This document shows, one piece after another, positions 1 through 38,338 of a stretch of 38,338 nucleotides of DNA (positions are counted from its first letter, which is position 1; each line of letters begins with the position of its first letter). The stretch is from NCBI RefSeq assembly GCF_001591705.1, contig NZ_BCVK01000018.1, forward strand, positions 1-38,338. Reading direction: 5' to 3'. The position numbers and the translations under genes were made by a program. The DNA comes from Lactococcus cremoris subsp. cremoris NBRC 100676. GTDB taxonomy: Bacteria > Bacillota > Bacilli > Lactobacillales > Streptococcaceae. The notes under the pieces were generated by a model that did no database searches, was not told the DNA's origin, and saw only the letters and a list, made by a program, of their open reading frames with translations.

Positions 1-74
1 AATTCGGGTTATTTCTTATATTTTTTAATCAATGGTGAACTTCTATAATAAAATTTTAGAGTTACCTGTCATTT

Positions 75-899
75 TTAATTTTTCGTAAATTTTAGATAAG
101 TACAATCCAACCAACCAGATTCACCACTGCGTTCAACTAGAAAACTACTTTCTGTAACCTTTCCAATTGCTAGACCCATTTTTTGCCACTGAGCAAAATG
201 CTCTGAAATAGAAATGGTTCCTTTTTGTCTTGGACTTTGTCTAATCGCAAAATATTGAGTAAAAGTTTGATTTCCGTCAATAGAGGGCTGGTCTTCTCTA
301 ACATTTTTGATGACTTGATAAGTCGCTCCGTCAAGTTGATATGTCCCAAGCACATTACCTTGCGTTGTAGCGGTTGTAATCGGAGTTTTTTCAGATTGTT
401 CACCATTACCAAACCAATCATCAACAATATAATACTCGACAAGCTTTTCATTAGGGTCAGTCGCAGTTTCATTACGAATCCAGCCGTAAATTCCTATATA
501 GTTATAATTTCCTGCTGTTCCTTCTCCTGATTTTTTATAACTAAACTGACAAGAAATATTTCCAATATTTTTAATGTCTTCTCCAGCATTCGTCCAACTA
601 TAGCCAACACGTGCTAAAAAATCATCCGAATCTGACCAAGTCGCCTTAAAAGCTGCACCACCTCTTTGTGATGCCCCATACCAAGAAAGCGTATGTTTCA
701 CCCCTCCTTGATACCATAAAGTATAGTCATAGGGGCTTTTGCCTAATGTTTGCGGACCGTTACTTTGTGCTTGAAAAGTTTGCACCGTTGGATTTTTTTC
801 ATTTTTATCTAGTAATTTTTTATTTTTACAAGCTTGCAAGCCTAATAGAGCAAAGATGATTAGACTTATTAGAGTGAGTTTTTTAGTTCCTCTTCTCAT
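75..899 (-). CDS. Lipoprotein with a glycoside hydrolase family 11 endo-1,4-beta-xylanase domain
   Basis: The 274-residue product starts with MRRGTKK, a hydrophobic stretch and a lipobox LQAC (Cys24), so it should be a lipid-anchored exported protein. The rest reads as a GH11 jelly-roll xylanase. It shows FLARVGYSW (94-102), YIGIYGWIRN (134-143), the nucleophile signature LVEYYIVDDW with Glu155, NVREDQPSIDGNQTFTQY (199-216), then GTISISEHFAQW (227-238) and the acid/base region LVERSGESGW with Glu256. The length fits a GH11 domain of about 200 residues plus signal and linker. GH11 enzymes hydrolyse internal beta-1,4 bonds of xylan. The adjacent xylA and xylR support a xylan/xylose role. A GAGG ribosome binding site precedes the ATG. 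The motifs and both glutamates are seen; activity and anchoring are inferred. Confidence 0.85.
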   Translation of the reverse strand: MRRGTKKLTLISLIIFALLGLQACKNKKLLDKNEKNPTVQTFQAQSNGPQTLGKSPYDYTLWYQGGVKHTLSWYGASQRGGAAFKATWSDSDDFLARVGYSWTNAGEDIKNIGNISCQFSYKKSGEGTAGNYNYIGIYGWIRNETATDPNEKLVEYYIVDDWFGNGEQSEKTPITTATTQGNVLGTYQLDGATYQVIKNVREDQPSIDGNQTFTQYFAIRQSPRQKGTISISEHFAQWQKMGLAIGKVTESSFLVERSGESGWLDCTYLKFTKN

Positions 900-948
900 T
901 GTTTTTCCTCAAACTTTACGGATTTTGTAAAGCTATTTCATAACAACA

Positions 949-996
949 AAAAAATAAGTTATCTCGCAAGTTTGATAAAACCTCACGAGATAACTT
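949..996 (-). terminator. Terminator between xylA and the xylanase gene
   Basis: An 11-bp inverted repeat (AAGTTATCTCG / CGAGATAACTT, arms 956-966 and 986-996) is followed on the minus strand by ATTTTTTT. It lies just after the xylA stop, so xylA readthrough into the xylanase gene is probably limited. Confidence 0.75.
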
Positions 997-1005
997 TATC
1001 AAAGT

Positions 1006-2331
1006 TTAAACAAGATAGTCATTCAATACTGATTTGATATATTCTAAGTGGTTAGAATCAAGTTCGATGTCATCCCCATGCTCAAGAGCATAAGCAGCAA
1101 GACTTTCAAAAGTTGCTGTTCCATTTTCGATAGATTGACCAACTTCTGTCTTCTTGTATGAACTATAACGTTCTTCAACGATATCAGACAAGAATTTGTC
1201 TTCAATGATGGCTGCTGCACCTTTAAGCGCACGTGCATAAGTATCCATCCCTGCAATATGAGCCAAAATCAAATCTTCGGCTTTGAAGCTTGTACGACGA
1301 ACTTTGGCATCAAAGTTAATTCCACCTTTACCAAGTCCACCGTTCAAAAGAATTTGGTGCATAGCAAGCGTGATATCAATGACAAGTGTTGGAAATTCAT
1401 CAGTATCCCAGCCGAGCAAATAATTTCCTTGATTGGCATCGATTGAACCTAAGGCACCAAAAGTACGTGCAGTATTTAATTCGTGTTCAAAAGTATGACC
1501 AGCCAACCAAGCATGGTTTGTTTCAAGATTGAGTTTGAAATATTTGTCCAAATCATATTTTTGCAAGAAAGCAAGAGCTGTCGCTGCATCAAAGTCGTAT
1601 TGGTGAGTCATTGGTTCTTTTGGTTTTGGTTCAATCAAGAAGATTGGCAAATGGTTAATTGATTTTGCATAATCAATCGCCAAATGGAAGAATTTTGCCA
1701 TGTGATCCATTTCAAGACCCATGTCTGTGTTCAAAAGTGATTCGTAACCTTCACGACCACCCCAGAATACGTAGTTTTCACCACCAAGTTTTTTAGAAAG
1801 TTCAAGTCCTTTTTTGACTTGAGCAGCACCATAAGCAAAAACTTCAGCACGATTTGATGTCGAAACCCCATTCATATAACGTGGGTTTGAGAACATATTT
1901 GCCGTATTCCAGAGGAGTTTAATGCCTGTTTCTGTTTCTTTTTGTTTTTCAAGAAGATGGTCAGTAATTTCATCTAAGTTTGCATAAAATTCTTTCAAAG
2001 AATTTCCTTTAGGCGCGATGTCAATATCATGGAAACAATAATATTTAACACCCAATTTTTCGGCAATTTCAAAGAAAGCATCTACTCGACGATGAGCACG
2101 GTCAAGTTCAGAGCCACCTTCCAAGTCCCAAGGACGTTCCATTGTGGCACTACCAAATGGGTCAGCCCCGTCCATCGTAATTGTATGCCAAAAAGCAAGG
2201 GCGAAATGAAGCTGTTCTTCCATTGTTTTCCCAGCAACCACTTCTTCTGGGTTATAATGGCGGAAGGCAAACATGTTTTTAGTTTTTGTACCTTCATATT
2301 TGATAGGTGCGATGTCGTTAAAGTAAGCCAT
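1006..2331 (-). CDS. xylA: Xylose isomerase
   Basis: XylA interconverts D-xylose and D-xylulose (EC 5.3.1.5), the first cytoplasmic step of xylose use. The 441-residue length is typical of class II bacterial xylose isomerases. It carries the catalytic YYCFHDIDIAPKG segment (His and Asp), the VFWGGREGYESLLNTD signature, IEPKPKEP and NHAWLAGHTFEHEL, which supply metal and substrate ligands. All landmark residues appear intact. A strong AGGAGG ribosome binding site precedes the ATG at 2331. The gene is divergent from xylR, the likely activator, across a 104-bp gap. The usual downstream partner xylB (xylulokinase) is absent here: the next gene is the GH11 xylanase. Identification is secure; use in xylose growth depends on a kinase elsewhere. 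Confidence 0.97.
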   Translation of the reverse strand: MAYFNDIAPIKYEGTKTKNMFAFRHYNPEEVVAGKTMEEQLHFALAFWHTITMDGADPFGSATMERPWDLEGGSELDRAHRRVDAFFEIAEKLGVKYYCFHDIDIAPKGNSLKEFYANLDEITDHLLEKQKETETGIKLLWNTANMFSNPRYMNGVSTSNRAEVFAYGAAQVKKGLELSKKLGGENYVFWGGREGYESLLNTDMGLEMDHMAKFFHLAIDYAKSINHLPIFLIEPKPKEPMTHQYDFDAATALAFLQKYDLDKYFKLNLETNHAWLAGHTFEHELNTARTFGALGSIDANQGNYLLGWDTDEFPTLVIDITLAMHQILLNGGLGKGGINFDAKVRRTSFKAEDLILAHIAGMDTYARALKGAAAIIEDKFLSDIVEERYSSYKKTEVGQSIENGTATFESLAAYALEHGDDIELDSNHLEYIKSVLNDYLV

Positions 2332-2390
2332 TTTTATAGCTCCTCCTCTTTATGATATTAATATTATTTTCAAACTCGAAATTACTACTA

Positions 2391-2408
2391 TACATTTGTT
2401 GTAATGTA
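2391..2408. promoter_or_regulatory. Inverted repeat in the xylA-xylR divergent promoter region
   Basis: TACATT-TGTTGT-AATGTA forms a 6-bp-arm inverted repeat in the middle of the 104-bp gap between divergent xylA and xylR. It is a candidate XylR or other regulator site. Position is the only support; AraC-type activators usually bind direct repeats. Confidence 0.35.
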
Positions 2409-2435
2409 TGTCATAATAATAGTGATTAGGAGAGA

Positions 2436-3374
2436 ATGAACATGAAAAATGAATTAGAGAATATTTATCACTCAAAAATAAATAATTTTAATTTTTTACT
2501 TGTTGATATTACTTACCGTAAACCTCATCTTCATTTTGACATTGAATTAGCATTTGTCTTAGAAGGGCTCGGTACTGTAACCACTCAAGAAAATTTCTTT
2601 GAAATCACTGCTGGACAAGCTATTATTTTTAATAGTTGTCAGGTTCATGAGCTTTCATCAAGTGACTCTATGAAACTGTTAATTCTGCAATTTTCATCAG
2701 AAATTTTTAAAATTATCTTCCCTCAACTTGATAAAATTTATTTTGAAAGTCACCCTTTCAATCTAGAAAATCAACCTGAAACCTTGAAATTACTCTTGCA
2801 AGCAGCCTTAAGTTATTTTGCAGATGATAAGAATAATTCTTTACGAACTCACGGCTATACTTCACTTTTACTAGACCGTTTGTTAAGTATTTCTGAGTAC
2901 AGTATTTTAAGCAGCTCTGAACAAAATAAATTGATGGACCTGCAAGAGCGAATGGAGCGGATTTCTTCCTACATTCATGAGAACTACGACCACAAAATTT
3001 CTCTGGAAATGATTGCCTCACATGAAGGATTGTCCCGAACTTATTTTTCTCATTTCTTTAAAAGTAATTTTGGGATAAATTTTAACGAATATTTAAATAA
3101 AATCCGTTCAGAAAAAGCAAGAACACTCCTTTCTTCTTTCAAAGATAATTTACTAAACATCGCTTATATGTGTGGCTTTTCGGATATCCGAACGCTCAAT
3201 ACTGCTTTTGTCAAATCCTATGGCGTTTTGCCAAAAGATTTTCGGAAAAACAATGTTCTCTTCCCCAATCTGAACTATATGACTTTCAATCAAGATAAAA
3301 TTGATAATCAAGTTTTTTATTCTGATAGGGGTTCTCTTGATATTTTGCAATACTATCTCGAAAAACAATTTTGA
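2436..3374 (+). CDS. xylR: AraC-family transcriptional regulator of xylose genes
   Basis: This 312-residue protein has a cupin-like sensor half (HLHFDIELAFVLEGLGTVTTQ near 30-50, a typical AraC_binding motif) and a C-terminal double helix-turn-helix. The first helix pair is ISLEMIASHEGLSRTYFSHFFKSNFGINFNEYLNKIR; the second includes LLNIAYMCGFSDIRTLNTAFVKSYGVLPKDFR. Lactococcal XylR is an AraC-type xylose activator, unlike the ROK-type XylR of bacilli, and the divergent xylA supports this name. AGGAG lies only three bases before the first ATG (2436); a second in-frame ATG at 2442 is nine bases away and is an equally reasonable start. The ligand is inferred. Confidence 0.88.
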   Translation: MNMKNELENIYHSKINNFNFLLVDITYRKPHLHFDIELAFVLEGLGTVTTQENFFEITAGQAIIFNSCQVHELSSSDSMKLLILQFSSEIFKIIFPQLDKIYFESHPFNLENQPETLKLLLQAALSYFADDKNNSLRTHGYTSLLLDRLLSISEYSILSSSEQNKLMDLQERMERISSYIHENYDHKISLEMIASHEGLSRTYFSHFFKSNFGINFNEYLNKIRSEKARTLLSSFKDNLLNIAYMCGFSDIRTLNTAFVKSYGVLPKDFRKNNVLFPNLNYMTFNQDKIDNQVFYSDRGSLDILQYYLEKQF

Positions 3375-3499
3375 AAAACAATTAATTTTAGCTCAATGTT
3401 TTCACTTGTTAATGATACCGCTTTCCAAAGAGTTTATCTTACTTATTTGTTCTTTTTTTTAGGGGAAATGTTGTCATTTTACCCTATCCAAAGTAAATA

Positions 3500-3531
3500 A
3501 AAAAATACTTGATATTAATCAAGTATTTTTT
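3500..3531. terminator. Bidirectional terminator between convergent xylR and purK
   Basis: AAAAAATACTTGAT, a short ATTA loop and the complementary ATCAAGTATTTTTT form a hairpin with A/T tails on both sides, so it can serve both convergent genes. It touches the purK stop codon. Confidence 0.8.
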
Positions 3532-4636
3532 AATCCCAAATTTTTGTGGCTTTAATTTCATTAATTGTTTTGTCAAAATCATTCGTTAAGATAGTCACAT
3601 GTCCCATCTTTCGGTTATGTTTAGCATCAGGCTTTCCGTAATCATGTTGATGCCAATCCGCATGATTATGATTGAGCACCTTAATGGCTTCCACATGTTG
3701 TCCTAAAACATTTAACATAATAGCAGCATTTAAGAGTTTGGGTTCCGGTAAATCTTCTCCTAAAATTCCTTTGATATGCAAGTCAAATTGATTGAAATCA
3801 CAGGCTTCAATGGTAAAATGACCACTATTATGCGGTCTTGGCGCAAGTTCATTGACATAGATTTGACCGTCAGCTGTTAAAAACATCTCAACACAAAGCG
3901 TTCCAGAAAGTTTCAATTTCTCTGCAATTGATTTCGCAATTTTATTAGCTTCGTCAGTGATTTTGTCAGTCACACGAGCTGGTGAAATCGTCTGATGTAA
4001 AATATTTTCGCGGTGCTCATTTTCGGCCAAAGGAAAAGTAACATACTCATGACCATTTCCACTAATAATGACTGAAATTTCACGGTCAAAGGAAATAAAA
4101 TCTTCTAAAACACATTCGGAAATTTCTGTCAGTGATTGAGCAGCTGACAAGTCTTTGTCCGTCTTTAAAACTACTTGTCCATGTCCATCATAACCTCCCG
4201 TCGTCGTCTTCAAAACTTGTTTTTTAGTGACGACTTGCGGAAGTTTTTCTTTTGAATCAATCAATTGCCATGGAGCAACTTTGACTTTTGCTTCATTTGT
4301 CAAAAATTCTTTTTCAAAGCGTCGGTTTTGTGTAATCTCTAGCAAACGAATTCCTTGAGGAATCTTGACGCAAGCTTCAATCTCATGTAGTGCTTCTGCT
4401 GAAACATTTTCAAACTCATAAGTAATAACATCGCAAGCATAGGCAAGTCGCAATAAATTTTCTACATCATCATAAGGAGCAACAATGAGTTCATCAGATA
4501 CTTTTGCCGCTGAGCAATTTGGATTAGGGTCCAGAGTAATCACCTTATGCCCCATATATTGAGCGGCAATTGCCATCATCTGTCCAAGCTGACCTCCACC
4601 AATGATTCCAATCGTTTGCTTTGTATTCTTTATCAC
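3530..4636 (-). CDS. purK: 5-(carboxyamino)imidazole ribonucleotide synthase (ATP-dependent AIR carboxylase subunit)
   Basis: PurK uses ATP and bicarbonate to carboxylate AIR to N5-CAIR, the step before PurE. The 368-residue sequence opens with IGIIGGGQLGQMMAIAA, the PurK nucleotide-fold signature, and has ATP-grasp elements: TTGGYDGHGQVV, the acidic EDFISFDREISVI, and NELAPRPHNSGHFTIEAC. The start is GTG at 4636, with TAGG seven bases upstream; no better ATG lies in frame near it. It follows purE by about 55 bp and ends the purD-HAD-purE-purK unit. Expression is probably from the PurBox promoter upstream of purD. Confidence 0.96.
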   Translation of the reverse strand: MIKNTKQTIGIIGGGQLGQMMAIAAQYMGHKVITLDPNPNCSAAKVSDELIVAPYDDVENLLRLAYACDVITYEFENVSAEALHEIEACVKIPQGIRLLEITQNRRFEKEFLTNEAKVKVAPWQLIDSKEKLPQVVTKKQVLKTTTGGYDGHGQVVLKTDKDLSAAQSLTEISECVLEDFISFDREISVIISGNGHEYVTFPLAENEHRENILHQTISPARVTDKITDEANKIAKSIAEKLKLSGTLCVEMFLTADGQIYVNELAPRPHNSGHFTIEACDFNQFDLHIKGILGEDLPEPKLLNAAIMLNVLGQHVEAIKVLNHNHADWHQHDYGKPDAKHNRKMGHVTILTNDFDKTINEIKATKIWD

Positions 4637-4691
4637 AAGTTTTCCTACCCTTCATTTTTAGAAATCTAACCGCTTTTGTATTTTTATTAAA

Positions 4692-5177
4692 TCATTTCAA
4701 TTCATTGTTTGATTGCTCAACCATTTCTTGAGCGGCTGCCCGATAGTTCACTAATTTATTGTATAAATCATCATCATTATTTGCCAAAAGTTGCAAGGCA
4801 AATAATGCCGCATTTTTTGCCCCAGCCTCTCCAATTGCCATTGTCGCTACAGGAACGCCTGCTGGCATTTGAACAATTGAATAAAGAGAGTCAAGACCGG
4901 ATAAAGCCCGTGATTTGATTGGCACACCAATCACTGGAACAAGCGTCTGAGCAGCAACCATTCCTGGTAAGTGTGCAGCTCCACCAGCGCCAGCAATGAT
5001 AACCTTACAGCCTTGTTCATGGGCCTGATTGGAAAATTCAGCCATTAAAGCCGGTGTCCGATGAGCTGAGACAACTTTTTTCTCATAAGCTAACCCAAAA
5101 TCATCTAAAATCTTCGCTGTTTCTTTCATTGTGGCCCAGTCTGAACTTGAACCCATGATAATTGCAACTTCTGTCAT
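4692..5177 (-). CDS. purE: N5-CAIR mutase (phosphoribosylaminoimidazole carboxylase catalytic subunit)
   Basis: PurE converts N5-CAIR to CAIR, completing the two-step carboxylation with PurK. The 161-residue protein is of class I length. It shows the [13 protein letters not shown] phosphate-binding loop, [11 protein letters not shown] with the catalytic histidine, and [17 protein letters not shown]. Its ATG overlaps the stop of the upstream HAD pseudogene in ATGA, with GGAG inside that gene's end, so translational coupling was likely before the upstream gene broke. purK follows. Confidence 0.97.
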
Positions 5178-5901
5178 TTTATTTTCTCCAAATATCTTAA
5201 AATTTCTTTTTCATTTAAATGAATATCTGCAAAATCTAATGCTTGATTACTTCCAACTGCAATTGAGAGCTCTGCATGGCGAAGTAATTGGATATTATTA
5301 TCATCATTTCCAAAAGAAATATATTCTTCTTTAGGAAAATACTGACGCAATGTGGTGTATTTATTTACTCCTTTAGCGGTTAAATCAATACTTTTCGCTT
5401 CTTCAGCCTAACAATTTCAAGATTTAGTTTTTTCAATTCATGCAAGATTATTTCTGATTGAGGGTTGAGTAGGTTGCATTTGATTGCTCTGTCAATTTCT
5501 GATAGAGAAACATTTTTGGCTAAGTGACACTGGTCAATCTTGTCATTAATTTGCGCTCTTTCTTCATCCCTATTTAAGAGCGCATAGTTCCAATCAGAAT
5601 CAACTAGATAGTCCAAATCTTGGTCAGTAATTATTTTTTTTATTAACAAAAAATCATGCGCTGAAATAGGTTGTACAATCTCAATTTGTTGCTGCTTATT
5701 TCTGGCAATTGAGCCATTTCCACCTATCAACAGCTCTTTTGGAAAGGCTGATAAAAGTGGTAACATATCTCGAATGGGTCTAGCCGAAGCAAAAATCAGT
5801 TGATTTTTTAATGATAGTTCTGTCAGAGATTCTAAAAGTTCTAAGGAAATGCTTTTGCCGTCAAAAGATATTGTACCATCAAGGTCAAAAACAAAAATCA
5901 T
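5174..5901 (-). pseudogene. Cof/HAD-IIB-type phosphatase, disrupted by a one-base frameshift
   Basis: The first frame (5380-5901) starts MIFVFDLDGTISFDG, the HAD motif I, and shows FASARPIRDM (motif II) and GGNGS. Its reading ends at a TAA after KKRKVLI. Near 5400-5410 the next frame resumes the same protein: AEEAKSIDLTAKGVNKYT, then YISFGNDDNN (HAD motif IV) and a natural end EKIK. The whole span is 728 bases, one short of 243 codons, so a single deleted base explains the break. The restored protein would be 242 residues. Its TGA overlaps the purE ATG (ATGA), so it belongs to the purD operon. A sugar- or nucleotide-phosphatase role is inferred only. The broken product lacks motif IV and should be inactive. 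Confidence 0.85.
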
Positions 5902-5972
5902 GTCAGCTCCATTTCTAAACTACTTTTCAAGAGTAAAAATTCTATCAGCAATCTTTCAAAACTTTGATTAAG

Positions 5973-7214
5973 TTATTTAACGGCTTTTGAACCAATGTCA
6001 TGCCGATAAAAGAGCCCTTGATTATCTAATTTATCAAGTTTATCATAGAGTGATTTCTGCGTACTTGCGATATCTTTTCCACTTTCAGAAAGAAGATATA
6101 CACGTCCACCACTACTTACAAGTTGATTGGCTTCATTCTCTGTTACACCTGCATAATAGACATTCAGCTCTTTAGGAATATCAGGAAGAATGCTTCCTGT
6201 TTTTGCTTGAGCTGGATAACCCTCTGAGGCAACAACTACTCCCAAAGTTACGCCTGTTTCAAGCCATTCTAATGTTGGCACATCTCCAGCTAAAATATCA
6301 ATGATTGCCTGTGCCAAATCACTTTTAAGCCTAGGCAGAACAACTTGGGTTTCAGGATCACCAAACCTTGCATTAAATTCGATTGTCTTGACCCCATCTG
6401 CTGTCAAAATCAATCCAGCATAAAGAACACCAGTAAACGAATTTCCCTCGTTAATCAATCCCGCAACCGTGGGTTTCACAACTTTTTCTAAAGCTTCATT
6501 TATCACTTCTTTAGGAAGGTGAGGGACTGGGGAGTAGGCCCCCATACCACCTGTATTTGGTCCTTTATCACCATCAAAAGCACGTTTATGGTCTTGAGCA
6601 ATAGGCATTGGATAAATCTTTCCTTGATGAACAAAACTAAATAAAGAAAACTCCTCCCCATCAAGAAACTCTTCAATCACAACTTTCCCTTGGCTTCCAG
6701 AAAATATATCTGCTAATGCCGCTCTCGCACTTGCAATATCAAAAGCAACTGTTACTCCTTTTCCGGCCGCTAATCCATCTGCTTTAATCACAATGGGAAC
6801 CCCATGTTGTTTAAGATGTGAGAGCGCTGGTTCTAAAGAATCAAAAGTTGCATAATCTGCCGTAGGAACACCATATTTTTTCATGATTGACTTTGCAAAA
6901 TCTTTAGAGCCTTCAAGTTCGGCAGCTTTTTTTCTTGGTCCAAAGATAATTAGATTTTTCTCTTCAAAAGCATCGACTACACCATTCATAAGCGCTGTTT
7001 CTGGTCCGACAAAACTTAAGTCAATGTTCTCTTTTTGAGCAAATTCAACCAATTCATCATTTGAAAGTTCGGAAATACCAACTATTTGAATTCCATCTTT
7101 TTTCATTCCTGAGTTGCCTGGAGCAACAAATACTTTTTCAACTTGAGGGCTTTCCATAAATTTTTTTGCCAGAGCATGTTCACGGCCACCTGAGCCAATT
7201 ACCAAAATTTTCAT
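5973..7214 (-). CDS. purD: Phosphoribosylamine-glycine ligase (GAR synthetase)
   Basis: PurD ligates glycine to phosphoribosylamine with ATP, step 2 of IMP synthesis. It opens MKILVIGSGGREHALA, the family N-terminus, followed by GPETALMNGVVDAF, the ATP-grasp segment IVIKADGLAAGKGVTVA, the PurD signature RFGDPETQ and a C-terminal YYAGV region. The length is 413 residues. A preceding in-frame ATG (7217) is only two bases from GGAG, so the second ATG at 7214 (five-base spacing) is preferred. The gene leads the purD-HAD-purE-purK unit and has its own PurBox promoter with a long leader of about 184 bases. Confidence 0.96.
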   Translation of the reverse strand: MKILVIGSGGREHALAKKFMESPQVEKVFVAPGNSGMKKDGIQIVGISELSNDELVEFAQKENIDLSFVGPETALMNGVVDAFEEKNLIIFGPRKKAAELEGSKDFAKSIMKKYGVPTADYATFDSLEPALSHLKQHGVPIVIKADGLAAGKGVTVAFDIASARAALADIFSGSQGKVVIEEFLDGEEFSLFSFVHQGKIYPMPIAQDHKRAFDGDKGPNTGGMGAYSPVPHLPKEVINEALEKVVKPTVAGLINEGNSFTGVLYAGLILTADGVKTIEFNARFGDPETQVVLPRLKSDLAQAIIDILAGDVPTLEWLETGVTLGVVVASEGYPAQAKTGSILPDIPKELNVYYAGVTENEANQLVSSGGRVYLLSESGKDIASTQKSLYDKLDKLDNQGLFYRHDIGSKAVK

Positions 7215-7217
7215 CAT

Positions 7218-7606
7218 TTCTCCGATATTTTCGATTCTTCCAAATTCTTGTGATTGCAGTTAATACAGCAATTCATTTAAATATTTTATTGTTTTTTCAC
7301 TTCTCTATTTGCTCTTTCTAAATTGTTAAAGCAGCAAGTTGAGACCCTTTTTTTAACGAAGAGTTATCGTCCTCGTTTTGTTCAGTCATAAATCTTATAT
7401 TTCTATCTTAAAAGAATTACTAGAAAAGAAAAAGCCTGAGCAAAAATTTCATAAAATAATAGGCTAGATTGTTCGGAATTTACTTGGATTTCAATTCTCG
7501 TTTTTTTAAAATTTATAGATTACCTTTTATTTATTTTTTCTTCCTATCGCATTTTTCTTTAAAAACATGTAAAATAAATTTAAGTAGAAATAGAAAGTAG
7601 AATATC
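7218..7606. other. Divergent intergenic region between purD and a tetR gene
   Basis: This 389-bp gap holds the purD promoter (7405-7480), its long leader, and the promoter of the rightward tetR (candidate extended -10 TAAAAT at 7570-7575). Inside the leader is a 23-codon minus-strand open frame (7318-7389, MTEQNEDDNSS...) with no ribosome binding site; it starts close to the predicted transcription start and I do not call it a gene. No RNA gene or mobile element is visible. Confidence 0.6.
7405..7480 (-). promoter_or_regulatory. PurR-activated promoter of purD (PurBox plus -10)
   Basis: The minus strand has AATTCCGAACAAT (7468-7480), a perfect match to the lactococcal PurBox AWWWCCGAACWWT. 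A -10 TAAGAT lies at 7405-7410, placing the start near 7398 and the central PurBox G at about -76, the spacing recalled for L. lactis PurR promoters. There is no clear -35. Between them is only a weak hairpin (AGCCT...AGGCT plus Ts). Confidence 0.85.
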
Positions 7607-8233
7607 ATGGCGACCCAACCAACAAAAGACAAAATTATTAGCAGTAGCTGGGAACTTCTACAAGAGCTTCCACTCACAGAATTTTCAATGCGCAAATTAG
7701 CTAGTCGGCTAGGAATGACCGTCTCTTCTCTTTACTATCATTTTTCAAGTAAAGAGGCACTTTTTGCTGAACTGATTGATAAAGCCACCCTTGAAATCAT
7801 TTTTCCAGCAAACGAAAAAACTTGGCAAAATCGCCTTTTTGTTTATGGAAAAAATATTTATGCTGTTTTAGAATCTTATCCAAATCTTGCTCAATTGATG
7901 ATGGATTATCCACCAGAATCCGAAAATTATCTACGACTTTTTGACAAACTTTTGATGATTGTAGATGATCTTAATCTCACTGATGACCGTAAATTTTATA
8001 CCGTTAACCTTTATCTAAATTTTATCTACAGCAGTAAAATAGATAGTGATCGCTTAGTAGAACAACCCGAAAAACCTCTTTCGACTGTCAAAATTCCTCT
8101 TATTCAACTTGCTCCTTTTCTCGATAAATATTGGCAGACAGAAAGTCTTACCAGCTTAAGTTCGTCTGAAAGTTTTGAATTTGGACTAGAACTTATCATT
8201 TCGGGCATCGAAAAAATGGTTCAAACTGATTAA
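7607..8233 (+). CDS. TetR-family transcriptional repressor
   Basis: This 208-residue regulator has an N-terminal TetR helix-turn-helix, FSMRKLASRLGMTVSSLYYHFSSKEALFAELI (about 27-58), and a helical ligand-binding C-terminal half without specific signatures. It lies directly upstream of the decayed DHA2 efflux pump in the same direction. The large inverted repeat over that pump's promoter is the obvious operator candidate. The ribosome binding site (AGAAAG) is weak. The ligand is unknown; a drug or other exported compound is likely by analogy. With the pump broken, the regulator may have lost its target. Confidence 0.88.
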   Translation: MATQPTKDKIISSSWELLQELPLTEFSMRKLASRLGMTVSSLYYHFSSKEALFAELIDKATLEIIFPANEKTWQNRLFVYGKNIYAVLESYPNLAQLMMDYPPESENYLRLFDKLLMIVDDLNLTDDRKFYTVNLYLNFIYSSKIDSDRLVEQPEKPLSTVKIPLIQLAPFLDKYWQTESLTSLSSSESFEFGLELIISGIEKMVQTD

Positions 8234-8238
8234 TTCAT

Positions 8239-8265
8239 AAAAAACTTCTAAAAGGAAGTTTTTTT
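8239..8265 (+). terminator. Terminator after the tetR gene
   Basis: AAAAAACTTC-TAAAA-GGAAGTTTTTTT hairpin with a T tail, immediately after the stop codon. Confidence 0.8.
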
Positions 8266-8266
8266 C

Positions 8267-8318
8267 TTGACTTTATTTTAGAACAACGGTATTATTTTTA
8301 CCGAACAGTGTTCTAAAA
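8267..8318 (+). promoter_or_regulatory. Promoter and probable TetR operator of the DHA2 efflux gene
   Basis: TTGACT (8267-8272), a 17-bp spacer and TATTAT (8290-8295) form the promoter. It is embraced by an inverted repeat TTTTAGAACA (8276-8285) / TGTTCTAAAA (8309-8318), with an inner GGTA...TACC pair. This spans spacer, -10 and start, as expected for a repressor site. Confidence 0.7.
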
Positions 8319-8336
8319 CAAAAAAAGAAGGTTCTT

Positions 8337-9734
8337 AAGAATAATACAAGTGATTTTAATTTAAAAAAAGTCTTACCCGCAGTTTTAACAATTGCGATTG
8401 AGATACTTTTAGTTATGATGGATACCACCATCATGAATGTGACACTTCCACATATCCAAACTGCTTTTCATCAAAATTTATCTAATAGTCAGTGGGTCAT
8501 TACCGCTTATACTCTGGCTATGGCAACGGCTATCCCTTTTGCAGGTTTTCTGGGGGACCGCTTTTCAGATAAACGCATTTTCGCTCTGGCAATCATTTTT
8601 TTCACCATTGCTTCACTCTTGGCAGCAAATGCGCATTCTCTTCAGAGTTTAATTATTTGGCGAATTGCCCAAGGCTTGACTGGTGGCGTCGTTGCTCCAA
8701 TAGGAATTGGGATGTCCTTTAAAGTTATTCCAATGGAAAAAAGAGGCTCTATGATGGGAATTTTGGGCTTACCCATGCTACTTGCACCGACAATTGGTCC
8801 AGCACTTTCTGGTTTTTTGGTAAAAGATTTTAATTGGTCAACTGTTTTTTTGATTAATCTTCCTGTAGGAATATTGGCTCTTATTTTCATCCTCTTATTT
8901 CTTCCTAATTTTCCAGCAAATAAAGCAAGTAAAATTGATTTAAAAGGCGCTCTTCTTTCTCCCTTTGCTTTTCCGATTTTAATTTATGGTGTGCATATTG
9001 GTGCAGATAAAGGCTGGTCAAACCCAAGCGCTATCGCTTTTATGTCCGTTGGTTTACTGATGCTCCTTTTGTTTATCCTTGTTGAATTACGTGTCGAAAA
9101 CCCACTTTTACATTTGTGAGCTTTCACGATTCCTGAATTTACAAAAGGTATTTCACTCATGTGGCTCAATCAAATTGTTGTGTTTGGAGCCATGCTTCTG
9201 GTTCCTCTCTACTTTCAAAATATTGTGGGACTTTCCTCTGTTAATACCGGATTAATGATGGTTCCACAGGCGATTGCAAGCTTTTTAGGAATGACAATTG
9301 GTGGTCGAGTTTTTGATAAATTTGGTACGAAAGCCGCGGTTCTTCCTGGCTTTACACTTGGCGGAATCAGACTCATCTTATTCGCGCAAATTAGTCCGCA
9401 CTCTTCATTGACTTTTACGCTTTGTGCGATTGTTTTACTTGGTTTAAGCCAAGGTCTGGTCAATATGCAAGTCAACAATCACGCACTACAAGCCGTTCCA
9501 ATGAAAAATATTAGCCGAGTGACACCTTTAACCAATGAAATGATGCAAGTGGTCAACTCATTTGCAATTGCCTTTCTGACAGCATTTTTAAGTAGTCAAA
9601 TCAAAAATCAAAGTAGTCTTTCTCCATTACAAGCTAATTTAACAGCCTTCCATCATACTTTCTGGCTTCTTCTTATCTTCGTATCCGTAGGATTTATCTC
9701 AAGTCTTTTTTTAAGAAAAAAAGTAAAAGTATAA
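8337..9734 (+). pseudogene. DHA2-family (EmrB/QacA-type) MFS drug exporter, decayed by a nonsense codon and probable start loss
   Basis: Codons 8415-9119 encode the N-terminal half: MMDTTIMNVTLPHIQ (the DHA2 motif D1 region), GFLGDRFSDKRI (MFS motif A) and LAPTIGPALSGF (motif C). A TGA at 9117-9119 interrupts it, and the same frame continues AFTIPEFTKGISLMWLNQIVV to the normal end at 9734. One CGA-to-TGA change would explain this. Upstream, the frame stays open to an AAG at 8337 placed five bases after AAGG, where an ATG would be expected. Restoring both gives about 465 residues, normal for 14-helix DHA2 proteins. Loss of start and stop together argues for a true pseudogene; re-initiation at 9159 cannot make a complete carrier. 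Confidence 0.85.
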
Positions 9735-9736
9735 AT

Positions 9737-9770
9737 AAAAAAAACACTTTTAAACAAACAGTGTTTTTTT
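9737..9770. terminator. Bidirectional terminator between the efflux pseudogene and the nucleotidase gene
   Basis: Arms AAAAAACACT and AGTGTTTTTT enclose a loop of about 11 bases; A and T runs on either side suit two convergent genes. Confidence 0.75.
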
Positions 9771-9771
9771 A

Positions 9772-10464
9772 TTACCAATTTTTAACCAATGATGGAATTT
9801 CTAGTAAATCTTGAATTTGTACATCTGGTTGTGCTTCGCCAGTCACTTCCAATTGTTTGGGGTTGTACCAGATTGTTTTAATTCCAGCTCTATTCCCACC
9901 TAAAATGTCGGTTGCTAGAGAATCACCAACAATTGTAAATTCCTTTTTGTTCGCTGCTTCAATGTGGTCAAAAACGTAATCAAAGAAGGCAAGAGAAGGT
10001 TTGTGATGACCAACTTCTTCGCTGATAAAGATTTCTCGAAAATGGTCAGAAATTCCAGATTCAAATATTCGTGGGCGTGAAACACGTGAAGTTCCATTGC
10101 TGACCACATACATTTCTGCTTCTTTTGCTGACAGTTCTGTCAGTAACTCATTTGCGTGATTGATTAGCTCGTGACCTTGTGATAAGTAAAGTTGGTATTC
10201 ATCATCAACCGCTACTGGATTATAGTTTACTGACACATTTAAAGCTCGAAAAGCATGGTCAAATCGCGTGCTCAACAATTCTTCTCGAGAAAGCTTTTCC
10301 GATTCATGTAGGCGCCACAAGGCTTTATTTTCGCGTGAATAAGTCGCTCGGTTTTCTTGATTATCTTCAATTTGATAATGGGCAAAAATTTTCCCCAAAG
10401 CATCATATTCTGCTTTATCAAAATCAAGTAGAGTGTTATCGATATCAAAAAGTAGTACAGTCAT
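9772..10464 (-). CDS. yjjG: HAD-family noncanonical pyrimidine nucleotidase (YjjG type)
   Basis: This 230-residue HAD hydrolase has all four motifs: DIDNTLLDFDKAE (motif I), VVSNGTSRVSRPR (motif II), HHKPSLAFFD (motif III lysine) and VGDSLATDILGGNRAG (motif IV). The sequence resembles YjjG/YfnB nucleotidases, which dephosphorylate noncanonical pyrimidine nucleotides as house-cleaning. The start chosen is the ATG at 10464, behind AAAGGAAATAGAA; an extension MQRIHLAKEIE upstream has no ribosome binding site. It stands alone between terminators. The family is clear; the substrate is inferred. Confidence 0.85.
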   Translation of the reverse strand: MTVLLFDIDNTLLDFDKAEYDALGKIFAHYQIEDNQENRATYSRENKALWRLHESEKLSREELLSTRFDHAFRALNVSVNYNPVAVDDEYQLYLSQGHELINHANELLTELSAKEAEMYVVSNGTSRVSRPRIFESGISDHFREIFISEEVGHHKPSLAFFDYVFDHIEAANKKEFTIVGDSLATDILGGNRAGIKTIWYNPKQLEVTGEAQPDVQIQDLLEIPSLVKNW

Positions 10465-10553
10465 TTCTATTTCCTTTGCTAAATGTATTCTTTGCATTCC
10501 TTACATTATAGCAGAAAAAAGTATCGAAAATTATTTTTTAGATTGTAGATGAC

Positions 10554-10580
10554 AAAAAATCTACCCTAAGGCAGATTTTT
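10554..10580 (-). terminator. Terminator after purH
   Basis: On the minus strand AAAAATCTGCCT / AGGGTAGATTTTTT forms a hairpin with a T tail just past the purH stop. Confidence 0.7.
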
Positions 10581-10582
10581 AA

Positions 10583-12139
10583 TTAATGTCTAAAATGGCG
10601 GAGTCCAGTAAAGACCATCGCAATACCATATTTATCACAAGCTTCAATCACTTCTTGGTCACGAACAGAGCCACCCGGTTGAACGATTGCTTTAATTCCC
10701 GCTTTGGCAATTTCATCAATATTGTCCGCAAATGGGAAAAAGGCATCTGAGCCAAGTACGGCATTTTCTTGAAGAAGGGCGTCCTTATCAGCTGTCGCTT
10801 CCAAGGCAATTTTTACCGAGCCGACACGATTAGTTTGCCCAGGGCCAACGCCAAGCGTTTGGTGGTCATTTGTTACAATGATTCCATTTGATTTGACAAA
10901 TTTTACTGCTTTCCAAGCAAACTTCATGGCTTCCATTTGTCTGTCAGTTGGTTGAACTTTAGTCGCCACTGTCCATTCTTTCGGATTTTCAACAATGACA
11001 TCTTGATTTTGAACAAGAAGTCCACCAAGTACCCCTGTTACAAGCGCTTCTTTTTCTGATTGCTCTTTTTTAGAAAAATCAACGGTTAAAAGACGAATAT
11101 TTTTCTTTTTACTCAAAATTTCTAAAGCCTCTTTACTATATGATGGAGCAATAATAATCTCAAGGAAAATCTTGCTCATTTTTTGAGCCGTTTCCTCAGT
11201 GACTTCTCTATTTAAAACGATAATCCCACCAAAAATCGAAACAGGGTCCGCTTCATAAGCATAATCCCAAGCTTGTTCAATATTTTTAGCTGTTCCAATC
11301 CCACAAGGGTTCATATGTTTGAGGGCCACAACGGTTGGCTCATCAAAATCCCTTGCAATTTGCAAAGCTGCATCAGCATCACGAACATTGTTATAACTTA
11401 ATTCTTTACCATGAAGTTGATGACTTTGCGCAATAGAGTAAGTTGTTGGTAATCCTGATTCATAAAAATCAGCACTTTGTTGTGGATTTTCACCATAACG
11501 CATCCCTTGTTTAAGGTCATAAGTCAAGGTTAATTTTTCGGGTTTTGTATCTTCTACTGGAAATTCTTCTGTCAAATATTGCGCAATGAGGGCATCATAA
11601 CTTGCAGTATGACGAAAAACTTTTGCTGCAAGTTGCTGACGAAGTTCTAAACTTGTTTCCCCGTCTGCTGAAAGCTCTTTTTCTACTTTTTCATAATCCA
11701 TCGGGTCACAGACAACTGTGACTGCCGCATGGTTTTTAGCTGCCGAACGTAACATCGACGGCCCACCAATATCAATTTTTTCAATCATTTCTGCTTGGCT
11801 ACCACCAGCAAGCAAGGTTTCTTTGAAAGGATATAAATTTACAACAACTAAGTCAATCGGAGAAATATGATGTTCAGCCATTGATTTCATGTGACTGTCC
11901 AAATCTCTACGTCCAAGGAGTGCACCATGAATCAGCGGATGTAATGTTTTAACTCGACCATCCATCATTTCTGGAAAGCCAGTTACTTCATCAATTGCAA
12001 TATTCGGAATTTCCTCTTGTTCCAGAACTGCTTTTGTTCCGCCTGTTGAGATAATTTCCCAACCTAACTCCTGAATTTTCTTTGCAAATTCTACAATACC
12101 TTCTTTGTCTGAAACACTGATAAGTGCACGTTTTGACAT
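10583..12139 (-). CDS. purH: Bifunctional AICAR transformylase / IMP cyclohydrolase
   Basis: PurH carries out the last two steps to IMP: formylation of AICAR with 10-formyl-THF, then ring closure. It starts [19 protein letters not shown] and has the MGS-like cyclohydrolase domain ([28 protein letters not shown]), then the transformylase domain with LRYGENPQQ-like [25 protein letters not shown] and [12 protein letters not shown]. The length is 518 residues. The ATG at 12139, behind TTGGAGGAAATC, is preferred over an in-frame TTG four codons upstream. It is monocistronic, with its own PurBox promoter. The leader contains a TACTGA/TCAGTA hairpin (12197-12216). Confidence 0.97.
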
Positions 12140-12234
12140 GATTTCCTCCAAGTTTTCTACTTACCGTTCTGTAAGTCAATATTTTTCTGCTAAAAGTACT
12201 GATAAGTCTGTCAGTAACTATTTATCATGTCTTT

Positions 12235-12310
12235 ATTTTACATTTATCGTTTGGAAATAAAAAGCGCTAGTTTAACAACTAGGCTTTTTTTAATTTTATT
12301 GTTCGGAAAT
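12235..12310 (-). promoter_or_regulatory. PurR-activated promoter of purH
   Basis: Perfect PurBox ATTTCCGAACAAT (minus strand, 12298-12310) and -10 TAAAAT (12235-12240). The predicted start near 12228 puts the PurBox G at -76. A terminator-like hairpin lies between the two elements. Confidence 0.85.
12259..12291 (-). terminator. Hairpin with T tail between PurBox and -10 of purH
   Basis: GCCTAGTT / AACTAGCGC arms flanked by A and T runs form an intrinsic terminator in the minus direction. It can end hpt transcripts, and it occupies -31 to -63 of the purH promoter, where a -35 would be. Confidence 0.75.
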
Positions 12311-12315
12311 AACCT

Positions 12316-12858
12316 TCACTCTTTAATCAAAAATTCTTCATTGAAAACTCCAATATAAGGCAATTGACGATAACGCTCTGCATAATCAATTCCATAACCT
12401 ACGATAAAAGCATCTGGTACTTCAAAACCGACATAATCAGCGTCAATATCTACTTTACGACCACTTGGTTTGTCTAACAAAGAGATGATTTTTACAGATT
12501 TGGCTTGACGTCCTGTCAGTAATTTTTTAAGATAAAGCAAAGTATTTCCAGTATCGATAATATCTTCAACAATCAAAATATCACGTCCATGAGCCACGGT
12601 TGATAAATCTTTCAAAATTCGAACTTCACCAGATGATGAGATTCCGTATCCATAACTGGTGACGTCCATAAAATCAACTTCAGCATCAATTGATAATTCC
12701 TTGAGCAAGTCAACTGTAAACATGATTGACCCTTTCAAAATCCCGACAACGAGAGGATTCTTTCCCTCATAATCTCGTGAAACAACTTCAGCAAGCTCTT
12801 TGACACGTTCAGCAATTTGTTCTCTTGTAAATAAGACTTCTTTTAAATGTGGATGCAT
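12316..12858 (-). CDS. hpt: Hypoxanthine-(guanine) phosphoribosyltransferase
   Basis: Hpt salvages hypoxanthine or guanine with PRPP to IMP or GMP. The 180-residue protein begins MHPHLKEVLFTREQIAERV. It contains the PRPP-binding signature ILIVEDIIDTGNTL, VVGILKGSIMF, LLDKPSGRKVDIDADYVGFEVPDAFIVGYG and a conserved C-terminus. The ATG at 12858 is preceded by GGGGAG; a GTG seven codons upstream lacks a site. It lies just upstream of purH but has its own promoter with a near-perfect PurBox, placing salvage and de novo synthesis under one activator. Confidence 0.95.
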   Translation of the reverse strand: MHPHLKEVLFTREQIAERVKELAEVVSRDYEGKNPLVVGILKGSIMFTVDLLKELSIDAEVDFMDVTSYGYGISSSGEVRILKDLSTVAHGRDILIVEDIIDTGNTLLYLKKLLTGRQAKSVKIISLLDKPSGRKVDIDADYVGFEVPDAFIVGYGIDYAERYRQLPYIGVFNEEFLIKE

Positions 12859-12890
12859 TTTTCTCCCCAATTTTTTCACAATATGCTTCC

Positions 12891-12967
12891 ATTTTAGACT
12901 TTTTTTCAGAGAATCAAAAGGGTAAAGGCAGAGATTTGGTCTTTTTTAGCTTACAACGTTCGGAAAT
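12891..12967 (-). promoter_or_regulatory. PurBox promoter of hpt
   Basis: ATTTCCGAACGTT (minus strand, 12955-12967) matches the PurBox in 12 of 13 positions (G at the eleventh). A -10 TAAAAT sits at 12891-12896, giving spacing within one base of the other pur promoters. No hairpin is seen between the elements. Confidence 0.75.
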
Positions 12968-12992
12968 AGTAAAATTTATAATTCATATTTTC

Positions 12993-13923
12993 TTAATCAA
13001 CTTTAATCATAGCCAAATCTAACATCGTTTGCGCTGTTTGAATAATGGCTGCTCCTCCCGAACGGGGTTGCCAACCTAAAAGTCTTGTTGATTTCTCATT
13101 TGAACATGCCGTATTTTGCCCCAAAAATGTGGCTGGCATCGCCAAACTTTTATCAAAACGTGCCAAGATCTTCACTAAAAAGTCTGGAATAACTTGAGTA
13201 GAAACTTTCTTGGCTTTTGAACCAAATTCTTTTTTCAAAAATTTTGCTTGTTCCTGATAAGTAATATTTTGCCCTGAAGTCGCGATAAAACGCTGACTAA
13301 TGGCTTCTTCTTTTTCAAGAGCTAACAAATGTAAATCAGCAACATCACGAACATCAACATAGTCAAATGCCAAATTTAAAAGTCTAGGCATTTTTCCTTC
13401 AAACATATTTTTAATTGCCGCGCTAGAATGTGAAAAATCATTCCCAAGAATCGGTCCCATGACAGCCGTAGGTAGAACTGAGGATCCTTCCATACCATAA
13501 GATTTGGCAAGTTTCCAAAACTCCAGTTCAGCCATATGCTGAGGTCAAAACCACTCGTTTAACTCCTGCTTCCTTGGCTGCTCTCATCACAAACTTCACT
13601 CCATCTACAGCCATTATTACCATTAAATCATCAGCGTCAGGACGTTGCAAGGGTGTTGGAGAAGCGACGTGGATGACAGAATCCACTCCAGTCATTGCTT
13701 GACTCCATCCTTCTTCTTTAGTTAAATCCGTTTGAACAAAGTCTAGGTCAGTAAAATCAGCAATCCCTCCTTGCTTCATCATTTTCTTCACTTCTTCTTG
13801 TCTAGACATCATCCGCAAGGTCGCCCGTACTCGATAGCCTTTTTTAATAAAGCAATCATGATGAACATAGCAATATAACCCGAACCACCAGTTACTAGTA
13901 TTAATTTTTTATTTGTATTTGTC
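12993..13923 (-). pseudogene. NAD(P)-dependent epimerase/dihydroflavonol-reductase-like enzyme, broken by a frameshift and an internal deletion
   Basis: From the ATG at 13923 the frame reads MTNTNKKLILVTGGSGYIA, a Rossmann start, then leaves frame in a six-A run near 13841-13846; seven As would restore it. The next frame gives RMMSRQEEVKKMM ... SVIHVASPTP and VKRVVLTSAYG, then stops. The protein resumes in a third frame as AELEFWKLAKSYGM and LPTAVMGPILGNDFS, ending at 12993. Relatives have about 35 more residues at this second junction, including the catalytic YxxxK, so a real deletion has occurred here, not only a miscalled base. It is divergent from a tetR gene that may have controlled it. 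The product is surely inactive. Confidence 0.85.
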
Positions 13924-14009
13924 ATTTTTTCTCTCCTTTTTCTCTCTCAACAACATCCGTTACACTTGAAACTCATGTGGAATTATTGTACGATAGAAGT
14001 AGTAAAAAT

Positions 14010-14030
14010 ACAAGCTTAAAATCCGCTTGT
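14010..14030. promoter_or_regulatory. Inverted repeat upstream of the second tetR gene
   Basis: ACAAGC-N9-GCTTGT lies about 25 bp before the tetR start, between it and the divergent reductase pseudogene. It is a candidate autoregulatory operator from position only. Confidence 0.3.
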
Positions 14031-14053
14031 GTGACAGCCTAAGGAGATGTGTA

Positions 14054-14581
14054 ATGGCAGCGAACTATTCCCAAACCATCAAAAATGATACAAAAGATTT
14101 TATTACTACAGTTATTCTACAGCTTTTGGGCATTCAAAAAACATCTGAAAAGCCAAAAACTCTTGCTCAACTGACCGTTTCAAACGTTTGTCAGCGGGCC
14201 GGAGTCAGTCGAATGGCATTTTATCGTAATTTTGATTCAATCAATCAAGTCATCTATCAATACTATCAACCACGAATTTCCGAAAGCTTTGAAATCATTC
14301 GCCAGAATGTGTCGGCAACAATAAAAATTGAGAACCAATTAAAATTTTTTGAAGACTTCAAAAATGACTTCTACCTTTCTGAAAGTCAAGGCTATGAGCC
14401 CATCATTCGTCAGATTTATATTGAAGAAATTGAAAAATTTTACGAAGAAACAAATGACGAATATTTCATTACTTTTGTGGCAACTGGAGTTTATGCTGTT
14501 TGGCGAAAATGGTTAATGAATGGTCAAGATAAACCAATTGAAGAAATTCATGAACTCATCAGAAAAATTGTCACGATTTAA
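14054..14581 (+). CDS. TetR-family transcriptional regulator
   Basis: This 175-residue protein has an N-terminal helix-turn-helix, LAQLTVSNVCQRAGVSRMAFYRNFDSINQVIYQYY, which is TetR-like. The C-terminal half is helical and lacks a signature I recognise. The ATG at 14054 follows AAGGAG at proper spacing; the nine codons further upstream lack a site. It is transcribed divergently from the decayed reductase, an arrangement typical of a repressor and its target. Its ligand is unknown, and its partner gene is no longer functional. Confidence 0.83.
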   Translation: MAANYSQTIKNDTKDFITTVILQLLGIQKTSEKPKTLAQLTVSNVCQRAGVSRMAFYRNFDSINQVIYQYYQPRISESFEIIRQNVSATIKIENQLKFFEDFKNDFYLSESQGYEPIIRQIYIEEIEKFYEETNDEYFITFVATGVYAVWRKWLMNGQDKPIEEIHELIRKIVTI

Positions 14582-14586
14582 GTAAT

Positions 14587-14615
14587 AAAAAAAGACACAA
14601 AAGGTGTCTTTTTTT
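14587..14615. terminator. Terminator between the tetR gene and the ABC exporter pseudogene
   Basis: AAAGACAC-AAAAG-GTGTCTTT hairpin with A and T runs on both sides, between convergent genes. Confidence 0.8.
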
Positions 14616-14632
14616 GATATAAAATTTATAGT

Positions 14633-16221
14633 CTAAGCAATTCCCTGACCTAAATGAATGACTTCATCCAAATAATTTTGAGTTTCATCATACAAATGGT
14701 GAGTAATCATAATCACAGTCAAATCGGGATTTTCTAAAATATTTTTTTCTACAGCCAGAGCCGTTTTCTTATCAACACTGGCAGTGCTTTCATCCATCAC
14801 TAAAATCGGTTTTGTCCCCATTAATTCCCGCGCAACAGATAATCTTTCTTGCTGACCTCCTGATAAATTTTTATCATAAATCGTATCAAGTTTATTAAAC
14901 ACAAAATCATCAGCACAGGCAATTCTAATCGACTTATCAAAAATATCTGGCGAAATCTTACGACCCAAAGTCAAATTTTCCTCTACCGTTTCCCTAAAAA
15001 GATAAGGGAATTGCATAATTACGCTCATGACATGTGGTAAAGATTTTCGGTTAATTCCCTTATAATCTTTTCCATCAAGTAAAATTTCTCCTTCATAATC
15101 TCGCTTATTGCCGACTAGCAAATTAATTAAGGTTGATTTACCACTACCACTATCCCCGATAATCGCATATTTCTTCCCCTTTTTCAATGACAATTTCTGG
15201 ATATTCAATTTTTTGGCCATCAGGAAAAGCGACAGACAGATTTTTTAACTCCAGTTTACTTTCAAAGTCTGTCACTTCTTCTCCGTCAGTAACTTTTGAT
15301 TCGTCAGCAATTTTTCCATATTTTTCTAGCAATTTCCCAGTAGCATTGAGCAAAATCAAGCTATTTGCTACACTTTTTGAGTAATTAGTAACTGTTCCTG
15401 ACAGATTCCCCACGCTCATGACAACACCGATTCCAATCTGACCATTCATGATGAGAAAACCAGCAACAGCTAAAATCAAAAATTGTCCCAACATATTGGC
15501 CCCTAATAAAGAATATTGCATCCAAGCCCGAGTAAAAATTAATTTTACATTTGCCGTAGCCAATTGATTAAATTTACCCATGGTTCGCTCTTGCATCAGC
15601 CCCAGTTGTTTATTGTGATAGAGCACTTCATAGCCACGTAAGTAATCTGTAGATTTCGCTAAAGCATCATTAGCAACATCTGAAACCTGTTCTGTGTCTC
15701 GTTCCACTGATTTCTTAAAGACTTTTGGAAAATAGAACAAAATGGCTCCAACTAGAAGTGTTGTCAAAAGCAATACCCAGTGGAAAAAGATGATTGCAAT
15801 TCCTGAGAATAGCATCGCAACGATTCCCGTATAAACAAAATAAATCTGATGGAAACCATTATCATAAAGTAGTTTTGTATCATTATTTAACCAGGAATTA
15901 TAATCTTCTTTACTGTTTTTTTCAAAATCAGAATAAGAAATTTCCGTCAGAGGTTCAATGATATCCCGGCGTACAGCATTAAGCTGCTTTTGTATGGCAA
16001 TTTCTTTCCAAACATCACGCGCCCTGAACAAAACTATCGACCACCCAGAGGACAATGTCAATAGCTAACCATAAGAAAAATTGATTCATTTCTCTAGCAA
16101 TCAAAGAATTGAGTACATTGGCCAAAAAGACCGAACTCAAGACCGCAAGAGCAATGTCAATCGTGATAAGTAAGAAAACCATAAAATTTTCAAATTTGAA
16201 TTCTTTAAGATACTTTACCAT
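14633..16221 (-). pseudogene. ABC exporter (fused membrane and ATPase domains) with two frameshifts
   Basis: The ATG at 16221, behind GAAGG, starts MVKYLKEFKFENFMVFLLITIDIALAV. The frame ends after VVDSFVQGA; removing one G from the GGG there gives VQARDVWKEIAIQKQ and restores the next frame (15150-16061), an ABC transmembrane domain. A second break in a GGGG run near 15170 ends that frame; three Gs would give IEKGKKYAIIGDSGSGKST, the Walker A. The rest has LSGGQQERLSVAREL (signature), ILVMDESTASVD (Walker B) and TVIMITHH (H-loop). Two single-G insertions turn 1,589 bases into 528 codons plus stop. The substrate is unknown. Both lesions are in G runs, so sequencing error is possible. Confidence 0.82.
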
Positions 16222-16399
16222 TTTTCCTTCTCTTATTTTACTTAAGATTATGTTACCACTACATTGTAGCATTTAAATTTCAAAAGTAAATAGCGATTAC
16301 AAAAGTTTTTTAGATGTTTTATTTTCTTAAAAGAACTGAAAATTTTCTCTTATTTTTATCTTTTTTAATCCCTCATTTCTCATTTATTAATGGCCAAAT

Positions 16400-16426
16400 A
16401 AAAAAACTTCATCATTGCTGATGAAG
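16400..16426 (-). terminator. Terminator at the end of purN
   Basis: On the minus strand CTTCATCA-GCAA-TGATGAAG is followed by seven Ts. The hairpin overlaps the last codons of purN and ends the purM-purN unit. Confidence 0.8.
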
Positions 16427-16960
16427 AATTATTTGACGAACAACTTTTGGATAGAGCTCATGTTCCGCTTCATGAACTCTCTCTTCATAAACTTCCAAAC
16501 TTTCGTGATAAGCCACAGGGATTTGCGCGATAATTTCGCCAGTATCCACGCCCTCATCAACATAATGAATTGTAATTCCTAGACCATATTTTGCTTCATG
16601 TGACTCCTCAATCGCATGAGGAGAGCCAGCAAAATCAGGCAGAAAAGAAGGATGCACATTGATAATCTTTCCTTTATATCTTGCCAACATCGTCGAACCG
16701 ATGATTTTCATATAACCAGCCAAGAGAATTAAATCAATTTCTTGTGCTTCTAAAATTTCCACCAAAGCTTTCTCATAGTCAACTTTTGAAGTAAACTCTT
16801 TTAACTCCAAACTTGCATTTGCTACCCCTAATTTATCAGCACGTTCAAGTACATAAGCATCATGATGATCTGAAAAAACAAACTTCACTACCTTAGGAAA
16901 TTGTTCAGCTAGTCTTTGAAAGTTAGAGCCATTTCCTGATGCAAATACTGCAATTTTCAT
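16412..16960 (-). CDS. purN: Phosphoribosylglycinamide formyltransferase (folate-dependent)
   Basis: PurN transfers a formyl group from 10-formyl-THF to GAR, step 3. The 182-residue protein starts MKIAVFASGNGSNFQRL (phosphate-binding loop). It has ILLAGYMKIIG, the active-site stretch IINVHPSFLPDFAGSPHAIEE with the catalytic Asn and His, and the conserved HYVDEGVDTGEIIAQ. It lies 28 bp after purM and should share the PurBox promoter. Confidence 0.96.
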   Translation of the reverse strand: MKIAVFASGNGSNFQRLAEQFPKVVKFVFSDHHDAYVLERADKLGVANASLELKEFTSKVDYEKALVEILEAQEIDLILLAGYMKIIGSTMLARYKGKIINVHPSFLPDFAGSPHAIEESHEAKYGLGITIHYVDEGVDTGEIIAQIPVAYHESLEVYEERVHEAEHELYPKVVRQIILHQQ

Positions 16961-16988
16961 TCTATCCCCTATTCTTAATGAAAAAAGA

Positions 16989-18011
16989 TTATTTTTTAAT
17001 AACTACTGGTGCCTCTTGTCGATTAACCATTTGACCAATCTCGAAAGCATTCAACTCTTTTTTGAGAGCAGCAGCATTTTCAGGAGCAACAGCGATAACC
17101 ATTCCAATCCCCATATTGAAAATTTCATACATTTCTTCGTGCTTGATACTTCCATATTTTTCAAGAGCCTTGAAAATTGGTAAAACATCCCAAGAACCTT
17201 CGACAATTTCAGCTGACAAGCTATTTCCAAACATTCTTGGCAAATTTTCATGGAATCCTCCACCCGTAATATGAGCAATTCCTTTTATTTTATTTTGCTT
17301 AATCAAAGGCAAGAGCTCTTTGACATAGATTTTAGTCGGAGTTAAAAGAGTATCAATCAAAGATTGGTCAAGTTCAGGCAATGATTCATTCAAATCAAAG
17401 TCAGCAAAAACTTTCCGAACCAAAGAGTATCCATTAGAATGAATCCCAGATGATGCAAGACCAAGCAAAACATCGCCTGCTTCCACATCTTTTTCACCAT
17501 CAATTAATTGTGATTTTTCAGCCACACCCACAGCAAAACCAGCTAAATCATAATCATCTTCATCATACATTCCGGGCATTTCAGCTGTTTCTCCACCAAT
17601 CAGAGCTGCTCCTGCTTGCAAGCAACCTTCGGCCACTCCAGCCACAACTTGCTCCAATTTTTCAGGAATATTTTTCCCTGTCGCAATATAATCCAAAAAA
17701 TACAACGGCTCAGCCCCAGCAGCAATAATGTCATTGACACACATGGCTACGCAATCAATCCCAATCGTATCATGCTTGTCTGCTCGAATGGCCAGCATCA
17801 ACTTGGTCCCTACACCATCTGTCCCTGAAATCAATACAGGTTCTTTGACATCAAGCACAGATAAGTCAAAACTTCCACCAAAACCACCCAGTGCCCCAAG
17901 CACCCCTAAACGTTCGGTTTTAGCAACGTGCTTCTTAATACGAGAAACCACCTCATATCCTGCTTCTACATCTACCCCAGATTTTGCATACGCATTCTCA
18001 GACACTGTCAT
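16989..18011 (-). CDS. purM: Phosphoribosylformylglycinamidine cyclo-ligase (AIR synthetase)
   Basis: PurM closes the imidazole ring by ATP-dependent conversion of FGAM to AIR, step 5. The 340-residue sequence begins [26 protein letters not shown] and shows the family hallmarks [66 protein letters not shown] and [13 protein letters not shown]. It is the first gene of purM-purN. A short leader of about 27 bases follows the predicted start near 18038. Confidence 0.97.
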
Positions 18012-18044
18012 TCTCCATTTTCTGATTTATTTTATTCTACTTCC

Positions 18045-18120
18045 ATGTTAAATGATTTTCAAACATAAAAAAAGTTCCAGCAGGTAGAACTGAAACTTTT
18101 TGATTGGATTGTTCGGAAAT
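18045..18120 (-). promoter_or_regulatory. PurR-activated promoter of purM-purN
   Basis: Perfect PurBox ATTTCCGAACAAT (minus strand, 18108-18120) and -10 TAACAT (18045-18050). The central G lies at -76 from the predicted start. Confidence 0.85.
18067..18101 (-). terminator. Terminator-like hairpin inside the purM promoter
   Basis: AAAAAGTTTCAG / CTGGAACTTTTTTT arms lie between PurBox and -10 (-29 to -63). clpB upstream already has its own terminator before the PurBox, so this hairpin may have a promoter role. Confidence 0.65.
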
Positions 18121-18157
18121 AAGGATTTTGTTTATTTAAATATTCACATATCTACAT

Positions 18158-18187
18158 AAAAAAACCGCCAGCATCAGCCAACGGTTT
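18158..18187 (-). terminator. Terminator after clpB
   Basis: AACCGTTGGC-TGAT-GCTGGCGGTT followed by a T run on the minus strand, directly after the clpB stop. Confidence 0.8.
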
Positions 18188-18194
18188 AATCTAT

Positions 18195-20798
18195 TTATTC
18201 AGCAATCGATTGAATATCAAAGTCAACCTTGTTATCTATAAGCCTTACAATAACTTTTGATTTTGGTGGAATTTTTCCTCCGATAATCAGCTTAGCTAAT
18301 GGATTTTCGATGACTTTTGTCAAGTAACGTTTGAGTGGGCGTGCACCATAAGCAGGTTCATAAGCATTTTCAGCAATCCAAACTTTTACTTCTTCACTCA
18401 ATTCAAGCTCAACTTCCATTTCTTCAAGACGATGTGCTAGTTGACTGGTCATTTTAAGGATAATGTTCTTGATGTCTTCAAGCGCCAATGGTTTGAAAAG
18501 AATGGTATCATCAATCCGGTTTAAAAATTCTGGTTTGAAATGCGCGCGAAGTTGCGACATCACATTTTCTGTTGTTTCTTCAGAAATTTCACCATTTTCT
18601 CCAACATTATCGAGCAGATACTGAGAACCGACATTTGAAGTCATAATCAATACTGTATTCTTAAAGTCGACGAGAACACCTTTAGAGTCGGTCAAACGTC
18701 CGTCATCTAAAACTTGCAACAAGATATTGAAGACATCTGGATGTGCTTTTTCGATTTCATCAAGCAAGATGATGGTATAAGGATTACGGCGAACGGCTTC
18801 GGTCAATTGGCCTCCTTCATCGTAACCGACATATCCTGGAGGAGCTCCGACTAAACGTGACACGCTGTGTTTTTCCATATATTCACTCATGTCAATCCGA
18901 ACCATATGTTCTTCTGAATCAAAGAGATTTTCAGCCAATGCTTTCGCAAGTTCGGTCTTACCTACCCCAGTTGGTCCAAGGAAGAGGAATGAGCCAAGTG
19001 GACGGTTAGGGTCTTGAATTCCTGCACGCGCACGAATAATGGCATCAGATACGGCTTCAACAGCTTCATCTTGTCCGACAACTCTTTGATGAAGTGTTTC
19101 TGGCAAATGAAGTAATTTTTCACGTTCACCTTCAACCAATTTGGTAATTGGAATACCAGTCATCCGTCCAACCACTTCGGCGATTTGTTCTTCAGTGACT
19201 GATTCTTGAACTAAAGATAAATCATCTGATTTTGCTTTTTCTTCAATGGCTTTGAGTTCTTTTTCAATTTCAGGAATTTTACCATAACGAAGGGCTGCTG
19301 CTTTTTCTAAGTTTCCTTCATTTTGGGCTTCTTCCAATTCGTGGCGAGCATGTTCTAATTCATTACGTTTTTCAGAAATATTGCCCACTTCTTTTTTCTC
19401 AGCTTCCCATTGGGCTTTGAGTTGATTATTTTCTTCTCGAAGTTCAGAAATTTCACCACGTATAATTTCAAGACGTTTCTTAGAAGCATCATCCCGTTCT
19501 TTTTTGAGGGCTGCTTCTTCAATTTCTAATTGCATCAAGCGACGATTGGCTTGGTCAAGTTCAGTTGGGAGTGAATTCATTTCCACCCGAATCGTTGCAC
19601 TGGCTTCATCAATTAAGTCGATCGCTTTATCTGGTAAAAAACGGTCTGTAATATAACGATTTGACAATGTGGCTGCTGCAACTAAAGCATTATCATGAAT
19701 GGTCACCCCATGGTGAATTTCAAAACGTTCTTTTAGACCACGCAAGATTGAAATCGTATCTTCAACAGTAGGCTCAGTGACCAATACTTTTTGGAAACGA
19801 CGTTCAAGTGCTTTATCTGTTTCCATGTATTTACGATATTCATCCAAGGTCGTTGCCCCAATCAAATGGAGTTCACCACGTGCAAGCATTGGTTTCAAAA
19901 GGTTACCAGCGTCCATTGAACCTTCTGTTTTACCTGCACCAACAATGGTATGAAGTTCATCAATGAAAAGGATAATTTGTCCATCAGCTTTTTTAACTTC
20001 ATTAAGGACTGCTTTCAAACGTTCTTCAAATTCACCACGATATTTCGCTCCTGCAATCAAGGCACCCATATCCAGTGAAAAGATTGTTTTATCTTTTAGA
20101 TTTTCAGGAACGTCTTTTCTGACAATCCTTTGTGCCAATCCTTCGACAATGGCTGTTTTACCAACCCCAGGTTCACCAATAAGAACGGGATTATTTTTTG
20201 TTTTACGAGAAAGCACTCGAATGACATCACGAATTTCTTCATCACGTCCAATGACGGGATCTTGATTGCCTGATTTAACTTGAGCAACGAGATCCACCCC
20301 ATATTTTTCAAGTGCTTTGTATGTTTCTTCTGCATTTTGACTGGTCACTTTATCACCTCCACGTAATTTTTCAATCGCAGCTTGCGCTTTTGCTTTTGTT
20401 AGTCCATGGCTGACCAAATACTCGGTCAATGGATTTTGTTTTAATTCAAAGAGGGCAAGGAGAATAATCTCAGTTGATAGGTATTCATCGCCCATTTTTT
20501 GCGCAATTTTGTCTGCTTCAGTAAATACTTGGAACAAATCTGGACTTAGGTTTTGACCATATGTAATATTTGAACCTTCTACCGAATTAATTTTGTCAAT
20601 TTCTTTTTCAATTAAATTTGTAAAGTCATCTAGGTCAATCCCTAAATCTTTATAAAAGTTCGCCCCAAAACTATTAGGTTGAACAAAAATTCGCCATAAA
20701 TGTGGAACTTCAATCACTTGGTGATGACGAACTTGCGCAATTTGTTGCGCTGAACCAAGTGCTTCTTGCATCGTTGTTGTCATTTTTTCGATGTCCAT
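18195..20798 (-). CDS. clpB: ATP-dependent disaggregase ClpB
   Basis: ClpB is the AAA+ chaperone that, with DnaK, pulls proteins out of heat-induced aggregates. The 867-residue protein has the N domain, NBD1 with Walker [14 protein letters not shown] near 210 and Walker [15 protein letters not shown], a long charged coiled-coil middle domain (about 400-530, rich in E, K and R), then NBD2 with [14 protein letters not shown] near 605 and [14 protein letters not shown]. The middle domain distinguishes it from ClpC/ClpE. The promoter carries a CtsR-type operator over the -35. It is flanked by purine genes but has its own promoter and terminator. Confidence 0.97.
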
Positions 20799-20861
20799 AA
20801 AAACACCTCATTTCGATTTCATAGTTGGTAGTGATTGTTATCTTTTTCTCACTACATTCTA

Positions 20862-20891
20862 ATTATAATACATTGGTCAGTAATGGTCAAG
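20862..20891 (-). promoter_or_regulatory. clpB promoter with a CtsR-type heptad operator
   Basis: Minus-strand TTGACC (20885-20890), a 17-bp spacer and TATAAT (20862-20867) form a near-ideal promoter. GGTCAGT-AAT-GGTCAAG at 20875-20891 (plus strand) is a tandem heptad repeat matching the CtsR operator, and it overlaps the -35. Heat-shock derepression is inferred. Confidence 0.85.
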
Positions 20892-20925
20892 CTTTTTGAT
20901 TCGTTTTTTGACTTTTATTATATAC

Positions 20926-20960
20926 AAAAACTACTGACAGAATTTTTGTCAGTAGTTTTA
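20926..20960. terminator. Terminator after the first DUF5648-type protein gene
   Basis: AAAACTACTGACA / TGTCAGTAGTTTT, a 13-bp-arm hairpin of the ACTGACA type seen repeatedly in this window, with T-rich flanks. Confidence 0.8.
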
Positions 20961-20985
20961 ATATTTATAAGTAAAATAAGTTGTT

Positions 20986-21792
20986 TTAAGGATAAACAAT
21001 GCTTGCAACAAGGCTTCCATCAGGGTTTCTGAAATTATACTTAATTGATAAATTGGAAATCCCCGCATTTTGGAAAATTGATTGATTTTCAGTAAGTAAA
21101 GGGGTTAATTGTTTTTTCAAATCTTGAATTTTATCAGGACTGAGTGAACCATGATTTCGAGAAAAAGTAAAATCGACAACAAGCACGTTACCGCTAGCGC
21201 TAACATTCACCTTGTTAAATATTCCCCCACTTTCATTCACAATGTTTGAACTTGCTGTATTCAGTGCATCAGCAATTTCCTGCAAAGAATTATTTGAAGG
21301 ATTTACTGACAAACTGACAGCATTCCAAGCGACTGCTTTATATTTCCAACCAATATTAATTAAGTTATTTTCTTCAAATAAATTTCCCGTGTAATTATGA
21401 GCTCCAGATTGAGCATTGGGGTTGTAAGCAACATATATCGGCAAATTTCCGCCTGAATAAAAAACTGCTTTTCCTTGATTATCCCACTTCCAGCCTTTAT
21501 TTACTAAAGACTGCGCTTCATACTTACTTTTAGTGTAGTAATGGTCTCCACCCGCAGCATTGGGGTTATAAAGGCGATAAACGGTTATCCCTTTATCTGG
21601 TGCTACCCAACCCAATCCTTCATCAGTCCAACCAGCACTAATATCAACCGCTCGCTCAGTTGCACTCGTAGTATAAAAATGCTCTCCGGTATTATGATTA
21701 TAGAGACGATAGACCATACTATCGGCACTCACTCGAAATCCTACTGCGAGGGTGGTTCCAACTATTAATAAAGTCAATAATATTTTTTTCAT
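20986..21792 (-). CDS. Secreted protein with DUF5648-type repeats
   Basis: The 268-residue product has a signal peptide (MKKILLTLLIVGTTLAVGFRVSADS). Three related repeats of about 40 residues follow: VYRLYNHNTGEHFYTTSATERA, VYRLYNPNAAGGDHYYTKSKYEA and VAYNPNAQSGAHNYTGNLFEEN, each ending near a GW motif. These look like the DUF5648 repeat found in surface or secreted proteins, some of them lytic enzymes. The C-terminal 100 residues are a separate domain ending VDFTFSRNHGS...SIKYNFRNPDGSLVASIVYP, which I cannot name surely. A close paralogue with a different C-terminus lies at 34399-35271. A cre-like site precedes the gene. Export and carbohydrate or wall contact are plausible; no enzymatic motif is visible. 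Confidence 0.75.
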   Translation of the reverse strand: MKKILLTLLIVGTTLAVGFRVSADSMVYRLYNHNTGEHFYTTSATERAVDISAGWTDEGLGWVAPDKGITVYRLYNPNAAGGDHYYTKSKYEAQSLVNKGWKWDNQGKAVFYSGGNLPIYVAYNPNAQSGAHNYTGNLFEENNLINIGWKYKAVAWNAVSLSVNPSNNSLQEIADALNTASSNIVNESGGIFNKVNVSASGNVLVVDFTFSRNHGSLSPDKIQDLKKQLTPLLTENQSIFQNAGISNLSIKYNFRNPDGSLVASIVYP

Positions 21793-21808
21793 AATCTACT
21801 CCCTCCTT

Positions 21809-21822
21809 AGAAAGCGCTTTTA
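21809..21822 (-). promoter_or_regulatory. cre-like site upstream of the first repeat protein
   Basis: AGAAAGCGCTTTTA has a perfect AAAGCGCTTT core and differs at two positions from the CcpA cre consensus. It lies just upstream of the ribosome binding site. Confidence 0.5.
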
Positions 21823-21988
21823 TTATGTTCTTTTATAAATTTTTTGTCAATTTAATTTTTTTATTTTACAAAAAACTGGAAGACGTCACTTATTTTTTTA
21901 TATAAAAAAAGTGAAGCTGTCTTTTTAATACATTTTGCCCTATAATGGACTTAGATGTCATATTTAACAAAGAAAAGATAGGAGAAAA

Positions 21989-23328
21989 ATGACTCAACAA
22001 CTAAATTCTTTGGGAAAGTCTGCCCTCTTAATACTAAGTAATACGATTATTGTTCTTCCATTCATGATTTTTATTCAAATTGCCAAAGGAACCTCACTTC
22101 TTGCCCTACTTCCTTTTCTGCTCTTTTATACTTTCAGAATGACCGGCATATTCTTTATAAGAGGAATAAAAACAAGAATCAACAGCTACAGTCTTTTAAA
22201 AATTTCATTGTACGCTGGTTTATTGGGTTGCTTACTTGGATTTCTTGGTTCTTTTTACTTTCCTTTCTATACTTTATCCGGTATTTTTCTAGGAGTAAGT
22301 GCAGCTTGGTTGCCGATGTCAAACACTTCAGTAAACTATGATCTAAAAAATACTAACCAGCTTATCAAAGAAAAGACCTTAATTAGTTTACTTTTGTTTT
22401 TAGCCCTTGGCTTTTCTTTTGTCTTCCCGCCTTCTCTAAAATATCCCCTGTTCTTTGTCTTCTATGGAATAGTTTATCTTCTCTCCTTCCAATTAGTTGG
22501 AAATTTGGACAATTACAAAGTTGATCCAAATGACTTAGAAAAAGCCTCCTATAAATATCTTATTTTATTTGCTTTATTTTTTGTTTGCCTCTTTCTATTA
22601 CGCTCAAGTCGATTACTTGCCAATAGTTTAGAATTTGATTATTTCATTTTCGGATTTTTCTTTTTGGTCACCCTCTATATTGTCGCTATAAATTTTTTCA
22701 AAAATAAAATCCAAAGAAATATCCCTCGTAAATTATCATATTTGACAGCTATTAATGGGGCAGTGGGAAATTATTTATTTCTTTTTTGTTCTTTGTATGT
22801 CGCTGGCTTTTATGGTCATCAGCATTTATTTTTACAATTTTATCTTCCTTATGTTTTAGGAATTGTCTTTGCCTCTAAGGTCAAAAATTTACTTGGAAAT
22901 AATGTCAAAACCTATTCTTTAATCGGAATTTTTCTAGGTTTACTTTTGATTGTTTTTAGTCCTCTATTTGCTCTAGGTTTATTCCTTACTAGTTTATTCA
23001 AAGGAAGTTTAAATTCAAGCTTAACTCAAGACTATGAAAGTACTATTAATATCGTTGAAGATAACGGATCTGGATAAAATATACCATTCAAAATATCGGA
23101 AGTATTCTTCACCAATTTTTGTTAATGCTTTTAGGTTCACTTATCATCATGAAAAATGGCTTATCTATCAAGACTTTGTTCGTTATTACTTCAACTCCCA
23201 TTCCTACTGCTCGAAGTATTGAACTAATGAAATCATGGAATCTTATTGCTACATCATTGATTATCTTAATTATCATCGCTTATCTTATTTATCCAAAAAT
23301 AGTTCCACTTCTTAAAAAATCAAAATAA
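21989..23328 (+). pseudogene. Polytopic membrane protein (MFS-like), frameshifted near its end
   Basis: After an AGGAG-type site and ATG, 362 codons encode at least ten hydrophobic helices with few charges (for example LLPFLLFYTFRMTGIFFI and FFLVTLYIVAINFFK). The frame stops after INIVEDNGSG. In another frame the sequence continues IWIKYTIQNIGSILHQFLLMLLGSLIIMKNG and runs to a natural lysine-rich end KIVPLLKKSK at 23328. The span of 1,340 bases is one short of 447 codons, so a deleted base near 23063 explains it. The intact protein would be 446 residues with about 12 helices, consistent with a major facilitator carrier, but I recognise no family motif. The truncated form lacks the last two helices. 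A TATAAT -10 lies at 21941-21946. Confidence 0.7.
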
Positions 23329-23333
23329 ATTAG

Positions 23334-23362
23334 AAAAACCCATGTCTAAGCATGAGTTTTTT
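23334..23362. terminator. Bidirectional terminator between convergent genes
   Basis: AAAACCCATG / CATGAGTTTT arms with A and T tails, between the membrane pseudogene and the SDR gene. Confidence 0.75.
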
Positions 23363-23984
23363 ATTTAATACGAGTGGTCAGTGAGCTTTCTTTTCCTTCG
23401 ATAATTTTATGAATCTCTTTAGCAAATTGGCTTCGCTTAATCGGACGATAGCTTTTTAAGAAAGAAAAAATCGGAATTTTCACGAGCGGCTCCAATAGGC
23501 GTGCTGGAAAATAACTGCTTTTTCGTGAAGCATCATAGACAATTCCTGGAAAAACAGAAACAAATCTTGATTTCAAACATTTTTGACCATAAGCTTCCAC
23601 TTTTTTTTTAGCTTTCATATAGTCATTTATAAAAAAAGGACCATCATTTGCTGAAATAAAAAGACATTGATTTTCTGAGTTAACTATTGTATCAATAATT
23701 ATTTTTGCTGGTTGAATACTATTTTTTTCATAAGTTGTTCCTTTTGATTTACTCGGTAATAGAATTCCTACCGCATCAATCACCCAATCTGATTTCTGTA
23801 AAAGTTCTTGCCAATCACCGGTTTCATTTAGATTAGCAGCATGGTAAATGACTGGCTCAACTAGATTATCTTTAGATTTACCATGTCTTGATAAGCTATG
23901 TAATTCATAATCTGCAACTTGGGCAAGTTCCTTGAAAATACCTTGACCGACCAGTCCAGTTCCTCCAACAATCGTAATAATCAT
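23361..23984 (-). CDS. Atypical SDR / NAD(P)-binding epimerase-like protein
   Basis: The 207-residue protein starts MIITIVGGTGLVGQGIFKEL, a glycine-rich Rossmann loop (GGTGLVGQG). It continues with an atypical short-chain dehydrogenase fold: DWVIDAVGILLPS near 85, FISANDGPFFINDYMKAKKKVEAY with an YMKAKK segment like the catalytic YxxxK, and FPGIVYDASR. This resembles NmrA/ComC-like reductases of unknown substrate. It lies downstream of purF after a terminator, so it is probably not part of the pur operon. No substrate can be proposed. Confidence 0.75.
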   Translation of the reverse strand: MIITIVGGTGLVGQGIFKELAQVADYELHSLSRHGKSKDNLVEPVIYHAANLNETGDWQELLQKSDWVIDAVGILLPSKSKGTTYEKNSIQPAKIIIDTIVNSENQCLFISANDGPFFINDYMKAKKKVEAYGQKCLKSRFVSVFPGIVYDASRKSSYFPARLLEPLVKIPIFSFLKSYRPIKRSQFAKEIHKIIEGKESSLTTRIK

Positions 23985-24070
23985 TTGCTTACCTCACTTG
24001 CTTTTATTTCTTATCCTAACATATTAAGGAAACTAATAAAAAATAATCGCTTTATGGATTTGACCAAATT

Positions 24071-24098
24071 AAAAACTAGAGAAAATACTCTAGTTTTT
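24071..24098 (-). terminator. Terminator after purF, end of the purCSQLF operon
   Basis: AAAACTAGAG / TCTCTAGTTTT hairpin with a T tail on the minus strand, starting at the purF stop codon. Confidence 0.8.
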
Positions 24099-25617
24099 AT
24101 TTCAGACCATTTTTTGCCAAAGATTCCAAATAGTCTGCTTCATAATCATAAAGCGGTGTTGGATATTCGCCGTCAAAATATGACAAGCAAAGTTTATCGT
24201 GACCGATCGCCTCGACAAGCCCTGACTGGCTGAGATAGGTCAGACTATCCGCTCCGATAGCTTCTCTGATTTCATCAGTCGTGTGTGTGGCTGCGATGAG
24301 TTCTTCACGATCTTGGATGTCAATGCCGTAAAAGCAAGGATATTTGAGAGCGGGACTGGCGATTGCCACATGAACCTCGGCTGCGCCTGCATCTTTGAGG
24401 AGTTTGACAATGCGACGGCTGGTCGTTCCACGCACAATGCTGTCATCAACCATGATGACACGTTTTCCTTCTACAACACCTCGAACAGCACTCAATTTCA
24501 TGCGAACGCCTTGTTCACGAAGTTCTTGAGTCGGTTGAATGAAAGTTCTTGCCACATATTGATTTTTAATCAGCCCCATTTCGTAAGGCAAGCCCGATTC
24601 TTCAGCGTAGCCTGAAGCGGCACTGAGTGATGAATTAGGGACACCAATGACAATATCAGCGTCAATTTTGGCTTCTTGGGCTAAAATTTTTCCTGAACGT
24701 TTTCTGGCAGTATGAACATTAACTCCAGCGATATTGCTGTCAGGACGAGCGAAATAGATGTATTCCATTGAACAAATAGTCATGTTGGTGCTGTCAGTAA
24801 ATTGGTCCACATGAATGCCGTCGTCATTAATTTCAATGATTTCACCGGGTTGAACATCTTGAATCCAAGTGGCGCCAACAACATCGAAAGCACAAGTTTC
24901 TGAGGCCACGACAACCGCACCGTTGCTCATTTTACCGATTGAAAGTGGCCGAAATCCATTAGGGTCAAGAGCTGCGACAATTGAATTTTCATTCATAATA
25001 AGATAGGCAAAGCCACCTTTGACCGTATTAAGTGCTTCTTTGACTCTGCCCATAAATTCTGGATGATGACTACGGCGAATCAAGTGCATGAGGATTTCTG
25101 TGTCTGAATTACTAGAAAATATTGCTCCAGATTTTTCAAGTTCACAGCGCAAGGATTGAGCGTTAGTTAAATTTCCATTGTGGGCAAGTCCAAGTGATCC
25201 GTCATGAAATTCAAACTGGAATGGCTGAATATTATTAATATTTGCCGAGCCAGCCGTCGCATAGCGGACATGACCAATGGCAGATGAACCTGTCAGTTCT
25301 TCCAAATCTTTTTCGTCACGAAAAACTTCGGTGACCAAACCTAAACCACGATGACGATTGAGCTTGCCGTTGTTATTGACCAGAATTCCTGCGCCTTCTT
25401 GCCCGCGATGTTGCAAAGCGTGAAGACCAAAATAGGTTAGACGAGCGGCATCAGGATGTCCCCAAACGCCGAAAAGTCCACATTCTTCATTTAATGTCTT
25501 CGCTTCAAACCGCGACCAGTCGCGGAGCTCATCGGCTTCAGTTTGATTCAAACTTTTTTTCTCAAAATGCGACCACTCTTGTTCAGTAAATGTTGCGCTT
25601 GTTATTTCATCAGACAT
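24097..25617 (-). CDS. purF: Amidophosphoribosyltransferase with a long N-terminal propeptide
   Basis: PurF makes phosphoribosylamine from PRPP and glutamine, the committed step. The glutaminase domain begins at Cys46 in [36 protein letters not shown]; Bacillus-type PurF is cleaved after NEE to expose this Cys. The PRPP site [21 protein letters not shown] is intact. Two oddities appear. The propeptide is 45 residues, versus 11 in B. subtilis, and contains a repeat, [11 protein letters not shown] (15-25) and [11 protein letters not shown] (34-44). Also, the CxxC iron-sulfur ligand pair of Bacillus PurF appears here as CLSYF, so the cluster may be absent. The start overlaps the purL end by 16 bp and is the only frame-compatible ATG close by. 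Confidence 0.95.
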
Positions 25618-27821
25618 GGAAGGGCTCCTTCATAAATGCTGACAGCTTCGTCAGTAGAAATAGAAAGTTCATTAATTTTCAAAATTCCGTTGTCAGTAAC
25701 TTTTCCGATGACTTCGCTACTAGCAGAACTTTCTGTCAGTAATTTTTCAAAAGCAGCTTGATTTTCTGGTGAAATTGAGAGTACAAAGCGACCTTGCGTT
25801 TCTGAGAATAATTGAGCATTGCTTAAATCAACTTCTACATCAATTCCTAAGCCATTTGCAAAAGCAGATTCAGCTAAGGCAATCGCTAGACCACCTTCTG
25901 ACAAATCGTGCGCTGAATTGATTAATCCGTCAGTAATTGCTTTTAAAACAAAGTCTTGATTGACTTTTTCAGTTTCTAAATCAAAATCAATCTTGCCAGA
26001 AATCTCGCCTGTCAGCATTTTTTGAAGTTCAGAACCTGAAAAATCATCAAAAGTTTGCCCGACTAATACAATCAAATCACCCGCTTTTTTAAATTCTTGA
26101 GTCGTAATATTTTTTACATCCTCAATCAAACCAACCATTCCAATCATTGGGGTAGGTAAAATAGCTGAACCGTTCGTTTCATTGTAAAGACTGACATTTC
26201 CTGAAATAACAGGCGTATCAAGAGCCAAACAAGAACGTGAAATTCCATCAGCGGCAGTCGTCAATTCCCAGAATTGTTCTGGTTTTTCCGGATTTCCAAA
26301 GTTCAAACAGTCGGTAATCGCAAGTGGTTTTCCACCAGAGGCGACAATATTACGAGCCGCTTCGGCAACCGCAATTGCTCCACCTTTTTCTGGGTCAAGA
26401 TAGAGATAACGAGCATTACAGTCCGTTGTCATCGCAAGTGCTTTGTTTGTACCACGCACTCTTAAAACTGCGGCATCTGACCCTGGTGCAACAACAGTGT
26501 TGGTCATCACACGCGAATCATAAGTTTCATAAATTGATTTCTTGCTGGCAATTGTCGGTTGAGCCAAAAGTTTTTTGAAAATTTCACTGACCGCGCTGTC
26601 AGTAATTTCTGGAAGATATTTCTCGCTGTCAGTAAATTTTTGAATGCGCTCAGGAACTTTTGCCTCACGGTAATAAGTCGGTGCATCTTCTGCCAATGAA
26701 TCAACAGGAACATGAGCAACCATTTGCCCTTTATGATAAAGTGTATAAAAGCCATCATCAGTCACTTCCCCAATATTCACAGCATCAAGGTCGTATTTTT
26801 TAAATAAATCAATGATTTCTTGTTCATGTCCTTTTTTGACACAAAGCACCATACGCTCTTGTGACTCAGACAACATCATTTCATAAGGAATCATTTCTGT
26901 TTCACGCTGTGGCACATTATCCAAGTTAAGACGCAAACCTGACCCAGCTTTTGAAGCCATTTCTGAAGTCGATGAAACTAAGCCAGCGGCACCCATATCT
27001 TGAATTCCAACTAAAATATCGCCATGATTTTGGATAACTTCAATACAGGCTTCAAGCAATAGTTTTTCCATAAAAGGGTCGCCAACTTGAACGGCTGAAC
27101 GTTGTGTTTCTGAGCCCGAACCAAATTCTTTGGAAGCAAAAGATGCCCCATGAATGCCGTCACGTCCTGTTTTCGCTCCGACATAAAAAATAGAATTTCC
27201 CACACCTTTAGCTTGTCCTTTTTGGATATGTTTATGCTCAATTAAGCCCACACACATGACATTCACTAAAGGATTACCAGCGTATGATTCATCAAAAGCC
27301 ACTTCGCCACCAACCGTTGGAATGCCAATACAGTTTCCGTATCCCGCAATTCCGGCTGTCACTTGGTCAACAATATGACGTGTTTTACCATTGTCAATTG
27401 GTCCAAAACGCAAACTATCCAAAATTGCAATTGGACGAGCCCCCATTGAAAAAATATCACGAATAATACCACCAGAACCTGTTGCTGCACCTTCATAAGG
27501 CTCAACGTAAGATGGATGATTATGAGATTCAGCTTTGAAAACAACCGCCAAACCATCACCAATATCCACAACCCCAGCCCCTTCACCAGGTCCCATCAAG
27601 ACTTGCGGCCCAGTCGTCGGAAATTTTTTTAAGACAGGTTTTGAATTTTTGTAGCAGCAATGTTCTGACCACATCACGGCATACATCCCAGTTTCCGTAA
27701 AGTTTGGCAAGCGTCCACCAAGAATCTCATCCTTGATTTTCAAATATTCTTCATCCGTCAGTCCCCACTCACGGTAAATTTTGCTTTCTTGAATCTGTTC
27801 TGGTAACATCTCCAAAGTCAT
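25602..27821 (-). CDS. purL: Phosphoribosylformylglycinamidine synthase, large subunit
   Basis: PurL is the ATP-using subunit that converts FGAR to FGAM with ammonia supplied by PurQ, step 4. The 739-residue length matches the small, Gram-positive type that needs PurQ and PurS. It shows [85 protein letters not shown] and [20 protein letters not shown] precedes the ATG. A 215-bp gap with two hairpins separates it from purQ, while purF overlaps its end, suggesting coupling. Confidence 0.97.
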
Positions 27822-27831
27822 GTTCTTCTCC

Positions 27832-27844
27832 TATAAGATGTGAG
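27832..27844. repeat. 13-bp repeat just upstream of purL (copy in front of purS)
   Basis: TATAAGATGTGAG occurs here and again at 28997-29009 before purS, each 11-17 bases from the start codon. As read on the coding strand, CTCACATCTTATA. Function unknown. Confidence 0.6.
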
Positions 27845-27970
27845 CCCGACTGTTTTGAAGTGGTGAAAATTAGGAAAATTGATGGTTCTGCGCTCGTGCA
27901 GTTTTTTAATTTTGTCAAATTTCACTCATTTCAAGGGGGCGAACTCAGTTAATTTCAAATTACAAACTCA

Positions 27971-28026
27971 CTGACAGTTCTGTCAGCAAATTTTACAAGT
28001 TTTCAGCTTACTGACAAAGCTGTCAG
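27971..28026. repeat. Two direct copies of a TGACAG hairpin between purQ and purL
   Basis: CTGACAGTTCTGTCAG (27971-27986) and CTGACAAAGCTGTCAG (28011-28026) are palindromes 40 bp apart, both followed by CAAATTTT. They lie in the only long gap inside the pur operon. They lack a strong T tail in the transcribed direction and could be partial terminators or processing sites. Confidence 0.6.
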
Positions 28027-28036
28027 CAAATTTTTC

Positions 28037-28717
28037 TTAATTTTTTACAGTCACTAGAAAATTTTTCAACAAAGAGGCAAACATTTTTCTTCCGTCAGCT
28101 CCACCAAGCAATTCTTCCATAGCACGCTCAGGATGAGGCATCATCCCAAGTACATTTCCTTCTTTATTGACAATTCCAGCAATATTTTCAACTGAACCAT
28201 TAGGATTTTCATCTGCATAAGTGAAAACGATTTGACCATTTTCTTTAAGTTCAGCAAGCGTTGCTTCGTCAGCAACATATTGGCCTTCGCCGTGGGCGAT
28301 GGGTAAATTAATCAAAGCATCTTTAGCATATTCAGTCGTAAAATTACTTTGATTATTTTCAACTTTAAGGACTTGCCATTTGGAAACAAATTTCAAACCC
28401 TCATTGCGAATCAATACACCTGGTAAAAGCCCAGATTCAACCAAAATTTGAAATCCATTACAAGTGCCAAAAACAGGTTTCCCTTCTTTAGCCAAACGTT
28501 TGATTTCAGGCATAATGTTAGCAAATGAAGCAATTGCACCACATCGCAAATAATCGCCATAAGAAAATCCACCAGGAATCAATACTCCATCAAATCCTGC
28601 AAGTGACTTCTCGTCATGCCAGACAAATTCTGCCTCTGCCCCCATGACATCACGAATTGCCCAAAGTAAATCAAAATCGCAATTTGACCCTGGAAATTGA
28701 ATGACTGCAAATTTCAT
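28037..28717 (-). CDS. purQ: Phosphoribosylformylglycinamidine synthase, glutaminase subunit
   Basis: PurQ releases ammonia from glutamine for PurL. The 226-residue class I glutamine amidotransferase starts [20 protein letters not shown]. It has [15 protein letters not shown], the nucleophile elbow [18 protein letters not shown] (catalytic Cys), the [11 protein letters not shown] segment and [14 protein letters not shown] with the catalytic His and Glu. It overlaps purS by ATGA, with GGAG inside purS, so translation is coupled. Confidence 0.97.
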
Positions 28718-28980
28718 TTTTTGACTCCTTCACTTTGTTCAGTCAAAATTTCAACTTTGTAAGTTTCCATATTTGGATTCGCCAACAATTCATTGGCAAT
28801 TTCAGTCGCTTTTTCTTTAGCAAGCTCAGCTTCCGCATCAAAATCAAAATCGAAAAACTTACCAACATTCAAGTCTGAAACTTCTTGATAACCCATTTTA
28901 TGGGTGGCTGCTTTAATTGCTTGAGCTTGAGGATCGAGAATTGAGGCTTTGTAAGCCACGTAAACACGTACTTTTGTCAT
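28714..28980 (-). CDS. purS: Phosphoribosylformylglycinamidine synthase, PurS subunit
   Basis: PurS is the small structural subunit that bridges PurL and PurQ. The 88-residue product has the typical start [30 protein letters not shown] and a C-terminal half [37 protein letters not shown]. The ATGA overlap with purQ fits obligate co-synthesis. Confidence 0.95.
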
Positions 28981-28996
28981 TTTTAAATTCTTTCTA

Positions 28997-29009
28997 TATA
29001 AGATGTGAG
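28997..29009. repeat. 13-bp repeat upstream of purS
   Basis: TATAAGATGTGAG, identical to the element at 27832-27844 before purL. Confidence 0.6.
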
Positions 29010-29034
29010 ACCTGCCCTAAAGACTAGAACATTC

Positions 29035-29745
29035 TTATTTTGTCTTTTCCAATAGATTTAAAACTTCAGTATAAGTTTCAATCAAATCTCCAATATTACG
29101 CCTGAAAACGTCTTTATCCATGTGTTGCCCCTTCGCGTCCCAAAGACGTGAAGTATCTGGTGAGATTTCGTCAGCAAGAATAATACTTCCATCAGCAAGA
29201 CGACCAAATTCAAGTTTGAAATCAACCAAAGTTAAGCCAATTTCAGTCCATATTTTTTTCAAAATCTTATTAATTTTACGTGTTTGTTTTTTTAGAAACT
29301 CAATTTCAGAATCACTTGCAATGTTCAGGAATTTGACATGTTCATCATTGATAAATGGGTCATCTAAAGCATCATCTTTATAATAAAATTCAACAATAGG
29401 TTCTTCCAAAACAATTCCTTCTTCAAGACCAAATCGTTTGGCAAAAGACCCAGCAACGACATTTCGCAAAACAACTTCCAAAGGAATTATTGATACTTTT
29501 TTATTCAATTGTTCGGTTTTTGATAACTTTTTAATAAAATGCGTTTCTAATCCTTCAGCATTTAATTTTTCAAAAATCAATGAAGTAATTTGATTATTTA
29601 GAGCACCTTTCCCAGTAATTTGTTCTTTACGAGCACCATTTAAAGCTGTCGCTTGATCACAATATTCAACCCAAAGCACATTAGAATCGTCTGTAAAATA
29701 CAGTTTTTTGGCTTTTCCTTCATAAAGCAGCGTTTCTTTTTCCAT
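29035..29745 (-). CDS. purC: SAICAR synthase
   Basis: PurC joins aspartate to CAIR with ATP, step 7. The 236-residue protein begins [20 protein letters not shown] and has [29 protein letters not shown] and [17 protein letters not shown], all family signatures. The ATG at 29745 has GGAGG five bases upstream; an ATG four codons earlier contains that site and is unlikely. First gene of purC-purS-purQ-purL-purF, behind a double PurBox. Confidence 0.97.
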
Positions 29746-29784
29746 AATATCCTCCATCCATTTAAGGAATTCTTTATGCTTCTT

Positions 29785-29877
29785 ATTCTACTCTAATGAG
29801 ACAAATAAAAAAAGCTCTAGCGGATAAAACTAGAACTTTTTCATTTTATTGTTCGGTTTTGCTGAATGTTCGGAAAT
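29785..29877 (-). promoter_or_regulatory. PurR-activated promoter of purCSQLF with two PurBoxes
   Basis: Perfect PurBoxes AAAACCGAACAAT (29848-29860) and ATTTCCGAACATT (29865-29877), with centres 17 bp apart, lie upstream of -10 TAGAAT (29785-29790). The proximal G is at -76 from the predicted start near 29778. Confidence 0.88.
29807..29841 (-). terminator. Terminator-like hairpin between PurBoxes and -10 of purC
   Basis: AAAAAGTTCTAG / CTAGAGCTTTTTTT arms on the minus strand. It can end the upstream cupin operon, but the two PurBoxes lie before it. It occupies -29 to -63 of the purC promoter. Confidence 0.75.
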
Positions 29878-29883
29878 AACTTT

Positions 29884-30291
29884 TTATTTACTGAGATTTT
29901 CATATTGTTCATCAGAAACTTCTTCCAACCAAACAGCTTCCCCCGCTGTAATGGCGACATGACTAAACCAACTATCCTTAGTCGCTCCATGCCAATGTTT
30001 AACTCCTGCATGAGTGACAATCGTATCTCCCGCATGTAAAAGTTGAGCTGCCTTACCCTCTTCTTGGTACCAACCCTCACCGGCTGTAACCAATAAAACT
30101 TGATAGCCATCTTTATGAATATGCCAATGATTACGGCATCCAGGCTCAAAAGTCACATTTCCCACACCACAGGGCAAGTCCTTATCCGCAATCATTCCTT
30201 CTAAATAAGACTGTCCCGTAAAATAGGCTCCATAAGGATTTTTTTCACCTTGCGGGAAAATAAGTTCTTCTTCTAGTTCTTTTTTGTTCAT
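29884..30291 (-). CDS. Small cupin-domain protein
   Basis: The 135-residue single-domain cupin has motif 1 GCRNHWHIHKDGYQVLLVTAGEGWYQEEG (metal-binding His residues) and motif 2 GDTIVTHAGVKHWHGA. It resembles the cupins that accompany carboxymuconolactone decarboxylase-like proteins. It is the last gene of the SDR-DUF2255-CMD-ABM-cupin operon, 15 bp after its neighbour. The reaction is unknown; a metal-dependent role in handling small electrophilic or oxidised compounds is an inference from context. Confidence 0.85.
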   Translation of the reverse strand: MNKKELEEELIFPQGEKNPYGAYFTGQSYLEGMIADKDLPCGVGNVTFEPGCRNHWHIHKDGYQVLLVTAGEGWYQEEGKAAQLLHAGDTIVTHAGVKHWHGATKDSWFSHVAITAGEAVWLEEVSDEQYENLSK

Positions 30292-30306
30292 TCCATTCTC
30301 TCTTTC

Positions 30307-30600
30307 TTAATCAATCTCTTGATATCGAGTCACTTTCAATCGAAGCTGATATTTTTTTCTTAACTCAGCAATTTGAGCCATCATCTCACTTTTATGATGA
30401 AGATCAATAGCTTCTTGGTTTTCCCACTCATCAATCAATAAAATCGCTTGTTCATTATCAAAGGGAGCAAAATACTCATAACGCAAATTTCCACTTTGCT
30501 GACGAATTTTATCAACAAGACCTGAGCTTATCATTTCATCAGCAAAAAGATGGGCCTTATTCCCGTCACCTTGATACAAAATGTTGACCGTTATTGTCAT
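30307..30600 (-). CDS. Antibiotic biosynthesis monooxygenase (ABM)-fold protein, possible quinol monooxygenase
   Basis: The 97-residue product has the dimeric alpha-beta barrel pattern of ABM/YgiN-like proteins: a first strand ITVNILYQGDG, NLRYEYFAPFDNEQAILLIDEWENQEAIDLHHKSEMM (the typical W-x-x-x-x-A-x-x-x-H stretch) and a final VTRYQEI strand. Members oxidise quinols or degrade haem, usually without cofactor. It lies 12 bp after the CMD-like gene. The substrate is unknown. Confidence 0.8.
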   Translation of the reverse strand: MTITVNILYQGDGNKAHLFADEMISSGLVDKIRQQSGNLRYEYFAPFDNEQAILLIDEWENQEAIDLHHKSEMMAQIAELRKKYQLRLKVTRYQEID

Positions 30601-30612
30601 AGCTTCCCTTTC

Positions 30613-30927
30613 TTATTTCCAAATCGTTTTAGTAATATTAAAAGCTGACCAAGCCTTTGGCCATCCCACATAAAAGCTCAGATGGGTAATTATTTCTGAA
30701 ATTTCTTCTTGACTAATTCCATTTTCTTTTCCCTTAGACATATGAAAATTTAATTGTTCAAAATTTCCACCAGTAATCAAAGCCGTAATCGTAATGACAC
30801 TACGTTCATGTGCTGAAAGTTCTTTTTCACTACTCCAGACTTCTCCAAAAAGAATATCGTCATTTAATTCAGCAAATTTTGGGGCAAATTCTCCAAGTTG
30901 TTCATGTCCTGCGGTTTGTTTTTCCAT
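30613..30927 (-). CDS. Carboxymuconolactone decarboxylase (CMD)-family protein
   Basis: The 104-residue protein fits the CMD/AhpD-like fold: FGEVWSSEKELSAHERSVITITALI, then LNFHMSKGKENGISQEEISEIITHLSFYVGWPKAWSAFN, which is the CMD histidine and the YxGWPxA end. It has no cysteine pair, so it is not an AhpD-type peroxidase. The start chosen is the ATG at 30927, whose GGAGG lies in the four preceding codons (a GTG-initiated extension). It sits mid-operon between DUF2255-like and ABM genes. Confidence 0.82.
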   Translation of the reverse strand: MEKQTAGHEQLGEFAPKFAELNDDILFGEVWSSEKELSAHERSVITITALITGGNFEQLNFHMSKGKENGISQEEISEIITHLSFYVGWPKAWSAFNITKTIWK

Positions 30928-30961
30928 TCTAGCCTCCACATCTCTTCAATATCTAATTTTT

Positions 30962-31330
30962 TTATCTCGTACTTCTTCCAAGCTCTTCCAAAAATTTCAG
31001 ACGCATCACTGTCGGTCTAAAATTTTTCTCCCAAGCAGGATCCCAGCTATAGCCTGAACGTTGTCGATAAGAATCAATAAATTTATCAATACTTACTTTA
31101 TCTGTCACTGGCTCAAATTCTACTTGATAAGCTTTCCCATCAATGTGAACTTGCCCCTTTTTTGAAATCATAGCCGAATTCCACCAACTTGATGCCGTTC
31201 CGCGACCTGCTGCTACCGCTAAATCATCATCAATATAAGCAAACCAAATCCAAGCAGGACGATGTTCTTGTGGATCCGGGCTAATATAAATATCTTGTAT
31301 CTTAGAAAACTTTTTTACATCAATTTCCAT
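30962..31330 (-). CDS. DUF2255-like protein
   Basis: The 122-residue product, MEIDVKKFSKIQDIYISPD..., has WIWFAYIDDDLAVAAGRGTASSWWNSAMISKKGQVHIDGKAYQVEFEPV, which resembles the DUF2255 pattern of a split-barrel-like domain. The C-terminal IDSYRQRSGYSWDPAW is also typical. The ATG at 31330 follows GGAG at five bases; the longer frame has no such site. It sits 16 bp after the SDR gene. Function unknown. Confidence 0.7.
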   Translation of the reverse strand: MEIDVKKFSKIQDIYISPDPQEHRPAWIWFAYIDDDLAVAAGRGTASSWWNSAMISKKGQVHIDGKAYQVEFEPVTDKVSIDKFIDSYRQRSGYSWDPAWEKNFRPTVMRLKFLEELGRSTR

Positions 31331-31346
31331 TTTTTCTCCTTTTATC

Positions 31347-32099
31347 TTACCAAGGTTGGCTTGTAGGTCCAACAGTAAACTCGCTGACGTTAACATCTGC
31401 AGGTTGTTCAAGTGCAAAGGCAACTATTCGAGCAATGGCCTCTGGACTAATACCATACTGTTCATAAAGCGCGGCCATTCCTTTGGCTGCCTCTGTGTCC
31501 GTAATTGTATTCAGTAACTCAGTATTTATAGCAGCCGGATAAATAGTAGCCGTTCGAATGTTTGTCCCTTCTTGAGCAGATTCCATTCTAAGCACTTCCA
31601 TTAATTCACGAACTGCCCATTTTGTTGCCCCATAAACGCCACCATTAGGGTAGGCTTTTAGTCCGGCAACCGAACTCGTTGTAATCACATGCCCAGATTT
31701 TTGAGCAGTGAATTCAGGTAAGACAGCAGCAAGACCATTAAGGACCCCTTTAAGGTTAATATCGACCATACTCTCCCATTCTTCAACATGGAGCGCTGAC
31801 AAAGGGGAACTTGGCATAATTCCTGCATTCAAGAAAATCGCATCAACTTTACCAAATTTTTCTTTGGCATATTGCACCAATTTTTTACTGTCTTCTGGAT
31901 TAGTCACATCTGTCACTTGATAAATCGCTTGACCACCAGCCTTATTAATTTTATCAGCCAACTCTTTCAAACGACTTTCTCGTCTTGCTGCTAAAACAAT
32001 TTTAGCGCCTTTTTTAGCAAGCAATTCGGCAGTTGACTGACCAATACCACTTGATGCCCCCGTGATTAATACTACCTTGTTTTCAATATTGTTTGACAT
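31347..32099 (-). CDS. Classical short-chain dehydrogenase/reductase
   Basis: The 250-residue SDR has the cofactor motif VLITGASSGIGQSTAELL, AARRES which suggests NADP preference, NAG (LNAGIMPSS), the catalytic Ser in TTSSVAGLKAYPNGGVYGATKWA with YxxxK, and a normal C-terminus. It begins at the ATG at 32099 with GGAG five bases upstream. First gene of a five-gene operon, behind a MerR-type promoter. The substrate is unknown; the operon suggests aldehyde, ketone or quinone reduction. Confidence 0.9.
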   Translation of the reverse strand: MSNNIENKVVLITGASSGIGQSTAELLAKKGAKIVLAARRESRLKELADKINKAGGQAIYQVTDVTNPEDSKKLVQYAKEKFGKVDAIFLNAGIMPSSPLSALHVEEWESMVDINLKGVLNGLAAVLPEFTAQKSGHVITTSSVAGLKAYPNGGVYGATKWAVRELMEVLRMESAQEGTNIRTATIYPAAINTELLNTITDTEAAKGMAALYEQYGISPEAIARIVAFALEQPADVNVSEFTVGPTSQPW

Positions 32100-32131
32100 T
32101 TTTTCTCCATTCATTTTTAACTTCTATTTTC

Positions 32132-32162
32132 ATTATATTCCTTGAAGTCCACTTCAAGTCAA
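32132..32162 (-). promoter_or_regulatory. MerR-type promoter with a 19-bp spacer and palindrome
   Basis: Minus-strand TTGACT (32157-32162) and TATAAT (32132-32137) are 19 bp apart. A perfect 8-bp-arm palindrome CTTGAAGT-NN-ACTTCAAG (32141-32158) fills the spacer. Overlong spacers with a dyad between -35 and -10 are the hallmark of MerR-family activation. No MerR gene is in this window. Confidence 0.85.
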
Positions 32163-32282
32163 CTTAAAAGTCTCACATCGTTTCATCTTTTCGATGATTT
32201 TATTATAAAATAATTTTTTACTGACGTGAAATGCTTTTTATATCAATAATTATGCTTTTTAAGCATACTATATTAAATTATA

Positions 32283-32311
32283 AAAAAGCTTCGTATAATT
32301 ACGAAACTTTC
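32283..32311 (-). terminator. Terminator after the DHA2 efflux gene
   Basis: AAAGTTTCGT-AATTAT-ACGAAGCTTTTTT on the minus strand, directly after the stop of the MFS gene. Confidence 0.75.
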
Positions 32312-32319
32312 ATCAAAAT

Positions 32320-33693
32320 TTATTTTATTTTTTTATTCAAAATCAAAGTATAGAAAACAAAGTTAAGTAAAGCAAGACAAAGGAAAAACATAAATACATG
32401 TTGAGTTCCGGTTGTTAAATTACTTGATTTTGTTGCAATCAGACTGGCCGTCGCCGTCCCTGCTGATGCCGCAAATTGAGAAGTCGTAGTAAACCAAGCA
32501 TTTCCAGAAGCGGCTTTATCATGCGGGAGTTGAGCTAGACTATTGGTCATTGTCGTTGCAAAGCTTGACGAACGTCCGATTGTGAATACAACATAAAGTC
32601 CCATCACACCCAGTAAAGTTAGATTTTTAGTAAAAATCGTTAACAATACAAGTGCAATGAAGAAAACAGTGTTCCCGCTATATAAGATACCCTTGGCCCC
32701 TTTTCGGTCATAAAGTGCACCGATTGGTCCTTGCGCCGCTGAACCAATTAATGAACCAGGTAATAAAGCAAAACCTGCCAAGGTACTTGTGGCACCAAGA
32801 GAAACCTGTAAGAAATTAGGGATGATAAAGTTAATACCCAAATTTACAAATTGTAAAATACAATAAACAAGGACTGACAAAGTAAAGGTTGGACTCTTAA
32901 AGACATTGATATCTATAAAATTCAAAGAACTTGTTTTTGAACGCCAAATAAAGGCAATTAATCCAATAATAAATAGGATTAACCAAATCCATGAAAAATG
33001 AGCACTTGATAATGAATCTAAAGCTAAAAGGGCACTGTTCATCACAAGTGATAAGAAAATAAAAGCGATAAAATCAAATTTACCTGGACGAGTTTTTTCA
33101 CTCTTTTCAATAGCCCAAGCTCCCAAAGGAAATAAGCAGATTGGGATAATTAAAATAATTGCAAAAATCATTCGCCAGCCAAGAGTTCCCGTTAAAAGCC
33201 CCCCATAAGTTGGGCCAAGTGCGGGTGCAATACTCAAAATCATACCAGCAAATCCCATCCAAAGACCAACCCGTTCACGAGGAATTTTAGTCAAGACAAG
33301 ATTAAACATTAAAGGAATTGCAATCCCAGTCCCAATCCCTTGAATCAAACGTCCAGCCATCAAAATAGTAAAATTTGATGAAATTAAACTCAATAAATCA
33401 CCGATAGTAAAGAAGATTAATCCTGCAAAAAACAAGGTTCGGTTTTGAAAACGTTGGCTGATGTATGAACTTGTAGGCATAACAATAGCAACAACAAGCA
33501 AATAAGCTGTCGTCACCCATTGAACCGTACTTAGTGGAAGTCCAAAAGTTTTCTCAAGCGTGGGGAAAGTCACATTCAGACTTGTTTCCGCCAATATCCC
33601 CATAAAGGCCACAAGAGCCACAGCGACAATCGAAAAGCGCGTTTTCGCGCTAATTTTATGATTCGCTTTATTTTTTTCTAATTCTCTATTCAT
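32320..33693 (-). CDS. DHA2-family MFS multidrug efflux transporter
   Basis: The 457-residue protein has about 14 membrane segments. It starts with a basic cytoplasmic tail, then AFMGILAETSLNVTFPTLEKTF (motif D1-like), QWVTTAYLLVVAIVMPTSSYISQRF (motif A region), GRLIQGIGTGIAIPL (motif B) and LSIAPALGPTYGGLL (motif C, antiporter hallmark). It exports drugs or other amphiphiles by proton exchange. Its ATG overlaps the marR stop (ATGA), so the two are co-translated and MarR probably represses both. It is intact, in contrast to the DHA2 pseudogene at 8.4 kb. Confidence 0.92.
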   Translation of the reverse strand: MNRELEKNKANHKISAKTRFSIVAVALVAFMGILAETSLNVTFPTLEKTFGLPLSTVQWVTTAYLLVVAIVMPTSSYISQRFQNRTLFFAGLIFFTIGDLLSLISSNFTILMAGRLIQGIGTGIAIPLMFNLVLTKIPRERVGLWMGFAGMILSIAPALGPTYGGLLTGTLGWRMIFAIILIIPICLFPLGAWAIEKSEKTRPGKFDFIAFIFLSLVMNSALLALDSLSSAHFSWIWLILFIIGLIAFIWRSKTSSLNFIDINVFKSPTFTLSVLVYCILQFVNLGINFIIPNFLQVSLGATSTLAGFALLPGSLIGSAAQGPIGALYDRKGAKGILYSGNTVFFIALVLLTIFTKNLTLLGVMGLYVVFTIGRSSSFATTMTNSLAQLPHDKAASGNAWFTTTSQFAASAGTATASLIATKSSNLTTGTQHVFMFFLCLALLNFVFYTLILNKKIK

Positions 33694-34136
33694 TCTCTTC
33701 CTTCCTGCACGCTAAAATTATTAAGAAATTTTTCAACCGCAGCAATCTCTTCTGTTGATAATCCTGTCAAAGCTTTTTTATTATGTGCTTGGATATAAGC
33801 CCTGATTTCAGGTAAATATCTTTTCCCTTCTTCAGTTAATTCAACTGATTTTTGGCGGGCATCGGTCAGGCTTGTTCTTCGATTAATTAAAAGCCGCTTT
33901 TCCATGCGCTGTAAAATTTCCGTCGTTGTTGAACGTCGGATATTAAATTCTAATTCAATCATCGTCTGACTAATTTCTTTTCCTGAACCTTCTTCGCTTT
34001 GATTTCCAAGAAAATCTAAAATTGACATTTGCTGACCTGTCAAATCAAGTTGAGCTGCAAAATTATCAAATTCTCGAGACATTTGGTTGCTGGCTACTTT
34101 TAAAAGTCGGCCAATCGCTTCTTTTTTAGTTCGCAT
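33690..34136 (-). CDS. MarR-family transcriptional regulator
   Basis: The 148-residue protein has a MarR winged helix: MSILDFLGNQSEEGSGKEISQTMIELEFNIRRSTTTEILQRMEKRLLINRRTSLTDARQKSVELTEEGKRYLPEI, with the DxRxK wing. It is first in a two-gene operon with the DHA2 pump. The predicted -10 (34144-34149) leaves only about one base before the ATG at 34136, and no ribosome binding site is visible, so the message may be leaderless. A GTTCGT-CA-ACGAAC palindrome overlaps the -35 and likely serves autorepression. Confidence 0.9.
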   Translation of the reverse strand: MRTKKEAIGRLLKVASNQMSREFDNFAAQLDLTGQQMSILDFLGNQSEEGSGKEISQTMIELEFNIRRSTTTEILQRMEKRLLINRRTSLTDARQKSVELTEEGKRYLPEIRAYIQAHNKKALTGLSTEEIAAVEKFLNNFSVQEGRE

Positions 34137-34143
34137 ACGAATT

Positions 34144-34176
34144 ATTATAACATAGTTTTTTTGTTCGTCAACGAAC
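34144..34176 (-). promoter_or_regulatory. marR promoter and probable MarR operator
   Basis: Minus-strand TTGACG (34166-34171), a 16-bp spacer and TATAAT (34144-34149). The palindrome GTTCGTCAACGAAC (34163-34176) covers the -35. Confidence 0.75.
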
Positions 34177-34195
34177 GTTTTTGTGTGATTTTGAT

Positions 34196-34229
34196 AAAAA
34201 AATTACTGACAAAATGATGTCAGTAATTT
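34196..34229 (-). terminator. Terminator of the ACTGACA type
   Basis: AAATTACTGAC / GTCAGTAATTT hairpin followed by Ts on the minus strand, ending transcription from the upstream repeat-protein gene or its neighbour remnant. Confidence 0.75.
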
Positions 34230-34245
34230 CACATTATTTTATTAT

Positions 34246-34377
34246 TTATTTTACGGGTGTAAAAACAACCGTTTTAGCGTTTCCTGATGTAATAATGGTC
34301 ACTTCCATACCAGTGGTAAAGTTGATAGATGTCGCCTTGTCGTGATATAATATTATCTTTTTAATAATACATTTTAT
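34246..34377 (-). pseudogene. Possible 3' remnant of a protein gene
   Basis: A 43-codon open stretch without a start, bounded upstream by an in-frame TGA, ends ...SINFTTGMEVTIITSGNAKTVVFTPVK then TAA. The composition looks like a real beta-rich protein tail and not random AT-rich DNA. It lies just after the repeat-protein gene and before a terminator. It could be a decayed gene end or chance. Confidence 0.25.
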
Positions 34378-34398
34378 TCAATTCTAAATTTAATATAA

Positions 34399-35271
34399 TC
34401 ATGGAATAACTCTAAAAAAAGCCACCGCTGCCATACTATTCGCCATTTGAGGGCTTGTACCAGAATAATTCACAAAAATTCGTTGTTGCCCAGTTGAATC
34501 GTCTACTTTTTTATTATTAGGGAAAGCAACTTCTGTTGGTACAACAAAAATGTTAAGTGGACTACCAGGGGAAATCTCTCCATTTTTTAAGGCAATATCT
34601 GCAGTTCCATTAAATTGTTGACCTGCGCCAAGTTCAAAGGTTTGATTCTTTGCCCCTTTCCATATTAAAGTAAGATTTCCCATTGCATTAATTTCAAGCA
34701 TATTTCCAGAAGTATCTTTCCAAGTTCCAACAATACTAGAAAAATTACCATTAACAATTTGAGCAATGTTTAACATTTCGTTTTTTGCTCCAATCCCGTA
34801 CCAAGCTACTGCCCCATATTTCCAACCAGTATTCAATAAGCTATTTTGCTCAAAGCTACTTTCCGTGTAATTGTGAGCGCCAGATTGTGCATTGGGATTA
34901 TAAGCGACATATACGGCTTGAGAACCTCCAGAATAGAAGACCGCCTTTCCGTTATTATCCCATTTCCAACCCTTATTTACTAAACTTTGGGCTTCATACT
35001 TGCTTTTTGTGTAATAATGGTCTCCGCCCATAGCATTTGGATTGTACACACGGTAAACTGGGCTTGAACTTGTTGTTGGTGCGATCCAACCGACACCTTC
35101 ATAAGTCCAACCCGCACTTACATTAGCATTCTTTTCTGTCCCACTAGTTGTATAGAAGTGCTCACCAGTATTATGATTATACAAACGATAAACATTTGTA
35201 TCTGCATGAGCACCCCCAACAATCAGTAAGCTAGCCCCTATAAAGGCTGTTCCAAGTAAAAGTTTGTTCAT
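34399..35271 (-). CDS. Secreted protein with DUF5648-type repeats, second paralogue
   Basis: The 290-residue product has a signal peptide (MNKLLLGTAFIGASLLIVGGAHA) and three DUF5648-like repeats: VYRLYNHNTGEHFYTTSGTEKN, VYRVYNPNAMGGDHYYTKSKYEA and VAYNPNAQSGAHNYTESSFEQN. These are nearly identical in wording to those at 20986-21792. From about residue 165 the two proteins differ. This one has IVGTWKDTSGNMLEINAMGNLTLIWKG, a lipocalin-like or DUF6287-like pattern, then VNYSGTSPQMANSMAAVAFF. So a shared adhesion-like module is joined to different C-termini. A cre-like site lies upstream. No enzymatic motif. Confidence 0.75.
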   Translation of the reverse strand: MNKLLLGTAFIGASLLIVGGAHADTNVYRLYNHNTGEHFYTTSGTEKNANVSAGWTYEGVGWIAPTTSSSPVYRVYNPNAMGGDHYYTKSKYEAQSLVNKGWKWDNNGKAVFYSGGSQAVYVAYNPNAQSGAHNYTESSFEQNSLLNTGWKYGAVAWYGIGAKNEMLNIAQIVNGNFSSIVGTWKDTSGNMLEINAMGNLTLIWKGAKNQTFELGAGQQFNGTADIALKNGEISPGSPLNIFVVPTEVAFPNNKKVDDSTGQQRIFVNYSGTSPQMANSMAAVAFFRVIP

Positions 35272-35293
35272 CTTTCTTTCTCCTTTATAAAAA

Positions 35294-35307
35294 TAAAATC
35301 GGTTACA
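35294..35307 (-). promoter_or_regulatory. cre-like site upstream of the second repeat protein
   Basis: Minus-strand TGTAACCGATTTTA matches the CcpA cre consensus TGWNANCGNTNWCA except at one position. It lies 23 bp before the start codon. Confidence 0.6.
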
Positions 35308-35499
35308 AGTCCTATTATATTCATTTTAAAACATTTGTCAATTAAATTTAAACTTCGTAATCAAAAAAATACAAAAAATACATTTAGAGCGTACTCTTTA
35401 AAACATCTTGTCGTTAAAGCCTATTCTAGTCGATTTTTAAACGAATTTCAGACTTCTACTGACAGATTCTTTACGGTCATAAAAATACATTTTTCCCAC

Positions 35500-35532
35500 A
35501 AAAAAAGTTACTGACAATTTTGTCAGTAACTT
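35500..35532 (-). terminator. Terminator after thyA
   Basis: AAGTTACTGACA / TGTCAGTAACTT arms plus seven Ts on the minus strand. Confidence 0.85.
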
Positions 35533-35542
35533 ATAGATTAAT

Positions 35543-36382
35543 TTAAATTGCTAAATCAAATTTCAATTGAGGTTTTACTGGCTCATAGTCCACAAGTTCA
35601 AAATCTTCAGGTTTAATATCGAAAAAGTTTGTACCATCAGGAACATTAAGGACCAAACGAGGTTCTTTTTCAGAAGCTGTTCGCTTCATTAATTCATTTG
35701 CCTGCTCAAACTGATTATCATAAATATGTAAATTATTTACAAAATAAAAGAATTTCCCAACTTTCCAAGAAAAATGTTTTGCAATCATCATTTGCAAAGC
35801 AACATATTGCATCGCATTGATATGGTGGGCCACAAGCATATCGTTTGAACGTTGAATCAGTGTGGCATCCAAATAAATCTGACCATCTTTTTCTCGACGG
35901 ACATCAAACATCGTTTGGAAAGCACATGGTAAAAGACCTTCTGTTTCCTCAAAATCTTCATACTGCCAAAGGTTGATGATATTACGACGATTCCATGGAT
36001 TTTTGGCCAAGCCTTCTAATAATTTACCAATGATATTATATTTTTTGACTGTTTCACCATAACGTTGCCCAATCGTACCATCACCAATTCCCCATTCTCC
36101 CCAGTATTTGACTCCATACTTCTCTTCGAGAACAGAAAGCTCACTTGTTTGGTCTTGGTATATCCACATCAATTCTTTAATAGCAGATTTGATTGGAATT
36201 GGACGCAAAGTGGTAATTGGAAACTCCCCCTTTTGCAAATCATAAGTAACGAATGAACCAGTGACATATTTGCTATTCGCCATTTGACCATCCTTATACT
36301 TTGGTCTTGCATTTTCTGAAAAAACACCATTATCTAGGATATTTTGGATATTTTGTTTAAAAACTTGATCTGCGTAAGTCAT
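35543..36382 (-). CDS. thyA: Thymidylate synthase
   Basis: ThyA methylates dUMP to dTMP with methylene-THF, essential for DNA precursors. The 279-residue protein shows [23 protein letters not shown] (phosphate-binding Arg pair), catalytic Cys153 in [32 protein letters not shown] and [13 protein letters not shown]. The active-site loop reads PCAF where most ThyA have PCHxxxQ, a variant I recall from lactococci. A TATAAT -10 with an upstream TG lies at 36413-36421, and AGG precedes the ATG. Monocistronic between terminator and promoter. Confidence 0.96.
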
Positions 36383-36412
36383 GAAATTTTCCTATCTTTT
36401 TTAATTCCCTTC

Positions 36413-36421
36413 ATTATACCA
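36413..36421 (-). promoter_or_regulatory. Extended -10 promoter of thyA
   Basis: Minus-strand TGGTATAAT (TG-N-TATAAT) lies about 30 bp before the thyA start. No good -35 is seen. Confidence 0.6.
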
Positions 36422-36534
36422 CACCACCTCGATATGGTTCAATAGTATTTCCCAAAATAACCTCTCAGAATTATCAGGATAGAAAAAGAGATGTCAATAT
36501 AATTTGTTCAAACCAGATTTATAAAAAATATCCA

Positions 36535-38338
36535 TCAGGCAGTTTCTGAACCTTCTAATTCAACAGCTGCTTTTTCTTCTTCTAAAGCTTTATTATCCGC
36601 CACCTTAAAGAATGGGTAGTAAATAAGAACATTCAAGACTAAACAGATTGCAAAAATAATCAAAAATGGAAGTCCACCTGAAATGGCCATTCTCACAGGT
36701 GCTGGTGTCGTCCAAGGAAGAAGTGCCGTCATTGGATTCAGATTTGTAATATTTAATATCTTTGCCAAGCCCAATGCTACAGTTCCTAAAATTGCTGGTT
36801 GGAAAACCAAAGGAATAAAGAAAATAGGATTTAACATCATTGGAAGACCAAAAAGTAATGGTTCACTGATATTGAAAATACTAGCAATTGCACCTAATTT
36901 TAATAATTGTTTATAGCGTTCAGATTTTGCCGTAAACATTGAAATAACTAACCCATAAGTATTTCCACTTCCGCCCCATGCGTTCGCACCCACAGCAAAC
37001 ACAATCATCATTTGTAAGTATGGTACAGGTTTTCCGGCAGCATAGGCATCAATATTAGCATATGACATTGTTAATAACAATGGATTTAAAATTCCCCCAA
37101 TTAAATTAGGGTGGATACCAAAGAACCATAAGAAATTACCAAAGGTAAAGATGCCCATAAGAACCCATGGATTTGCCACAGCACCAGTCAACGGTGCTTG
37201 AATTAGTTGTGTTGAGAAATTGAAAATATCATGGAATGGCGTATAAGAGAATCCCACACGAATCCCGAACATCAAACAGAAAATCACCATTGAAATAATT
37301 GCTGGACTTAGTGAATCTACAACCATTGGAGGAACTCCAGCTGGTAATTTAATAACTAAATTTCTTTTGCTCAATTGTATATAGACTAATGAAACAATAA
37401 AACCAATTATGATTGCTACAATTAATCCTGTGCTACCCGTGTATACCGTTTGAAATGCTTCAACATTTGACACACTGTCAACTACCGCGGATTTCGGAAA
37501 TTCGGTTGGAATGTTTTTTACTACAGGGACACTAATAATTTGTGGCATTAGCATTAACAAACTTGCGATTGATAATAAACCGGCCGTATGGCCATTATAT
37601 TCATGACGATTTACACCTGTCTCTTTTTTGAATTGTGAAGATAAATAAGAAATATTCATGTGTAGCTCTTCTGCAATTTCACTCACACTTAGTTTTTCGT
37701 ATAAATGATTAACAATATACTTTTGACAAGATAATATTTTATAAGAAACCTGACAATATCGATGCTGTTTCACTTTATCTGCAAAATCGATCATCACATT
37801 ATAGGCAAGCGTTCTAATTTCTTCTAATTCCGTTAATTCTTCAAGCTCTTGAATATATAAATCACTCATCAAAAAAGCTTCTTCTTCAGGTAATCCTCCC
37901 TGTATAGCCGAACGAGTAGTCATAGTGATGACTGAAATCAAAATGTTTTTCTTATGTCGCATTGAATTATTAGATAATTTTCCAGCAGTTCCTTTATTCA
38001 TATAATTTGAAAAAGCTTTTTTTAACTCTGCAACATCTCCACGAATAACACATTCCCCCAAATATTTTTCAGAAAGATATGTTTTATGGAATTTACTTTC
38101 CTCACGTATTGGAATCATTTCCATTTCAATTGGTTTAGCAGCAAGCAATGGAGAAATAATATGCTGATTTTTTTCAAATAATTCTTCATAATCTAATTTT
38201 TCTTGAAAAATCATTTGATAGAGTAAAATACCACTTTTTAATAATTGTTTTACTTCAACGGGGAAAGGATTATTTGCAAGTTTTTCTTGTCCTTTAAAAA
38301 TAAGTAGAAGATACTCCTCTTTACCAAATACAGAAAAA
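36535..38338 (-). CDS. In-frame fusion of an AraC-type regulator with a truncated PTS EIIC (cellobiose/lactose type); 5' end outside the window
   Basis: The frame is open from the window edge (38338) to 36535; the ATG at 38214 has no ribosome binding site and sense codons continue upstream (VFGKEEYLLLIFKGQEKL), so the true start lies outside. Numbering from that ATG, residues 1-204 are an AraC-family regulator ending in its first helix-turn-helix, LSVSEIAEELHMNISYLSSQFKKETG (175-200). Its second helix-turn-helix is missing. From about 206 the protein is an EIIC permease: GHTAGLLSIASLLMLMPQI, about eight membrane segments, WFFGIHPNLIGGILNPLL, NISEPLLFGLPMMLNP and LPWTTPAPV. Around 90-100 N-terminal EIIC residues are lacking. 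It is likely a deletion product and probably non-functional in both roles, but with no stop codon. Confidence 0.85.
   Translation of the reverse strand, partial: FSVFGKEEYLLLIFKGQEKLANNPFPVEVKQLLKSGILLYQMIFQEKLDYEELFEKNQHIISPLLAAKPIEMEMIPIREESKFHKTYLSEKYLGECVIRGDVAELKKAFSNYMNKGTAGKLSNNSMRHKKNILISVITMTTRSAIQGGLPEEEAFLMSDLYIQELEELTELEEIRTLAYNVMIDFADKVKQHRYCQVSYKILSCQKYIVNHLYEKLSVSEIAEELHMNISYLSSQFKKETGVNRHEYNGHTAGLLSIASLLMLMPQIISVPVVKNIPTEFPKSAVVDSVSNVEAFQTVYTGSTGLIVAIIIGFIVSLVYIQLSKRNLVIKLPAGVPPMVVDSLSPAIISMVIFCLMFGIRVGFSYTPFHDIFNFSTQLIQAPLTGAVANPWVLMGIFTFGNFLWFFGIHPNLIGGILNPLLLTMSYANIDAYAAGKPVPYLQMMIVFAVGANAWGGSGNTYGLVISMFTAKSERYKQLLKLGAIASIFNISEPLLFGLPMMLNPIFFIPLVFQPAILGTVALGLAKILNITNLNPMTALLPWTTPAPVRMAISGGLPFLIIFAICLVLNVLIYYPFFKVADNKALEEEKAAVELEGSETA

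Follow-up and report, generated by a model that had tools for sequence, protein, structure and literature searches.

The xylanase gene and its neighbours

The window, that is, the whole stretch of DNA analysed here, spans 38,338 nucleotides of Lactococcus cremoris subsp. cremoris NBRC 100676. Near its left end lies an intact open reading frame on the reverse strand (75..899), which starts with ATG and is predicted from ORF, profile, PDB and Foldseek evidence to encode a complete GH11 endo-1,4-beta-xylanase of 274 aa. A Shine-Dalgarno-like GAGG, read from the sequence, is located 5' of the ATG (907..910, reverse strand). The same strand carries xylA, encoding xylose isomerase (1006..2331; TIGR02630, 714.3 bits, cut-off 533.25), and the gene for an AraC-type regulator, probably xylR, diverges from it on the forward strand (2436..3374; PF12833 and PF02311). 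A relative of this regulator lies beside xylA in all 6 of the related stretches, while none of the 25 listed NCBIfam families matched it at the cut-off. The original prediction had placed the xylanase beside xylA and xylR: the TIGR02630 match identifies the first neighbour as xylose isomerase, and the Pfam domains of the second are compatible with XylR. In G011, another genome of the genus, xylA is apparently broken, as it occupies two ORFs (4023-5341 of L092).

Folding of the region between xylA and the xylanase gene revealed a terminator-like hairpin followed by a T-rich tail (942..996, reverse strand; stem-loop 956-996). Its energy is -19.9 kcal/mol, with a z score of -4.40, and none of 200 shuffled sequences was equally stable. 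Hairpin-like sequence, read by eye and not folded, also occurs 3' of xylA in some relatives. A simple scan, which admits loops of 3-8, returned 0 terminator-like sites against 1.8 expected; the loop of the hairpin is 11. The idea that the xylanase belongs to one operon with xylA is weakened by this stable structure between them. No promoter can be claimed, as the promoter scan returned 13 sites against 12.3 expected. A cre-like pattern for catabolite control gave 10 matches against 3.28 expected when one mismatch was allowed, none of them in 900-1005 or 2332-2435.

Family identity and predicted structure

Residues 58-264 of the protein form the GH11 catalytic domain (108..728, reverse strand; the match in the genome scan spans 108-731), and they align with positions 5-175 of the 178 in the Pfam profile PF00457 (E=1.8e-32; 112.9 bits, cut-off 27). 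No NCBIfam family matched the protein at E up to 0.001. At the same threshold, 121 distinct PDB sequences match it, the best being 5gv1 and its mutants (E from 3.9e-76), titled endo-1,4-beta-xylanase.

The predicted nucleophile, Glu155 (codon 435..437, reverse strand), lies within LVEYYIVDDW, which begins at residue 153, and the predicted acid/base, Glu256 (codon 132..134, reverse strand), lies within LVERSGESGW, which begins at residue 254. The PSIDG and HFAQW segments start at residues 205 and 234, respectively. Both glutamates are invariant in the 39 aligned sequences and are aligned to Glu in 5gv1, and the xylanase keeps all 22 invariant columns of the alignment. The assignment to GH11 originally made from these motifs and residues is borne out by the profile search. 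The sequence evidence thus confirms that 75-899 encodes a genuine GH11 protein, a predicted endo-xylanase, with a match far beyond chance.

An AlphaFold model, built on an alignment of the xylanase with 38 of the 64 fetched relatives, reached a pLDDT of 82.9 and a pTM of 0.83. It consists mostly of β-strands, with a helix at residues 231-240 and short helices at 109-112 and 176-179; residues 161-180 are modelled at lower confidence. The top Foldseek matches are the 5gyf-5gv1 group of xylanases (13 chains, TM about 0.8, E about 1e-30, 46-49% identity). Of 208 matches in the PDB with E of 0.001 or less, the best 50 are mostly titled xylanases; 3b5l, among the matches listed, is a designed retroaldolase. 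The predicted model therefore has the β-jelly-roll fold of GH11 and agrees with the crystal structures of known members, best with those of the 5gv1 group. From the alignment to 5gv1 and this match in fold, Glu155 and Glu256 would be expected to face one another in the cleft.

Export and lipid anchor

The N-terminus of the xylanase resembles a lipoprotein signal, in that MRRGTKK is followed by a hydrophobic stretch and GLQAC. Regular expressions delimit a signal peptide with a putative lipobox ending at Cys24 (828..899, reverse strand). The PROSITE PS00013-type pattern is matched by IIFALLGLQAC at residues 14-24. On the other hand, neither the strict lipobox [LVI][ASTVI][GAS]C nor the G+LPP pattern is matched, the residue at -2 being Gln. 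The AlphaFold model places a helix at residues 10-25, at low confidence. The lipid anchor of the original prediction thus stands with the PROSITE-type pattern and fails with the two others, and anchoring on Cys24, at an atypical lipobox, is plausible and perhaps likely.

Most of the ORFs extracted for the relatives are longer than the window protein. A lipobox pattern occurs within the first 60 residues in 3 of the 64 extracted ORFs, a weak count, as the starts were set mechanically and the extractions for L052 and L053 were unusable.

Distribution and phylogenetic position

GH11 is rare around this lactococcus. It was matched in 40 of the 398 genomes drawn from the class, the own genome counted, and in 1 of the 395 drawn from the order and 1 of the 18 of the genus, the own genome being the one in both cases (two of the 18 are less than 90% complete). 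No second GH11 was found in the own genome. The trait is therefore as unusual in the group as had been supposed. A contig scan for relatives, seeded with short stretches of the xylanase and hence favouring close kin, gave 64 loci. These came mainly from Fibrobacter and Bacteroidales of the rumen and other guts, with a few from Myxococcota, Treponema and Nocardiopsis.

A midpoint-rooted tree of 50 rows was built from the xylanase, 5gv1, 38 of the 64 relatives and 10 of 30 Bacilli loci. In this tree the xylanase pairs with 5gv1 (100/96) and is joined next by L023 from a termite-gut Fibrimonadales bin of the Fibrobacterota (100/96). A 100/100 branch separates the 38-row clade from 12 rows, namely the 10 Bacilli, Treponema L061 and Nocardiopsis L063. 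The 5gv1 group, named 'ENZbleach' endo-1,4-beta-xylanase, shares 51.3% identity with the xylanase over 230 aligned residues, together with the fold and both glutamates. The GH11s of Fibrobacter, Paludibacteraceae and the termite-gut Fibrimonadales bin (among L002-L065) belong to the same clade, with about 29-44% identity. The GH11s of Bacilli outside the own order also match PF00457 but lie across the 100/100 branch, and the three that were compared are 38-43% identical to the xylanase over 149-177 residues.

Given that the xylanase groups with 5gv1 and the termite-gut bin, apart from the Bacilli GH11s, horizontal gain, probably from gut microbes, seems the simplest reading. In this tree the xylanase row is on a long branch (0.66) and the root is a midpoint. 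The GC content of the gene is 0.366 against 0.363 for the window, and its GC3 of 0.229 falls just under the range of 0.234-0.363 in 12 other window genes. Carriage on a plasmid was rejected, as a tblastn search of the xylanase against plasmids retrieved 5 records, of which none was from Lactococcus and none covered 80%. Megablast with three overlapping parts of the window yielded matches at 72-78%, together with a single 41-base stretch at 97.6%.

The rest of the xylose operon

Downstream of xylA in the sister genome G007 come xylB (TIGR01312, 589.3 bits, cut-off 380.25) and the genes for an aldose epimerase, a GPH-type symporter and a GH43 with GH43_C2, in that order. The G007 symporter gene, between those for the aldose epimerase and GH43 (L087:8454-9937), is read in two ORFs, so this operon may itself be partly decayed. 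The region from xylA to the pur genes is 80-87% identical to G007 at the DNA level, and the similarity gives out with xylA, at about window position 1001.

The G007 operon DNA found no match in the own genome among the 40 of 187 and 40 of 167 candidates scored, and under the same limit it matched all 6 of the other xylA-bearing genomes of the genus, one of which is the source of the query. At the protein level, xylB retrieved only matches of 30% and 27% from the own genome, which NCBIfam names gluconokinase and glycerol kinase; the six other xylA-bearing genomes gave matches of 75-100%, in two pieces in G001. GH43 is present in 10 of the 18 genomes of the genus, and none was found in the own genome.

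Beyond the xylanase gene the contig runs on for 74 bases, in a draft of 122 contigs that is rated 99.87% complete. Given this position, a gap in the assembly could hide the missing genes from xylB to GH43. We also considered that the contig ends in a repeat and rejected it, as window positions 1-110 have, at best, a second match of 30 bases at 87% elsewhere in the genome. The coupling of xylan attack to xylose use that had been proposed for this locus is not upheld in the draft: neither xylB nor GH43 nor the other genes that follow xylA in G007 were detected there, and a hairpin follows xylA. In the draft genome, the link between the xylanase and xylose use is weak.

A probable remnant beside an apparently lost operon

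We consider it highly likely that the gene encodes an exported GH11 xylanase of the gut clade, which was gained horizontally and probably persists as a remnant beside a xylose operon that seems otherwise lost. This explanation draws on the family, fold match, catalytic pair, tree position and gene order observed here. A lactococcal ancestor would have acquired a GH11 gene of the rumen and insect-gut clade by horizontal transfer, and the gene now sits downstream of xylA. The enzyme would be exported and cleave xylan outside the cell by a retaining two-glutamate mechanism, with Glu155 as the nucleophile and Glu256 as the acid/base, and it would probably be tethered to the membrane by a lipid on Cys24. 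Because the rest of the operon appears to have been lost, it is probable that the xylanase is left over from a plant-associated way of life and does not belong to a functioning xylan-to-xylose route.

It is unlikely that xylose catabolism was lost while the tethered gut-type xylanase was kept by selection for another purpose; if this were true, the enzyme might, for example, open plant material to reach other sugars or to benefit cross-feeding partners. We regard as distinctly improbable a working surface system, in which the lipoprotein GH11 would feed xylo-oligosaccharides to a complete, XylR-controlled xyl operon. The adjacency of the xylanase to xylA and an xylR-like regulator fits such a system, as do the xylB, aldose epimerase, symporter and GH43 genes that follow xylA in G007 and a contig that stops exactly where operon genes would come next. 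However, searches of the own genome with the operon DNA, with the xylB protein and for the GH43 family did not turn up these genes, and the hairpin (z -4.40) lies between xylA and the xylanase gene.

The segment around the acid/base bears on another alternative, that the protein has a divergent GH11 fold and is no longer a xylanase, serving as a binding protein or acting with another specificity. Of the 64 relatives, 3 are not covered by the alignment at the position of Glu256, and all 61 that are have Glu there. Its usual surroundings among the relatives are EAGGGSG or near forms, with exceptions such as EGFNSSG in Treponema L061, and Arg after Glu256, as in ERSGESGW, is absent from all 59 relatives aligned at this site. 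This unusual setting and the lower confidence at residues 161-180 of the model would suit a protein of altered function, whereas both catalytic glutamates and the 22 invariant columns are kept, and a crystallised relative at 51% identity is titled endo-1,4-beta-xylanase. We therefore give very little credence to the loss of xylanase function.

The same segment underlay the suggestion of a divergent GH11 subfamily, based on its departure from the common EGYQSSG form. The corresponding segment of 5gv1, EAGAGEGF, is also non-classical and differs from ERSGESGW of the window protein, and the GH11s of Fibrobacter, Paludibacteraceae and Fibrimonadales mostly have EAGGGSG-like segments. Judged from the aligned sequences, the departure is a clade trait of the rumen and termite-gut GH11s, to which the xylanase adds private variation. 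The divergence of the segment is thus real, but a new subfamily was rejected: the departure is of the kind found in the gut and rumen clade, where a 51% identical relative has a crystal structure.

Finally, it is extremely unlikely that contamination or faulty assembly produced the gene or its junction with xylA. Such an error would suit a gene placed at the extreme end of a contig, in a draft of 122 contigs, and a similarity to G007 that does not extend beyond xylA. However, the gene runs without a break into xylA and the rest of a 38-kb contig that has its xylR-pur genes matched in G007, and its GC content equals that of the window (in spite of a GC3 just below the range of the other genes). 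A GH11 gene is also reported from a carbohydrate cluster of ssp. cremoris strains (PMC6365430).

Relation to the known lactococcal xylanase

A secreted GH11 xylanase has been described from L. lactis ssp. cremoris (PMC6365430). According to that paper, it was the sole xylanase then recorded in lactic acid bacteria and groups with enzymes of arthropod guts and the rumen, and dairy cremoris strains have lost much of the GH11 gene region. Like the window gene, the gene described there encodes a secreted enzyme, lies in a lactococcal carbohydrate-metabolism cluster and has arthropod-gut and rumen kin. The description, as far as it is available, comes without a sequence, a lipid anchor or adjacency to xylA, and the likeness is one of description. 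On this footing, the window xylanase is very probably the same gene.

The published description agrees with the window gene, with its clade and with the gene loss apparent here, and the finding was therefore already known. A GH11 xylanase in lactococci is not new, and the present analysis makes small additions to it, namely the lipobox, the hairpin and the downstream operon genes that seem to be lost from this genome. The locus is a good case of a plant-polysaccharide enzyme that probably passed from gut bacteria into a lactic acid bacterium, within a gene region that dairy strains are reportedly losing, and it is useful for the history of lactococcal domestication. The xylanase is also a possible food-grade enzyme, although it opens no new kind of system.

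Other genes in the window

Towards the other end of the window, an ORF on the reverse strand (36535-38214) fuses an AraC-type regulator in frame to a lactose/cellobiose-type PTS EIIC that lacks its first part. The HTH of the AraC part is matched to profile position 35 of 42. Among the matches listed from the 18 genus genomes, none outside the own genome spans both parts, and we regard the fusion as a deletion or a misassembly near the contig end.

Several other genes seem to be interrupted. A DHA2-type efflux MFS gene is apparently split into two ORFs on the forward strand (8415-9119 and 9159-9734) and is likely a pseudogene. On the reverse strand, an ABC exporter is read as overlapping membrane and ATPase ORFs (15150-16061 and 14633-15220), possibly through a frameshift, and the product of 12993-13535 matches the C-terminal part alone of an NAD-dependent epimerase, starting at profile position 149 of 240, which suggests truncation. 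The reverse strand also encodes two exported-looking proteins (20986-21792 and 34399-35271), both of which contain DUF5648.
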